DNA of 48,365 bases from Lachnospiraceae bacterium (GTDB lineage: Bacteria; Bacillota; Clostridia; Lachnospirales; Lachnospiraceae), in assembly GCA_029054245.1 (NCBI GenBank), contig JAIDFQ010000035.1, forward strand, positions 1 to 48,365, read 5' to 3'. Of the stretch, positions 1-48,365 are shown piece after piece; positions within the stretch are counted from its first letter, which is position 1; the number at the start of each line of letters is the position of its first letter. The position numbers and the translations under genes were made by a program. Under the pieces are notes generated by a model. The model ran no database searches and was not told where the DNA came from. It was given only the letters and a program-made list of their open reading frames with translations.

Positions 1-109
1 CCGGTGAGGAGTTATTTGGTTTTAGTAACAAAAACATGCCGTGTTTATGCGGCTTGTGGCGTTTCGCAAACGCCTAAATGGTATTAGTTATGAAGGAGGT
101 GCATAGTAA

Positions 110-286
110 ATGCCGAGAACGGGACGTCCAAAGTCCGATTCGCCTAAGCAGAGGTCATTAAGCCTTCGGGTTGACGATGCGGAGTATGAGAAGCTGAAAG
201 ACTATGCTGCCAAACATGACATGACCATAACGCAGGTGCTACAAAAGGGTGTTGAAATCCAATACTCAATGGAAGAAAGAAAGTAG
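110..286 (+). CDS. Small ribbon-helix-helix DNA-binding protein (58 aa)
   Basis: An ATG at 110 follows an AAGGAGGT ribosome binding site (93-100). The protein begins MPRTGRPKSDSPKQ and continues with an RSLSLRVDDAEYEKLKDYA strand-helix and an MTITQVLQKGVE helix. This is the layout of a CopG/Arc-type ribbon-helix-helix fold with a basic N-terminal tail. It ends 43 bases before the integrase and is probably co-transcribed with it. Small proteins of this type beside integrases often act as excisionase or repressor, but that role is inferred. It is too short to carry another domain. Confidence 0.7.
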   Translation: MPRTGRPKSDSPKQRSLSLRVDDAEYEKLKDYAAKHDMTITQVLQKGVEIQYSMEERK

Positions 287-328
287 CAGTACGAAATATC
301 TCTTTCCTTTTGCAAGAAAGGAGCAGAG

Positions 329-1564
329 ATGGCAAAAGCAAGAAAAGACCATAGAGGGAGGGCTTTACGGAAAGGGGAAATCCAACGCAAGGATAAGACA
401 TATATGTATACTTATACTGATCCTTATGGGAAAAGACGGTATATATATGCGAATGACTTAGTAGAGCTTAGGGAAAAAGAAAAGCGGCTGATGAAAGACC
501 AGCTTGACGGTCTGGATATATATGCGGCAGGGAACGCCGATTTGAATTTTGTTTTTGACAGGTATATTACAACCAAAACAGAGTTAAGGCGGACAACCTA
601 CACGAATTACACCTATATGTATGACCGATTTGTAAGGAATGAGTTCGGGAAACGGAAGATTGGAACGATAAAGTATTCAGATGTGTTGTATTTCTACTAT
701 CATCTGTTAAATGACAAAGGGATGCAGATTAACACCCTTGAAACAATCCATACCGTTCTGCACCCAACGTTTCAGCTTGCAGTGAGGGATGACATCATCA
801 GAAACAATCCGAGCGATGGAGTAATGGCTCAAATTAAGAAAAAGCCGGGGAAAAATCATGGTGTACGCCATGCCCTCACGCTGGATCAGCAGAGAGCCTT
901 TATGGACTACACAGCCAAAAGTCCGGTATATTGCCATTGGGCACCATTTTTTACAGTGTTATTAGGAACAGGGTGCAGGATTGGAGAAGTAATCGGATTA
1001 AGGTGGGAGGATATAGATTTTGCAAAAAGGATAATCAGTATAAACCATAGCGTTACATATTATCCCCGGCGAAATGATACTACAAAATGTGAGTTTGGAG
1101 TATCCCTACCGAAAACAGAAGCGGGTATCCGCACTATTCCAATGATGGACGCAGTATATGAAGCGTTCCAAGAGGAATACAGCGAGCAGAAAGAAGAAGG
1201 TTTCAATACTACGGTGGTTGACGGAATGACAGGATTTATTTTCAGTAACCGTTTTGGCAACCTTCATAATCCACAAGCTGTAAACAGGGCAATTAAGCGG
1301 ATATACGAATCGTACAATGCAGAGGAAGTGTTAAATGCTAAAAAAGAAAAAAGGCAGCCAGTCATAATACCTCACTTCTCATGCCACCATTTAAGGCATA
1401 CCTTTTGTACAAGGTTCTGCGAGAAGGAAACAAATGTGAAAGTGATACAGGCAATTATGGGACACGCCAATATTGAAACAACGATGGACATATATGCCGA
1501 AGTCACTGACATGAAGAAACAGGAAGCAATACAAAATTTATCACGCAATCTTGATGTATTTTAG
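329..1564 (+). CDS. int: Tyrosine site-specific recombinase / integrase (Tn916 type)
   Basis: This 411-residue protein should catalyse integration and excision of the element. The N-terminal ~70 residues (RGRALRKGEI, TYTDPYGKRRYIYA) resemble the arm-type DNA-binding domain of Tn916 Int. A SAM-like core-binding domain follows (~75-170). The catalytic domain (~180-405) has the first Arg in GTGCRIGEVIGLRW, the HxxR box in CHHLRHTF and the nucleophilic Tyr in ANIETTMDIYAEV. The start is fixed by AAGGAG a few bases before the ATG at 329. Length is normal for the family and no lesion is seen. The gene lies downstream of the ribbon-helix-helix gene and just before a truncated GmrSD-like gene. Confidence 0.93.
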   Translation: MAKARKDHRGRALRKGEIQRKDKTYMYTYTDPYGKRRYIYANDLVELREKEKRLMKDQLDGLDIYAAGNADLNFVFDRYITTKTELRRTTYTNYTYMYDRFVRNEFGKRKIGTIKYSDVLYFYYHLLNDKGMQINTLETIHTVLHPTFQLAVRDDIIRNNPSDGVMAQIKKKPGKNHGVRHALTLDQQRAFMDYTAKSPVYCHWAPFFTVLLGTGCRIGEVIGLRWEDIDFAKRIISINHSVTYYPRRNDTTKCEFGVSLPKTEAGIRTIPMMDAVYEAFQEEYSEQKEEGFNTTVVDGMTGFIFSNRFGNLHNPQAVNRAIKRIYESYNAEEVLNAKKEKRQPVIIPHFSCHHLRHTFCTRFCEKETNVKVIQAIMGHANIETTMDIYAEVTDMKKQEAIQNLSRNLDVF

Positions 1565-1704
1565 GAAAGAGTCCGAAACGGATAAGTGAGTACAGCAAAT
1601 TGTGTGGTTTACAACAAATTTACATCAAATTTGAAATTTTACTGGTAGAATAACACATCATAATGAAGTGTTGAATTGTTAGAGAAAAGCGGAGATAAGC
1701 GGTT
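1565..1704. other. Integrase-distal junction, probable attachment region
   Basis: This non-coding stretch lies between the integrase stop and the first codon of the truncated DUF1524 gene. It is AT-rich and has short repeated ACAAATTT/TCAAATTT words near 1615-1640. An element boundary should fall here, but without the other end the core site cannot be named. Confidence 0.35.
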
Positions 1705-2208
1705 ATGAAGAATAATGAAGTAACTCGATTGCCTTTCCCGACCAGAATGAACCGTAGATTCATCTCCGCGGATGGTTTTTACAGTTGGCGTGATCTTCGT
1801 TACTTCCTTTATGAATATGAGTATTCTTTGGCTACGAAGTATAAACTGGAGAAACTTTCATGGGCTTTGTTGACAAAGGTTGTTAAGGATCGCATCACTG
1901 TGGAGCACATTCTGCCGCAGACACCGACGAAGCTTTACTGGCGTAATAACTTTAGACAGTTTAACGACGCGGAGATTAAATCGTTATCGTCTTCCCTAGG
2001 CAATATGCTTCCGTTATTTCAAAGCATCAATTCGAGCCTGCAGAATGACAGCTTCGATGATAAGAAGGCTCGTGGATATGCGAATGGCTGCCATTGTGAA
2101 GTGGAAATCTTCAAAGAAGATAAGTGGGATGCAGAGCACATTTATAATCGCGGTATTAAACTGCTTCATTTTATGGAGACTCGCTGGGCTTTAAGTTCGA
2201 GAGCGTAG
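1705..2208 (+). pseudogene. GmrSD-like (DUF262/DUF1524) restriction protein, central fragment
   Basis: This reads as the DUF1524 nuclease part of a GmrSD/DUF262-family protein (type IV restriction of modified DNA). The diagnostic parts are FLYEYE, the HNH-like VEHILPQTP with the catalytic His, LGNMLPLFQSINSSLQNDSF, and a WDAEHIYNRGIKLL helix. The DUF262 N-terminal half (normally several hundred residues) is missing, and the gene begins 140 bases after the integrase. The frame breaks at TRW: restoring one G in the GGG run near 2186 would join ETRW to GFKFESVEQ and read straight into the ORF at 2214. The gene is therefore 5'-truncated and frameshifted. The shift could be a real mutation or a homopolymer error. 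Confidence 0.75.
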
Positions 2209-2213
2209 AGCAG

Positions 2214-2801
2214 ATGGACGAGCTGCTACATATCGGGTTTGTAAATGATGGCAGAGAGATTCCGGATGAGATAACAGAGGAGAACATTACTGCTGTTGCT
2301 GTTTCTTCTGAGAAGGCAAATGGAAATCGATCTGCATACTTGGCTGCTCTCAATATGAGTTTTGCAAATATAAAGGATGCTGCAGGAGAAATTCACATCG
2401 CACCGGATAGCTGTACCAGGAAGTATGTACGTTTTACATCAGACGCAATGAGTAAGATCCTCCCTGATGCACCTGAAGCCGCAAGTGGCTGGGGAACAAG
2501 GAACCATTACTTTTATGAAATCATTAATAACGCAGGCAAAGCTGTGTATATGCAGTTGGCGCTTAGTGCGAAGAATATTCCTGATGATTTAAAGGAGATA
2601 TGCGAGAAGATTAATGAGCACTTCCCATCGAAGCAACAGAAGGTTAATTGGCAGTGGCGGTGCCCGTTTATTACAAGTCATGTGAGTATTCGTGAAGATA
2701 TGAGCGATGAGGATATTATTCAGATTTTAAGTGACCAGTACGCACAGCTTCAGGAATTTGAAAAGAAGCTGGTTGAAGCAATGAATGAGGAGGAGCAATG
2801 A
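2214..2801 (+). pseudogene. C-terminal part of the frameshifted GmrSD-like protein
   Basis: This 195-residue ORF is in the frame that continues the DUF1524 fragment after a single-base shift, with the codons for GFKFESVEQ lying upstream of its ATG. It contains an AAGEIHIAPDSCTRKYVRF strand region and GWGTRNHYFYEI...VNWQWRCPFITSHV. This is a mixed alpha/beta C-terminal module as found after DUF1524 in some family members; I do not recognise its precise function. It could be translated alone from the ATG at 2214, but no good ribosome binding site is seen. Its stop overlaps the start of the next gene (ATGATGA), so the group was one operon. Confidence 0.6.
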
Positions 2802-2998
2802 TGAGCTGGGAAGAAATGTATACTTGTTCGGCCACTTGCCCATGCGGGAAAGGTAAGATTACGCAGACCAGTTATGGTGATGACTGGAATCGGTATAAAG
2901 ATGGTCCGGTAGTAATAGAATGCGAAGAGTGTTCTAAGAAGTATAAAGTTGAGGAAGTAACGTATCATGGGCTGCTCGCTTCCGGTCTGGCTGATTGA
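2798..2998 (+). CDS. Small zinc-ribbon-like protein (66 aa)
   Basis: The start overlaps the stop of the preceding ORF and follows GAGGAGG. Two Cys pairs, CPCG (near residue 15) and CEEC (near 43), with a further Cys at 10, suggest a zinc ribbon between two beta hairpins. Function is unknown. The C-terminus ends within the first codons of the overlapping ORF at 2967, which has no Cys. The two may be halves of one longer protein split by a frameshift near 2970-2995, or two coupled genes. Confidence 0.5.
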   Translation: MMSWEEMYTCSATCPCGKGKITQTSYGDDWNRYKDGPVVIECEECSKKYKVEEVTYHGLLASGLAD

Positions 2999-3290
2999 GA
3001 ACTTTACAGAAGACGAACTGCGTGGTGTGCTGACGCAGCTTAAAAAAACTACTTCAAGCGCCAAGTTGACAGGAATTGCAGCCGGAATTCGTGAGGCACA
3101 CAGGAAAGCTAAGAAGACAGTCCGTGTGGGTGAGATTACAAAAACGGTTGAGGCTGCCTTAGAGATGTATCCGGGGCATGTTGGTAACAAGCTTCAGCGT
3201 GAAGAGATTAGGAAGAAGGAATCTGATGGACGTGCGGCTTATATAAAGGAAAAGCGTAAGCATCAAACGGTCATTGAGTTAACGAGGTAA
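2967..3290 (+). CDS. Hypothetical helical protein (107 aa)
   Basis: The protein is lysine/arginine-rich and mostly helical (LRGVLTQLKK, AAGIREAHRKAKK, NKLQREEIRKKESDGRAAYIKEKRK). It overlaps the zinc-ribbon ORF by 32 bases in another frame, and there is no ribosome binding site before the ATG at 2967. It may therefore be the C-terminal continuation of that protein after a frameshift. It sits inside the restriction-like gene group. No known family was recognised. Confidence 0.4.
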   Translation: MGCSLPVWLIENFTEDELRGVLTQLKKTTSSAKLTGIAAGIREAHRKAKKTVRVGEITKTVEAALEMYPGHVGNKLQREEIRKKESDGRAAYIKEKRKHQTVIELTR

Positions 3291-3305
3291 GGCGGTTTAG
3301 ATTCT

Positions 3306-4373
3306 ATGAGCAATACATATATTACAAATATAGCAAAGCTGGTAGAACAACTATCTCGCTTTACATCATTTGTTCAACAAACGGACGGGCAAACAGGGTT
3401 TATCAGTTTTCGCGATAGCACAGGGTTCCTTGGGCGTGAGGAGGATTACAAATCACGTATTGCAGAAGAAGCCCGTAAAGAACTTAAGTTTAATAGTTGG
3501 AGCGAGTCATGGATCGGCACTGGAAAGATAGCTGAATGTGCAAGAGGGGCGATTAATAAATCTGGTAACCTTGTAAATAAGAATCAGCAAATTGATTTTA
3601 AGAACCGGCTTGATCCGAATAATGCAAAATACCGTCCAGAAGTTGAGAGGGCACTGTATGATATTTATCGAAACTCTCTATGCGATGAGGCCACAGCTTT
3701 TGCAAATGCCGTTGAAGTATTTGGCGCAAAATATGATACGATTGCGTTCCTATTCTTTATAAAAGATGATTCTCGTTTCCTTCCGATTAGCACAGGACAT
3801 TTTGATAAGGGTTTTGCTGCTCTGGAAATAGACTATACTACTTCGTTCAGGTGTGGCTGGGAGAATTACCTGGGATTCATCAAGATCATTAAAGAAATCC
3901 GTACTGTAATGGAAGATCTACTTCCAATGCAAGGAATGCCAAGATTGATAGATGCACACTCTTTTGTTTGGGTTATTCAGGAAGATAGATTTATAAACTG
4001 GGTACCTGATCCTGAGCGAAGTGTTCAAATCGAACAGACAGTAGAGGAATATATACAAGGTGTAATTTCTGGCTCAGGTGGTCGTAGAAGTGTTACTTCA
4101 AGTACATTCGTTCGGAGTGCTGAAGTCGTAAAAGAAACCAGAAGACGTGCGAACGGTATATGCCAGTTATGTAATCAGCCTGCGCCTTTTATAGATAAAA
4201 AAGGAAATCCTTATCTCGAAGTACACCACATAATCTGGCTGTCACGTGGTGGTGAAGATAACACCGGAAATACTGCTGCACTATGCCCGAATTGTCATAC
4301 ACGGATGTATGTATTGGATAAACCTGAGGACGTAGAGAAGTTAAAGAGTGTTATAGGGTGTAATAAAGGATAA
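3306..4373 (+). CDS. HNH endonuclease, McrA-like
   Basis: This 355-residue protein carries a C-terminal HNH nuclease domain: CQLC near residue 288, EVHHIIWLSRGGEDNTGN with the catalytic His pair and Asn, and a closing CPNCH that completes the structural zinc site. This is the McrA-type arrangement found in restriction of modified DNA. The N-terminal ~260 residues (KFNSWSESWIGTGKIAECARG..., FLFFIKDDSRFLPIS, a motif resembling substrate-recognition modules in such proteins) probably recognise DNA. It follows the broken GmrSD-like gene by 15 bases, so the patch is a modification-dependent restriction island. The gene appears intact. Substrate is not deducible. Confidence 0.75.
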   Translation: MSNTYITNIAKLVEQLSRFTSFVQQTDGQTGFISFRDSTGFLGREEDYKSRIAEEARKELKFNSWSESWIGTGKIAECARGAINKSGNLVNKNQQIDFKNRLDPNNAKYRPEVERALYDIYRNSLCDEATAFANAVEVFGAKYDTIAFLFFIKDDSRFLPISTGHFDKGFAALEIDYTTSFRCGWENYLGFIKIIKEIRTVMEDLLPMQGMPRLIDAHSFVWVIQEDRFINWVPDPERSVQIEQTVEEYIQGVISGSGGRRSVTSSTFVRSAEVVKETRRRANGICQLCNQPAPFIDKKGNPYLEVHHIIWLSRGGEDNTGNTAALCPNCHTRMYVLDKPEDVEKLKSVIGCNKG

Positions 4374-4743
4374 TGAGTAAATTTGTTTTGTCGGAGCCTT
4401 CGGACTACGACCAGTTTAGTAGGAGCCCTGACATTATAATGGTGTCTCGGGGCATGTGGAGACGGTTGTTCTTCTGTCACGCGCAAAATTGTAAAATTGC
4501 TGTGGAATATATTGGGGTGAATATGGAATAATTTATAAAGAAGAGATAGCTTATAGAAATTGATATTATAATTGATACGTTGACTGTTTAGTATGTTCTG
4601 AAACTGGCGATGAATGCGATACTGAATATCGTCTGGTATCCAGAACAATTACGAAACAGGATGCAAATGAATTAAAAGAACAAGGTTGGAAGTTCGACTG
4701 GAGTGTTCCTCATCAAAATGGGTACGAAGTATATGAACTGCTA

Positions 4744-5064
4744 TTGGAAAATGATGATGAAGTTCAGGGTATGATTGCACTGAAACATATCAGAGAGCAG
4801 TATTATACACATGTAGACATTGTAGAGGCAGCACCGGAAAATGTTGGAAGAAACGGAAAGTATAAAGGGGTAGGTGCGCATTTGTTTGCAATTGCATGTA
4901 AACTTAGTTGGGATGCAGGAAATGAAGGCTATGTGCAGTTTACTGCAAAGACCGATTTAGTATCGCACTACATGGAAGAATTGAGTGCCAAAATGATAGA
5001 TTGGCATACGTTATATTTTGACTCATATGGTGCCATTGCATTGATCAAAAAATATTTTAGGTAG
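4744..5064 (+). CDS. GNAT-like protein, 5' end uncertain or degraded
   Basis: The coding signal extends upstream of this TTG. The open frame starts at 4576 after a TGA and gives CLVCSETGDECDTEYRLVS...FDWSVPHQNGYEVYELLL, but it contains no ATG, GTG or TTG before 4744. The annotated start is therefore a minimum, and the gene may have lost its true start through mutation near 4570. The C-terminal half (GKYKGVGAHLFAIACKLSWD, GYVQFTAKTDLVSHYMEEL, FDSYGAIALIKKYF) has the pattern of a GNAT acyltransferase: a VGAHLF cofactor loop and an end strand. A small ORF follows one base after the stop. Confidence 0.55.
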   Translation: MENDDEVQGMIALKHIREQYYTHVDIVEAAPENVGRNGKYKGVGAHLFAIACKLSWDAGNEGYVQFTAKTDLVSHYMEELSAKMIDWHTLYFDSYGAIALIKKYFR

Positions 5065-5065
5065 G

Positions 5066-5263
5066 GTGAATGATGTGATAGTAGCAGAGAGGAAGCAAAA
5101 AACTATTATGGATAAGTTCTATAAATTTGGGGAGGAAATGCCAGATGGAAGATTAACAGCACCTTCTGACGGTAAGGTATATCGCTTAAGAGAAGCGATA
5201 CTGTTATCGAAACAGCTTGGAAGACCGTTGACGCAGGAAGAAATAAAACAATTCGAAGTGTAA
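5066..5263 (+). CDS. Small partner of the GNAT-like protein (65 aa)
   Basis: A GTG at 5066 lies directly after the TAG of the GNAT-like gene, so the two are translationally coupled; a second GTG at 5075 is also possible. The protein is charged and ends with LREAILLSKQLGRPLTQEEIKQFEV, which looks like a short helix-turn-helix-sized bundle. No family was recognised. A GNAT gene plus a tiny coupled gene in a defence-like patch recalls toxin-antitoxin pairs, but in known TacAT-type pairs the antitoxin comes first, so that idea is only a hypothesis. A terminator hairpin follows 24 bases later. Confidence 0.5.
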   Translation: MNDVIVAERKQKTIMDKFYKFGEEMPDGRLTAPSDGKVYRLREAILLSKQLGRPLTQEEIKQFEV

Positions 5264-5287
5264 CAAATAAATATAGGAACAAATAGG

Positions 5288-5327
5288 ATACCTCCTGAAC
5301 TTTATTATGAAAGCAGGAGGTATTTTG
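5288..5327 (+). terminator. Rho-independent terminator
   Basis: A perfect 10-bp inverted repeat (ATACCTCCTG at 5288-5297 and CAGGAGGTAT at 5314-5323) with a 16-base loop is followed by TTTTG. It closes the restriction/GNAT gene group. Confidence 0.7.
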
Positions 5328-5809
5328 AATAAAATGAAGTGAAGCATAGCGATTTATTGTAAATTAAGAAAAGACATTTGAACTTATAGATTTTTGTATA
5401 AGTGTTGATAAGAATAGTTAAATCGTAAGCGTCAAACCGCTGCGTTAATTATAACGTCAGACGGATAGTTTGAGGTTTACAATAAAACAGGGAAGAAGGA
5501 TAGTCCCTCTTCCCAAAATACAGTCTTTCTTTTATGATGTTAATTGCTGAAAAAACACATAAAGGAGAATTACTGTATGAATACCATTGTGGAGAAAGAT
5601 AGCTTAATACCAAGTACGATAAGAAGCAGATGAGGAAACGGAATACGGCAAAATACCGGCACAAAGGATATAAGGATGATCATGTGCGCTGTGCCTACGG
5701 GGACGCAGGAAAATAAAGAATTTACCCGTTTAGTGTACCGATAAAAAGGGAAAATGGCATTGTGAAAGAGAAATAGTGTGCCAACTTTTACTTGACTGAA
5801 ACACAAGAA
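5328..5809. other. Intergenic stretch with no convincing gene
   Basis: About 500 bases without a supportable gene. It holds a small hairpin at 5490-5514 (GGGAAGA/TCTTCCC). An ATG at 5577 after AAGGAG opens only an 18-codon frame. A shifted frame (near 5607-5710) reads 34 codons rich in Lys/Arg/Tyr, which may be the end of a decayed gene. No repeat or mobile-element signature was found. Confidence 0.4.
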
Positions 5810-5847
5810 TTGTAATCATTGACACTACAACAAGAGCGGGGTAAAAT
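5810..5847 (+). promoter_or_regulatory. rrf2 promoter with Rrf2-type operator box 1
   Basis: The box starts TTGTAATCATTGACACTACA (5810-5833 in full). Its core contains the -35 hexamer TTGACA (5819-5824), and TAAAAT (5842-5847) lies 17 bases downstream as -10. The box is nearly identical to the one at 6380, so the Rrf2 protein probably represses its own gene by covering the -35. Confidence 0.7.
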
Positions 5848-5871
5848 AAACCGGAAAGGTGGTAGATAAGT

Positions 5872-6315
5872 ATGCAGATTTCAAGTCGGTTTACACTGGC
5901 AGTTCACATCTTTGCCTGTATAGATACATTCGGGAGCGAATATAAAGTAACAAGTGATTTTCTTGCAGGAAGCACCAACGTGAATCCTGTCATTATCCGG
6001 AAGATTTTAGGTCAGCTGAAAGGTGCAGGTTTGATTGAAGTGGCACGGGGAACGGGAGGCGCTACCGTTACCAAACCATTAGATAAAATAACTTTTTTAG
6101 ACATATACAATGCTGTGGAATGTGTTGAAAATGGGGAATTGTTTCATTTTCATGAAAATCCAAGCACAAACTGCCCTGTGGGGAGAAATATTCATCATAT
6201 TTTAGATGATAAGCTATTTCGGGTACAGAGTGCATTGGAGAAAGAACTTGCTTCTATTACATTGGCAGACATAAAAAAGGATACAGAGAAATATCTGAGT
6301 GAAGAAAAAAGCTAG
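5872..6315 (+). CDS. Rrf2-family transcriptional regulator
   Basis: This 147-residue regulator has the Rrf2 winged helix-turn-helix at ~1-65 (MQISSRFTLAVHIFACID, VTSDFLAGSTNVNPVIIRKILGQLKGAGLIEVARGTGGATVTK) and a C-terminal helix (~125-140). Only one Cys (near position 102) lies in the region where Fe-S members carry three, so it is more like the YwnA/redox-type branch than IscR. The start has AAGGTGG nine bases upstream. The operator overlapping its own -35 recurs before the sirtuin-macrodomain operon, which makes it the likely repressor of both. A terminator separates the two units. Confidence 0.85.
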   Translation: MQISSRFTLAVHIFACIDTFGSEYKVTSDFLAGSTNVNPVIIRKILGQLKGAGLIEVARGTGGATVTKPLDKITFLDIYNAVECVENGELFHFHENPSTNCPVGRNIHHILDDKLFRVQSALEKELASITLADIKKDTEKYLSEEKS

Positions 6316-6323
6316 AATCGTTG

Positions 6324-6368
6324 AAAAATCAAGACATTATGGGGACTACTCCGATGCCTTGATTTTTT
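6324..6368 (+). terminator. Rho-independent terminator after the Rrf2 gene
   Basis: AAAAATCAAG (6324-6333) pairs with CTTGATTTTT (6358-6367), with a further GGAC/ACTCC-rich loop, and ends in a run of T. It separates the regulator from the sirtuin operon, so the latter needs its own promoter. Confidence 0.75.
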
Positions 6369-6379
6369 TAAAAATTAAG

Positions 6380-6448
6380 TTGTAACTATTGAAATTACAA
6401 CAAAGCCGTGTTATTGTATACCTGCAAGATGTAACTATGATTATTACG
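6380..6448 (+). promoter_or_regulatory. Sirtuin-macrodomain promoter with Rrf2-type boxes 2 and 3
   Basis: Box 2 (6380-6403) starts TTGTAACTATTGAAATTACA, a near-perfect palindrome with TTGTAA/TTACAA arms. It holds a -35 TTGAAA (6389-6394) with TATTGT (6412-6417) 17 bases on. Box 3 (6429-6448, ATGTAACTATGATTATTACG) lies just downstream of the -10. Together with the box at 5810 this gives three copies within 650 bases. Confidence 0.7.
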
Positions 6449-6488
6449 TCGATTCTATTAAACATTAAAAAACAAGGAGGATACTATC

Positions 6489-7340
6489 ATGACACAGATT
6501 GAAAAGGCAGCCGCATTGATAAAAGAGGCTGACGTCATACTGATCGGTGCGGGAGCTGGCGCTTCTACTGCCGCCGGACTTACTTATAATGGGAAGCGGT
6601 TTACAAGGAATTTCAGTGAGTTCATAGAAAAGTATGGTCCTATGCATATGACGGATATGTATGCGGCGGGTTTTTATCCATTTCCCACACAGGAGGCAAA
6701 ATGGGGCTACTGGTCAAAACACAGCATGATAAACCGTTTTCTTCCGCCTGCATTGCCCTTATACAAGCAGCTTTATGAAATCGTAAAAGAAAAAGAGTAT
6801 TTCATTCTGACAACGAATGTTGACCACCAATTCTGGAAAGCCGGATTCCAGACGGAACGCATCTTTGCAACACAGGGAGATTATGGTACTATTCAATGTG
6901 AAAAGGGATGTCACCCAAAGGTTTACAATGCAGAGAATCTGTTTCGGCAGATGGATCAGGCAAGACAGGACTGTCTAGTTCCTTCCATAATGGTACCAAA
7001 ATGCCCGGTCTGCGGCGGCAATATGGCAATGCACCTTCGCTGTGACCAGTATTTTGTGGAAGATGAAGACTGGCATGAAGCCGCCGGACATTATCACTGT
7101 TTTCTGAAAAAAATGGAACAGAAAACAGGCGTCTTGCTGGAACTTGGCGTTGGATTTAATACCCCGACAATTATTCGTTTCCCATTTGAAAAAATGGTTC
7201 GGGAAAACAGAAATTTGTCTTTAATCCGGCTGAATATGAATGAAGCTGTTGTTCCGGAAAGTTTTGGGAACAGGGCAATCGGCATTGGGGGCGATATGGC
7301 AAAGGTTATTTCTGATCTGAATAACCGGAGCAGTATTTGA
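6489..7340 (+). CDS. Class M sirtuin (SirTM), NAD+-dependent protein ADP-ribosyltransferase type
   Basis: This 283-residue Sir2-fold protein has the NAD-binding GAGAGAS (20-26), TTNVDHQF (108-115) with catalytic Asn110, and QGDY (129-132), where canonical deacetylases carry a His-containing motif. It has two Cys pairs for zinc (C137/C141 and C172/C175). This pattern matches the class M sirtuins, which in Staphylococcus and Streptococcus ADP-ribosylate a lipoylated GcvH-like carrier protein. The gene is followed ten bases later by a Zn-macrodomain hydrolase, the known partner. The usual GcvH-L and LplA2 genes are absent here. AAGGAGG precedes the ATG. Confidence 0.9.
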   Translation: MTQIEKAAALIKEADVILIGAGAGASTAAGLTYNGKRFTRNFSEFIEKYGPMHMTDMYAAGFYPFPTQEAKWGYWSKHSMINRFLPPALPLYKQLYEIVKEKEYFILTTNVDHQFWKAGFQTERIFATQGDYGTIQCEKGCHPKVYNAENLFRQMDQARQDCLVPSIMVPKCPVCGGNMAMHLRCDQYFVEDEDWHEAAGHYHCFLKKMEQKTGVLLELGVGFNTPTIIRFPFEKMVRENRNLSLIRLNMNEAVVPESFGNRAIGIGGDMAKVISDLNNRSSI

Positions 7341-7350
7341 GGAAAGGCTG

Positions 7351-8187
7351 GTGTCAGCAATGAACGGAACAGAAATGACAGATATTCTTTTGGAGAAATT
7401 AAAAGCAGATTCGGCGGAATACAAAGCGCTTGAAACCAAAGGATACAGTTTAGAGGAAAAGAAAAATGCAATCCGCTCCCTTATGAATATCCGTATGCCA
7501 AGAGAACTTCCCGTTGAATTAGTGGATTTGCAGGACGAATATCTGCAGAACGAACAGAAAGTAAAGGGAATCGTAAGGTTAGCGGATATTCCAACAATAA
7601 AGGAAATATTTGACAGCAAATCTCCCCATGCGGAAAAAATATCACTTTGGCAGGGGGATATTACGAGACTGGAAGTCGGCGCCATTGTAAATGCCGCTAA
7701 TTCGCAGATGTTAGGCTGCTTTGTGCCTTGCCATCGGTGCATTGATAATGCCATCCACAGTGCGGCAGGGATGCAGCTTCGGGAAGAATGTAGCCATATC
7801 ATGATCCGGAGACGGTTGAAATACGGCAGAAACTACGAAGAACCGACAGGCACAGCCACTTTAACTTTAAGCTATAACCTTCCTTGTAATTATGTCATTC
7901 ACACAGTAGGACCGATTGTATATGGCGAACTGACCGATAAACTTTGCCAAGATTTGCAAAACTGTTATGAAAATGTCCTGAAATGCTGTTTGGAACATAA
8001 TATCAGATCCGTTGCGTTCTGTTGTATTTCAACAGGGGAATTTCATTTTCCGCATAATCAGGCGGCGGAAATTGCGGTGAAAACAGTAACAGGGATCTTG
8101 GAAAAGTATGATAATTGTATGGAGAGGATTGTTTTTAATGTATTTAAAGACAGCGACTATAAAATATATGAACGTATCTTAGGATAA
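7351..8187 (+). CDS. Zinc-dependent macrodomain protein-ADP-ribose hydrolase
   Basis: The protein has 278 residues from a GTG with GAGGA seven bases upstream; an ATG at 7360 is the alternative. The N-terminal ~95 residues are a helical cap. The macrodomain follows with LWQGDITRLEVGAIVNAANSQMLG, and GCFVPCHRCIDNAIHSAAG is the signature of the Zn-macro class (Cys/His ligands in CFxPxHxCIDNAIH). Later come VIHTVGPIV and AFCCISTGEFHFP, the second ADP-ribose loop. These enzymes remove ADP-ribose placed by the SirTM partner. Co-transcribed with the upstream sirtuin and under the same operator boxes. Confidence 0.92.
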   Translation: MSAMNGTEMTDILLEKLKADSAEYKALETKGYSLEEKKNAIRSLMNIRMPRELPVELVDLQDEYLQNEQKVKGIVRLADIPTIKEIFDSKSPHAEKISLWQGDITRLEVGAIVNAANSQMLGCFVPCHRCIDNAIHSAAGMQLREECSHIMIRRRLKYGRNYEEPTGTATLTLSYNLPCNYVIHTVGPIVYGELTDKLCQDLQNCYENVLKCCLEHNIRSVAFCCISTGEFHFPHNQAAEIAVKTVTGILEKYDNCMERIVFNVFKDSDYKIYERILG

Positions 8188-8384
8188 TTTCGTAGCGGGA
8201 GCTTTTTACCACATTTTTTTCGCAAATTTGTAAGTTTATCTAAGCAATCTTGTTGTATTTATTCGTTTATCAGCCTATACTTAAAATGTTGTTCTTGTGG
8301 AAAACGATATGTATAAATACGTCTTGGTAAATAGAGATGGTTACAAGTGGAAAAAGCATTTGGAAGGCAGAGGTGGAAAAGCAG

Positions 8385-8775
8385 ATGATCAAACAGATAA
8401 AATATTTTCAGGCTGTAGTCCGTTGCAGGAGTTTTACGGAAGCAGCAGAGGAATGCTGTATTTCCCAGTCTGCCATATCGCAGCAGATTCAGACACTGGA
8501 GCATGAGCTTGGAGTGAAGCTGCTGAATCGTGAGAACCGGAAATTTTCATTGACACCTGCAGGTGAACATTTTTATAAGAAAAGCCTTGTGCTGATTGCG
8601 GATCGAGATTGCCGCAAGGAATCCGCTGGCTGCCCTTGAAAGCATTGAAACAGAGGAATTGAAGAATATTCCCTGTATTTTGATTGCATCTCCCAAGCAA
8701 CAGGAAAATGAAAGAACTTATTATCAGGAAATTGTCAGGATTAAAGGAGATTTTCTATTTGCGGAGAATCTGCGC
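8385..8775 (+). pseudogene. LysR-family regulator with internal deletion
   Basis: The start (MIKQIKYFQAVVRCRSFTE) is a clean LysR helix-turn-helix (AISQQIQTLEHELGVKLLNRE) through LTPAGEHFYKKSL. After about 70 residues the frame is interrupted, and another frame gives IAARNPLAALESIETEELKN, IPCILIASPKQQENERTYYQ and EIVRIKGDFLFAENL, which is mid effector domain. Roughly 100 central residues are missing, and the end runs into an unrelated dehydrogenase tail. It is non-functional as an activator, though the DNA-binding half could still be made. Confidence 0.75.
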
Positions 8776-8990
8776 TGGCTATTGACGAATTTAATGGTCC
8801 TCGTGGGGATTTCTATAAAAATATGTTTGCAAACTGTCCTGCCGGGCGTCCGGGGACTGCGGATGAAGTTGCGAATGGAGCGGAGCTTCTGATGAGTGAT
8901 AAGGGCGCGTTCATTACTGGTTCCACGTTCCTGATTGATGGCGGCGCCACATCCAGCTATTTCTACGGACCGATAAAGCCAGCAGAATAA
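8776..8990 (+). pseudogene. Short-chain dehydrogenase/reductase, C-terminal remnant
   Basis: A frame ending with TAA at 8988-8990 reads ALAIDEFNGPRGDFYKNM, ANCPAGRPGTADEVANGAEL and LMSDKGAFITGSTFLIDGGA. This is the substrate-loop and C-terminal motif set of classical SDR enzymes (PAGRPGTADEVAN, ITGSTFLIDGG). The N-terminal Rossmann half is absent, and the fragment is fused to the broken LysR gene by the deletion junction near 8776. No start codon is available. Confidence 0.75.
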
Positions 8991-9012
8991 TGTGGAAAGG
9001 ATGGAATAACAG

Positions 9013-9080
9013 ATGAGAAAAATACTGTCACTGCTGGCGTTTGTGACGCTCTTTGGACTGTCTGCCTGCACGCTGTTAAA
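9013..9080 (+). pseudogene. Lipoprotein gene reduced to its signal peptide
   Basis: An ATG at 9013 opens MRKILSLLAFVTLFGLSACT, a textbook lipoprotein signal with an LSAC lipobox. Directly after the Cys the sequence becomes the 3' end of the convergent TetR gene. Intact lipoproteins of similar start (flavodoxin and cyclophilin-like) occur later in the window, so this is probably the stub of such a gene. Confidence 0.6.
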
Positions 9081-9650
9081 TTATGAATTTAAGCCGTTAA
9101 TGCCATTACAGATAAGCTGGGTAGCGATTTTGATGATATCCTCAAGGGGAATTTTTTTCCCATCTGCCACCCATTGTTTGTATATTTCCAAAGTGCTTTG
9201 TGATACATATGTCATGACAATGTTTTGAATATAGGGGTTTTCAGCAGATGAAGCTGATCCGGTTTTCCAGGTCTGATTCATAATGTCATTTGTGATTTTA
9301 CGACTGATATATTTATAATTGCCGCTGCAGGTGATTCGTTCCCCAATCTTCCCCAGTTCCTCGCTGCACAGAAAAAATTCACGTGTGATTTTATCCATAT
9401 CGCGGGGACGTTCCAGTCCTTGCGTGCGATTAATGAAATTCTGTGCCATTTCGTTTTGGATTTCCCGGAGAAGGTCATCTAACGTGTTGTAGTGTAAATA
9501 AAATGTTTTTCGGTTGATTCTGGCACGTTGTGCCAGTTCTTTGATGGATATCTGTTCATAGTCCATTTCACAGATCATTTCTTCAAAGGTTTTACGGATA
9601 GATTCCCTTGTCCGCTGAACCCGCAGATCCTCTTTTCTATCTCTGGTCAT
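9081..9650 (-). CDS. TetR/AcrR-family transcriptional regulator
   Basis: On the minus strand, the ATG at 9650 is chosen because AGGAGGT (9657-9663) lies six bases upstream; another ATG at 9656 touches the ribosome binding site. The 189-residue protein begins MTRDRKEDLRVQRTRESI. Its HTH is ISIKELAQRARINRKTFYLHYNTLDDLL (~28-56), which is typical TetR, and the ligand-binding helices follow (~70-185). The promoter TTGATT-17-TATAAT sits at 9738-9766 on the same strand and is flanked by an 8-bp inverted repeat. It is convergent with the broken lipoprotein gene and divergent from the aldo/keto reductase at 10025, its most likely target. Confidence 0.85.
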   Translation of the reverse strand: MTRDRKEDLRVQRTRESIRKTFEEMICEMDYEQISIKELAQRARINRKTFYLHYNTLDDLLREIQNEMAQNFINRTQGLERPRDMDKITREFFLCSEELGKIGERITCSGNYKYISRKITNDIMNQTWKTGSASSAENPYIQNIVMTYVSQSTLEIYKQWVADGKKIPLEDIIKIATQLICNGINGLNS

Positions 9651-9725
9651 AATCATACCTCCTGAAAGGATGCACTGCATGGAGAGAAACTGCAGTACAG
9701 CTCTTGATATTATATTTTTGTGCTT

Positions 9726-9777
9726 ATACTCACTTGTATTATAATACATTAAAGTCAAAAAATCAACACGTGAGTAT
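9726..9777 (-). promoter_or_regulatory. tetR promoter flanked by inverted half-sites
   Basis: Read on the minus strand, the -35 TTGATT (9761-9766) and -10 TATAAT (9738-9743) are 17 bases apart. ATACTCAC (9726-9733) and GTGAGTAT (9770-9777) form a perfect 8-bp inverted repeat that brackets the promoter, a plausible autoregulatory operator. Confidence 0.6.
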
Positions 9778-9825
9778 TATCAAAGTTTCAAGACAGAGGA
9801 ATCTGAATGGAGAAACCATGACATA

Positions 9826-9858
9826 TTATGCCACATTTTTATTGGTTGTGTGGCATAA
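9826..9858. repeat. 33-base palindrome, copy 1 (upstream of an AKR gene)
   Basis: TTATGCCACA (9826-9835), 13 bases, then TGTGGCATAA (9849-9858), followed by ACC. The same arms with the same 13-base gap occur at 15420-15452. It lies 167 bases before the AKR start at 10025. No T-run follows, so it is not an ordinary terminator. Confidence 0.75.
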
Positions 9859-10024
9859 ACCACAGAAGCTGTCAAAATGGTGTGGAATCAGGTGTAATTT
9901 TTGAATTATGATATATAGGAAATCAGTTAAAGTTTATTACTGCTACAAAAAGAAGATTCTTTTATGCGTTTAGGGGTAAAGGGAAAGACAGGAATGGGTA
10001 AACAGGAAAGTAAGAGGTGTTAAA

Positions 10025-10996
10025 ATGAAAACAAGGCAATTAGGAGATTTGACAGTATCGGAAGTGGGCATGGGCTGTATGGCGTTTTCCCATGGTTATG
10101 GGAAAATCCCGCCGGAGCAGTACAGCATAGACGCCATCCGGAACGCATACCGGCACGGCTGTACGCTGTTTGATACGGCAGAAATCTACAGTCCGAACCT
10201 GGCAGGGATTGGACATAATGAACGCATTGTGGGGAAAGCCCTGAAAGATGTGCGCAAAGGTGTGGCGCTTGCAACAAAGCTGTTTTTGGACAGCTCGGAA
10301 GCTAGAACAGAGGGTTCCGTATACAGGGCAGTCCGCAGACATCTGGAAGATTCCATGGACCGCCTCCAGACGGATATGGTTGACCTTTATTACCTTCACA
10401 GGACAAACGGCGGCGTAAGGATAGAAGACGTTGCCGAGGCAATGGGCATGTTGATTGAGGAAGGCATGATCCGGGGGTGGGGGTTATCGCAGGTGGACGT
10501 GGACATCATTGACAGGGCGCAGAAGGTCACTCCATTAAGTGCGATCCAGAATATCTATTCTATGGTGGAGCGGGATATGGAGAAAGCAGTGATTCCTTAC
10601 TGTATGGAACACGGCATTGGGGTGGTTCCCTTTTCTCCCATAGGCAGCGGGCTTTTATCCGGAAAGATCACAACGGAAACAAAATTTGAACGTAATGATG
10701 ATGTCAGGAACTGGGTTCCGCAGCTTTCCAAAGCCAATATAGCCGGAAACTGGCCTATCATTGACCTTCTGAAAGAATATGCGGAAATGAAGAATGCCAC
10801 CAGTGCGCAGATTTCGTTGGCATGGATGCTGCATAAATACCCAAATGTGGTTCCCATTCCCGGATCAAAGAACAAGGAGCGCATTATTGAAAATCTGGAT
10901 GCTTCCAAAGTGGAACTGACAGAAGAGGAATTCAGTTCGTTGGAGGAAGCGTTAAATCGGTGTAAGGTATATGGACACAGAGGGTTTCGTCGGTAA
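10025..10996 (+). CDS. Aldo/keto reductase
   Basis: This 323-residue (beta/alpha)8 NADPH-dependent oxidoreductase has the complete AKR tetrad: Asp50 and Tyr55 in FDTAEIYSP, Lys85 in LATKLF and His125 in YYLHR. The cofactor end has VVPIPGSKNKERIIENL. The sequence resembles the YakC/AKR13-like group that reduces small aldehydes and methylglyoxal-like carbonyls; the real substrate is unknown. AAGAGGTG precedes the ATG. It stands alone behind a palindrome (9826) and opposite a TetR gene. A broken ferredoxin-type AKR follows immediately. Confidence 0.9.
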   Translation: MKTRQLGDLTVSEVGMGCMAFSHGYGKIPPEQYSIDAIRNAYRHGCTLFDTAEIYSPNLAGIGHNERIVGKALKDVRKGVALATKLFLDSSEARTEGSVYRAVRRHLEDSMDRLQTDMVDLYYLHRTNGGVRIEDVAEAMGMLIEEGMIRGWGLSQVDVDIIDRAQKVTPLSAIQNIYSMVERDMEKAVIPYCMEHGIGVVPFSPIGSGLLSGKITTETKFERNDDVRNWVPQLSKANIAGNWPIIDLLKEYAEMKNATSAQISLAWMLHKYPNVVPIPGSKNKERIIENLDASKVELTEEEFSSLEEALNRCKVYGHRGFRR

Positions 10997-10999
10997 GGA

Positions 11000-11398
11000 G
11001 GTTTTTGCCGAAGGGAAAAACGCTATTCAAGGGACTTCTTTACCATTACCACCAAGATGCCGGTATTCATGACGAAAACACCAAAGGACTATGAGAGGAT
11101 ATTTGGCGAACAGCTTGAGCGGTGTCAGGTGGATTATTTTGACTATTATTTCCTTCATGCCATGGGAAGGTCCGTGTATGGGGCGGCGCACTGGTACGCC
11201 TGCCGGAAGGGGCGGCGAATATCCTGAAAGAAGCTGATCCGGCTGCTGGCGGGGCTTGCCACTACCTACGGAAACCTGACGGCAACCCATGGGAAACCGG
11301 AGGACTGTATTGGGTGCAGACAGTGCGAGAACCACTGCCCTCAGCGTTTGCCCATCGTGGAGAACCTGAAACTGGTGGCGGAGGCATTTCGGATGTAA
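11000..11398 (+). pseudogene. Ferredoxin-type aldo/keto reductase, internally deleted
   Basis: One frame gives FFTITTKMPVFMTKTPKDYE and RIFGEQLERCQVDYFDYYFLH, the middle of an AKR barrel with its Lys and His. A second, shifted segment gives LLAGLATTYGN and then EDCIGCRQCENHCPQRLPIV with a C-x2-C-x2-C-x3-CP [4Fe-4S] motif and a stop at 11396-11398. Both parts match the layout of the intact AKR-ferredoxin protein at 25970, but the N-terminus and about 150 central residues are gone. Confidence 0.75.
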
Positions 11399-11517
11399 CG
11401 GTATCTTTGGATTGCTATTGAGAAGTGCAATTTGAAACCTTTCACCGATTGGAACCCTCCTGCAAGGCAAAATAAAGCGGTTTGAAAAACAGAAAGCGAG
11501 AAGTATAATTGTAAAAT

Positions 11518-12396
11518 TCAGTTTAATTCTTGTTGTAATGCTTCCAAAAATTTTTTTGCAGCTTTTGAAAAAACCTGATATTTTTTCCATACAACAAAGG
11601 CATTTGATGTCAGTTTAGGGGATAGCGGACGAAAACACAGCTCACAGTCCCCGGATAAATTTATTAAATGCGCAAAGGAAAAGGCACAGCCAATGCCTTC
11701 CTCGACCAAAAGTGCAGGCGTGTTGATTAGATTGAATGTGGCAATGATGTTTAGCTTTTTACAGTCATAGCCAAGCCATCCGGATAAGCCGTTTTCCTTT
11801 AGCATCTGGTTGGAGCATAAAAGAGGGATTTGTTCCAGTTGTTCTGGTTGAATGTTTGGAAAGGCGGCAAGCGGATGGTCTTTTCTCATCAGTAAGCCCC
11901 AAGTATCGCTCAGCGGCAGGCGCAGGTGGTCATATTTGGTCAGGTCAACAGGTTCAAATAACACGCCAAAATCCAGCAGACCTTTATCCAGGTACTCCAT
12001 AATATCATAAGCATACCCGCTTATAAGATGATATCGGATCTGCGGATAATCATTTTGAAGGCGCCTGATTGCTTTCGCAATGGTGCGCATGGTGCGGGAC
12101 TCTCCGCCGCCAATATAGACGTCGCCTCCCAGAACTTCATCAAAAGAAGAAAATTCCTGCTCTGTTTTGTCCAGCAAATCTACAATTTCCTGCGCGCGTT
12201 TTCTTAAAAACATTCCTTCCTCTGTCAAAGTGATCTTTCGGCTGCCACGAGTGAACAACGGTCTGCCGACCTCCTTTTCCAGTTCTGAGAGCTGGCGGGA
12301 GAGGTTGGGCTGGGTCGTATGCAAAACCTCTGCCGCTCCAGATATTGTTTCAGTATTAGCCAACGCCAAAAAATAGCGTAGTATGCGGATGTCCAT
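11518..12396 (-). CDS. LysR-family transcriptional regulator (copy A)
   Basis: This full-length 292-residue protein has an N-terminal HTH (MDIRILRYFLALANTETISGAAEVLHTTQPNLSRQLSELEKE) and a periplasmic-binding-like effector domain (~90-290). AGGAGGT lies close upstream on the minus strand. It is a clear paralogue of the regulator at 23132: both share ITLTEEGM-like, LDKGLLDFG-like, RPLSPK and WKKYQVFSKA segments. It is divergent from the alcohol dehydrogenase operon at 12755, whose -35 overlaps a T-N11-A motif (12664-12680) that is nearly identical upstream of the other regulator's target. It is therefore the likely activator of that operon. Confidence 0.9.
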   Translation of the reverse strand: MDIRILRYFLALANTETISGAAEVLHTTQPNLSRQLSELEKEVGRPLFTRGSRKITLTEEGMFLRKRAQEIVDLLDKTEQEFSSFDEVLGGDVYIGGGESRTMRTIAKAIRRLQNDYPQIRYHLISGYAYDIMEYLDKGLLDFGVLFEPVDLTKYDHLRLPLSDTWGLLMRKDHPLAAFPNIQPEQLEQIPLLCSNQMLKENGLSGWLGYDCKKLNIIATFNLINTPALLVEEGIGCAFSFAHLINLSGDCELCFRPLSPKLTSNAFVVWKKYQVFSKAAKKFLEALQQELN

Positions 12397-12663
12397 CTTT
12401 GTACCTCCTGGTTAGATATTTTTATAGCATGATGCATAAATACGTTTTATTTCATTTAGAAGTCCTCCCAATAATAGAAAATATAAAATTTCCATTTATG
12501 ATACTCACTGCTAGAATGATTTTACATATCAACAATCCAGAATGCAATAACATCCAAGAAATCAATTGAAAAAATATCACAGTTACCATCTGCGGTAGGC
12601 TAATGGCGGGTTGATGGCGCTTAGCTCAAAAGCATAAATGGAAGGCATAGAATAGTATAAAAC
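12397..12663. other. Divergent control region between LysR-A and the alcohol dehydrogenase operon
   Basis: AT-rich non-coding DNA with no ORF worth reporting. The likely regulatory core is at its right end (next entry). Confidence 0.5.
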
Positions 12664-12700
12664 ATAAGTATTTGATATTGGTGGTGTGAAAAATTATAAT
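12664..12700 (+). promoter_or_regulatory. LysR-type box and promoter of the alcohol dehydrogenase operon
   Basis: ATAAGTATTTGATATTG (12664-12680) contains a T-N11-A core and an ATA-N9-TAT dyad. The -35 TTGATA (12672-12677) lies inside it, and TATAAT (12695-12700) follows after exactly 17 bases. The same motif, hexamer positions and spacing recur at 24109-24145. Confidence 0.75.
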
Positions 12701-12754
12701 GACCATAAAGTAAATGTTGCTTTTAATCTAATGATCGAAACTAGGAGGAAGACT

Positions 12755-13921
12755 ATGTTAGGAAATTTTATGTATTGTAACCCGACGAAACTTTATTTCG
12801 GGGAGGATTCTCTTGCCAGCCTGAACGAGGAATTGCCAAAGTACGGGCAAAATGTACAGCTTGTGTATGGCGGCGGATCGATTAAAAAGAATGGTATTTA
12901 TGATAAGGTCATGGAGATTCTGAATGCAAATGGAAAAAATGTGTTTGAAGATGCAGGCGTTATGCCAAATCCAACGGTGCAGAAACTGTATGAAGGCTGT
13001 AAAATTGCCAGGGAGGGTAAAATAGACTTGATTCTTGCGGTTGGAGGCGGTTCTGTCTGCGACTATGCAAAAGCAGTTTCCGTGTCCGCATACTGCAAAG
13101 AAGATCCCTGGGAAAAATATTATCTTCAAATGAAAGATGTGGATAATGAGATTATCCCGGTGGGATGTGTTCTGACAATGGTGGGCACTGGCTCTGAAAT
13201 GAATGGCGGTGCAGTCATAACGAACCATGAGCAGAAATTAAAGATTGGTCATGTGTTTGATGAGAAGGTATATCCTAAATTTTCTATCTTAAATCCGGTA
13301 TTCACCTACACTCTGCCACAGTATCAGATGACTGCAGGGATTTATGACATCATGAATCACATTACGGAGCAGTATTTCTCCGGAGAGGATGACAATACTT
13401 CGGATTATTTGATGGAAGGTTTACTGCGGTCTTTGATTCATTCCAGCAGGATTGCTGTGAAGAATCCTACGGATTACGAAGCAAGAAGTAACATTATGTG
13501 GATTGCAACATGGGCGCTAAATACTTTAGTGGCGAAGGGGAAATCTACGGACTGGATGGTGCATATGCTTGGGCAGGCGGTTGCGGCTCACACGGATGCA
13601 ACGCATGGAATGACATTGGCAGCGGTATCTATGGCCTACTATCGCTTTATCTGCCCGTTTGGATTGGCAAAGTTTAAGAGATTTGCTATCAATGTATGGG
13701 ATATAAATCCGGAAGGAAAGAGTGATGAACAGATTGCAGCGGAAGGTCTGAAGAAAATGGAGGATTATATGGGGGAATTGGGTCTTACTATGAATCTGAA
13801 AGAACTTGGGGTAACAGAGGACATGATTCCGGGAATTGCTGACAGCACACTGATTATGGATGGCGGTTATAAGGTGCCGGATAAGGAGGAAATTACGGAA
13901 ATTTTAAAGAACAGCTTATAA
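12755..13921 (+). CDS. Iron-containing alcohol dehydrogenase (YqhD/BdhA type)
   Basis: The ATG at 12755 is chosen because AGGAGGA ends five bases upstream; the frame is open further back to 12686 but without a good site. The 388-residue protein is a group III dehydrogenase: GGGSIKKNGIYD near 40, the cofactor loop AVGGGSVCDYAKAV near 94, MVGTGSEMNG, and metal ligands Asp/His in YDIMNHITEQY plus His in MVHMLGQ and DATHGMTLA. This matches NADPH-dependent aldehyde/butanol dehydrogenases that reduce aldehydes. First gene of an operon with a small CLDYL protein and an alpha/beta hydrolase, divergent from LysR-A. Confidence 0.93.
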   Translation: MLGNFMYCNPTKLYFGEDSLASLNEELPKYGQNVQLVYGGGSIKKNGIYDKVMEILNANGKNVFEDAGVMPNPTVQKLYEGCKIAREGKIDLILAVGGGSVCDYAKAVSVSAYCKEDPWEKYYLQMKDVDNEIIPVGCVLTMVGTGSEMNGGAVITNHEQKLKIGHVFDEKVYPKFSILNPVFTYTLPQYQMTAGIYDIMNHITEQYFSGEDDNTSDYLMEGLLRSLIHSSRIAVKNPTDYEARSNIMWIATWALNTLVAKGKSTDWMVHMLGQAVAAHTDATHGMTLAAVSMAYYRFICPFGLAKFKRFAINVWDINPEGKSDEQIAAEGLKKMEDYMGELGLTMNLKELGVTEDMIPGIADSTLIMDGGYKVPDKEEITEILKNSL

Positions 13922-13979
13922 AAGCCAATATAACAAACCAGAAAACATGGAAACAATGTTTTTAGGAGGTGGTTGTTTG

Positions 13980-14207
13980 TTGGATGAAACGTCCGAAAAA
14001 GACAGGCTGATTCAAAATTTGGCGGATGCTGGTCTTTGCGATGAAGAAATAAAAAGATTCTTATGCTGCCACAATCAAAATAAACGGGCGGCACAGCTAA
14101 AAATACTAACAGAATACCGAGGAAAACTGTTAGGAATGGTACAGGACGGGCAGGAAAAACTTTATTGCCTGGACTATCTGATACGAAAACTAAAAACTGA
14201 TTCATAA
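13980..14207 (+). CDS. Small helical protein with CLDYL motif, copy A (75 aa)
   Basis: A TTG at 13980 is preferred: AGGAGGT (13964-13970) lies nine bases upstream, whereas the upstream ATG at 13947 has none. The sequence DRLIQNLADAGLCDEEIKRF...QNKRAAQLKILTEYRGKLLGMV...KLYCLDYLIRKLK aligns without gaps with the protein at 24197 (QNLEDAG, CLDYL, Leu/Arg spacing). It is predicted all-helical with no membrane segment. The CLDYL end recalls the coiled effector part of MerR regulators, but no HTH is present. Position between a dehydrogenase and a hydrolase under LysR control suggests a regulator or adaptor of the pathway. Function unknown. Confidence 0.65.
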   Translation: MDETSEKDRLIQNLADAGLCDEEIKRFLCCHNQNKRAAQLKILTEYRGKLLGMVQDGQEKLYCLDYLIRKLKTDS

Positions 14208-14226
14208 ATGCAAGGAGGGTAATAAA

Positions 14227-15222
14227 ATGAACGAAACATTGAAAATGACGCAGGAGTGGGATAAGATTTTTCCGCAGAGCGAGAAAGTAAACCACCGTAA
14301 AATCATGTTCCACAACCGTTATGGTATCACGCTGGCAGCGGATTTGTATGAGCCAAAGGATGCAGCAGGCAAGCTCCCTGCCATTGCTGTGTGTGGTCCC
14401 TTTGGCGCCGTAAAGGAGCAGGCATCCGGTTTGTATGCACAGAAAATGGCAGAACGTGGCTTCCTTACCATGGCGTTTGATCCTTCCTATACCGGTGAGA
14501 GCGGCGGTGAACCCCGATATATGGCTTCTCCTGACATTAACACCGAAGATTTCCAAGCAGCGGTAGATTTCCTCTCTGTACAGGAAAATGTAGATTCAGA
14601 ACGAATCGGTATCATTGGAATCTGTGGTTGGGGTGGTCTGGCTTTGAATGCAGCGACGCTGGATACCCGTATCAAGGCGACTGTGGCTTCTACTATGTAT
14701 GATATGTCCCGTGTCAATGCCAACGGATATTTTGACGCTGAGAACGCTGCTGATGCACGGTATGCGAAGAAAGAAGCCATGAACGCCCAGAGGATCGTGG
14801 ATTATAAAAATGGCAGCTATGCACTAGGCGGCGGGGTTGTCGATCCGCTTCCTGAGGATGCCCCCTTCTTCGTAGCAGATTATCATAATTACTATAAAAC
14901 AGATCGCGGCTACCATAAGCGCTCCTTAAATTCCAACGGAGGATGGAATATGATTGGATGTATGTCCTTTATGAACCAGCCGATCCTTAGGTACAGCAAT
15001 GAGATCCGCAGCGCCGTTTTGATTATGCACGGAGAGAAGGCACACTCCTGCTATTTCAGCCGTGACGCCTATGCAGCTATGATGAAGAATAATCCTTATA
15101 CAGACAACAAGGAACTGTTGATTATTCCGGATGCAGTCCATACTGACCTGTATGATGGCGGCGGAAAGGATGCGATACCTTTTGATAAACTGGAACAGTT
15201 TTTTGAAAAAAACTTGAAATAG
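14227..15222 (+). CDS. Alpha/beta hydrolase (dienelactone hydrolase-like)
   Basis: A 331-residue protein with AAGGAGGG before the ATG. The fold markers are KLPAIAVCGPFGAVKEQASG (oxyanion region), DPSYTGESGG, the nucleophile elbow IGIIGICGWGGLALN with Cys where dienelactone hydrolases have it, AVLIMHGEKAHSC, and a late PDAVHTDLYD His. The family hydrolyses esters, thioesters or lactones. The start MNETLKMTQEWDKIFPQSEKVNH is typical of clostridial members next to AKR and dehydrogenase genes. It is the third gene of the alcohol dehydrogenase operon and is followed by a truncated flavin reductase. Confidence 0.85.
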   Translation: MNETLKMTQEWDKIFPQSEKVNHRKIMFHNRYGITLAADLYEPKDAAGKLPAIAVCGPFGAVKEQASGLYAQKMAERGFLTMAFDPSYTGESGGEPRYMASPDINTEDFQAAVDFLSVQENVDSERIGIIGICGWGGLALNAATLDTRIKATVASTMYDMSRVNANGYFDAENAADARYAKKEAMNAQRIVDYKNGSYALGGGVVDPLPEDAPFFVADYHNYYKTDRGYHKRSLNSNGGWNMIGCMSFMNQPILRYSNEIRSAVLIMHGEKAHSCYFSRDAYAAMMKNNPYTDNKELLIIPDAVHTDLYDGGGKDAIPFDKLEQFFEKNLK

Positions 15223-15232
15223 TGGGGTATTC

Positions 15233-15394
15233 ATGATGAAAATAGCCATCTTGCGGGGAAGCCCCTGCAGGAATGGATCGTCCAATCTCCTTGCAGACAA
15301 TTTTATAAGGGGAGCTAAGGAAAGCGGACATCAGGTTACAGTTAAGGATAATGCAAGGGTCATGTATGAAAGCATGGCTCTTTTGTATGTTTGA
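15233..15394 (+). pseudogene. NADPH-dependent FMN reductase, N-terminal remnant
   Basis: The frame begins MMKIAILRGSPCRNGSSNLL and continues ADNFIRGAKESGHQVTV, the P-loop (GSPxRNGSS) of flavodoxin-fold FMN reductases. It runs out of family sequence after about 38 residues and stops at residue 53, where roughly 180 are expected. It follows the hydrolase by ten bases. Confidence 0.7.
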
Positions 15395-15419
15395 ATAAGA
15401 AAAAAGGAAATCTTCAAAG

Positions 15420-15452
15420 TTATGCCACATTTATACATAAAGTGTGGCATAA
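15420..15452. repeat. 33-base palindrome, copy 2 (upstream of an AKR gene)
   Basis: TTATGCCACA (15420-15429), 13 bases, then TGTGGCATAA (15443-15452) and ACC, identical in arms and gap length to the copy at 9826-9858. It lies 133 bases before the AKR start at 15585. Flanking words (GGTGT, GTGTAA) are also partly shared. Confidence 0.75.
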
Positions 15453-15584
15453 ACCGCATTCTGAACGGATGTGGTGTTGAGTGTAAAGGCGGAAAAAAAT
15501 ATAATAGGCTTGCGGATGAGGGAATATCCCAAAGAAAAAGGAAAAGCAAAATAAATAAATATTTTTAAGAAGGAGAAATTTAAA

Positions 15585-16439
15585 ATGAATCAGACTTACA
15601 TCACATTAAACAATGGAGCGAAAATCCCGCAGTTTGGCATGGGCGTATATATGGTGCCGGAAGGGGAGGAGACAAAGGGTGCGGTTCTGAATGCTCTTAA
15701 GATGGGCTACCGCCATATTGATACGGCCCACGCTTACCAGAACGAGCGCAGCGTAGGCGCTGCAATCCGGGAAAGCGGCATTCCCAGGGAAGAGATTTGG
15801 GTAACATCCAAACTTTGGCCCAATGAGTACGGCGAGGGCAAGACAATAGCCGCCATTGACAAAATGCAAAAACGCCTTGCGGTGGAATCCATTGACCTGC
15901 TTCTTCTGCACCAGCAGGTGGGCGATTATATGGGCGCATGGCGGGACTGTGAAAAGGCAGTCCGGCAGGGAAAAGTGAGGACAATCGGACTTAGCAATTT
16001 TGAATCCGAGCGGCTGGAAGAGGTCTGTGAGGCGGCAGAGATTAAGCCGGCGGTGCTGCAGGTGGAATGTCATCCTTATTTCCAGCAGGAAGAACTAAAG
16101 AAAAGGATTGCCCCTTATGGAACGGTGATTGAGGCATGGTATCCTATCGGGCATGGTGATTCAGATTTGATCGGGGAGCCGGTATTTGCAAAACTGGCAG
16201 ATAAATATGGGAAAACCAATGTGCAGATCATTCTGCGCTGGCATATCCAGGAGGGAAACATTATATTCCCGAAGTCAACGAATCCTCAGCACATCAAAGA
16301 CAATTCTGATATCTTTGATTTTGCCTTAACCAGTGACGAGATGGCAGAAATCAGGAAGATTAATAAGGGCGTGCGTTTTTTCAATATGACACTTAAGCAG
16401 CAGGAAGCACAGTTTACTTCATGGGAAGTGAATGATTAA
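15585..16439 (+). CDS. Aldo/keto reductase (2,5-diketogluconate reductase-like)
   Basis: This 284-residue AKR of the AKR5-like branch begins NNGAKIPQFGMGVYMV. The tetrad is Asp46 and Tyr51 in HIDTAHAYQNE, Lys76 in VTSKLW and His109 in LLLHQ. RTIGLSNF and QVECHPYFQQ are family strands. The cofactor loop FPKSTNPQHIKDN keeps the 2'-phosphate Lys/Ser but has His at the usual Arg. It probably reduces small carbonyl compounds with NADPH. AGAAGGAG precedes the ATG. A hairpin and a truncated MATE gene follow. Confidence 0.92.
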   Translation: MNQTYITLNNGAKIPQFGMGVYMVPEGEETKGAVLNALKMGYRHIDTAHAYQNERSVGAAIRESGIPREEIWVTSKLWPNEYGEGKTIAAIDKMQKRLAVESIDLLLLHQQVGDYMGAWRDCEKAVRQGKVRTIGLSNFESERLEEVCEAAEIKPAVLQVECHPYFQQEELKKRIAPYGTVIEAWYPIGHGDSDLIGEPVFAKLADKYGKTNVQIILRWHIQEGNIIFPKSTNPQHIKDNSDIFDFALTSDEMAEIRKINKGVRFFNMTLKQQEAQFTSWEVND

Positions 16440-16458
16440 GGAGGGGCAAAGATTGGAA

Positions 16459-16503
16459 ACGAACGAAATGGGGAGCCTGCCTGTAGGCAGCCTTTGCGTT
16501 CGT
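16459..16503. repeat. Hairpin between AKR and MATE remnant
   Basis: Outer arms ACGAACG (16459-16465) and CGTTCGT (16497-16503) enclose an inner stem CTGCC-TGTA-GGCAG. No T-run follows, so it is not a standard terminator. Confidence 0.5.
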
Positions 16504-16519
16504 ACCGGATAGGACAGTT

Positions 16520-17170
16520 GTGGGAGAAATCATAAAAATTGGGATTCCGGTGGTCTTAAGCAATTGCTTGGTTGCAGTCATTGCATTGGGAATGAATAGT
16601 ATCCTTATGGGACTTTCGTCGCTGGCTCCGGGGATTTATGTAATCTACATCCGCCTGCAGAGCTTTGTCATTATGCCGTCCAGCGGCATGCGCAGCGCAG
16701 GAATTTCGATTATCGCATACAATTATGGAGCAAAAGAGAAAGAACGTATCATGGACACTTTATGGAAAAGCCTGCATGTAAATGCTGTCATAGCAGCAGC
16801 CGGAATATTTGTTTTCCTTGCTTTCCCGGCACAGCTACTTGCCATGTTCAATGCGTCGGGTGACATGATGGAAATGGGGATCCCGGCTCTTAGGTTCATT
16901 GCTGCGGCCTTGCTGCTTACTACGACAACGCAGATTTTATCAGGTTTCCTGCAGGCTATGGGGCAGGGGATGGCAAGCTTTCTTGTTTCCATTTCCCAGG
17001 CAGTATTCCTGCTGCTTTTTGCATGGATATTTGCACGGACAGGAAGCACTACACTGGTCTGGCTGGCGTTCCCGGCTATGGAAATCATCCGCTTTGCAAT
17101 CGCGGCAGTTATGGTCAGATGGACTTATCAGGGAAAGATCGTGAAACTTCAGACTGCACAGGCAGGATAA
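16520..17170 (+). pseudogene. MATE-family efflux pump, C-terminal half
   Basis: The 216 residues begin at the second repeat of a MATE transporter (GEIIKIGIPVVLSNCLVAV) and run through about six membrane segments (SLAPGIYVIYIRLQSFV, ALRFIAAALLLTTTTQILSG, GFLQAMGQGMASFLV). A normal MATE has about 450 residues and twelve segments, so the first six are missing. The apparent GTG start has no good ribosome binding site. It is probably a deletion remnant. Confidence 0.7.
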
Positions 17171-17306
17171 AGTGAGGGATGGAAAAGAATGACTGAATTT
17201 TATAAGTAAGAGAGTGTCTATGATGCCTAATGTCCGGCTACCGGCTGATTAATACAGTAGCTGTATATGGGAATGAGGAAACCTCATGAAAGAAAGGTGG
17301 ATAAAA

Positions 17307-18269
17307 ATGGAGAAGACAAGAAAAATTGGACAGACAGATATTGAAATTACGGCAATCGGGTACGGATGTATGGGACAGACTCATGCCTACGGAGTTGTGG
17401 AGGCAGAGGAAGACATGGTAGCGCTTATGCGGTACGCCCATGAGGTAGGATATACCTTTTTTGACACTGCGCCGGTTTATGGAGAAGCAAATGAGCAGTA
17501 TCTGGGCAAAGCGGTGGCTCCTTTCCGCAAGGAGGCTGTGGTTGCCACAAAGTTTGGCATTGTGGACGACTCTTTCTTTACCGGAAATGAGGACGCTTTA
17601 AACAGCAGCCGTGATTCCATCTGGCAGCAGGTGGACGCTTCCCTGAAACGGCTAGGGACAGATTATATCGATCTGTATTACCAGCACCGCATCGATCCGA
17701 AGACAGAGCCGGAGGAAGTGGCTGGAACCATGGCGGAGCTGATAAAAGCAGGAAAAATCCGGGCATGGGGCGTTTCCTTTGCGCCGGAAGAATATATCCG
17801 AAGGGCTCATGCAGTATGTAAAATATCCGCCATCGAAAATATGTATTCCTTTGTGGCAAGGCAGGATGAGGGAACGTATTTCCCGCTCTGTGAAGAACTA
17901 GGAATCACCTATGTGTCGGCCTGCCCTCTTGCAAAAGGGTATCTTAGTAATCGCTACGCTGCCGGAACAAAATACCGGGAAGGTGACTGGCGGGCAGAGA
18001 TGAACCTGTTTAAGAAAGAGGGAATTGACGCAAACCTGGATTTGATGGATATGATCACGGAATTTGCCGAAAGGAAACAGGCAACTCCGGCACAGATCGC
18101 CCTTGCGTGGGAAATCACAAAGAAACCGTATCTGGTGCCGATTCCGGGCACAACAAAAAAAGAGCGGGTAAAGGAAAACTTTGATGCGGTGAATGTGGAA
18201 CTGTCACCGGCGGAAATGAAGGAGATCGAAGAAGCCCTGTCCCATATGGATATTGTGGGCATGGGATGA
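17307..18269 (+). CDS. Aldo/keto reductase
   Basis: The ATG at 17307 is preferred over 17286 because AAGGTGG lies about seven bases upstream. The protein has 320 residues: IGYGCMGQTHAYG at the N-terminus, Asp53 and Tyr58 in FFDTAPVYGEANE, Lys82 in VATKFG, His127 in YYQHRID, and LVPIPGTTKKERVKENF in the cofactor end. It resembles the AKR13/YghZ-like branch often annotated as general aldehyde or pyridoxal-type reductase; the substrate is unknown. The stop overlaps an esterase remnant by four bases (ATGA). Confidence 0.92.
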   Translation: MEKTRKIGQTDIEITAIGYGCMGQTHAYGVVEAEEDMVALMRYAHEVGYTFFDTAPVYGEANEQYLGKAVAPFRKEAVVATKFGIVDDSFFTGNEDALNSSRDSIWQQVDASLKRLGTDYIDLYYQHRIDPKTEPEEVAGTMAELIKAGKIRAWGVSFAPEEYIRRAHAVCKISAIENMYSFVARQDEGTYFPLCEELGITYVSACPLAKGYLSNRYAAGTKYREGDWRAEMNLFKKEGIDANLDLMDMITEFAERKQATPAQIALAWEITKKPYLVPIPGTTKKERVKENFDAVNVELSPAEMKEIEEALSHMDIVGMG

Positions 18270-18420
18270 GGCTGATGCGGATGCCTGTGAGAAAAAGAAT
18301 GACTCTGCTTGTGGAAGATAGAATCCACTGGGCGCGAAAGCGTCATGCGCAGCTTGCATGGGATTTTATGAAACAGTTTCGCAGAAATGAACAGGGAACG
18401 GTAGAACAAATAAATTTGCG
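18266..18420 (+). pseudogene. Alpha/beta hydrolase (esterase-like), C-terminal remnant
   Basis: After the overlapping ATG the frame reads DRIHWARKRHAQLAWDFMKQ and FRRNEQGTVEQI. This resembles the last helix of secreted esterase/depolymerase-like hydrolases (AWDFxKQFxRNxxG). Everything before it, including the nucleophile, is absent. The frame runs on into the next gene. Confidence 0.4.
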
Positions 18421-18434
18421 AGAGGTATATAGTT

Positions 18435-19436
18435 ATGAAAAGAATATTTGCAATTATGATTGCGCTGGCTTTTTGCTTTTCTGTGAACGCCTGTGGGCGG
18501 ACAGATAACGGTCAGTCGGAAGAACAGGTGGAAAGTCTGGCAAATGGGACGCAGGAGGACGCCGCGCAGAAGGAACAGCCGGTGGGCGAAGGTTTTGAAG
18601 GGCAGGCATTTGATCTTGGGGCAGGGACTGTCATACTGAACAGCGGATATGAAATGCCCATACTTGGCATTGGGACCTTCCGACTGTCCCAGAGTGAGGC
18701 GGAGGATTCCGTGTACTGGGCGCTCCGGGACGGTTATCGCTTGATCGACACGGCAAGGATTTATGGAAATGAGGCAGGTGTGGGCAGGGGAATCCAGAGG
18801 GCGATTGATGAAGGGTTCGTGACCAGGGAAGAAATTTTTGTCACCACCAAGATGTGGACGGATGATTATAGCAATGGTGCGGCGGCCATTGATGCCTCAC
18901 TTGAGAGATTGGGACTGGATTACATTGACCTTATGATCCTGCATCATTCAGCTCCGGGAAGCGATGCATCCGCATACCAGGCGATGGAACAGGCAGTAAG
19001 TGAGGGGAAGCTCCATTCTATTGGTCTTTCCAATTATTATACACCCGATGATTTTGACCGGCTTGTAGGTGAGACAACGATTACACCTGCCCTGCTTCAA
19101 AATGAAACCCATCCTTATCATCAAAGCACAGAGATGAAGGAACATCTGCAGCAGTATGGCACTGTTATGGAATCGTGGTTTCCTCTTGGAGGACGCGGCA
19201 ATACGCAGACATTATTCAATGATGAAACCATTGTTGAAATTGCAAATGCACACAATAAAACGTCTGCTCAGGTTATCCTGCGTTGGCATCTGCAGGCGGG
19301 AAATATTGCAATTCCTGGCTCCAGCAATGAGGCGCACATTCAGGAGAATTATGAGATTTTTGACTTTGAGCTGACAGAGGATGAGATGCAGAAAATGACC
19401 GCATTAGATCGGAATGAGAGATTTGCCTCTTACTAA
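18435..19436 (+). CDS. Aldo/keto reductase with a lipoprotein signal peptide
   Basis: The protein has 333 residues. Positions 1-20 (MKRIFAIMIALAFCFSVNAC) form a lipoprotein signal with lipobox VNAC and Cys20 as the lipidated residue. An acidic, Gln-rich linker (21-60) follows. An AKR5-like barrel occupies 65-333 with a complete tetrad: Asp105 and Tyr110 in LIDTARIYGNE, Lys139 in TTKMW and His170 in MILHHS. The NADP loop reads IPGSSNEAHIQEN, with Gly and His where relatives bind the 2'-phosphate with Lys and Arg. If exported, the enzyme acts outside the membrane where NAD(P)H is not normally found. It sits upstream of a second lipoprotein, a flavodoxin. Confidence 0.88.
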   Translation: MKRIFAIMIALAFCFSVNACGRTDNGQSEEQVESLANGTQEDAAQKEQPVGEGFEGQAFDLGAGTVILNSGYEMPILGIGTFRLSQSEAEDSVYWALRDGYRLIDTARIYGNEAGVGRGIQRAIDEGFVTREEIFVTTKMWTDDYSNGAAAIDASLERLGLDYIDLMILHHSAPGSDASAYQAMEQAVSEGKLHSIGLSNYYTPDDFDRLVGETTITPALLQNETHPYHQSTEMKEHLQQYGTVMESWFPLGGRGNTQTLFNDETIVEIANAHNKTSAQVILRWHLQAGNIAIPGSSNEAHIQENYEIFDFELTEDEMQKMTALDRNERFASY

Positions 19437-19461
19437 GAACAACAGATATGGGAGGTGACGG

Positions 19462-19715
19462 ATGAAAGTAATGCTTGTGAACGGCAGTCCTCATGAGAGG
19501 GGGTGTACCTATACGGCTCTTCGAGAACTTGCGGGTACTTTTGAAAAAGAGGGCATCCGGACGGATATTTTCTGAATCGGGAAAAAAGGTTTTATCTTAA
19601 GCCTGCGGCGGCATTGGTTTCGTCACGATATTGGAACATGGTTTACGGAAGTATCCCGGAGCAAATACAGGAAGCTGGGGAAAAGATGGGTATACCATTG
19701 CCCGAATACGATTAA
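19462..19715 (+). pseudogene. NADPH-dependent FMN reductase, internally deleted
   Basis: The first part reads MKVMLVNGSPHERGCTYTAL and RELAGTFEKEGIRTDIF, a flavodoxin-fold P-loop, and stops at 19573-19575. In another frame near 19605-19711, PAAALVSSRYWNMVYG and SIPEQIQEAGEKMGIPLPEYD form the C-terminus of the same family. The centre (about 100 residues) is missing. It lies between the AKR lipoprotein and the flavodoxin lipoprotein. Confidence 0.65.
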
Positions 19716-19726
19716 GGAGATTTACC

Positions 19727-20503
19727 ATGAAAAAATTTTTTTCTCAAAAAATAGTACTTTCGTTTTTTCTTTGTGGTCTGATGGCGGTTTCGTTTACAGC
19801 CTGCGGCGGAAACACCGGACAGGAAAATAATAATGATATAGCTGATACTTTGAATCCACTTCCTGAAAGCGGAGCGGACAGTGAGTCCGAGTCTGCTTCT
19901 GGGAGCGTGCGGGATGGCGGTACGGAAGGCTCTGAACAGGCGCCGGATTCTACGGAAAGTGTGGATGCAGACACGCCTGCGGGCAGCAATATTCTGGTAG
20001 CATATTTTTCTCTTGCGGATGAGCAGTATGAAGTGGGTGTGGTTGAAAAGGGCAATACACAGATTGTTGCAAAGATCATTGCGGATCAGACAGGAGCGGA
20101 TACATTTTCCATTGAATCAACAGTCGCTTATCCCACAACCTATGATGGACTGCTTGAAATATCCCGTGAGGAGGAAAACAATCCGCCGGAGATTGCCGGA
20201 ACAGTCGAAAACATGGACGACTACAATATAATCTTCATCGGTTACCCGATCTGGTGGGGAGATCTTCCTGCGATTGTGAAAGTATTTCTGGAAAGCTATG
20301 ATCTCTCCGGAAAGACAGTCATTCCTTTCTGTACCCATGCAGGAAGCGGGCTTTCGGGGACACAGGGAACCGTTGAGACTCTTTGTGATGGGGCAACGAT
20401 AGAAGATGGTCTTGCGGTGCGTGGAAAGACGGCACAGGAAGATATGGATTCGGCAGAAAGCTCAGTAACGGAATGGCTGCGTGGTCTGGGATTTGTGGAA
20501 TAA
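19727..20503 (+). CDS. Flavodoxin-domain lipoprotein
   Basis: The ATG at 19727 follows AAGGAG by eight bases; the longer frame from 19631 lies in the preceding remnant and is rejected. The protein has 258 residues: a signal peptide MKKFFSQKIVLSFFLCGLMA ending in the lipobox FTAC, a Ser/Glu/Asp-rich linker (~30-90), then a flavodoxin fold (~92-258) with ILVAYFSLADEQYEVG (phosphate loop), NIIFIGYPIWWGDLPAIVKVFLES (FMN-ring loop with paired Trp) and IPFCTHAGSGLSGTQGTVE. It should carry FMN on the outer membrane face and pass electrons. The neighbouring AKR lipoprotein suggests a joint surface function. Confidence 0.88.
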   Translation: MKKFFSQKIVLSFFLCGLMAVSFTACGGNTGQENNNDIADTLNPLPESGADSESESASGSVRDGGTEGSEQAPDSTESVDADTPAGSNILVAYFSLADEQYEVGVVEKGNTQIVAKIIADQTGADTFSIESTVAYPTTYDGLLEISREEENNPPEIAGTVENMDDYNIIFIGYPIWWGDLPAIVKVFLESYDLSGKTVIPFCTHAGSGLSGTQGTVETLCDGATIEDGLAVRGKTAQEDMDSAESSVTEWLRGLGFVE

Positions 20504-20531
20504 ACGCAGAGGAGAATTACATGATTTTTGA

Positions 20532-20886
20532 ATGGAGGATATCAAGGCAAAAACATTGATTGCATATTTTTCACATGCCGGGCAGAATTATACCCATGGC
20601 GGAATTGGATATTTAGAAGTTGGAAATACGGAAGTGGTGGCAAAAAAGCTCCATAAGCAGCTTAAGTGGAAATGGAAGGGGCTGCGCAACAGCAGGATTG
20701 AATCCCTGAACGGCTTGCATACGTTGGAATATGCGGAACAGATTGGGCTAGATAGAGCCTCCGGTGGATGGCAGGCGTGCAAAGGTGGATCTTGCCAGCG
20801 AAGCTGGCCCGGATGGAGCATTTTTTGACGGGGCATTTTATTTTGCGGAAGCAAAGCCGCTGGAGACAGTGCAGTCCATATGAAAT
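20532..20886 (+). pseudogene. Flavodoxin remnant and unidentified C-terminal fragment
   Basis: The start reads KTLIAYFSHAGQNYTHGG and YLEVGNTEVVAKKL, a cytoplasmic flavodoxin N-terminus. After about 45 residues the frame loses its family character. A different frame ends at 20886 with PPVDGRRAKVDLASEAGPDG and AFFDGAFYFAEAKPLETVQSI, the tail of a protein I do not recognise. This is probably another deletion junction. Confidence 0.55.
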
Positions 20887-20916
20887 ATATAAGGGAACAA
20901 TAAGGAGGATGAACAA

Positions 20917-22068
20917 TTGGCACAGGGAAAATTAGGATTTGGATTTATGCGGCTCCCGGTGATTGACGGGGTGCAGGAGAACATTGATCTGGAACAGCTG
21001 AACCAGATGGTGGATGAGTTCCTAGGGAACGGATTCACATATTTTGATACGAGCTATGCCTACCACAATGGAAAAAGTGAGGAGGCTTTAAGGAAGAGCG
21101 TGGTGGAACGGTATCCGAGAGAGCAGTTTACCATTGCCACAAAGCTTCCGACCTTTCTCATACAGACAGAAGACCAGGTGGAGGATATATTTGCGGGACA
21201 GCTTAAAAATCTGGGAACAGACTATGTGGATTATTACCTGCTTCACATCCTGAACACGAAATTCTACAATGGGCTGGATGGCAGGGGCGGTGTGGTAAAG
21301 AACTGCCACTTGTTTGAGCATGCACAGAAATGGAAAGAAGAAGGGAAAATCAAGCATCTCGGATTTTCCTTCCACGATTCGCCGGAGGTACTGGATCAGA
21401 TTCTAACGGAGCATCCGGAAGTGGAGTTTGTTCAGATTATCATCAATTATTTTGACTGGGAAAGCTATTTTATCGCAGCCAAAAGGTGCTATGAAGTGAT
21501 CCGCAAGCATGGGAAAAAAGTAGTCGTCATGGAGCCGGTTAAGGGAGGCGTTTTGGCACAGATACCAGAGGCGGCTGAAAAGAAACTCCGCACCATTGCA
21601 CCGGAAATGTCGCCGGCAGTATGGGCGCTTCGGTTTGCGGGCAGTATGGATGACGTGATAGCGGTGCTCTCCGGCATGTCCACGTTGGCGCAGGTGCAGG
21701 ACAATGTAAAGAATATGAAGGATTTCGTACCCCTTGGAGAGGACGATAAGAACATGCTGGTGACGATGGCAAAGGAACAGAAAGCGGCAGGACCGGAAGG
21801 CACTGGGGATTTTACAGAATATGAAAGTCTGACCTATCACGGTATTTCTGTGGCGGCAATTCTTGATACTTATAACTCTGCCATGGTGCAGCCAAATCCG
21901 TTGTTCTCCGGCGAGATGAACTACCTGGCAAATAAGCTGCTTGCCAGCGGTGTGACGGATATCAAACAGGAATTTCCGAAAGAGACGGTTCTGTTTCAGG
22001 GAAAAGATATCACGGCACAGGTGGAAGAAGCATGGAATTTCCTTCTGGAGCATGCGTTTGTGATGTGA
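20917..22068 (+). CDS. Aldo/keto reductase with an unusual Cys-free C-terminal extension
   Basis: A TTG start eight bases after AAGGAGG; the nearby ATG is in another frame. The protein has 383 residues. The barrel is like that of ferredoxin-type AKRs (Asp44 and Tyr49 in YFDTSYAYHNG, Lys76 in ATKLP, His110 in YYLLHIL, VVVMEPVKGGVLA, VIAVLSGMSTLAQVQDNV). The C-terminal ~95 residues, where relatives such as 25970 carry two [4Fe-4S] motifs, instead read TEYESLTYHGISVAAILD, PNPLFSGEMNYLANKLLASG, QGKDITAQVEEAWNFLLEHA and contain no Cys. The core looks functional. Electron transfer through clusters is excluded. Confidence 0.85.
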   Translation: MAQGKLGFGFMRLPVIDGVQENIDLEQLNQMVDEFLGNGFTYFDTSYAYHNGKSEEALRKSVVERYPREQFTIATKLPTFLIQTEDQVEDIFAGQLKNLGTDYVDYYLLHILNTKFYNGLDGRGGVVKNCHLFEHAQKWKEEGKIKHLGFSFHDSPEVLDQILTEHPEVEFVQIIINYFDWESYFIAAKRCYEVIRKHGKKVVVMEPVKGGVLAQIPEAAEKKLRTIAPEMSPAVWALRFAGSMDDVIAVLSGMSTLAQVQDNVKNMKDFVPLGEDDKNMLVTMAKEQKAAGPEGTGDFTEYESLTYHGISVAAILDTYNSAMVQPNPLFSGEMNYLANKLLASGVTDIKQEFPKETVLFQGKDITAQVEEAWNFLLEHAFVM

Positions 22069-22070
22069 TG

Positions 22071-22236
22071 ATTCAACGAAACAACTAAAATTCTCTCCAT
22101 TGTGTTCAGCGTATGGAGGAATCTTGGCGTGATTGGAATCTGCCTGGCAATGGTAGGGGACTGGCTGGTGAAAGCGGTATTGATCCTGATTCGTTACCGC
22201 AGCCGTAAGTGGACAAAATTTCAGGTGATTGATTAG
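22071..22236 (+). pseudogene. MATE-family efflux pump, last segments only
   Basis: The frame reads KILSIVFSVWRNLGVIGICL, AMVGDWLVKAVLILIRYR and SRKWTKFQVID with a stop at 22234-22236. This is the typical end of a MATE transporter (final two membrane segments and a basic tail). No start is available. It is a different remnant from the one at 16520, which already has its own C-terminus. Confidence 0.6.
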
Positions 22237-22603
22237 GACTAAAGAGTATTGGAAGAAAGAGGCAGTGGGGAAAATGAAAGAAATCAGAGTGGAAACAACA
22301 CACAGAATTCGATTATGTAAAGCTTGCGGAATGTGCAGTAAGAACTGTCCGGCGCAGATCAATATTCCTGAAGCATTGGGAATCTATGAGGAGTACCTGT
22401 CAGGTGATATGGGGATATTGGAAAAACTGGACGAAATGGAGTCATCCGGAAAGCCGATGGATTGCATTGAATGCGGCGCATGTTCTGCTCATTGTCCAAA
22501 TGGTGTGGACGTAAAAGAATTGGTAAGAGAACTGGCAATGATGCAGTCATGCCAGAGATTGATACCATCTCGGCATGGCAGGCAGAAGGAGATGGGAAGA
22601 TGA
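22229..22603 (+). pseudogene. Detached double [4Fe-4S] domain of a ferredoxin-type AKR
   Basis: The ATG at 22274 is a more natural start than the TTG at 22229. The protein contains CKACGMCSKNCPAQINIPEAL and, 50 residues later, CIECGACSAHCPNGVDVKELV, two C-x2-C-x2-C-x3-CP clusters with the spacing of the AKR C-terminal ferredoxin domain (compare 25970). The barrel is absent. It could be expressed as a free ferredoxin, but the absence of a good ribosome binding site and the surrounding remnants favour a fragment. Confidence 0.55.
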
Positions 22604-23064
22604 AAAAGATATGGGCGTTTTTTATGAGTGCAGGGCTTATGTCACTGCTTTTTCTGACCGGGTGTTCCCAGACGGGGCAGCCAGATCGGGAGCAGGACAG
22701 TATCCCGTCACAGCAGGAAACAGGAAAGGTCATTTATATTGACCCTTATGCGGGAGATGCCTATGACCTTCCGGCAGATCTGATACTGGTGACGCATTCC
22801 CATTTTGACCACAGCCAGACAGACAAAGTGGAATACCGCAATGAGGGCTGTCAGACCATTACGCAGAAAGAAGCTGTTTTAAACGGAGAGCATCAGATTT
22901 TTGATCTGGGCTATGTCACGGTGGAGACTGTGGAGGCAGGATATAATCCGCTGCACGATGTAAATGAGTGTGTGGGTTATGTGCTGACCTTCTCCAACGG
23001 GAAATCCGTTTATGTCACCGGCGACACATCCACAACGGATGGGGAAGAAATCATAGTTAAGTGA
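22600..23064 (+). pseudogene. Metallo-beta-lactamase-fold lipoprotein, truncated
   Basis: MKKIWAFFMSAGLMSLLFLTG with the lipobox LTGC is a lipoprotein signal. It is followed by VIYIDPYAGDAYDLPADLIL, VTHSHFDHSQ (the HxHxDH metal motif) and GYVLTFSNGKSVYVTGDTST, like UPF0173-type lactonase-fold hydrolases. The first strands (before VIYIDPY) and the C-terminal ~65 residues with the last metal His are missing; the frame ends soon after GDTSTTDG. It is probably inactive. Confidence 0.65.
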
Positions 23065-23131
23065 AACAGGGAATTATTGAAATGGGCAGATGACAGAGGA
23101 TGTTTCAGATTATCAAAAAGCGCCCAGTTTT

Positions 23132-24025
23132 TTAGGTTACTTTCGTCAAATCTCTTATTTCTTGCATAAACTTTTCAGAAGCTTTAGAGAATACTTGATA
23201 TTTTTTCCATATGATATTCATGCCTTCTTCTCTTTTTGGAGAGAGGGGGCGGAAGCATAGATTACTGTTGCCAGAAGTATTAATGATTTTATCAAATCCG
23301 ATTGCATATCCTAAGCCTTCCTCAACCATAAGGGAAGCATTAAAAAGTAAATTATAGGTGGCAACGATTTCTAATTCGGATATTTCCTTTTTTATCCATG
23401 CAGGCAATGTCCCGTTGTTATTATCTTGTTTCGACACAATCAGGGGAGTGTTCCACAAATCTTCCGGGGAAATCGTTTTTTTTACAGCCAGTGGTGAATC
23501 CTTCCGCATTAATACGCCCCAGACATCTTTATAAGGAAATGGTATCGAATTGTATTTTGAATGGTCTACAGAACCGAATACAATTCCAAAATCAATCAGT
23601 CCTTTGTCTAATTGTTCCAGGACAAATTCAGAATTTCCGCTGACAATATGGTAATGAATGCCGGGGTATGATTTATATAGCTCTTTTGCCGTTTTTGCAA
23701 TAAAGCGGACGGCATCGGTTTCACCTGCACCAATATGAATATCACCGACAATAACCTGATCGGAAAGGGAGATTTCTCGCTCTGCTTTTTGTACCAGATT
23801 TAGGATTTCTTCGGCACGTTTTCTCAAAATCATGCCTTCTTCTGTGAGTGTGACTTTTCTAGAGCCTTTTGTTCCTCGGATTAAAAGCTGTTTTCCTAAT
23901 TCTTCTTCCATAGCTTTAATTTGAGTAGAAACAGTAGGCTGAGATAGATGAAGTGATTCCGCAGCCCTTACAATGCTCTGTTCTCTTGCCACGGCAAGAA
24001 AATATTGAAGTACACGCAATTCCAT
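23132..24025 (-). CDS. LysR-family transcriptional regulator (copy B)
   Basis: The minus-strand ATG at 24025 (MELRVLQYFLAVAREQSIVRAAESL) is taken because the LysR fold begins there; the longer frame to 24079 is not needed. The protein has 297 residues with a complete HTH (LSQPTVSTQIKAMEEELGKQL) and effector domain. It is a paralogue of the regulator at 11518 (shared TLTEEGM, RKRAxEI, LDKGLIDFG, RPLSPK and WKKYQVFSKAxxKF). Its divergent target at 24197 has the same promoter-embedded motif as the alcohol dehydrogenase operon, so the two regulators may recognise the same operator. Confidence 0.9.
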   Translation of the reverse strand: MELRVLQYFLAVAREQSIVRAAESLHLSQPTVSTQIKAMEEELGKQLLIRGTKGSRKVTLTEEGMILRKRAEEILNLVQKAEREISLSDQVIVGDIHIGAGETDAVRFIAKTAKELYKSYPGIHYHIVSGNSEFVLEQLDKGLIDFGIVFGSVDHSKYNSIPFPYKDVWGVLMRKDSPLAVKKTISPEDLWNTPLIVSKQDNNNGTLPAWIKKEISELEIVATYNLLFNASLMVEEGLGYAIGFDKIINTSGNSNLCFRPLSPKREEGMNIIWKKYQVFSKASEKFMQEIRDLTKVT

Positions 24026-24108
24026 ATTCCTGATTCCTTCCTGTTCCCATTTTATAGTATAGTATAGCATGTAGTTCAATAGGTTTCAATTATGCAAGTC
24101 AATTAGAT

Positions 24109-24145
24109 ATAAGTATTTGTTATTGTGATCGGAAGGAAGTATAAT
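24109..24145 (+). promoter_or_regulatory. LysR-type box and promoter, copy B
   Basis: ATAAGTATTTGTTATTG (24109-24125) differs at one base from the box at 12664. The -35 TTGTTA (24117-24122) lies inside it, and TATAAT (24140-24145) follows after exactly 17 bases, the same geometry as copy A. Confidence 0.75.
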
Positions 24146-24196
24146 ACAAATACAAAACATGAAAATAATGACTCAGATTAGCGATGGTGAGTGAAG

Positions 24197-24451
24197 ATGG
24201 AGAGCAAGGGAATCAAACTTGAGAAACTAACGCAGTATGGATCAAAGGAAGCAGTTGTTCAAAATCTGGAAGATGCGGGGTGTACCCTGGAGATTATAGA
24301 ATGTTGCATTGCCTGTATGGAACAGGGAAAAAAGAATGAGCTGCTGAAACGGTTGGAAGAACACAGAACAAGGCTTTTGAACAAGGTGCATGAAGAAGAA
24401 AAACATATAGACTGCTTGGATTATCTGGTTTATCAGATCAGGCGTAGCTAA
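24197..24451 (+). CDS. Small helical protein with CLDYL motif, copy B (84 aa)
   Basis: The ATG at 24197 has GGTGAG six bases upstream; a GTG at 24191 is possible. The protein reads AVVQNLEDAGCTLEIIECCIAC...KKNELLKRLEEHRTRLLNKVHEEEKHIDCLDYLVYQIRRS and aligns without gaps with the protein at 13980. Conserved positions include QNL-DAG, a central Cys, L-(x6)-R-x2-LL and CLDYL. It is first in its operon, before DUF3737, a cyclophilin-like lipoprotein and a ferredoxin-AKR. The function is unknown, but linkage to LysR-controlled redox genes occurs twice in this window. Confidence 0.75.
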   Translation: MESKGIKLEKLTQYGSKEAVVQNLEDAGCTLEIIECCIACMEQGKKNELLKRLEEHRTRLLNKVHEEEKHIDCLDYLVYQIRRS

Positions 24452-24488
24452 AGCAAATTTGAATAATAAAGGATATGGAGGAAGAATT

Positions 24489-25367
24489 ATGCAAGTAATT
24501 GAAAATCAGACTTTCGACATGGAACGCGCTCTTTATGGAAGTAATGGCGTGTTGATAAGAAACTGTTCATTTGACGGACCGGCAGACGGTGAAAGCGCAT
24601 TTAAAGAAGGGCGGGATATTGAGACGGAACATTGCTTTTTTAACCTGCGCTACCCATTTTGGCATGACCACGGACTAAAAATTGCAGATTCAGAAATGAC
24701 CCAAGCCTGTCGGGCAGCGCTATGGTATTCTGACCATGTAGAGATTAAAGATAGCAAGCTGCACGGGATTAAGGCGCTTCGTGAGTGCAGCGATGTCCTA
24801 ATAAGGAACTGTGACATTATCTCGCCGGAATTTGGCTGGTCCGTGAAGGGAATTTGTATGGAAGATACCACAGCCGCCAGTGAGTATTTCATGATGCGTT
24901 CGGAGAATCTGACATTTAGAAATGTGACTTTCAAAGGTAAATACTCGTTCCAGTATATTAAGAATGGGACATTTGAAAACTGCATATTTGATACGAAAGA
25001 TGCCTTTTGGCACGGTGAAAACGTCATAGTAAAAAACAGCGTGATAAGGGGTGAATATCTGGCATGGTACTCAGATGGACTGACTCTGATAGACTGTAAG
25101 ATCATCGGGACACAGCCACTGTGTTATTGCAAAAACTTGAAATTGATTCGCTGTGAAATGATTGATACGGATCTCGCTTTTGAAAAATCAGAAGTGGATG
25201 CTGTTATCACGACGAAGGTCGACAGCATTAAAAATCCATTGTCTGGATGGATTCAGGTGCCGGAAGTGGGGGAACTGATTATGGATGACGAAGAGGCGAA
25301 AGGCGAGGTTCAGATTTGCGGGCAGAAAGAAGGGGATAGGTTCTGCAAAATGTGTAACTGTGCTTAA
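24489..25367 (+). CDS. DUF3737-family beta-helix protein
   Basis: The ATG at 24489 follows GGAGGAAG. This 292-residue protein is made of repeated short strands (VLIRNCSFDG, IETEHCFFNL, VEIKDSKLHGI, VLIRNCDI, LTFRNVTFKG, GTFENCIFD, VIVKNSVIRG, LTLIDCKIIG), a right-handed parallel beta-helix as in pectate-lyase-like proteins. It has no signal peptide. The family is common in Clostridia and lactobacilli, with no proven reaction. It ends with a Cys-rich tail (FCKMCNCA). Second gene of the LysR-B operon. Confidence 0.85.
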   Translation: MQVIENQTFDMERALYGSNGVLIRNCSFDGPADGESAFKEGRDIETEHCFFNLRYPFWHDHGLKIADSEMTQACRAALWYSDHVEIKDSKLHGIKALRECSDVLIRNCDIISPEFGWSVKGICMEDTTAASEYFMMRSENLTFRNVTFKGKYSFQYIKNGTFENCIFDTKDAFWHGENVIVKNSVIRGEYLAWYSDGLTLIDCKIIGTQPLCYCKNLKLIRCEMIDTDLAFEKSEVDAVITTKVDSIKNPLSGWIQVPEVGELIMDDEEAKGEVQICGQKEGDRFCKMCNCA

Positions 25368-25416
25368 TTGGATGCAGAAGATGCACAGTATCGTTCATCA
25401 TGGTAGGAGACAGTGC

Positions 25417-25947
25417 ATGAAAAAGATGATTTGTATAGTATCGCTTTTGGCGGTATTGCTTACGATAATGGCCTGTGGAAACACGCTGGAAGAAAAAAAG
25501 TCGGAGATAGAAACAGGAGCAGCATTGAGCGATGAAGTACAGACAGAGATTCAGCCGACAGAATCTGCACAGGAAAATATAGAAGAGGAGGTAACAGAGA
25601 TGAAAGTTCAAATTGGAAATACTGCTTTTTCTGCAACGTTGGCAGATAATTCTTCCGTAGATGCGTTGAAGGAATTGATGGCAGATGGTCCTCTTATTTT
25701 GAACATGAGTGATTATGCAAATATGGAAAAAAGTGCAGATCTGGGGGTTATACTGCCTCAGAACAATGAGCAGATGAATACACAGGCAGGTGATATGATT
25801 CTGTATCAGGGCAGGACATTTGTAATCTACTATGACACAAATTCATGGAGTCTGACACCCATTGGAAAAATTGACAATGTGGATGCAGAAGAATTGAGAG
25901 AGGTGTTGGGAACTGGCGACGTTACAGTGACCTTGTCTCTTGAATAA
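25417..25947 (+). CDS. Cyclophilin-like domain lipoprotein
   Basis: The ATG at 25417 opens MKKMICIVSLLAVLLTIMAC, a lipoprotein signal with lipobox IMAC. The longer frame from 25285 overlaps DUF3737 and is rejected. After a Glu-rich linker (~25-55) comes a compact beta-barrel: MKVQIGNTAFSATLADNSSVDALKELM, LGVILPQN, AGDMILYQGRTFVIYYDTNSWSLTPIGKI. This is the cyclophilin-like family often found with flavodoxins and AKRs in gut anaerobes. 176 residues. No prolyl-isomerase active-site set is visible. Its stop is 22 bases before the AKR start, so they are one operon. Confidence 0.8.
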   Translation: MKKMICIVSLLAVLLTIMACGNTLEEKKSEIETGAALSDEVQTEIQPTESAQENIEEEVTEMKVQIGNTAFSATLADNSSVDALKELMADGPLILNMSDYANMEKSADLGVILPQNNEQMNTQAGDMILYQGRTFVIYYDTNSWSLTPIGKIDNVDAEELREVLGTGDVTVTLSLE

Positions 25948-25969
25948 GGAAAACAGGAGGAGAGAGCAT

Positions 25970-27103
25970 ATGATTTATAGAAAGTTTCAAGATATTCAAT
26001 TGTCTGGTTTAGGGCTTGGCATGATGCGTCTGCCGGTGCTGGATGGTAATGACGGAGCAGTGGATGAGACTGCAGCAGCAGAACTGATTGACTTTGCTTA
26101 CAAGAGTGGAATTAATTATTTTGATACGGCATGGGGATACCATAATGGTAATTCAGAGCTGGTTGCAGGAAAGTATCTCTCAAGATATCCACGGGAGAGC
26201 TATTACCTTGCCAGCAAATTTCCAGGTTATGACCTTTCTAATATGAGCAAGGTGGAAGAAATTTTTGTTAGACAGCTTGAAAAATGTCAGACACAGTATT
26301 TCGATTTTTATTTGTTTCATAATGTCTATGAAGGGAATATCGATTCATACCTTGACCCCCAATATGGGATTTTGGAGTATCTTTTGAAACAGAAGGCTGA
26401 TGGTCGTATTCGACACCTTGGATTTTCGGCACATGGCAGCGCAGAAGTGATCCGGCGCTTTATGGATGCCTATGGTAAGCATATGGAATTTTGCCAGCTT
26501 CAACTCAACTATATGGATTGGCATTTCCAGAATGCGCAGGAGAAGGCAGCCATTTTGCAGAAAGCCGGCATCCCGGTATGGGTTATGGAGCCCCTGCGAG
26601 GAGGAAAGCTTGCGAAAGCCTCAGAAGAATTGACTGCGGTATTGCATTCTATGCGACCGAAGGAAACGATTCCTGGATGGGCATTCCGATTCCTGCAAAG
26701 CATTCCTGGTGTAACGATGGTGTTATCCGGTATGTCCAATATGGAGCAGTTAAAAGCCAATATTGCTACATATGAGACAGATGAGCCTTTAAATACAGAA
26801 GAATTTAACACGTTGGTGCGGTGTGCGGATGAGGAAACCAGAAAGGGCGGGCTTCCCTGTACGGCTTGCCATTATTGCACCAGCCATTGTCCGAAGGAAC
26901 TTCCGATTCCGGAATTGATTGATTTATACAATGAACATAAGATTACAGGAGGCGGCTTTATCGCCCCCATGGCGGTGGGCAGTATGTCCCAGGAAAAACG
27001 CCCTGCTAACTGTATTGGATGCAGAAGGTGTGAACAAGTCTGCCCGCAGCGGATAAAAATATCTGAAGCGATGAAGGATTTTACTGCTATGATTGGTATG
27101 TAG
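25970..27103 (+). CDS. Aldo/keto reductase with C-terminal ferredoxin domain
   Basis: The ATG at 25970 follows AGGAGGAGAG. The protein has 377 residues. The barrel (1-285) carries Asp52 and Tyr57 in YFDTAWGYHNG, Lys83 in ASKFPG and His117 in YLFHNVY. The C-terminal domain (~295-377) has two cluster motifs, CTACHYCTSHCPKELPIPELI and CIGCRRCEQVCPQRIKISEAM. Such enzymes can draw electrons from or pass them to ferredoxin/flavodoxin instead of, or in addition to, NADPH. Intact model for the fragments at 11000 and 22229. It closes the LysR-B operon. Confidence 0.93.
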   Translation: MIYRKFQDIQLSGLGLGMMRLPVLDGNDGAVDETAAAELIDFAYKSGINYFDTAWGYHNGNSELVAGKYLSRYPRESYYLASKFPGYDLSNMSKVEEIFVRQLEKCQTQYFDFYLFHNVYEGNIDSYLDPQYGILEYLLKQKADGRIRHLGFSAHGSAEVIRRFMDAYGKHMEFCQLQLNYMDWHFQNAQEKAAILQKAGIPVWVMEPLRGGKLAKASEELTAVLHSMRPKETIPGWAFRFLQSIPGVTMVLSGMSNMEQLKANIATYETDEPLNTEEFNTLVRCADEETRKGGLPCTACHYCTSHCPKELPIPELIDLYNEHKITGGGFIAPMAVGSMSQEKRPANCIGCRRCEQVCPQRIKISEAMKDFTAMIGM

Positions 27104-27426
27104 CAGGTGTGAAAAAGAGCATATTAGTGCATTGTGTTATTATCATCAGCTGCTTGCGCCTCGGTACGGTGCTTTACCGAAGCTTCCCCCAGTGGGCGGG
27201 CTTTTTGACACGTCAAAGACTATCGGATTTCCGTAATTTGATACAGAGCTGTCCTTGTCCTCGCACTTCCTTATGTGAAGGGGACAAAGACGGTTCTTTT
27301 TCCTTTCACAGCCATTTTAAGGGACCATTACTGTCATTTTAATATGCTTACTTTAAAAATGAAGATATTTTACAAGACACAGTTCATAATAAGAAGTAAA
27401 ATGTCTGTGACAAGGAGGAAAGTCAC
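27104..27426. other. Intergenic region between the redox island and the AraC gene
   Basis: No gene seen. A GC-rich hairpin with CTTTTT near 27184-27209 may terminate the AKR operon. A longer imperfect hairpin (about 27251-27292, GTCCTTGTCC / GGGGACAAAGAC) followed by a T-rich stretch is a second candidate. The AraC ribosome binding site AAGGAGG is at the right end. Confidence 0.4.
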
Positions 27427-28263
27427 ATGAAAAAAGAGACGAGAACAGTGGTATATGATGAGGAATTAAGGCTTGAAGCATATCGCTTTGAGGGAACTCG
27501 GCAGCCTTTTCCAAACCACTTTCATGAATATTATGTCGTAGGATTTGTGGAAGAAGGCACACGCGAACTTTCCTGCAGGAACAGGGAATATACGATAAAG
27601 AAAGGCAGTATTATACTTTTTAATCCGGGTGATAACCATGCCTGTGCGCAGAGGGATGATGGGACATTTGATTACCGGGGATTCAATATTTCAAAGGAAA
27701 TCATGTTTGATCTTGCAGAGGAAGTGACCGGAAGGCGGGAACTTCCAGGTTTTTCAAAGAATGTCATTTATGATGAAGAAGCTGCATGTTACCTGCGCTT
27801 ACTGCATGAGATGGTCATGAAAGGGACCGGCGATTTGGGAAAGGAGGAAACGCTGTTGTTCTTGATTTCGCTGCTCATACAGAATTATGGACAGCCCTTT
27901 GAAAGCTGTATCCCGGAGTGCAGGAAGGAGATTGAGAAGGCTTGCGAATACATGGAACAGCATTTTACAGAGCGTATCTATCTGGAGCAGATATGCCGTC
28001 ATGCGGGACTCAGTAAGTCTACACTGCTTCGTGCCTTTACGAAGTCAAAAGGTGTCACGCCATACCGCTACCTTGAGACAATTCGTATCAATGAAGCAAA
28101 AAAGCTGTTGTCAGAGGGAACGCCGCCTGTGGAAGCAGCTATAAGGACGGGATTTTCAGACCAGAGCCATTTTACTAATTATTTCAATCAGTTCATAGGG
28201 CTTGCGCCAGGTATTTATCGTGATATATTTTCTGAGAGGGATGGTGGAGCGCATGGAGAATAA
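27427..28263 (+). CDS. AraC-family transcriptional regulator
   Basis: A 278-residue protein. The N-terminal cupin (RQPFPNHFHEYYVVGFVEEGTRELSCRNREY, KKGSIILFNPGDNHACAQRD) binds the effector, and the C-terminal double HTH (~175-270) has YLEQICRHAGLSKSTLLRAFTKSKGVTPYRYLE and AAIRTGFSDQSHFTNYFNQFIGLAPGIYRD. Eleven bases overlap with the following EamA transporter gene, so it probably senses a compound that this transporter exports. Intact. Confidence 0.9.
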   Translation: MKKETRTVVYDEELRLEAYRFEGTRQPFPNHFHEYYVVGFVEEGTRELSCRNREYTIKKGSIILFNPGDNHACAQRDDGTFDYRGFNISKEIMFDLAEEVTGRRELPGFSKNVIYDEEAACYLRLLHEMVMKGTGDLGKEETLLFLISLLIQNYGQPFESCIPECRKEIEKACEYMEQHFTERIYLEQICRHAGLSKSTLLRAFTKSKGVTPYRYLETIRINEAKKLLSEGTPPVEAAIRTGFSDQSHFTNYFNQFIGLAPGIYRDIFSERDGGAHGE

Positions 28264-29152
28264 AAAAACAGCAGGGCATCTGGCAGCGCTGTTCACGATT
28301 ATCGTATGGGGGACGACATTCATATCTACCAAAGTCCTGCTTGTAGATTTCAGACCCGTGGAAATCCTGTTTTTCCGTTTTGTTATGGGATTTGCGGCGT
28401 TGTTTCTTGTCTGTCCCCATCGGCTGAAAGTCGTGAGCCGCAGACAGGAGGCGACTTTCGCACTGGCAGGACTGTGCGGGATATGTCTGTACTACCTGTT
28501 GGAGAATATCGCTCTTACATATACAATGGCTTCCAATGTGGGTGTCATCATATCGGTTGCACCGTTTTTTACGGCAATATTGTCGCGTTTATTTCTGAAG
28601 GCAGAAGGGAAACTGCGGGCAAACTTTTTCATTGGCTTTGTGGTGGCAATGACGGGGGTTGTACTGATTAGCTTTAACGGTTCTAAACTGGAATTAAATC
28701 CGATGGGTGATGTACTTGCAGTCCTTGCGGCGTTTGTATGGGCATGCTATTCCATACTGACGAGGAAGATCAGCAGCTTTGGCTATCCGGTCATTCTTAC
28801 CACACGCAGGACGTTTTTTTACGGTATCCTTTTTATGATTCCGGCGTTATTCCTTTTTGATTTTGAAATAGGGGTGGATCGGTTTGCGAATATAACGCAT
28901 CTGCTTAACATCCTGTATCTGGGATTGGGGGCTTCCGCAATCTGTTTCGTTACATGGAATCTTGCGGTAAAGATACTTGGGGCGGTTAAGACAAGCATTT
29001 ATATCTATATGGTTCCTGTTATTACGGTTGTGACATCTGTATTGGTATTGAAGGAGCCGATAACATGGGGCTCGGCAGTGGGGACAGTTCTGGCAGTGGC
29101 AGGGCTTTTCCTCTCTGAATATAACGGAAAGGGGAGTGGGAAGAATGAATGA
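28253..29152 (+). CDS. EamA/DMT-family transporter
   Basis: A 299-residue membrane protein with ten predicted segments in two EamA repeats (HLAALFTIIVWGTTFISTKVLL at the start; FVWACYSILTRK marks the second). The LENIALTYTMASNVGVIISVAPF and TWNLAVKILGAVKTSIYIYMVPVI segments are family hallmarks. The ATG at 28253 is taken as start (GGTGGAG upstream); an ATG at 28241 is an alternative. The start overlaps the AraC gene. Substrate unknown; the family exports amino acids and other metabolites. Confidence 0.9.
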   Translation: MENKKTAGHLAALFTIIVWGTTFISTKVLLVDFRPVEILFFRFVMGFAALFLVCPHRLKVVSRRQEATFALAGLCGICLYYLLENIALTYTMASNVGVIISVAPFFTAILSRLFLKAEGKLRANFFIGFVVAMTGVVLISFNGSKLELNPMGDVLAVLAAFVWACYSILTRKISSFGYPVILTTRRTFFYGILFMIPALFLFDFEIGVDRFANITHLLNILYLGLGASAICFVTWNLAVKILGAVKTSIYIYMVPVITVVTSVLVLKEPITWGSAVGTVLAVAGLFLSEYNGKGSGKNE

Positions 29153-29271
29153 ACATTTTTATATCGATGAAAGATGCTACAGAAGCGGAATTAAATTATT
29201 TAGGAATTGCCATCTGCGGTGTAAAAAAGAAGGTCAATAAATTAACCGGAAACATGGCACTGCTGAGGTAA
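29149..29271 (+). CDS. Possible small coupled ORF (40 aa)
   Basis: An ATG overlaps the EamA stop (ATGA) and opens MNIFISMKDATEAELNYLGI followed by AICGVKKKVNKLTGNMALLR. There is no independent ribosome binding site and no recognised family. It could be a translationally coupled peptide or chance. Confidence 0.25.
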   Translation: MNIFISMKDATEAELNYLGIAICGVKKKVNKLTGNMALLR

Positions 29272-29289
29272 AAAATATGGCAATATATC

Positions 29290-29339
29290 TTGATTTTTAG
29301 AATAATGTTCAGTTATAATGAGCTTGAACGATGTTCAAG
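29290..29339 (+). promoter_or_regulatory. tetR promoter with operator
   Basis: TTGATT (29290-29295), an 18-base spacer and TATAAT (29314-29319) are followed at once by CTTGAACGATGTTCAAG (29323-29339), a palindrome with perfect 6-bp arms. The position just after the -10 fits autorepression by the TetR protein at 29349. Confidence 0.7.
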
Positions 29340-29348
29340 GAGGAACGT

Positions 29349-29921
29349 ATGGACAACAAAGAAGTCATCATTCAGGCAACAATAGCGCTGATTCATGAAA
29401 AAGGCGAAAAAATGAATGAGATTACGGTGCGGGATATTTGTAAAAGGGCAAATGTAGGATTAGGACTTGTCAATTATCATTTTGGGAACAAAGAAAAATT
29501 AATAGAGCTTTGTGTGGAACGAATGGTTAACGGTATTGTTGATCATTTCCATTCCATCCGGGAGAAGACGGAAGGGCTTTCTCCTTTTGAAAAGCTGGAA
29601 TATCTTGGGAATATGACATTGACATTTCTATTTGAACATTATGCGGTATCGAAAACTTCAATTCTTACAGATATGAATATGCCCAAAGAAGATGATAATA
29701 CACACAGAACGTTCCGCGCCTACCTGCCGCTTGTAGCAGCCTGTCGGCAAGATTGGGATGAGATGATGGTTGAACGAAAAACGTTCTGCCTGATCGCAGC
29801 TATGCAGCAAGCATTTTTGCGTTATAAAGTGATTTTTCAGACGCAGGGAATTGATTTGATGAATCCGGAAGAGCGAAAAATATTCCATACGCAAATTTTG
29901 CATGATATTTTAGAAGTATAG
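29349..29921 (+). CDS. TetR/AcrR-family transcriptional regulator
   Basis: The ATG at 29349 has AAGGAGG at an ideal distance; the frame from 29331 would include the operator. The 190-residue protein has the TetR HTH at ~22-48 (ITVRDICKRANVGLGLVNYHFGNKEKLIELC) and a helical ligand domain. No target operon follows in the same direction, so besides itself its target is unclear. The EamA gene upstream is a possibility. Confidence 0.87.
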   Translation: MDNKEVIIQATIALIHEKGEKMNEITVRDICKRANVGLGLVNYHFGNKEKLIELCVERMVNGIVDHFHSIREKTEGLSPFEKLEYLGNMTLTFLFEHYAVSKTSILTDMNMPKEDDNTHRTFRAYLPLVAACRQDWDEMMVERKTFCLIAAMQQAFLRYKVIFQTQGIDLMNPEERKIFHTQILHDILEV

Positions 29922-30102
29922 TTTGTGAAGATTATAGTGATACTTGTTTAAAATGTGGTCAAGAGTATAGATACTGTGAATGTATAAAACACATTTGCAA
30001 AGATGTGTCTGATAAGGTTACAAAAGCAGATTATTTGGGGATGGTATGGACCAAACGGAGTTCTTATTTCCCTTTAGGGAATTTGCAAGAGAGGGTGAAA
30101 TA

Positions 30103-30446
30103 ATGCAGGTTAATTTGACTAATGGTTCATTACAACAAAGGTTTTTTTCTGGAACAGGCAGTATAGGCGGTATCCATCTGCCTGATTTTAACGATAAATA
30201 TGTATTTTCCAAAAAGAAAAGCGGCATCAGTGATGAAGAATACAGGAAGCAGATTGTAGAGCAAGCCTATAAGGATTTTTCAAAAGGACTATTCCAGAAT
30301 AAATCCGCAGAATAGTTTTAATGCCAAAGCATAGCGGAAAATAAAGTCCATCCGTATATTAGCAACAAGGCACAGGCATCTTCGTCGGATTATTATGATT
30401 CCAGTGTCGAAGGAATAGAGGCAATATACGAGGGCGGAAAGTGGTA
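30103..30446 (+). pseudogene. Unknown protein, broken by deletion or frameshift
   Basis: An ATG at 30103 after GAGAGGGTG begins MQVNLTNGSLQQRFFSGTGS and IGGIHLPDFNDKYVFSKKKS, then a charged helix to a stop at 30313-30315. In another frame from about 30337 the sequence continues ENKVHPYISNKAQASSSDYY and DSSVEGIEAIYEGGKW to a stop at 30446. Both read like parts of one protein of unknown function. Upstream (29940-30040) an in-frame CLKCGQEYRYCEC stretch may be a further remnant. Confidence 0.45.
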
Positions 30447-30492
30447 ATGGTGGATGAAAAGAAGGGAATACCGAAGGATAGAAGGAAATACT

Positions 30493-31065
30493 ATGGGCAG
30501 ATTTGCAGTAATTGATACGGAGACCAACTGGAATGATGAGGTAATGTCGATAGGCGTAGTAGTCGCTGATTCAGAGACTAAGCAAAAAGTAGATTCGATA
30601 TATTACATCATCGACCCGGAATATAGAGTGGGAGGAATGTATTCTGGTGAATTACGGCTTGATGAAAAAACTGCCCGGATCATCAACAGAAAACAGGCAC
30701 TTAAGGAGATGAAAGAGTGGCTGGATACCTATGGTGTGAAGAAACTTTTTGCATATAATGCGTCTTTTGATATGAATCATTTACCAGAATATTCAGACTA
30801 TGAATGGTATGATATCATGCGTCTGGCTGCATATCGCCAATATAATTCGTCTATACCGGCTTCTGCGGATTGCTTTAGGACAGGAAGATTGAAGCGCGGA
30901 TATAGTGTTGAAGATGTACTGAAAATGCTTAGAAAAAACAAACGGTACAGTGAAATACATAATGCTGTTTTAGACGCGCAGGATGAATTGGAAATTATGC
31001 AGTTGCTGGGACATGGGATAGGAGAATATGATATTGCACTTATTTCGGATAAAAATCTTTTCTGA
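30493..31065 (+). CDS. DnaQ-like 3'-5' exonuclease domain protein
   Basis: The ATG at 30493 (AAGGA upstream) gives 190 residues. FAVIDTETNWNDEVMSIGVV has the first acidic pair (Asp8, Glu10), FAYNASFDMNHL the second Asp, and EIHNAVLDAQDELEIM the His and last Asp of the DEDDh exonuclease site. This fold trims single-stranded DNA or RNA ends. It has no additional domain, so the role (repair, RNA turnover or phage-related) is open. A hypothetical gene follows 21 bases later. Confidence 0.8.
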   Translation: MGRFAVIDTETNWNDEVMSIGVVVADSETKQKVDSIYYIIDPEYRVGGMYSGELRLDEKTARIINRKQALKEMKEWLDTYGVKKLFAYNASFDMNHLPEYSDYEWYDIMRLAAYRQYNSSIPASADCFRTGRLKRGYSVEDVLKMLRKNKRYSEIHNAVLDAQDELEIMQLLGHGIGEYDIALISDKNLF

Positions 31066-31086
31066 AAGAACATGAGAGGGAAGATA

Positions 31087-31590
31087 ATGAAGAGAGAAGC
31101 AAAGCAGGTAGCATACGAGAACTACAATGTCAGGATGAAAAGACATGCACAGCTGTGCCTTATAGACAGTGTAGAGATATATAATAATCCTTATATGGGA
31201 TACAGGTATAATGTCCGTATTTATAGAAATGGCGTCATCCAATATAAGAATAATACGGATTGTTTAAATGGTGCAGTGCTTTATATAAAGCCTGAAGATG
31301 CTCAATATATTATTGATCCGATTATGTCGGAGATATTCTGCTATGATGCTGATGAGCATGGAACGGCAATGATGGATGGATATTATTGGAAACTGACATT
31401 CTATAAGAATTCAGAAACTATCGATGAAATTGAAGGATGGCCAAATGAAAATCGGTGGCGTTATGGGGAAGTGAAGGGGATCATAGAATTTGCGGAACGG
31501 TATATTCCCAAGGATTTAGGTTCAGCCCGGATGAATTTTTATAAAGAAGATGATGAATCGGACGCCAACGTTATCAGAGAGTATCATTAA
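31087..31590 (+). CDS. Hypothetical protein (167 aa)
   Basis: The ATG at 31087 has GAGGGAAG upstream. The protein is aromatic-rich, soluble and mixed alpha/beta (YMGYRYNVRIYRNGVIQYKN, YYWKLTFYKNSETIDEIEGW, EVKGIIEFAERYIPKDLG). I do not recognise the family. It appears co-transcribed with the exonuclease. Confidence 0.6.
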   Translation: MKREAKQVAYENYNVRMKRHAQLCLIDSVEIYNNPYMGYRYNVRIYRNGVIQYKNNTDCLNGAVLYIKPEDAQYIIDPIMSEIFCYDADEHGTAMMDGYYWKLTFYKNSETIDEIEGWPNENRWRYGEVKGIIEFAERYIPKDLGSARMNFYKEDDESDANVIREYH

Positions 31591-31993
31591 ACAGATTTTT
31601 TATTTGGTGATGCTGAAAGAAAACGGGGTAACACTGACAAATGGGGATGAGCTGTTGATTTCTAAATACAAGTATGAGAATTATGTAAAATCATACCTGC
31701 AGATTTGATTACATCCTCTGTCATTTCATAGTTTTTGGTTTGGATGGGAATCAAATGGATTCCTAACAGCTTTGTCGCCGTCTTGATACCGGGGTATGTC
31801 AGCGGACTGTTAAAAGCCATCGTGTAAGCAGACATTATGAACCTTTTTGCTGCTCTTGGCTTGTTTATACTAAAGAAAGCAGCCTGTCCATAAAATCGCA
31901 GTGGGTAAACGAAAAAGAATGGAACGGGGACATCGATATTATTTCATCTGTTTCATTCACTGATTTTAAAATGGCAATTTTGTGAAATTAGTA
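31591..31993. other. Gene-poor stretch before the Feo locus
   Basis: Apart from the minus-strand aminotransferase remnant, no gene or repeat was recognised. Possible decayed sequence. Confidence 0.4.
31690..31836 (-). pseudogene. PLP-dependent aminotransferase, internal remnant
   Basis: On the minus strand, MSAYTMAFNSPLTYPGIKTA is followed by TKLLGIHLIPIQTKNYEMTE and DVIKSAGMIL. This resembles the segment of MocR/class I aminotransferases between the cofactor loop and the large domain (P-TYPGIKTA-KLLGIHLIPI). Both ends are absent. Confidence 0.45.
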
Positions 31994-32051
31994 TTGACAG
32001 GATTATTGTTCATATGATACTCTTTACAAGTTAGATGTAACTAACTTGTAA
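31994..32051 (+). promoter_or_regulatory. Feo locus promoter 1 with DtxR-type box A
   Basis: TTGACA (31994-31999) with GATACT (32016-32021) 16 bases on, followed directly by a 28-base palindrome (32024-32051) with perfect 11-bp arms TTACAAGTTAG/CTAACTTGTAA. The core GTTAG-ATGTAA-CTAAC matches five further boxes downstream. The position at the transcription start is that of a metal-dependent repressor site. Confidence 0.8.
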
Positions 32052-32083
32052 TAAAAGGGTATATAATGCCAAAAAGCATTTCT

Positions 32084-32120
32084 CTTTGCTTTATAGGAAA
32101 ATGCATCCTATAAAGCAAAG
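32084..32120 (+). promoter_or_regulatory. Strong hairpin in the Feo leader
   Basis: CTTTGCTTTATAGGA (32084-32098) and TCCTATAAAGCAAAG (32106-32120) form a perfect 15-bp stem with a 7-base loop, 33 bases after box A. No T-run follows directly. It may stabilise or attenuate the transcript. Confidence 0.6.
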
Positions 32121-32223
32121 CCCTCTGGGGGGCGGCACACTTCGCACATGAGAAAAATGACTGCTGTCACATCCGCGTTCCGTAGCAAGTGTGTGTTAAT
32201 CGCGCATTTTTTTTATCTTGCAA

Positions 32224-32239
32224 GTTAGCAAAAACTAAC
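32224..32239. promoter_or_regulatory. DtxR-type box B
   Basis: GTTAG-CAAAAA-CTAAC, perfect 5-bp arms with a 6-base gap, four bases before the ribosome binding site of the DUF3793 gene. Confidence 0.75.
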
Positions 32240-32257
32240 CAGAAAGGAAGATCATGG

Positions 32258-32836
32258 ATGGAAATTATGAACACGGAAAATATATCAGAGGAACTGGTGG
32301 TATACCACTGTTCGCCCACGATGGCAGGGTTAAAGACAGGAAGCCTGTTTAACTGTCCTACTAAGAATGTCAGGACATTCATAAAAAGCATTCGGGAGAT
32401 GAACAGACGTCTGGTTCCACGGGGCGCAAGGATTGTTCCCTTAAAAAACATGGGGAAAAGTACGCTGGTTTATATGTACCGTCCTGATAGGCTGCGGGAG
32501 GATTTGCGAAACAGGACTGCGGAACGTATTCTGGCAGAGCGGGATTATCCCGTCGGGGAAGCGGAAAAATGTATTGTCGAACTGGTACGCCGTTTAGAGG
32601 CTGGAGAAGGGTTTCCACATGAAATCGGGCTGTTTCTTGGATATCCGCCTGAGGATGTGGATGCTTTTATGAAAAATGGCGCGGCGGGGGCAAAGTGTAT
32701 CGGGGTATGGAAAGTATATGGGGATGTAGAAACGGCGCGGCGCAAGTTTGCGCAGTATAAGAAATGTACGCAATTGTATTGCGAAGCATTCCGTGAACAC
32801 CGTTCGTTTGACAGGCTCGTTGTGAGTTGTTCATAA
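32258..32836 (+). CDS. DUF3793-family protein of the Feo locus
   Basis: The ATG at 32258 lies seven bases after AAGGAAG (32244-32250); the longer frame to 32189 would run over the operator. The 192-residue soluble protein has LVVYHCSPTMAGLKTGSLFNC, RLVPRGARIVPLKNMGKSTLVYMYRPDRL, GFPHEIGLFLGYPPEDVDAFM and AKCIGVWKVYGD. DUF3793 proteins are typically encoded beside feoAB and flavodoxin in Clostridia. They probably help iron assimilation, but no reaction is known. First gene of the DtxR-boxed locus. Confidence 0.87.
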   Translation: MEIMNTENISEELVVYHCSPTMAGLKTGSLFNCPTKNVRTFIKSIREMNRRLVPRGARIVPLKNMGKSTLVYMYRPDRLREDLRNRTAERILAERDYPVGEAEKCIVELVRRLEAGEGFPHEIGLFLGYPPEDVDAFMKNGAAGAKCIGVWKVYGDVETARRKFAQYKKCTQLYCEAFREHRSFDRLVVSCS

Positions 32837-32869
32837 AACCAATACATAAAGGAAAGGATGGAAACATTT

Positions 32870-32962
32870 ATGAGTAAAGTAGCAGTAGTTTATTGGAGCG
32901 GCACTGGTGTGAGGGAAGGGCATCATACAGAAGATTATGCATTTTTGTTAAGGCTAGCCTAG
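32870..32962 (+). pseudogene. Feo-associated flavodoxin, truncated
   Basis: The frame MSKVAVVYWSGTG is the start of a flavodoxin phosphate loop (expected to continue GN-T/E), but after the Gly it reads VREGHHTEDYAFLLRLA and stops at residue 30, where about 140 are expected. GGAAAGGATGG precedes it. DUF3793-flavodoxin-FeoA is the usual gene order, so this marks a deletion in an otherwise complete locus. Confidence 0.65.
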
Positions 32963-33019
32963 ATACGAAAACAGGGATTATCCGCATAAAAGAAATAGGT
33001 ACTTTGCACAAAATAATAG

Positions 33020-33035
33020 GTTAGCAAACACTAAC
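33020..33035. promoter_or_regulatory. DtxR-type box C
   Basis: GTTAG-CAAACA-CTAAC. An additional weaker dyad (TAGTTT-GATG-AAACTA) follows within the next 25 bases. Confidence 0.7.
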
Positions 33036-33080
33036 ACATTGGTTAGTTTGATGAAACTATGGTAAGGTACGAAAAAAGTG

Positions 33081-33167
33081 TTGACAAATTCCTCTTGTCG
33101 TCATACCATAATATGTGGTTAGATTACGCTAACCTTTGTTTGACACATGTGGTTAGTGGGAACTAAT
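33081..33167 (+). promoter_or_regulatory. feoA promoter with DtxR-type boxes D and E
   Basis: TTGACA (33081-33086), 17 bases, TACCAT (33104-33109). Box D GTTAG-ATTACG-CTAAC (33118-33133) lies just after the -10, and box E GTTAG-TGGGAA-CTAAT (33152-33167) follows 18 bases later. Both lie before the first feoA start at 33192. Confidence 0.75.
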
Positions 33168-33191
33168 ACATATTCCAAAGAAGGTGAATAC

Positions 33192-33404
33192 ATGATGCCG
33201 CTTACATTGGCAGAGGTCGGAGAAGAAAACATTATTAGGAGAATCGGGGGAAAACAGGAGGTCAAGACACATCTGGAGAACCTTGGTTTTGTCGTGGGAG
33301 GGGCGGTCACTGTGATAAACGCGATTGGCGGTAATGTCATCGTGAACGTAAAAGACTCCCGTATTGCGGTCAGCAAAGAGATGGCACAGAAAATCATGAT
33401 TTGA
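33192..33404 (+). CDS. feoA: FeoA-domain protein 1
   Basis: The ATG at 33192 (or 33195) follows AAGAAGGTG. It is a 70-residue SH3-like FeoA protein: MPLTLAEVGEENIIRRIGGKQEVKTHLENLGFVVGGAVTVINAIGGNVIVNVKDSRIAVSKEMAQKIMI. The LGFVVGGAVTV turn and the VKDSRIAV strand are FeoA hallmarks. FeoA assists the FeoB ferrous iron pump on the cytoplasmic side. First of two feoA genes in tandem, as is common in Clostridia. Controlled by boxes D and E. Confidence 0.9.
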   Translation: MMPLTLAEVGEENIIRRIGGKQEVKTHLENLGFVVGGAVTVINAIGGNVIVNVKDSRIAVSKEMAQKIMI

Positions 33405-33493
33405 GCCGGAGATGCCAAAGACAGGCGAGTGTGTTGCGCATTATAAGATGCGTGCGCTTACATCAATTTTTATGAGACAGGAGGAGAATGGGA

Positions 33494-33721
33494 ATGAAAA
33501 CACTGAGAGAATCAAAAGTCGGCGACGCAGTCCGGGTTGTAAAGCTTCACGGAGAGGGAGCGGTCAAGCGCCGGATCATGGACATGGGACTGACGAAGGG
33601 TGTGGAAGTGCAAATCCGTAAGGTTGCGCCCCTTGGCGATCCGATTGAAGTAACTGTTCGCGGTTATGAGCTTTCCATAAGGAAGGCGGATGCGGAAATG
33701 ATTGAAGTCGAAAGTGTGTAA
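33494..33721 (+). CDS. feoA: FeoA-domain protein 2
   Basis: The ATG at 33494 is nine bases from AGGAGG; an ATG at 33488 is too close. 75 residues: TLRESKVGDAVRVVKLHGEGAVKRRIMDMGLTKGVEVQIRKVAPLGDPIEVTVRGYELSIRKADAEMIEV. It has the canonical FeoA signature GAVKRRIMDMGLTKG and APLGDPIEV-RGYELSIRK, closer to the family consensus than the first copy. Separated from feoB by 169 bases with hairpins and another operator. Confidence 0.93.
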   Translation: MKTLRESKVGDAVRVVKLHGEGAVKRRIMDMGLTKGVEVQIRKVAPLGDPIEVTVRGYELSIRKADAEMIEVESV

Positions 33722-33772
33722 AAACCTTCTAAGCGGTCAAAGCATGTCGCTGGGAAGGTATAAGTTACACAC

Positions 33773-33803
33773 GGAAGAATGCATGAAAAGACGGCATTCT
33801 TCC
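33773..33803 (+). promoter_or_regulatory. Hairpin between feoA and feoB
   Basis: GGAAGAATGC (33773-33782) and GCATTCTTCC (33794-33803) form a perfect 10-bp stem. A second smaller hairpin (ATAGG-CAGC-CCTAT) followed by ATTTTT lies near 33825-33842 and could be a weak terminator. Confidence 0.55.
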
Positions 33804-33852
33804 AGCGAATAGCCAAAGGGGGATAGGCAGCCCCTATATTTTTAAGTTGTCA

Positions 33853-33868
33853 GTTAGTAATGGCTAAT
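33853..33868. promoter_or_regulatory. DtxR-type box F before feoB
   Basis: GTTAG-TAATGG-CTAAT, 22 bases before the feoB start. With the upstream hairpins it suggests that feoB can be controlled separately from feoA. Confidence 0.7.
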
Positions 33869-33890
33869 AAGAGAAAGTGAGGAAAAGTAT

Positions 33891-36293
33891 ATGAATTTGC
33901 GAATTGCCCTTGCGGGTAACCCGAACTGCGGAAAGACAACGTTGTTCAATGCCCTGACCGGCTCCAATCAGTTCGTTGGAAACTGGCCGGGTGTTACGGT
34001 GGAAAAGAAGGAAGGAAAGCTGAAAAAGCATGATGGCGTGACGATCACTGACCTTCCCGGTATTTATTCCCTTTCCCCATACACATTGGAGGAAGTGGTG
34101 GCAAGGAACTATCTGATCAGCGAGCGTCCCGATGCAATTTTGAATATTATCGATGGTACAAATTTAGAGAGAAACCTGTACCTGACTACCCAGCTCACTG
34201 AGCTTGGCATTCCTGTTGTTGTTGCAATCAACATGATGGACGTGGTGGAGAAAAATGGTGACAAGATCAACACGGCAGAGTTGTCAAGGGCGTTAGGATG
34301 CAAGGTAGTGGAGATTTCCGCCCTGAAAGGAAACGGCACCATGGAGGCTGCGGAGGCTGCAATCGACGCGGCGAAGAACGGGAAGACTGTTCCTATGCAC
34401 ACTTTTTCAGGGACGGTGGAGCACGCCCTTGCCCATATCGAGGAGGCAGCGGTACACAGTATGCCGGAGGAACAGCAACGCTGGTATGCGATTAAGCTGT
34501 TTGAGCGGGATGATAAGGTGCTGGAGCAGATAAATCTGGGCGAGTCCGTTCTTTCCCATATCGAAACGGACATCAAGGCGGTCGAGGAGGAGATGGATGA
34601 CGATGCGGAATCCATCATCACCAACGAGCGGTATGTTTATATTGGCAGTATCATCAAAGGGTGTTTGAAGAAAAAGTCCGCAGGAAAGCTGACAAATTCT
34701 GATAAAATCGATAGAATTGTAACAAACCGTTTCTTAGGGCTTCCGATTTTTGCGGTAATCATGTTTCTTGTGTATTACATATCCATGGTGACGGTAGGGG
34801 CTGCTGCCACGGATTGGGCAAATGACGGACTGTTTGGTGACGGATGGCATCTGTTTGGCATTGGTTCGGGAGATTATGAACAGGCAGCTGGGGAATATGG
34901 CGATGCAGCGCTTATCGTGGACGGCTATGATGCTTATGTGGAAGAAAACGATGCAGCTCCCACTGGAGATTTCTCATATGAAGTGGCGGACGATGAAACG
35001 CTGGAAGTAACGGTAGAAACAGCAACCCTTGCAGATTATGAGGATGCGTTGGCAGTTCTTAATCATTATGGCGAGGAACCGGATCCGGCGGCTTACGGCG
35101 TGTGGGTTCCCGGCATACCGGCGCTTGTAGGAAGCGGGCTTGAGGCTGTGGGCGCTGCCGATTGGCTTGCAGGGCTTATTAATGACGGTATTGTAGCCGG
35201 TGTCGGTGCGGTTCTGGGATTTGTGCCGCAGATGCTTGTTTTGTTCCTGCTTCTTGCTTTTCTTGAGGCATGCGGCTACATGGCGCGTATTGCCTTTGTG
35301 CTTGACCGTATTTTCCGTAAGTTCGGATTGTCAGGTAAATCCTTTATCCCGATGCTTATCGGTACCGGCTGCGGTATTCCGGGTATTATGGCATCGAGGA
35401 CGATTGAAAATGAGCGTGACCGCCGGATGACGATCATGACGACCACGTTTATTCCCTGTGGTGCAAAGGTGCCGTTTATCTCCATGGTTGCCGGTGCGAT
35501 TTTTGGCGGTTCAGCATGGGTTGCAACAAGCGCATACTTTGTCGGAATGGCTGCAATCATTATTTCTGGCATCATGTTAAAGAAGACTAAAATGTTCTCC
35601 GGCGATCCGGCTCCTTTTGTAATGGAGCTTCCGGCTTATCATATGCCGACGGTAGGCAATGTCCTTCGCTCTATGTGGGAGCGTGGATGGTCTTTTATCA
35701 AGAAAGCAGGCACAATTATTCTGCTTTCCACCATCGTGATTTGGTTTACGACCTACTTCGGATTTACTTCCGAGGGATTCCGGATGCTTGGTGAGGAGGA
35801 GATGGACCAGTCGCTCCTAGCGGCAATCGGCGGAGCAATTGCATGGATCTTTATACCGCTGGGTTGGGGGAACTGGCAGGCGGCAGTGGCATCCATCACT
35901 GGTTTGGTGGCAAAGGAAAATATCGTCGGCACAATGGGGATCCTCTATCCCGGTGGATGGTCTGAGATTGGCGCCAACTTTAATCAGGTTGCCGGATATT
36001 CCTTCCTTGTATTCAACCTTCTGTGTGCGCCCTGCTTTGCGGCAATCGGCGCCATCAAGCGGGAGATGAACAATGCGAAATGGACCTGGTTTGCTATCGG
36101 ATATCAGTGCCTGCTCGCTTATGCGGTGGCGCTGATGGTATATCAGTTGGGTTCGGCGTTTACCGGCAGTCTCAGTGTCATCGGTCTGCTTGTTGCCATT
36201 ATCATTCTTGGCGGTATGATTTATATGCTTTTCAGACCGTATAAAGAAGCAACGAAGCTGACCACAAATGTTAAGGTAAAAGTGGCGAGATAA
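33891..36293 (+). CDS. feoB: FeoB ferrous iron transporter with an acidic loop insertion
   Basis: An 800-residue membrane protein. The N-terminal G domain has G1 GNPNCGKTT (9-17), G3 DLPG (54-57) and G4 NMMD (114-117). A GDI-like helical spacer runs to ~270. The transport domain has Gate motifs with IGTGCGIPGIMASRTIENERDRR and LLCAPCFAAIGAIKREM. Between the first two membrane segments, at ~325-405, lies an Asp/Glu/Tyr-rich insert (GDYEQAAGEYGDAA, DGYDAYVEENDAAPTGDF, DYEDALAVLNHYGEEPDP) not found in short FeoB proteins. It probably faces outward. The pump imports Fe2+ with GTP hydrolysis. Flanked by DtxR-type boxes. Confidence 0.96.
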   Translation: MNLRIALAGNPNCGKTTLFNALTGSNQFVGNWPGVTVEKKEGKLKKHDGVTITDLPGIYSLSPYTLEEVVARNYLISERPDAILNIIDGTNLERNLYLTTQLTELGIPVVVAINMMDVVEKNGDKINTAELSRALGCKVVEISALKGNGTMEAAEAAIDAAKNGKTVPMHTFSGTVEHALAHIEEAAVHSMPEEQQRWYAIKLFERDDKVLEQINLGESVLSHIETDIKAVEEEMDDDAESIITNERYVYIGSIIKGCLKKKSAGKLTNSDKIDRIVTNRFLGLPIFAVIMFLVYYISMVTVGAAATDWANDGLFGDGWHLFGIGSGDYEQAAGEYGDAALIVDGYDAYVEENDAAPTGDFSYEVADDETLEVTVETATLADYEDALAVLNHYGEEPDPAAYGVWVPGIPALVGSGLEAVGAADWLAGLINDGIVAGVGAVLGFVPQMLVLFLLLAFLEACGYMARIAFVLDRIFRKFGLSGKSFIPMLIGTGCGIPGIMASRTIENERDRRMTIMTTTFIPCGAKVPFISMVAGAIFGGSAWVATSAYFVGMAAIIISGIMLKKTKMFSGDPAPFVMELPAYHMPTVGNVLRSMWERGWSFIKKAGTIILLSTIVIWFTTYFGFTSEGFRMLGEEEMDQSLLAAIGGAIAWIFIPLGWGNWQAAVASITGLVAKENIVGTMGILYPGGWSEIGANFNQVAGYSFLVFNLLCAPCFAAIGAIKREMNNAKWTWFAIGYQCLLAYAVALMVYQLGSAFTGSLSVIGLLVAIIILGGMIYMLFRPYKEATKLTTNVKVKVAR

Positions 36294-36379
36294 TATCCGC
36301 GAAAACAATGCGCGGCAGCCCGGTTTGTTTCGGACTGCCACGCAGTGTATTATGGTTAACACAGACAGGAGGTATTCAT

Positions 36380-36553
36380 ATGTTTGCATGGATTATGGAA
36401 AATATTGCGACAATCATTATCAGCACGGTGCTGCTTATCGCAGTGGCGGCTATCATTGTCCGCATGGTGCGTAATAAGAAAAAGGGAAAATCCTCCTGTG
36501 GCTGTGGATGTGCAGGATGTGCCATGAATGGCTCCTGCCATCCTCAGAAGTAG
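36380..36553 (+). CDS. FeoB-associated Cys-rich membrane protein (57 aa)
   Basis: The ATG at 36380 has CAGGAGG nine bases upstream. One membrane segment (NIATIIISTVLLIAVAAIIVRMV), a basic stretch (RNKKKGKS), then SCGCGCAGCAMNGSCHPQK with five Cys. This is the standard small protein encoded after FeoB in Firmicutes; it may hold or deliver iron at the cytoplasmic face. An imperfect hairpin (about 36310-36346) separates it from feoB. Confidence 0.9.
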   Translation: MFAWIMENIATIIISTVLLIAVAAIIVRMVRNKKKGKSSCGCGCAGCAMNGSCHPQK

Positions 36554-36576
36554 GAGGAAAGTTTGAAAAAGCACTT

Positions 36577-36969
36577 TCAAGTACGTCCTAAAATGGACAG
36601 AATACATTTTTTCATTGCCTCATAGCTTTCTGGGGTAATGTCGTGTTCCATCTTGCAGGCATCGTAAGCTGCCACCTTGGGATCAACACCTAGATGAACC
36701 AGCCAGTCCGTCAGCAATGTATGGCGTTCATAGACGTTTTCCGCGATTTTTTGCCCCTCATTTGTCAGATGGAGATACCCGTCTTCCGAGACGGTAATGT
36801 ACGCACGGTTCTTTAGGTTTTTCATGGCGACGCTTACACTGGGTTTTGAAAAATTCAGTTCGGTTGCCACGTCGATGGACCGTACGACAGAAAGGCGTCT
36901 GCTCAGGATGAGTATCGTCTCAAGGTAGTCTTCCAAGGATTCTTCTGATTTGTGTTGAATGTAGCTCAT
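36577..36969 (-). CDS. DtxR/MntR-family metal-dependent repressor
   Basis: A 130-residue minus-strand protein convergent with the Feo genes. The HTH at ~23-62 reads VRSIDVATELNFSKPSVSVAMKNLKNRAYITVSEDGYLHLT, and the dimerisation/metal domain has VYERHTLLTDWLVHLGVDPKVAAYDACKMEHDITPESYEAM. His/Glu/Cys positions (ERH, DACKMEH) match the MntR/DtxR metal sites. There is no SH3-like third domain. The repressor should bind GTTAG-N6-CTAAY boxes when loaded with Fe2+ or Mn2+; six lie upstream in the Feo locus. Confidence 0.9.
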   Translation of the reverse strand: MSYIQHKSEESLEDYLETILILSRRLSVVRSIDVATELNFSKPSVSVAMKNLKNRAYITVSEDGYLHLTNEGQKIAENVYERHTLLTDWLVHLGVDPKVAAYDACKMEHDITPESYEAMKKCILSILGRT

Positions 36970-37208
36970 TGTATTACCATGCTCCTTTCAGAGGCGAAAA
37001 CCGCCCAAGGGAACTGTGTATTAGTAAGTATTATCGTTTGTTTGGTACAGTTCCTTTGTTTATCCTAACACTTTAGAGAAAGGGTTTCAAGATTTGGCGG
37101 TGAAAACTTGGTTAGCGATCACAAATAAGTGTGCCGCTTTTTTTTATAAACATTGATTAGTTAAAGTATCTCTTTTGGTACAGGCTTTCTGTTTCGGCAT
37201 AAAAGCAA

Positions 37209-37640
37209 TTATTGTTCTCCCCAAATCATAATAAACTCTTTTTCTTTTGTATTCTCATCAGTATTTTCGGATTGAATTACAAATGATTCTCTCTGATAAA
37301 AGCGTATCGCGCGTGTATTTTTCTGATAAACACTTAAACTCAGTTTTGATTTAAGTGTTTTTACATAATCTAATAATTGTTTTCCAATGCCATTTGACTG
37401 AGCAAATTCTTTTATAAAAATGCCAGCAATATAATCGCCCATCAATCCAATGAATCCATCTATTTGATTGGTATAATCATCTTCATACACATATAGTTCC
37501 GCTCTTGGCAACATATTTTTCACTGTATCAAAATTATCTTTCCAATAATTTTCAGAGATAAAGGTATGAGTTTGAATATTCGTATCAAGCCATATCTGCA
37601 TGATTGTTTTAAAATCATTATTTCTAAATTTTCTTATCAC
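37209..37640 (-). CDS. GNAT-family N-acetyltransferase
   Basis: A 143-residue single-domain GNAT: MIRKFRNNDFKTIMQIWLDTN at the N-terminus, IDGFIGLMGDYIAGIFIKEFAQSNGIGKQLLDYVKTLKSKLSLSVYQKNTRAIRFYQRESF. The QSNGIGKQLL segment is the acetyl-CoA pyrophosphate loop and the N-TRAIRFYQRESF helix closes the site. Substrate unknown. Isolated on the minus strand, with no operon partner. Confidence 0.87.
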   Translation of the reverse strand: MIRKFRNNDFKTIMQIWLDTNIQTHTFISENYWKDNFDTVKNMLPRAELYVYEDDYTNQIDGFIGLMGDYIAGIFIKEFAQSNGIGKQLLDYVKTLKSKLSLSVYQKNTRAIRFYQRESFVIQSENTDENTKEKEFIMIWGEQ

Positions 37641-37774
37641 AATATTTCCTCTCTATTATGGTTTTGTCACTGACTTTATCAAGTTACTATTTCTTGAAAG
37701 CAAACTTGTAGCTCTAAAGCATTAGGAGATTGATAAAACATTCTATTTAAGGCTGGCATATGAATTTTGAAAAA

Positions 37775-38644
37775 TCATGGTAATTCATCCAGATGCTCTT
37801 TTAAATATTCAATGAATCTTCTGCTGGCAATAGGTAAACTTTCTTCGTCCTTGTATCCGATTGCTAGTGTTCTGTAAATTGGCGGTTCTGTTTGATGTAA
37901 TGATATATGATAATTTGTACGGTGTAATACTAATTCCGCCAAAATACTGATGCCAAGTCCTGCTTCAACCATTGTCATAATGGCGTAATCATCATGTATT
38001 GTATATTTTATATTGGGACTTTTCCCAATCAGCTTAAAGGCTTCCAGTGGTTCATAGTAATGTCCTTCTTCCAGCAAAATAAATGGTTCTTCAGCTAATC
38101 TGTCCAGTGGGATAATTTTTTCTTTTGCCAATAGGTGATTTTCCGGTAAAATGGCTAACATTTCTCCCTTTTTTAACTCAATAATTTCCAGACCGCTGAC
38201 AGCATTCGGATTGATAAAACCAAAGTCTATCGCGCCTGTCCTAATCCATTCCTGTATGGAAGTATAATCCCCCTGATGTATCACAAATTCTACTCCCGGA
38301 TATATACTTTGAAAATCTTTCAGCAATTTGGGTATCCAATGAGCTGATATACTTGCCAATGTGCCCATACGGACAATGCCCGTTTCCAATTCACGGATTT
38401 CCTTTATTTTTTCTATTACCATAAAATACTGATTGACTGTTTTTTCTATCAGTGGATATATCTTTTTCCCCTCTAATGTCAATTGTGTTCCTGCCCGAAA
38501 ACGGTTTAATAATTTTATTGAAAATTCATTTTCCAAAGAAGAAATCATCTGGCTTAATGCGGATTGCGTATAACCTAAATGTTCAGCAGCTTTTGAAAAG
38601 CTTCCAAGTTCAACAATTTTTTGTAAGGCAATAAAGCGTTTCAT
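37775..38644 (-). CDS. LysR-family transcriptional regulator
   Basis: A 289-residue regulator: HTH MKRFIALQKIVELGSFSKAAEHLGYTQSALSQMISSLENEF, then an effector domain with VRMGTLASISAHWIPKLLKDF, IDFGFINP and MVEAGLGISILAE. It is unrelated to the paralogous pair in the redox island beyond family level. Divergent from the GNAT gene at 38807, which is the likely target. Confidence 0.9.
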   Translation of the reverse strand: MKRFIALQKIVELGSFSKAAEHLGYTQSALSQMISSLENEFSIKLLNRFRAGTQLTLEGKKIYPLIEKTVNQYFMVIEKIKEIRELETGIVRMGTLASISAHWIPKLLKDFQSIYPGVEFVIHQGDYTSIQEWIRTGAIDFGFINPNAVSGLEIIELKKGEMLAILPENHLLAKEKIIPLDRLAEEPFILLEEGHYYEPLEAFKLIGKSPNIKYTIHDDYAIMTMVEAGLGISILAELVLHRTNYHISLHQTEPPIYRTLAIGYKDEESLPIASRRFIEYLKEHLDELP

Positions 38645-38750
38645 ATTTTAGTTCACTTTCTCTAATATTAGAATTAGATATTTTAGTTTTACTTATAATT
38701 CTGTTAAGTATATAATAAAAGCACAGAAAAAGCAAGTAAGAGAGGTGCTG

Positions 38751-38782
38751 CTGCAAATTTGTGCTTGCGCCGAAATTTGCAG
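38751..38782 (+). promoter_or_regulatory. Leader hairpin of the GNAT gene
   Basis: CTGCAAATTT (38751-38760) and AAATTTGCAG (38773-38782) form a perfect 10-bp stem ending 24 bases before the ATG at 38807. No T-run follows. It may be an operator or a translational control element. Confidence 0.5.
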
Positions 38783-38806
38783 GTGCATCAAGACTGGAGG
38801 ACTCAT

Positions 38807-39265
38807 ATGGAATTAGTAAGCTACGACCCAAAGTATAGGCAAAAATTTATTGAATTGAATACGGCATGGATTAAAAATAATTTTGGTTTTTTAGAAGATG
38901 AGGATATAAAAACCTTTCAGAAAATCGAAAAGGAAATTGCAAAGGGAGCAATGATTTTTTTTGCATTGGAAAATAGCATTGTTTTAGCAGCTTGCATGAC
39001 AAGACCAATCAGCAAAGATACATGGGAAATCTGTAAATTAGCGACAGATGAACAGTACAGGAGACAGGGGGCAGGAAGCAAGTTGTTCAAAAAATGTATG
39101 GAATATGCGATTGAAAACAACGCAAAAAGACTGTTTATCATTTCCAATTCCAAGCTAAAACCTGCATTACATATTTATCAAAAATACGGTTTTATAGAAA
39201 TAAAACTCGATGACTATGAATATAGCAGAGGTGATATTGCCTTTGAATATATTGTCGAATCTTAA
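38807..39265 (+). CDS. GNAT-family N-acetyltransferase
   Basis: The ATG at 38807 follows CTGGAGGA. 152 residues with the GNAT core: AACMTRPISKDTWEICKLATDEQYRRQGAGSKLFKKCMEYAIENNAKRLFIISNSKLKPALHIYQKYGFIEIKL. The RRQGAGSKLF loop binds acetyl-CoA. Expressed divergently from the LysR gene at 37775. Acceptor unknown; the ALHIYQKYGF end is common in small-molecule acetyltransferases. Confidence 0.9.
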   Translation: MELVSYDPKYRQKFIELNTAWIKNNFGFLEDEDIKTFQKIEKEIAKGAMIFFALENSIVLAACMTRPISKDTWEICKLATDEQYRRQGAGSKLFKKCMEYAIENNAKRLFIISNSKLKPALHIYQKYGFIEIKLDDYEYSRGDIAFEYIVES

Positions 39266-39430
39266 TAGCGATATACGTTTATAATCGGTGTAAAGTCCAC
39301 CCAGACTAATTAAAGATGAAACGATAAATGATAATTCTTTCTCCAAACATTTGCGCTTGCTGCTTCTAAGAATCAGCGGTAGAATAAAAGTAATATGAAT
39401 GACCGAAGTTTATTTTTAGGAGGAAGCGAT

Positions 39431-40261
39431 ATGTTTGCAGATTATCATGTCCATACAGAGTTCAGTGATGATTCGGTGTATCCAATGGATCAGGTGGTAA
39501 GGGATGCTATGGCTATGCAGATGAATGAAATCTGTATTACGGATCATGTGGATTATGGAATCAAAGATGACTGGGATTGCGGTCATCCCATTGCATACCG
39601 CGGCAAGGAGCCCCTTGCAAATGTGGATTATCCCAAGTATTTTGCAAAAATAAAAGAACTTCAGTGTATTTACGGTGCGCAGATTACGATAAAGGCGGGA
39701 TTAGAGTTCGGCATGCAGATGCATACGATTGCCCAATATAAGATGCTGGTTGAAAAATATCCTCTTGATTTCATCATTCTGTCCGTGCATCAGGTGGAAG
39801 ATCAGGAGTTTTGGACACAGGACTTCCAGAAAAACAGGAGTCAGAAGGAATATCACGAGCGTTATTATGAAGAAATGCTGAATCTTGTAAAAACCTATCA
39901 GGACTATAGTGTGCTGGGACATATGGATCTCATCGTACGATATGATAAAAATGGTATGTATCCGTTTCAAAAAATAGAGGAGGCGGTTTCAGAAATATTG
40001 AAAACGGTCATCGAACATGGAAAAGGAATAGAATTTAACACTTCATACCGAAGATACGGATTAAAAGACACGACTCCGTCTATGGATATATTAAAACGGT
40101 ACAAGGAACTGGGCGGTGAAATCATTACGATTGGAAGCGACAGCCATACGCCGGCACATTTAGGGACAGGCATTAAGGAGGCAAAACAGCTTCTGGAAAG
40201 CTTGGGCTTTCGATTTTTCTGTACCTACGACAGCATGAAACCAATCTATTATCATTTGTAA
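39431..40261 (+). CDS. Histidinol-phosphatase, PHP family (HisK-like)
   Basis: The ATG at 39431 follows AGGAGGAAG. 276 residues of a PHP-domain TIM-like barrel with metal ligands in DYHVHTEFSDDS (His6, His8), ITDHVDYG, KAGLEFG, LSVHQVED, GHMDLIVRYDK and SDSHTPAHLG. This set fits the HisK/HisJ type that dephosphorylates histidinol phosphate. No other his gene is nearby, so phosphoesterase activity on another substrate cannot be excluded. Confidence 0.87.
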   Translation: MFADYHVHTEFSDDSVYPMDQVVRDAMAMQMNEICITDHVDYGIKDDWDCGHPIAYRGKEPLANVDYPKYFAKIKELQCIYGAQITIKAGLEFGMQMHTIAQYKMLVEKYPLDFIILSVHQVEDQEFWTQDFQKNRSQKEYHERYYEEMLNLVKTYQDYSVLGHMDLIVRYDKNGMYPFQKIEEAVSEILKTVIEHGKGIEFNTSYRRYGLKDTTPSMDILKRYKELGGEIITIGSDSHTPAHLGTGIKEAKQLLESLGFRFFCTYDSMKPIYYHL

Positions 40262-40328
40262 AAAGGAAACCACATAGAAAAACAGCTATTGCAAAAACAG
40301 CTTAAGAGATCATTTTAGGAGGACTGAC

Positions 40329-41495
40329 ATGACATATGATTTTGACAAAATAATTGACAGGCGCGGTACAAATAGCCTGAAATGGGATGTCTTAGAAGGG
40401 GAGCTTCCTATGTGGGTGGCAGACATGGAGTTTCAGACGGCGCCCGAAATCCGGGATGCAATCTTAAAAAGAGCAGAACACGGTATTTTTGGCTATAGCG
40501 TTATACCGCAGGCGTGGTTTGACGCTTATATCAAGTGGTGGTACAGGCGGCATCATTTTAGGATGGAAAAGGAGTGGCTGCTTTTTGTCACAGGGGTGAT
40601 ACCTGCTATTTCAAGTGCGGTTAGGAAGTTGACCACGGCTGGGGAAAATGTGCTGGTGCAGACGCCGGTCTACAATCAGTTTTTCACATCCATTGTCAAT
40701 AACGGAAGGAATGTGGCGGAAGCGCCCCTTAGATATGATGGGCAGAATTATTACATAGATTTCGCGGAGTTAGAGCAGAAGCTGGCAGATCCCCAGACGA
40801 CTCTGATGATTCTATGTAATCCTCATAATCCTGTGGGAAAAATTTGGGACAGGGAAACGCTTGCAAGGATTGGAGAACTATGCTTTAAGCACCATGTAAC
40901 CGTCATTTCTGATGAAATACACTGTGATCTGACAGCGCCTGATTGTGAATATATTCCCTTTGCATCTGTCTCTGAACGATGCAGAAGGATCAGTGTGACC
41001 TGCATTACGCCGACAAAGACGTTTAATATAGCAGGTATTCAAACGGCGGCAATTGTAGCTGCAGATGAGGTTTTGCGGCATAAGATGTGGAGGGCGATAA
41101 ATACAGATGATGTGGCGGAACCTAATGCATTTGCAGTGGATGCCGCTATTGCCGCATTTAACGAGGGAGAAGCATGGCTGGATGCTTTGCGGGATTATAT
41201 TGCGGGTAACAAGCGTATCGTCAGCGCGTTTTTAAAAGAAAAACTGCCGGAAATAAAACCAGTGGCTGCCCAAGCAACGTATCTGATGTGGCTTGACCTA
41301 AGCAGCTTGCCGGGAAGCGGCAAAGAAATCGGCAGCTTTTTAAGAAAAAAGACAGGACTGTATCTCACAGACGGCGGCCTTTACGGAACAGGAGGAGAAA
41401 GCTTCCTGCGGATGAACCTGGCATGTCCCCGCAGCATGGTGGAGGATGGGATGCGCCGGATGCAGGAAGGAATTGCTGTGTATAAAACGTTATAA
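40329..41495 (+). CDS. MalY/PatB-family PLP-dependent C-S lyase (aminotransferase fold)
   Basis: 388 residues, the length of PatB. Key parts are KWDVLEGELPMWVADMEFQTAPEI near the start, MILCNPHNPVGKIW, VISDEIHCDLTAP (the Asp that binds the pyridine ring), and CITPTKTFNIAGIQTAAI with the PLP Lys. MalY/PatB enzymes cleave cystathionine and other Cys S-conjugates to pyruvate, ammonia and a thiol. AGGAGG precedes the ATG. The GNAT gene follows after 12 bases, suggesting a two-gene unit. Confidence 0.9.
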   Translation: MTYDFDKIIDRRGTNSLKWDVLEGELPMWVADMEFQTAPEIRDAILKRAEHGIFGYSVIPQAWFDAYIKWWYRRHHFRMEKEWLLFVTGVIPAISSAVRKLTTAGENVLVQTPVYNQFFTSIVNNGRNVAEAPLRYDGQNYYIDFAELEQKLADPQTTLMILCNPHNPVGKIWDRETLARIGELCFKHHVTVISDEIHCDLTAPDCEYIPFASVSERCRRISVTCITPTKTFNIAGIQTAAIVAADEVLRHKMWRAINTDDVAEPNAFAVDAAIAAFNEGEAWLDALRDYIAGNKRIVSAFLKEKLPEIKPVAAQATYLMWLDLSSLPGSGKEIGSFLRKKTGLYLTDGGLYGTGGESFLRMNLACPRSMVEDGMRRMQEGIAVYKTL

Positions 41496-41507
41496 GGTGG
41501 GTGATAT

Positions 41508-41945
41508 ATGCTTAGGGAAGCAAATGAACATGATTTAAATGAAATTTTACAGTTATACCTGTTTCTACATGAAACAAGTGTGCCGGAAGAATCCGAGCAG
41601 CTACGGGAGACGTGGAAGGATATTTTAGGCGATGAAAATCATCATCTGATTGTCTGCGAAGTGGATGGCAAGATTGTGGCGTCCTGTGTTTGTGTGATCA
41701 TTCCGAATCTGACGCGGGGAGTCCGTCCGTATGCATTTATTGAAAATGTGGTGACACATAGGGATTACCGAAGGAAAGGGTATGCCGCTGCATGCCTAAA
41801 TTATGCAAAACAGATTGCGGAAGGTGAGAACTGCTATAAAATGATGTTGCTTACCGGGGCAAAAGAAGAAGGAACTTTGCATTTTTACAGAAGTGCTGGA
41901 TATAACGATTCGGATAAGACAGCGTTTATTCAGTGGATTAGATGA
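41508..41945 (+). CDS. GNAT-family N-acetyltransferase
   Basis: 145 residues: MLREANEHDLNEILQLYLFLHE, HHLIVCEVDGKIVASCVCVIIPNLTRGVRPYAFIENVVTHRDYRRKGYAAACLNYAKQIAE, MMLLTGAKEEGTLHFYRSAGY. It has the complete GNAT acetyl-CoA loop RRKGYAAACL. Co-transcribed with the C-S lyase (12-base gap); by analogy it may acetylate an amino-acid or thiol conjugate, which is inferred. The stop overlaps the ABC remnant (ATGA). Confidence 0.88.
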   Translation: MLREANEHDLNEILQLYLFLHETSVPEESEQLRETWKDILGDENHHLIVCEVDGKIVASCVCVIIPNLTRGVRPYAFIENVVTHRDYRRKGYAAACLNYAKQIAEGENCYKMMLLTGAKEEGTLHFYRSAGYNDSDKTAFIQWIR

Positions 41946-42112
41946 GATTACCTTTGATGCACGTTGCGGGGGCGGATAAAATCGTTGTTCTTTCTGACGG
42001 CGCAGTGGCGGAGCAGGGAAATTCCGATATGCTTTTGAAAAAGAACGGTATTTATGCCCGCATGGTGAAGAGCCAGACCAAGAGCCAGAATTGGTCTGTA
42101 TCTACGGAATAG
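41942..42112 (+). pseudogene. ABC exporter ATP-binding subunit, C-terminal remnant
   Basis: The overlapping ATG opens 56 residues: VAGADKIVVLSDGAVAEQGN, SDMLLKKNGIYARMVKSQTK. This is the D-loop-distal end of an MsbA-type multidrug ABC exporter (H-loop onwards). The rest of the protein is absent. The fragment points towards the AraC gene at 42102, a regulator type often next to such exporters. Confidence 0.65.
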
Positions 42113-43028
42113 TTTGAAGGAGAAAAGTTTGTCTTCGGCAGCTTTTCGGTAATTGTCCGAAAGTTTCTTTGAATGCTGATGTAAATTTACTCTGACTGTC
42201 GTATCCTACCTGCGCTGCAATCTCCGCAATGCTTAAATCGGTTTCGCGAAGCAGTTTTGCTGCTTTTTCCATCCGGTGCTTTTTAATGTGGGCGGCAATG
42301 GAAGTTCCATAAACGGATTTAAACATAGATTTCAAGGTGGTGGGGTTCATTAGGTATTGCTTTGATAATGTCTCGATGGTAAAGCGTTGTTCCATATGAG
42401 TAATAAGCAAATCGTGAATCTCACGGATGGTTTCTATCTGTTCAGACTGATACTCTGTCAGTTGGTTTCGGGAGTTGATTTCCAGCCTGCCAAGATACAG
42501 CAGCAGTTCTAAAACCTTAACCTTTTGCCAGGATAGTTGAAAGGGTTCTGATGACGCATAGAACGCAGAAAAAATACGTTCCGCCTCTTCATTTCCGGCA
42601 AGAGATGTAAAAGCACCGTCTCTGCAGAATTTATTCAAAAGAAATTCTCCGGTAATTCTTGTTCCTGCCAGTATCTCCGGCGGGGTTTGCGTAAGTTGCT
42701 TTAAGTCGATGCAGATGACGAGTCCCTCATAACTTCTGTCAGGTAAGGTTATGGAAGAAGCGGCACAGGTATCCATGGAATGAAGGGAAAAATCCCCCGG
42801 TCCAAGATAGAGACTGTTTCCATTTCCCATTTTCCATCCGATACGCCCTCTGTGGCAATAATTAATCTGTAGAATGTGATCAAAACCCTCATGGTCTACA
42901 GACAAGGTATCCGTTTCCAAAGTAAGGAAAGCGAGTGCAATACAGGGATAAATTTCGTTTATCTTCACATTGTCTGGAACGGGCAGTGCGTGAAAGGATT
43001 TCTGGATGTTTTGCAGGATGGCTTTCAT
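42102..43028 (-). CDS. AraC-family transcriptional regulator
   Basis: A 308-residue minus-strand protein. The N-terminal ~190 residues form the effector-binding part (INYCHRGRIGWKMGNGNSLYLGPGDFSLHSMDTCAASSITLPDRSYEGLVICIDL). The C-terminal double HTH has FTIETLSKQYLMNPTTLKSMFKSVYGTSIAAHIKKHRMEKAAKLL and SIAEIAAQVGYDSQSKFTSAFKETFGQLP. Regulators of this type commonly control adjacent ABC exporter pairs; only a remnant of such an exporter remains next to it. The stop overlaps that remnant by eleven bases. Confidence 0.9.
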   Translation of the reverse strand: MKAILQNIQKSFHALPVPDNVKINEIYPCIALAFLTLETDTLSVDHEGFDHILQINYCHRGRIGWKMGNGNSLYLGPGDFSLHSMDTCAASSITLPDRSYEGLVICIDLKQLTQTPPEILAGTRITGEFLLNKFCRDGAFTSLAGNEEAERIFSAFYASSEPFQLSWQKVKVLELLLYLGRLEINSRNQLTEYQSEQIETIREIHDLLITHMEQRFTIETLSKQYLMNPTTLKSMFKSVYGTSIAAHIKKHRMEKAAKLLRETDLSIAEIAAQVGYDSQSKFTSAFKETFGQLPKSCRRQTFLLQTIP

Positions 43029-43052
43029 TGTAATGTTTATTCTCCTTACGTT

Positions 43053-43415
43053 TTATTTGGGGCAGGCGATTTCCATGACCTGCTCAATCATCTGGTGCAG
43101 AAGACGGCTCTGGGGGGTATTTGCCGCCTGATAGTAGACTTCTTTTCCTTCCCGGCGGCTGACAATCAGACCACTGTTACGCAGTGGGCGCAGGTGATGG
43201 GATACCGCAGGACTGGACATATCCAGCATGGCGGCTATGTTAATGACGCACTCTTCACAGTGGCACAGAAGCCAGAAAATGCGTATTCTGGTGGTATCCC
43301 CAAGTTGCTTAAAAACATCTGCAATGATTTGAAAATCTGCAATGTTATTCAGTTGCTCCTGTAAATCTAAAATATTTCTTTCCCCGTGATTGTGGGGCAG
43401 TTCTTTATTTGACAT
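43053..43415 (-). CDS. ArsR/SmtB-family metal-sensing repressor
   Basis: A 120-residue winged-helix sensor: ADVFKQLGDTTRIRIFWLLCHCEECVINIAAMLDMSSPAVSHHLRPLRNSGLIVSRREGKEVYYQAANT. The Cys-rich CHCEEC in helix 3 is the position of the CadC/ArsR metal site, and His and Cys residues occur near both ends. It is divergent from the metal ATPase at 43622 with two palindromic operators between. It should release DNA on binding Cd, Pb, Zn or a similar thiophilic metal. Confidence 0.9.
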   Translation of the reverse strand: MSNKELPHNHGERNILDLQEQLNNIADFQIIADVFKQLGDTTRIRIFWLLCHCEECVINIAAMLDMSSPAVSHHLRPLRNSGLIVSRREGKEVYYQAANTPQSRLLHQMIEQVMEIACPK

Positions 43416-43525
43416 GGCAATTCCTCCATTTTCGCCCGATTAGAAATGCTTTTCGCCCATTTAGCAGGGAATGGGCTTAGGACATTGACTTTCATTCCTA
43501 CGCGAATTATACTACGTTTGCAATG

Positions 43526-43599
43526 ATTAAACAAGTACTTAATTGTTTAATTTATATGTGCAAATTTATAACAAACAATTAAACGAATGTTTAATTGTT
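43526..43599. promoter_or_regulatory. Two ArsR-type operators
   Basis: Operator 1: ATTAAACAA (43526-43534) and TTGTTTAAT (43543-43551). Operator 2: AACAATTAAAC (43574-43584), four bases, GTTTAATTGTT (43589-43599), a perfect 11-bp dyad. The TTAAAC/GTTTAA core is shared. Both lie in the divergent region between the sensor and the ATPase. Confidence 0.8.
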
Positions 43600-43621
43600 G
43601 CAAAATGGAGGAATCAGGACA

Positions 43622-45508
43622 ATGAATAAAAAGCAGAAAAAAATGCTGATACGCATTATCATTACAGCAGTGATGCTGGCGGCACTGTATGTAATCCCCG
43701 TGACAGGAATCCTACAGTTTGTGCTGTATATTTTGACTTATTTGGTGATTGGCTATGATATTTTGAAAAAAGCTGGAAAGGGTATTCTGAACAGACAAGT
43801 TTTTGATGAAAACTTTTTAATGGCAGTTGCGACCATTGGAGCGTTTGCCCTTGCAATCTACGATCATAACGGTGATTATGTGGAGGCGATTGCCGTTATG
43901 TTGTTTTACCAGATTGGGGAACTGTTCCAGAGCTATGCGGTAGGCAAGAGCCGCAGGAATATCAGTGCACTGATGGATATCCGCCCTGATTACGCCAATG
44001 TAGTGCGTGGCGGAAGGCTTATGAAAGTTGACCCGGATGAAGTGGGGATTGGCAGTGTGATTGTAGTCCAGCCTGGAGAGAAGGTTCCTATTGACGGTAT
44101 TGTCATGGAAGGGATTTCCAGCCTGAATACAAGTGCCCTGACCGGAGAGAGTTTGCCCCGTGACGTAAAAGAAGGCGACGAGATCATCAGCGGATGTATC
44201 AATATGACAGGTGTTCTGCGGATTCAGACAACAAAGGAATTTGGAGAATCTACGGTATCCAAGATTCTGGAGCTGGTGGAGAATTCCAGTTCACGCAAAT
44301 CCAAGTCAGAGGATTTTATTGTCAAGTTTGCCCGTGTTTATACTCCGGCGGTCTGTTATGGCGCACTGGCGTTGGCTTTCCTGCCCCCTGCTGTAAGATT
44401 CTTGTTTATGGGGGCGGATGCACAGTGGGACGTATGGGTTTACAGGGCATTGACCTTCTTGGTGATTAGCTGCCCTTGTGCGTTAGTCATCAGTATTCCA
44501 TTGAGTTTCTTTGCGGGGATTGGGGGCGCCAGCAAGGAAGGTGTGCTGATTAAAGGCTCCAATTATATGGAAACATTGTCTCAGGTCCGGTATGTGGTAT
44601 TTGACAAAACAGGGACATTGACACAGGGCGTATTTGAGGTAAGTGGTATACATCATAACGAAATGGAAAATGCTAAGCTGCTTGAATATGCGGCATTGGC
44701 GGAATGCGCATCTTCCCATCCTATCAGTAAGAGTTTACAGAAAGCCTATGGCAAGGAAATTGATAGAAGCCGTGTAATGGACATTGAAGAAATCAGCGGT
44801 CAAGGCATTCTGGCAAAGGTGGATGGCGTACCAGTTGCGGCAGGTAATATTAAACTGATGAAGAAGCTGAATATTTCCTACCATGACTGCCATAGCATTG
44901 GCACAATCATCCATATGGCGGTAAACGGGGCTTATGCAGGGCATATCGTGATATCTGATATTGTGAAGCCAGGATCAAAGAACGCTATTGCGGAACTAAA
45001 AAAAGCCGGTGTGGAGAAAGCAGTGATGCTGACTGGGGATGCCGAAAAAGTCGCAGCACAGGTAGCATCTGAACTAGGGATTGATCAGGTATACAGCGAT
45101 CTGCTTCCTGCTGACAAGGTATCTAAGGTGGAAGATTTGCTTTTATGTCAAACAGGAAAGGCAAAGCTGGCATTTGTGGGTGACGGTATTAACGATGCGC
45201 CGGTTTTGACGCGTGCGGATATTGGCATAGCTATGGGCGCTATGGGTTCGGATGCCGCCATTGAAGCGGCAGATGTAGTTCTGATGAATGATGATCCCAT
45301 GCAGATTGCAAAGGCAATTAAAATATCCCGAAAATGTATCCGCATAGTTTACCAGAATATTGTGTTTGCCCTTGTGATTAAATTTGCCTGTCTCGGATTG
45401 GGCGCGGTAGGGATTGCCAATATGTGGTTTGCTATCTTTGCAGATGTAGGCGTTATGATTATTGCTGTCCTTAATGCAATCCGTGCGCTGCGGGTACACA
45501 ATCTTTAA
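43622..45508 (+). CDS. Heavy-metal-translocating P-type ATPase (Cd/Zn/Co class)
   Basis: The ATG at 43622 follows GGAGG. 628 residues: N-terminal membrane helices from residue ~10 (IIITAVMLAALYVIPVTGILQFVLYIL), actuator loop TALTGESLPRDV, ion-binding CPC at 284-286 (ISCPCALVIS), phosphorylation site DKTGT at ~328, SSHPIS (HP motif), MLTGDAEK and GDGINDAPVL. There is no N-terminal HMA or Cys-His metal-binding domain, so it is a short form of the P1B-2 type that exports Zn2+, Cd2+ or Pb2+. Under the divergent ArsR sensor. Confidence 0.93.
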   Translation: MNKKQKKMLIRIIITAVMLAALYVIPVTGILQFVLYILTYLVIGYDILKKAGKGILNRQVFDENFLMAVATIGAFALAIYDHNGDYVEAIAVMLFYQIGELFQSYAVGKSRRNISALMDIRPDYANVVRGGRLMKVDPDEVGIGSVIVVQPGEKVPIDGIVMEGISSLNTSALTGESLPRDVKEGDEIISGCINMTGVLRIQTTKEFGESTVSKILELVENSSSRKSKSEDFIVKFARVYTPAVCYGALALAFLPPAVRFLFMGADAQWDVWVYRALTFLVISCPCALVISIPLSFFAGIGGASKEGVLIKGSNYMETLSQVRYVVFDKTGTLTQGVFEVSGIHHNEMENAKLLEYAALAECASSHPISKSLQKAYGKEIDRSRVMDIEEISGQGILAKVDGVPVAAGNIKLMKKLNISYHDCHSIGTIIHMAVNGAYAGHIVISDIVKPGSKNAIAELKKAGVEKAVMLTGDAEKVAAQVASELGIDQVYSDLLPADKVSKVEDLLLCQTGKAKLAFVGDGINDAPVLTRADIGIAMGAMGSDAAIEAADVVLMNDDPMQIAKAIKISRKCIRIVYQNIVFALVIKFACLGLGAVGIANMWFAIFADVGVMIIAVLNAIRALRVHNL

Positions 45509-45562
45509 GGGATTTTTCAGGGGTATTAATATATTAGAAATTATGAAAACTTGCCATAGTGC

Positions 45563-45626
45563 TTGACAACATCCATCTATCATGCTACTATATTTACGAA
45601 TATTTATAAAGAATATTCGTAAATAT
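45563..45626 (+). promoter_or_regulatory. tetR promoter with a long palindromic operator
   Basis: TTGACA (45563-45568), exactly 17 bases, TACTAT (45586-45591). A palindrome with perfect 15-bp arms overlaps the -10: ATATTTACGAATATT (45590-45604), seven bases, AATATTCGTAAATAT (45612-45626). The gene starts 27 bases later, so this is the autoregulatory site for the TetR protein and the ABC operon. Confidence 0.88.
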
Positions 45627-45652
45627 AATTCGCAAGAAAGGAGGAATTGTTT

Positions 45653-46243
45653 ATGCCATCCAAACCAGTACTTTCAGATGCCGACAAAGAGAGAATTCGC
45701 AAAAAACTGAAAGAATTATGTGAAGAATGTTGGATAGCACAGGGGTATAAAAAAACGAGCATTAAAAACTTGTGTGAAAAAGCGGAAATATCAATTGGTA
45801 CATTTTATACCCTGTACCCAACAAAAGAAGATTTGTTTTTTGAAACAATTGATAATATACAAAGGAGGCTGACAGAAAAGATTTTTGATATAAACAGGAA
45901 CAAGCGGACAAAAGAAGGGTTTGCTGAATCAATGAAAGAGCTTTTTAAGGAATATGACAGTAAACCGTTTTTATATAATGTCAATACGCCTGATTTCCAA
46001 TCTTTTATAACAAAGCTGCCAGAAGAAACAATAGAGAAGATTAAATTTGACAGCTTCGGCTTTTTCAGACAGGCTGTCCATGCTGCGAACCTTAATTTGA
46101 AAATGGAAGAATCCAAGGCATATGGAATTTTAAGTGCGTTGTTATCTACAATTAATGCGAAAGAAACGCTTTCTGTTACCTGCGATTATTTTGCTGTTTT
46201 TGATTTTATGGTGGATAATCTTGTGGCTGATATTTTTGAGTAA
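45653..46243 (+). CDS. TetR/AcrR-family transcriptional regulator
   Basis: The ATG at 45653 is eight bases from AGGAGG; a TTG at 45647 is too close. The 196-residue protein has the HTH TSIKNLCEKAEISIGTFYTLYPTKEDLFFETI (~34-65) and a helical ligand domain. It is the first gene of an operon with an ABC ATPase (14 bases on), a permease and two small membrane proteins. It should repress this operon through the palindrome at 45590 and respond to a compound that the transporter handles. Confidence 0.9.
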   Translation: MPSKPVLSDADKERIRKKLKELCEECWIAQGYKKTSIKNLCEKAEISIGTFYTLYPTKEDLFFETIDNIQRRLTEKIFDINRNKRTKEGFAESMKELFKEYDSKPFLYNVNTPDFQSFITKLPEETIEKIKFDSFGFFRQAVHAANLNLKMEESKAYGILSALLSTINAKETLSVTCDYFAVFDFMVDNLVADIFE

Positions 46244-46256
46244 AGGAGGTACACGA

Positions 46257-47003
46257 ATGACATATGCGGTTGAAGTGCAGAATTTATCGAAATCCATTGA
46301 TGGCAACACCATATTAAATCAAATTTGCATGAGAGTAAAGCAGGGTGAGATTTATGGATTTTTGGGCGCAAACGGGGCAGGAAAGACGTCGTTGATGAAA
46401 ATGCTATACCATATCATGGCTCCAGATCAAGGAACAATATATTTGTTAGGCGAAGCCATCAGAAAAGGGAATAACCCAGTTTTTTCCCGCATTGGCAGTA
46501 TCATTGAAAGCCCTGTTTTTTATTGTCATTTGAGTGCTTATGATAATTTAAAATTGCATTGCAGATATATGGAGCAGGGGGAGGAAAATATTGGAGAAAC
46601 CCTGTCGCTGTTGGGGCTTTCTGAAACAGGGAATAAAGAGGTAGGAAAATTTTCTTTAGGAATGAAACAGCGGCTTGCTCTTGCAAGGGCTTTGTTGACA
46701 AGACCAGATTTGCTCATTTTGGATGAACCCATCAATGGCTTAGACCCACTGGGTATCATTGAGGTTCGGGAATTGCTGCTGCGTATCAATCAACAGTACA
46801 ATACGAGCATTTTAATATCCAGCCATATCCTTGATGAATTGTCTAAAATCGTAGATACCATCGGCATTATTGACCGCGGCACTATGCTTGCAGAAATATC
46901 AATGGACGACCTTCATACGAAAGGAACAGACCTTGAAACTTATTATATGGATTTGATGGAAGGAGGCGGAAAAGGTGAAAAATCTTATTCATCTGGAAAT
47001 TAA
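46257..47003 (+). CDS. ABC transporter ATP-binding protein (BcrA-like)
   Basis: The ATG at 46257 follows AAAGGAGG. 248 residues: Walker A GANGAGKTS near 37, signature FSLGMKQRLALARAL, Walker B LLILDEPINGLDP and switch SSHILDEL. This is the type paired with ABC-2 permeases that export or detoxify peptides such as bacitracin or lantibiotics. The last 29 bases overlap the permease gene. Confidence 0.92.
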   Translation: MTYAVEVQNLSKSIDGNTILNQICMRVKQGEIYGFLGANGAGKTSLMKMLYHIMAPDQGTIYLLGEAIRKGNNPVFSRIGSIIESPVFYCHLSAYDNLKLHCRYMEQGEENIGETLSLLGLSETGNKEVGKFSLGMKQRLALARALLTRPDLLILDEPINGLDPLGIIEVRELLLRINQQYNTSILISSHILDELSKIVDTIGIIDRGTMLAEISMDDLHTKGTDLETYYMDLMEGGGKGEKSYSSGN

Positions 47004-47670
47004 AAAAGTCTCATTAAAACCACATATTGTTGGGGTGATTGTAGCTAATTTTATCATTCTCCTATTAAGTGTTTTTACTTCCAGTCTTTTGACTGCAAGC
47101 GGGAATGGATCTGCATCTACTGATTTGCCCACAGTCCAGTTAGATACTGTCACGTTGGCTCTCATGCTTGTGAGAGCAATGCTGATTGTGTGGGAAGCTG
47201 TACTTATTTCAGAATTTGTGATTGAAGAATACAGAAATAAAACTATAAACCTGCTTTTTACCTATCCTGTTAACCGGGCGAAACTGATGCTGGCGAAACT
47301 CTTTCTGATTTGTGGAACTATGTTTCTGTTCCACATGTTATCCAGTATTTTTCAATATGTTTGTATCTTTTTTGCAAGCCAATATTTTGCGTTTGTTACG
47401 TTCGGTTTTGGAGACATATGGATACAGGTTATTACAGCTGTTTCGGCTATTTTGTTAGGTCTTTTTCCATTATATGTTGGAATGATAAAGAAATCAACGA
47501 TTGCAACGGTTGTTTCATCTATAGTAATCGTTGTGATTGCATCAAATTCACAGGGAAATAGTGCAGGTCTTTTGTCAATTCCTGTTGCTGCAATTATTTT
47601 TGGTGTCATAGGGGTTGTTTTTTCGACAATTGCAGTCAATAAAATGATTTCATCTGATTTGAATAATTAG
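46975..47670 (+). CDS. ABC-2 type permease
   Basis: A GTG start inside the ATPase gene with GGAGGCGG upstream. 231 residues with about six membrane segments (IVGVIVANFIILLLSVFTSSLL, AMLIVWEAVLISEFVIEE, LFLICGTMFLFHMLSSIF, VITAVSAILLGLFPLYVGM, ATVVSSIVIVVIAS, PVAAIIFGVIGVVFSTIAV). EYRNKTINLLFTYPVNRAKLMLAKL is the cytoplasmic motif of BcrB/LanE-like permeases. It forms the exporter with the preceding ATPase. Confidence 0.88.
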   Translation: MKNLIHLEIKKVSLKPHIVGVIVANFIILLLSVFTSSLLTASGNGSASTDLPTVQLDTVTLALMLVRAMLIVWEAVLISEFVIEEYRNKTINLLFTYPVNRAKLMLAKLFLICGTMFLFHMLSSIFQYVCIFFASQYFAFVTFGFGDIWIQVITAVSAILLGLFPLYVGMIKKSTIATVVSSIVIVVIASNSQGNSAGLLSIPVAAIIFGVIGVVFSTIAVNKMISSDLNN

Positions 47671-47685
47671 TGAGGAGGTGAGAAA

Positions 47686-47898
47686 ATGAATTTTCCAATT
47701 CCAGATTTTATACCTGTCCCTAGTCCAGAAGTTATGCTTGTTATATCAATCGTGTCGCTGGCTGTTGGTATCTGTTTGGTTGGTGCGGGGGTACTTTACC
47801 TGTTTCTGAATAAAGGAAAGAAAGCTGCATTTGTTTGGATTTTCATATGTGTGGGCGTTTTACTTATTGCAAATTATGGCATACAGTTATTATTATAG
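47686..47898 (+). CDS. Small two-segment membrane protein (70 aa)
   Basis: GAGGAGGTG precedes the ATG. MNFPIPDFIPVPSPEVMLVI opens the protein; hydrophobic segments at ~16-42 (VMLVISIVSLAVGICLVGAGVLYLFL) and ~48-70 (AFVWIFICVGVLLIANYGIQLLL) are joined by NKGKKA. It lies 15 bases after the permease, so it is part of the TetR-ABC operon. No family was recognised; it could be an auxiliary subunit of the exporter. Confidence 0.7.
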   Translation: MNFPIPDFIPVPSPEVMLVISIVSLAVGICLVGAGVLYLFLNKGKKAAFVWIFICVGVLLIANYGIQLLL

Positions 47899-47910
47899 AG
47901 AGGAAAGAAA

Positions 47911-48156
47911 ATGATAAAAGAAGTAAATCAAGTTTGCATGAAATTAAATAAATTGTTGGGATTTTCTATTACACTTCCAAACCCAGGCAAAAAGACGTTG
48001 AAAAAAGTTGCAGTATGTAATTTGGCTTTTGGAGTTAGTTTAATAGCAGCAGGAGTCGCTTTTTCATCAAGATGGTGTGCGGCATTGGGTGGCTTGGGCA
48101 TTGTAAGCAGCGCCATATTGCGAAAGGAAAGCGGCGGTAAAACCAATAATAGATAA
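47911..48156 (+). CDS. Small membrane-associated protein (81 aa)
   Basis: GAGAGGAAAG precedes the ATG, 12 bases after the previous stop. The first 32 residues are amphipathic and basic (MIKEVNQVCMKLNKLLGFSI). Two short hydrophobic segments follow (VCNLAFGVSLIAAGVAFS, WCAALGGLGIVSSAIL), then a basic tail. Last recognisable gene of the TetR-ABC operon. No known family. Confidence 0.6.
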   Translation: MIKEVNQVCMKLNKLLGFSITLPNPGKKTLKKVAVCNLAFGVSLIAAGVAFSSRWCAALGGLGIVSSAILRKESGGKTNNR

Positions 48157-48365
48157 TGTTGAAAAGAAAAGTTCTGAATGGTTATTTTGTAAAGAAGTGG
48201 CGGAACATAAAAACGTTTGCACAGCGTAAAGACATTCAGACGTAAGGGGACACAAGATATTACAATTTTCGCAGCTGCGGGCAGGACTTGTCGTCAACGG
48301 AAGCGGGCATTTTTTGACAGCAAACGATAAGAAAAGGACATAGCGATACATCTCGGATGCCGCCG
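48157..48365. other. Right edge, no supported gene
   Basis: An ATG overlapping the previous stop opens only 28 codons (MLKRKVLNGYFVKKWRNIKT). A later frame around 48255-48340 reads LQFSQLRAGLVVNGSGHFLT, possibly part of a decayed gene, but I cannot name it. Confidence 0.3.

Follow-up and report, generated by a model that had tools for sequence, protein, structure and literature searches.

A predicted exported clade of aldo/keto reductases in Lachnospiraceae, with interchangeable surface modules and frequent fusion to flavodoxin

The locus and its leader

The window, by which we mean the whole analysed stretch of 48,365 nucleotides (contig JAIDFQ010000035.1 of Lachnospiraceae bacterium assembly GCA_029054245.1, numbered C29 in our own list), carries on its forward strand an open reading frame at 18435-19436 which begins with ATG and encodes 333 amino acids plus stop. 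The following features belong to this gene:

18420..18425, + strand, ribosome-binding-like GAGAGG 5' of the ATG (sequence)
18435..19436, + strand, putatively exported (lipoprotein-type) aldo/keto reductase, AKR (open reading frame, PF00248, structure model)
18435..18494, + strand, lipoprotein-type signal peptide, residues 1-20, MKRIFAIMIALAFCFSVNAC, with Cys20 at 18492-18494 (sequence, heuristic, relatives)
18495..18626, + strand, flexible linker, residues 21-64 (model; residues 24-45 have pLDDT <50)
18627..19433, + strand, AKR barrel domain, residues 65-333 (Pfam, model)
18747..18749, + strand, catalytic Asp105 (alignment)
18762..18764, + strand, catalytic Tyr110 (alignment)
18849..18851, + strand, catalytic Lys139 (alignment)
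18942..18944, + strand, catalytic His170, followed by the clade-typical His171 (alignment)
19188..19199, + strand, clade-specific GGRG loop, residues 252-255 (comparison of relatives)
19311..19337, + strand, cofactor loop IPGSSNEAH, residues 293-301, with G and H replacing K and R (alignment)

On re-reading of the sequence, both the open reading frame and the lipoprotein-type leader of the original prediction proved real. A basic start and a hydrophobic core precede Cys20 (MKRIFAIMIALAFCFSVNAC, followed by Gly), and a linker of about 44 residues leads from there to the AKR domain; a comparison of substitution rates shows the linker to change faster than the domain. The lipobox, VNAC, had been described as clear. 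The leader and Cys20 are present, but the motif is slightly off consensus, in which N at -2 is unusual: our home-made strict pattern rejects it and the relaxed one accepts it, whereas the VSAC of the closest relative (L012) is accepted by the strict pattern. In-frame GTG codons lie at 18528 and 18582, the latter after AAGGA, and initiation at either could give a leaderless form of the enzyme.

Relatives and the putatively exported clade

A scan of genome contigs yielded 48 loci. With the own genome counted each time, matches occur in 42/200 genomes of the family at E<=1e-60 and in 20/200 at E<=1e-85, the stricter match serving as a proxy for the exported type. The order has matches in 22/295 genomes at E<=1e-75, including at least one protein of cytosolic type (L080), and the phylum in 7/398. 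Among plasmid records, six match at E<=1e-60, with identities of 40.4 to 43.5%, which lie under the boundary of the clade; one of these records holds an AKR gene of 284 aa whose start is five codons before the match. Carriage of the clade on plasmids was accordingly set aside.

From the first set of relatives 29 short and 15 duplicate matches were dropped; the final set comprised 120 AKR domains after removal of 33 short and 21 duplicate matches. We split these by identity to the query into 81 close relatives (>=49%) and 39 others, a boundary that was set after a gap had been seen between the lowest close relative (49.3) and the highest of the rest (47.2). Neither the 81 nor the 39 rows are independent, and trees were built on 65 representatives sharing <85% identity.

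Export was called by a home-made signal heuristic, which assigned a lipobox to 64 of the 120 rows and a signal lacking Cys to another 11, and left 45 without any call. An export signal was thus called in 75/81 close relatives and in 0/39 distant ones. Among the 11 rows without Cys, inspection by eye finds a lipobox-like Cys in L013 and L107, and the signal of L069 looks spurious, its supposed leader starting within a flavodoxin fragment. Of the six close relatives without a called signal, three are cut by the end of the sequence retrieved for them and have, upstream, part of a flavodoxin or of a dockerin-like or S-layer-like sequence; the other three are frames that start past an interruption, and for one of these, L022, a different frame shows the leader.

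In the IQ-TREE phylogeny of the 65 representatives, 41 rows, including the window AKR and one unsignalled copy, fall on one side of a branch with support of 100/99, and this branch was found in 100% of 200 bootstrap trees. The second, tandem AKR copy at L114:1450-2283, which overlaps a flavodoxin-AKR fusion of the exported type at the latter's end, is the only clade member without a signal in an uncut and uninterrupted frame.

Swapped surface modules and flavodoxin fusions

Pfam was run on ten chosen relatives for domains N-terminal to the AKR; an eleventh entry below (L113) was read by eye.

L035: Big_2 and Flavodoxin_4 before AKR
L038: three SLH before AKR
L063: Flavodoxin_4 before AKR
L074: Dockerin_1 and Flavodoxin_4 before AKR
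L091: AKR only
L095: Cu_amine_oxidN1 before AKR
L098 and L101: Cyclophil_like2 before AKR
L103: Flavodoxin_4 before AKR, with a twin-arginine-type leader containing SRRQFTK (Pfam and sequence)
L113: Cyclophil_like2 fused to AKR (by eye)
L120: two SLH and Flavodoxin_4 before AKR

Searched with phmmer, the 81 close relatives contain 30 fusions to flavodoxin, four to cyclophilin-like, three to SLH, five to Ig-like and one to dockerin domains, and 45/81 are without any fused domain that was searched for (L095 is counted among these). Flavodoxin fusion was found in 0/6 distant relatives with an N-terminal stretch of >30 residues. As read from the sequences, leaders and anchors are swapped within the clade, between lipobox, twin-arginine-type, S-layer, dockerin and Ig-like types. 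Because SLH and dockerin domains work outside cells, the predicted location does not depend on the lipobox alone. The placement of the protein outside the cell in the original prediction, which remains a predicted location, is thus backed by a clade-wide export signal and by the exchange of surface-anchoring domains.

Catalytic domain

The window AKR belongs to the AKR superfamily by its PF00248 match (1.4e-43 over residues 78-325), by the complete (alpha/beta)8 barrel of its predicted structure (pLDDT 87.9, pTM 0.81) and by its Asp-Tyr-Lys-His tetrad. The tetrad, already noticed as complete in the original prediction, consists of D105, Y110, K139 and H170 and is invariant in the aligned rows, in 81/81 close and 39/39 distant relatives (79/79 and 25/25 in an earlier set). 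S199, N200, Q222, W248, S296 and N305, which we take to be the nicotinamide-binding residues and their neighbours in this family, are each found in 81/81 close relatives. The dN/dS values for the domain were 0.044, 0.039, 0.141 and 0.059 in the four of seven pairs with estimable dS, two of which have dS near 1.9; as judged from these comparisons, the domain is under purifying selection.

Two features mark the exported clade in the sequences, the GGRG loop and a short C-terminus that ends in an aromatic residue, and the window AKR has both. GGRG stands at 252-255 in 81/81 close relatives and in 1/39 others, the latter being the L114 copy that lies within the clade. The segment from W248 to A270 has 23 residues in 81/81 and 21 in 37/39 others; of the two that differ in length, one is again the L114 copy and the other is L087, with GGKG as its motif. 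Beyond position 328 the chain has five more residues in 80/81 close relatives, as in the window AKR, versus 20 to 35 in the others except the L114 copy, and the C-terminal residue is Tyr or Trp in 80/81. His171 occurs in 77/81 versus 1/39 (L114). Since in AKRs the pyrophosphate of the cofactor is covered by the loop that follows this strand, we suggest that GGRG may clamp the cofactor.

Cofactor loop

The altered loop reading IPGSSNEAH was confirmed at residues 293-301. In NADP-type AKRs the Lys and Arg of this loop presumably hold the 2'-phosphate, and the window AKR has G295 and H301 in their places. Both residues are present in 81/81 close relatives. The 39 others are divided at both sites, with 26 K and 13 G at position 295 and 26 H and 13 R at position 301, and the cytosolic copy L087 carries an entire loop of this kind, IPGSSNPDH. 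Because parts of the loop, and in L087 all of it, occur in cytosolic relatives, it is not a mark of export; we dropped it as a hallmark, the GGRG loop and the C-terminus being better markers.

A PDB search with the C-terminal 46 residues of L063 returned 1m9h as the best of 66 sequences (35.3 bits, versus 28.0 bits for the wild type 1a80), with PGSVRREH of 1m9h aligned to PGSSNPDH of L063 in the same register. With 55 residues of the window AKR itself, 1m9h scored 45.4 and 1a80 38.1; 1m9h was ninth, and the five best matches read PKS. We take 1m9h to be the F22Y/K232G/R238H/A272G mutant of Corynebacterium 2,5-diketo-D-gluconate (2,5-DKG) reductase A, engineered for NADH use. Tyr at the equivalent of Phe22 is found in 56/81 close and 18/39 other relatives, and the window AKR keeps Phe82. 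In xylose reductase an R-to-H change (R276H) leads to preference for NADH (PMC2213684), and attempts on coenzyme specificity tabulated in a review include K272G/S273G/N274D in Candida boidinii xylose reductase (PMC5817062).

By analogy with these changes, we infer that the window AKR would use NAD(H) in place of NADP(H), which is an ordinary substitution rather than a sign of an exotic donor. From the initial proposal of a different cofactor or hydride donor the first half is retained, since K-to-G and R-to-H fit NADH for NADPH, but F420 or another donor in the pocket is not. The reading of an exotic cofactor from the loop was given up, as the loop equals the engineered one and its parts occur in cytosolic relatives. 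Flavin would enter as a separate or fused flavodoxin, not in the AKR pocket.

Neighbourhood and control loci

Around the AKR gene, the window contains these features:

11518..12396, - strand, LysR-type regulator, divergent
12686..13921, + strand, YqhD-like iron alcohol dehydrogenase, FeADH (best NCBIfam PRK15138 with 272.9 bits, under its cut-off of 645)
14227..15222, + strand, alpha/beta hydrolase of a type found near exported AKRs (domain match)
15585..16439, + strand, cytosolic-type paralogous AKR with IFPKSTNPQH loop and no signal, among the outgroup rows (open reading frame)
19462..19575, + strand, what is left of an NADPH-dependent FMN reductase-like gene, matching positions 1-37 of PF03358 (Pfam)
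19727..20503, + strand, lipoprotein flavodoxin, Flavodoxin_4, leader ending in FTACGG, candidate partner (PF12682, 1.9e-27)
25417..25947, + strand, lipoprotein-type leader and Cyclophil_like2, the domain fused to AKR in L098, L101 and L113 (Pfam)

Over 19462-19715 the FMN reductase remnant has, by eye, its C-terminal stretch while the middle is missing. Contig C58 of the same genome repeats the order of AKR, FMN reductase and flavodoxin, with the last two in full length; its AKR (L002, C58:15037-15978) is a second lipoprotein-type AKR, 49% identical and interrupted by TAG. On contig C44, also of this genome, a DUF4405 (PF14358) membrane protein directly follows a lipoprotein flavodoxin (L145:2032-2748).

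Several other frames of the window were recorded. A tyrosine recombinase-like gene (by eye) lies at the left end (329-1564). By eye, the frame at 16520-17170 resembles a MATE-type transporter of which only the C-terminal half is present, and its relatives recur upstream of exported AKRs at a number of loci. The frame at 20532-20828 has a flavodoxin-like start by eye, soon turns into unrelated sequence and gave no Pfam match. At 22600-23064 a metallo-beta-lactamase-like domain (Lactamase_B_2/B_3) is carried by a short frame of lipoprotein type, relatives of which recur in several loci taken with 5-kb flanks. At 25940-27103, in the same cluster, lies an AKR whose C-terminal part holds a 4Fe-4S dicluster region.

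As a control, 40 exported loci were compared with 20 cytosolic-sister loci, 6.5 kb each way. In these loci, which were hand-picked from match lists and of which several are cut by contig ends, a signal was called in 38/40 exported and 0/20 cytosolic centres; LysR lies nearby in 30/40 versus 10/20, a hydrolase like that at 14227 in 19/40 versus 2/20, and FMN reductase in 15/40 versus 2/20. FeADH is no commoner (10/40 versus 7/20), and DUF4405 is rare (3/40 versus 2/20). We therefore do not regard DUF4405 as a general electron conduit and keep it as a lead only beside the lipoprotein flavodoxin of C44.

Exported flavodoxin is fused or near in 28/40 exported loci (22 fused) versus 8/20 cytosolic ones of this hand-picked set. 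Separate exported flavodoxins number 7/40 versus 8/20, and the excess therefore comes from fusion alone. Separate flavodoxins without a called signal were seen in 8/40 versus 9/20, and any other flavodoxin-domain gene in 13/40 versus 14/20. In view of this control, flavodoxin genes nearby count for less as proof that there is a pathway, and because unfused neighbours are no commoner than in the control, the proposed partnership of the unfused AKR and flavodoxin in the window rests on fusions elsewhere.

Comparison with known systems

The group of 1mzr, 3d3f and 1vp5 (2,5-DKG reductase / DkgA-YvgN) we take to be AKR5-type. From it the window AKR differs in its export leader, in G and H of the cofactor loop, in GGRG within a longer loop and in the short C-terminus; against the DkgA equivalog NF008598 it scored 222.6 bits, below the cut-off of 425. 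With the engineered 2,5-DKG reductase A (1m9h) it shares the PGS....H loop in the same register, but 1m9h is a laboratory mutant whose parent enzyme is not known as exported. The glucose-fructose oxidoreductase (GFOR) of Zymomonas is reportedly an exported nicotinamide enzyme, as the window AKR is predicted to be, and offers a precedent for the transfer of NADP across the membrane. GFOR has a Gfo/Idh/MocA fold, is exported by Tat and is not an AKR.

The YqhD and DkgA enzymes of E. coli are cytosolic and their regulator is AraC-type, whereas the window has a LysR-type regulator and, by prediction, exported members. What the window shares with the E. coli yqhC-yqhD-dkgA aldehyde response is the set of FeADH, DkgA-like AKR and regulator (PMC6115493).

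A survey of flavin-based extracytosolic electron transfer deals with ApbE-flavinylated proteins (Meheust et al. 2021, PMC8238504). The resemblance to those systems lies in flavoproteins outside the membrane that are tied to reductases; the string 'aldo' is absent from the main text of the survey. The window cluster has neither the FMN_bind domain nor the ApbE gene by which an ApbE-flavinylated system would be recognised. Among the matches listed from the openly licensed literature, none was seen from its title or the opening of its abstract to concern an exported AKR, or an AKR with flavodoxin and a lipoprotein or signal peptide.

Proposed function and its alternatives

To the following explanation we assign about an even chance. 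The AKR would be an extracytoplasmic, membrane-anchored member of an exported clade, acting as an NAD(H)-type carbonyl reductase coupled to FMN flavodoxin. The protein would be exported by Sec, lipidated at Cys20 and would use NAD(H) rather than NADP(H), with the GGRG loop helping to hold the cofactor. Reactive carbonyls (aldehydes, dicarbonyls) would be reduced outside the membrane, and hydride or electrons exchanged with an FMN flavodoxin, such as is fused in many relatives; here the partner is probably the lipoprotein flavodoxin at 19727-20503. Since one would not expect free NADH in the extracellular space, this explanation assumes a supply of reducing power, for which there are two candidates. 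Firstly, the flavodoxin might be fed through a membrane protein, like the DUF4405 protein on C44. Secondly, the cofactor might be exported with the folded protein, a route that would be open to L103 with its twin-arginine-type leader and that the GFOR precedent suggests.

More tentatively, NAD might be bound as a prosthetic group, clamped by GGRG, and a surface AKR of this kind would shuttle hydride between extracellular carbonyls and FMN flavodoxin, fused or beside it; we consider this possible, though not probable. Doubtful, in our opinion, is that the exported AKR works on free NADH or NADPH from nearby lysed cells, the link to flavodoxin reflecting co-regulation in a LysR-linked stress cluster. 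The 45/81 exported AKRs without any fused domain searched for would suit this, as would the control, with its 14/20 cytosolic loci that have any flavodoxin near and its unfused exported ones; the fusion of flavodoxin to 30/81 exported AKRs, and to 0/6 distant relatives with long N-termini, argues against it.

We think it unlikely that the enzyme runs in the oxidative direction, with NAD+ as oxidant for an alcohol or sugar outside the cell and electrons passing via flavodoxin to another acceptor. AKR chemistry is, as general knowledge has it, reversible, flavodoxin could serve as an acceptor no less than as a donor, and the genome has one ApbE (C38) and two FMN_bind proteins (C38 and C27), one of the two in an Rnf-type operon by eye. 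However, these genes are on other contigs than that of the window, and the YqhD-like FeADH, DkgA-like AKRs, hydrolase and LysR of the window resemble carbonyl-detoxification sets.

That the enzyme is cytosolic, its N-terminus mis-called or unused, through an internal start or an uncleaved leader, seems very improbable. The failure of VNAC in the strict pattern, the GTG at 18582, which would yield a complete leaderless AKR domain, and the leaderless L114 copy speak for it; against it stand the ribosome-binding-like site before the ATG and the 75/81 signalled relatives, some of which have S-layer or dockerin domains rather than reliance on a lipobox. A non-catalytic surface binding protein on an AKR barrel, the non-redox role once suggested and in keeping with the unusual predicted location, is hardly credible because the catalytic and nicotinamide-site residues are invariant (tetrad 81/81), the predicted structure forms an AKR barrel with no part missing and dN/dS is 0.04 to 0.14 in four pairs.

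Meaning

The fold and the chemistry of the carbonyl reductase that we favour are known; its predicted place is unexpected and its domain partners are new. Nicotinamide enzymes are expected inside cells, where their cofactor is. The clade retains its entire catalytic machinery while its modules change between the lipobox, twin-arginine-type, S-layer, dockerin and Ig-like kinds, which is hard to explain unless the enzymes work outside. This points to a kind of surface redox chemistry not described before, and the fusion to flavodoxin offers an electron route that can be tested. It could bear on the conversion of aldehydes, dietary carbonyls or drugs by gut bacteria at their surface. In the G/H loop, a natural clade uses the residues that enzyme engineers picked. 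If the reading with bound NAD is true, there would be a further route, beside that of the GFOR type, to nicotinamide chemistry outside the membrane, and such an enzyme would be present in Lachnospiraceae and scattered other Firmicutes.
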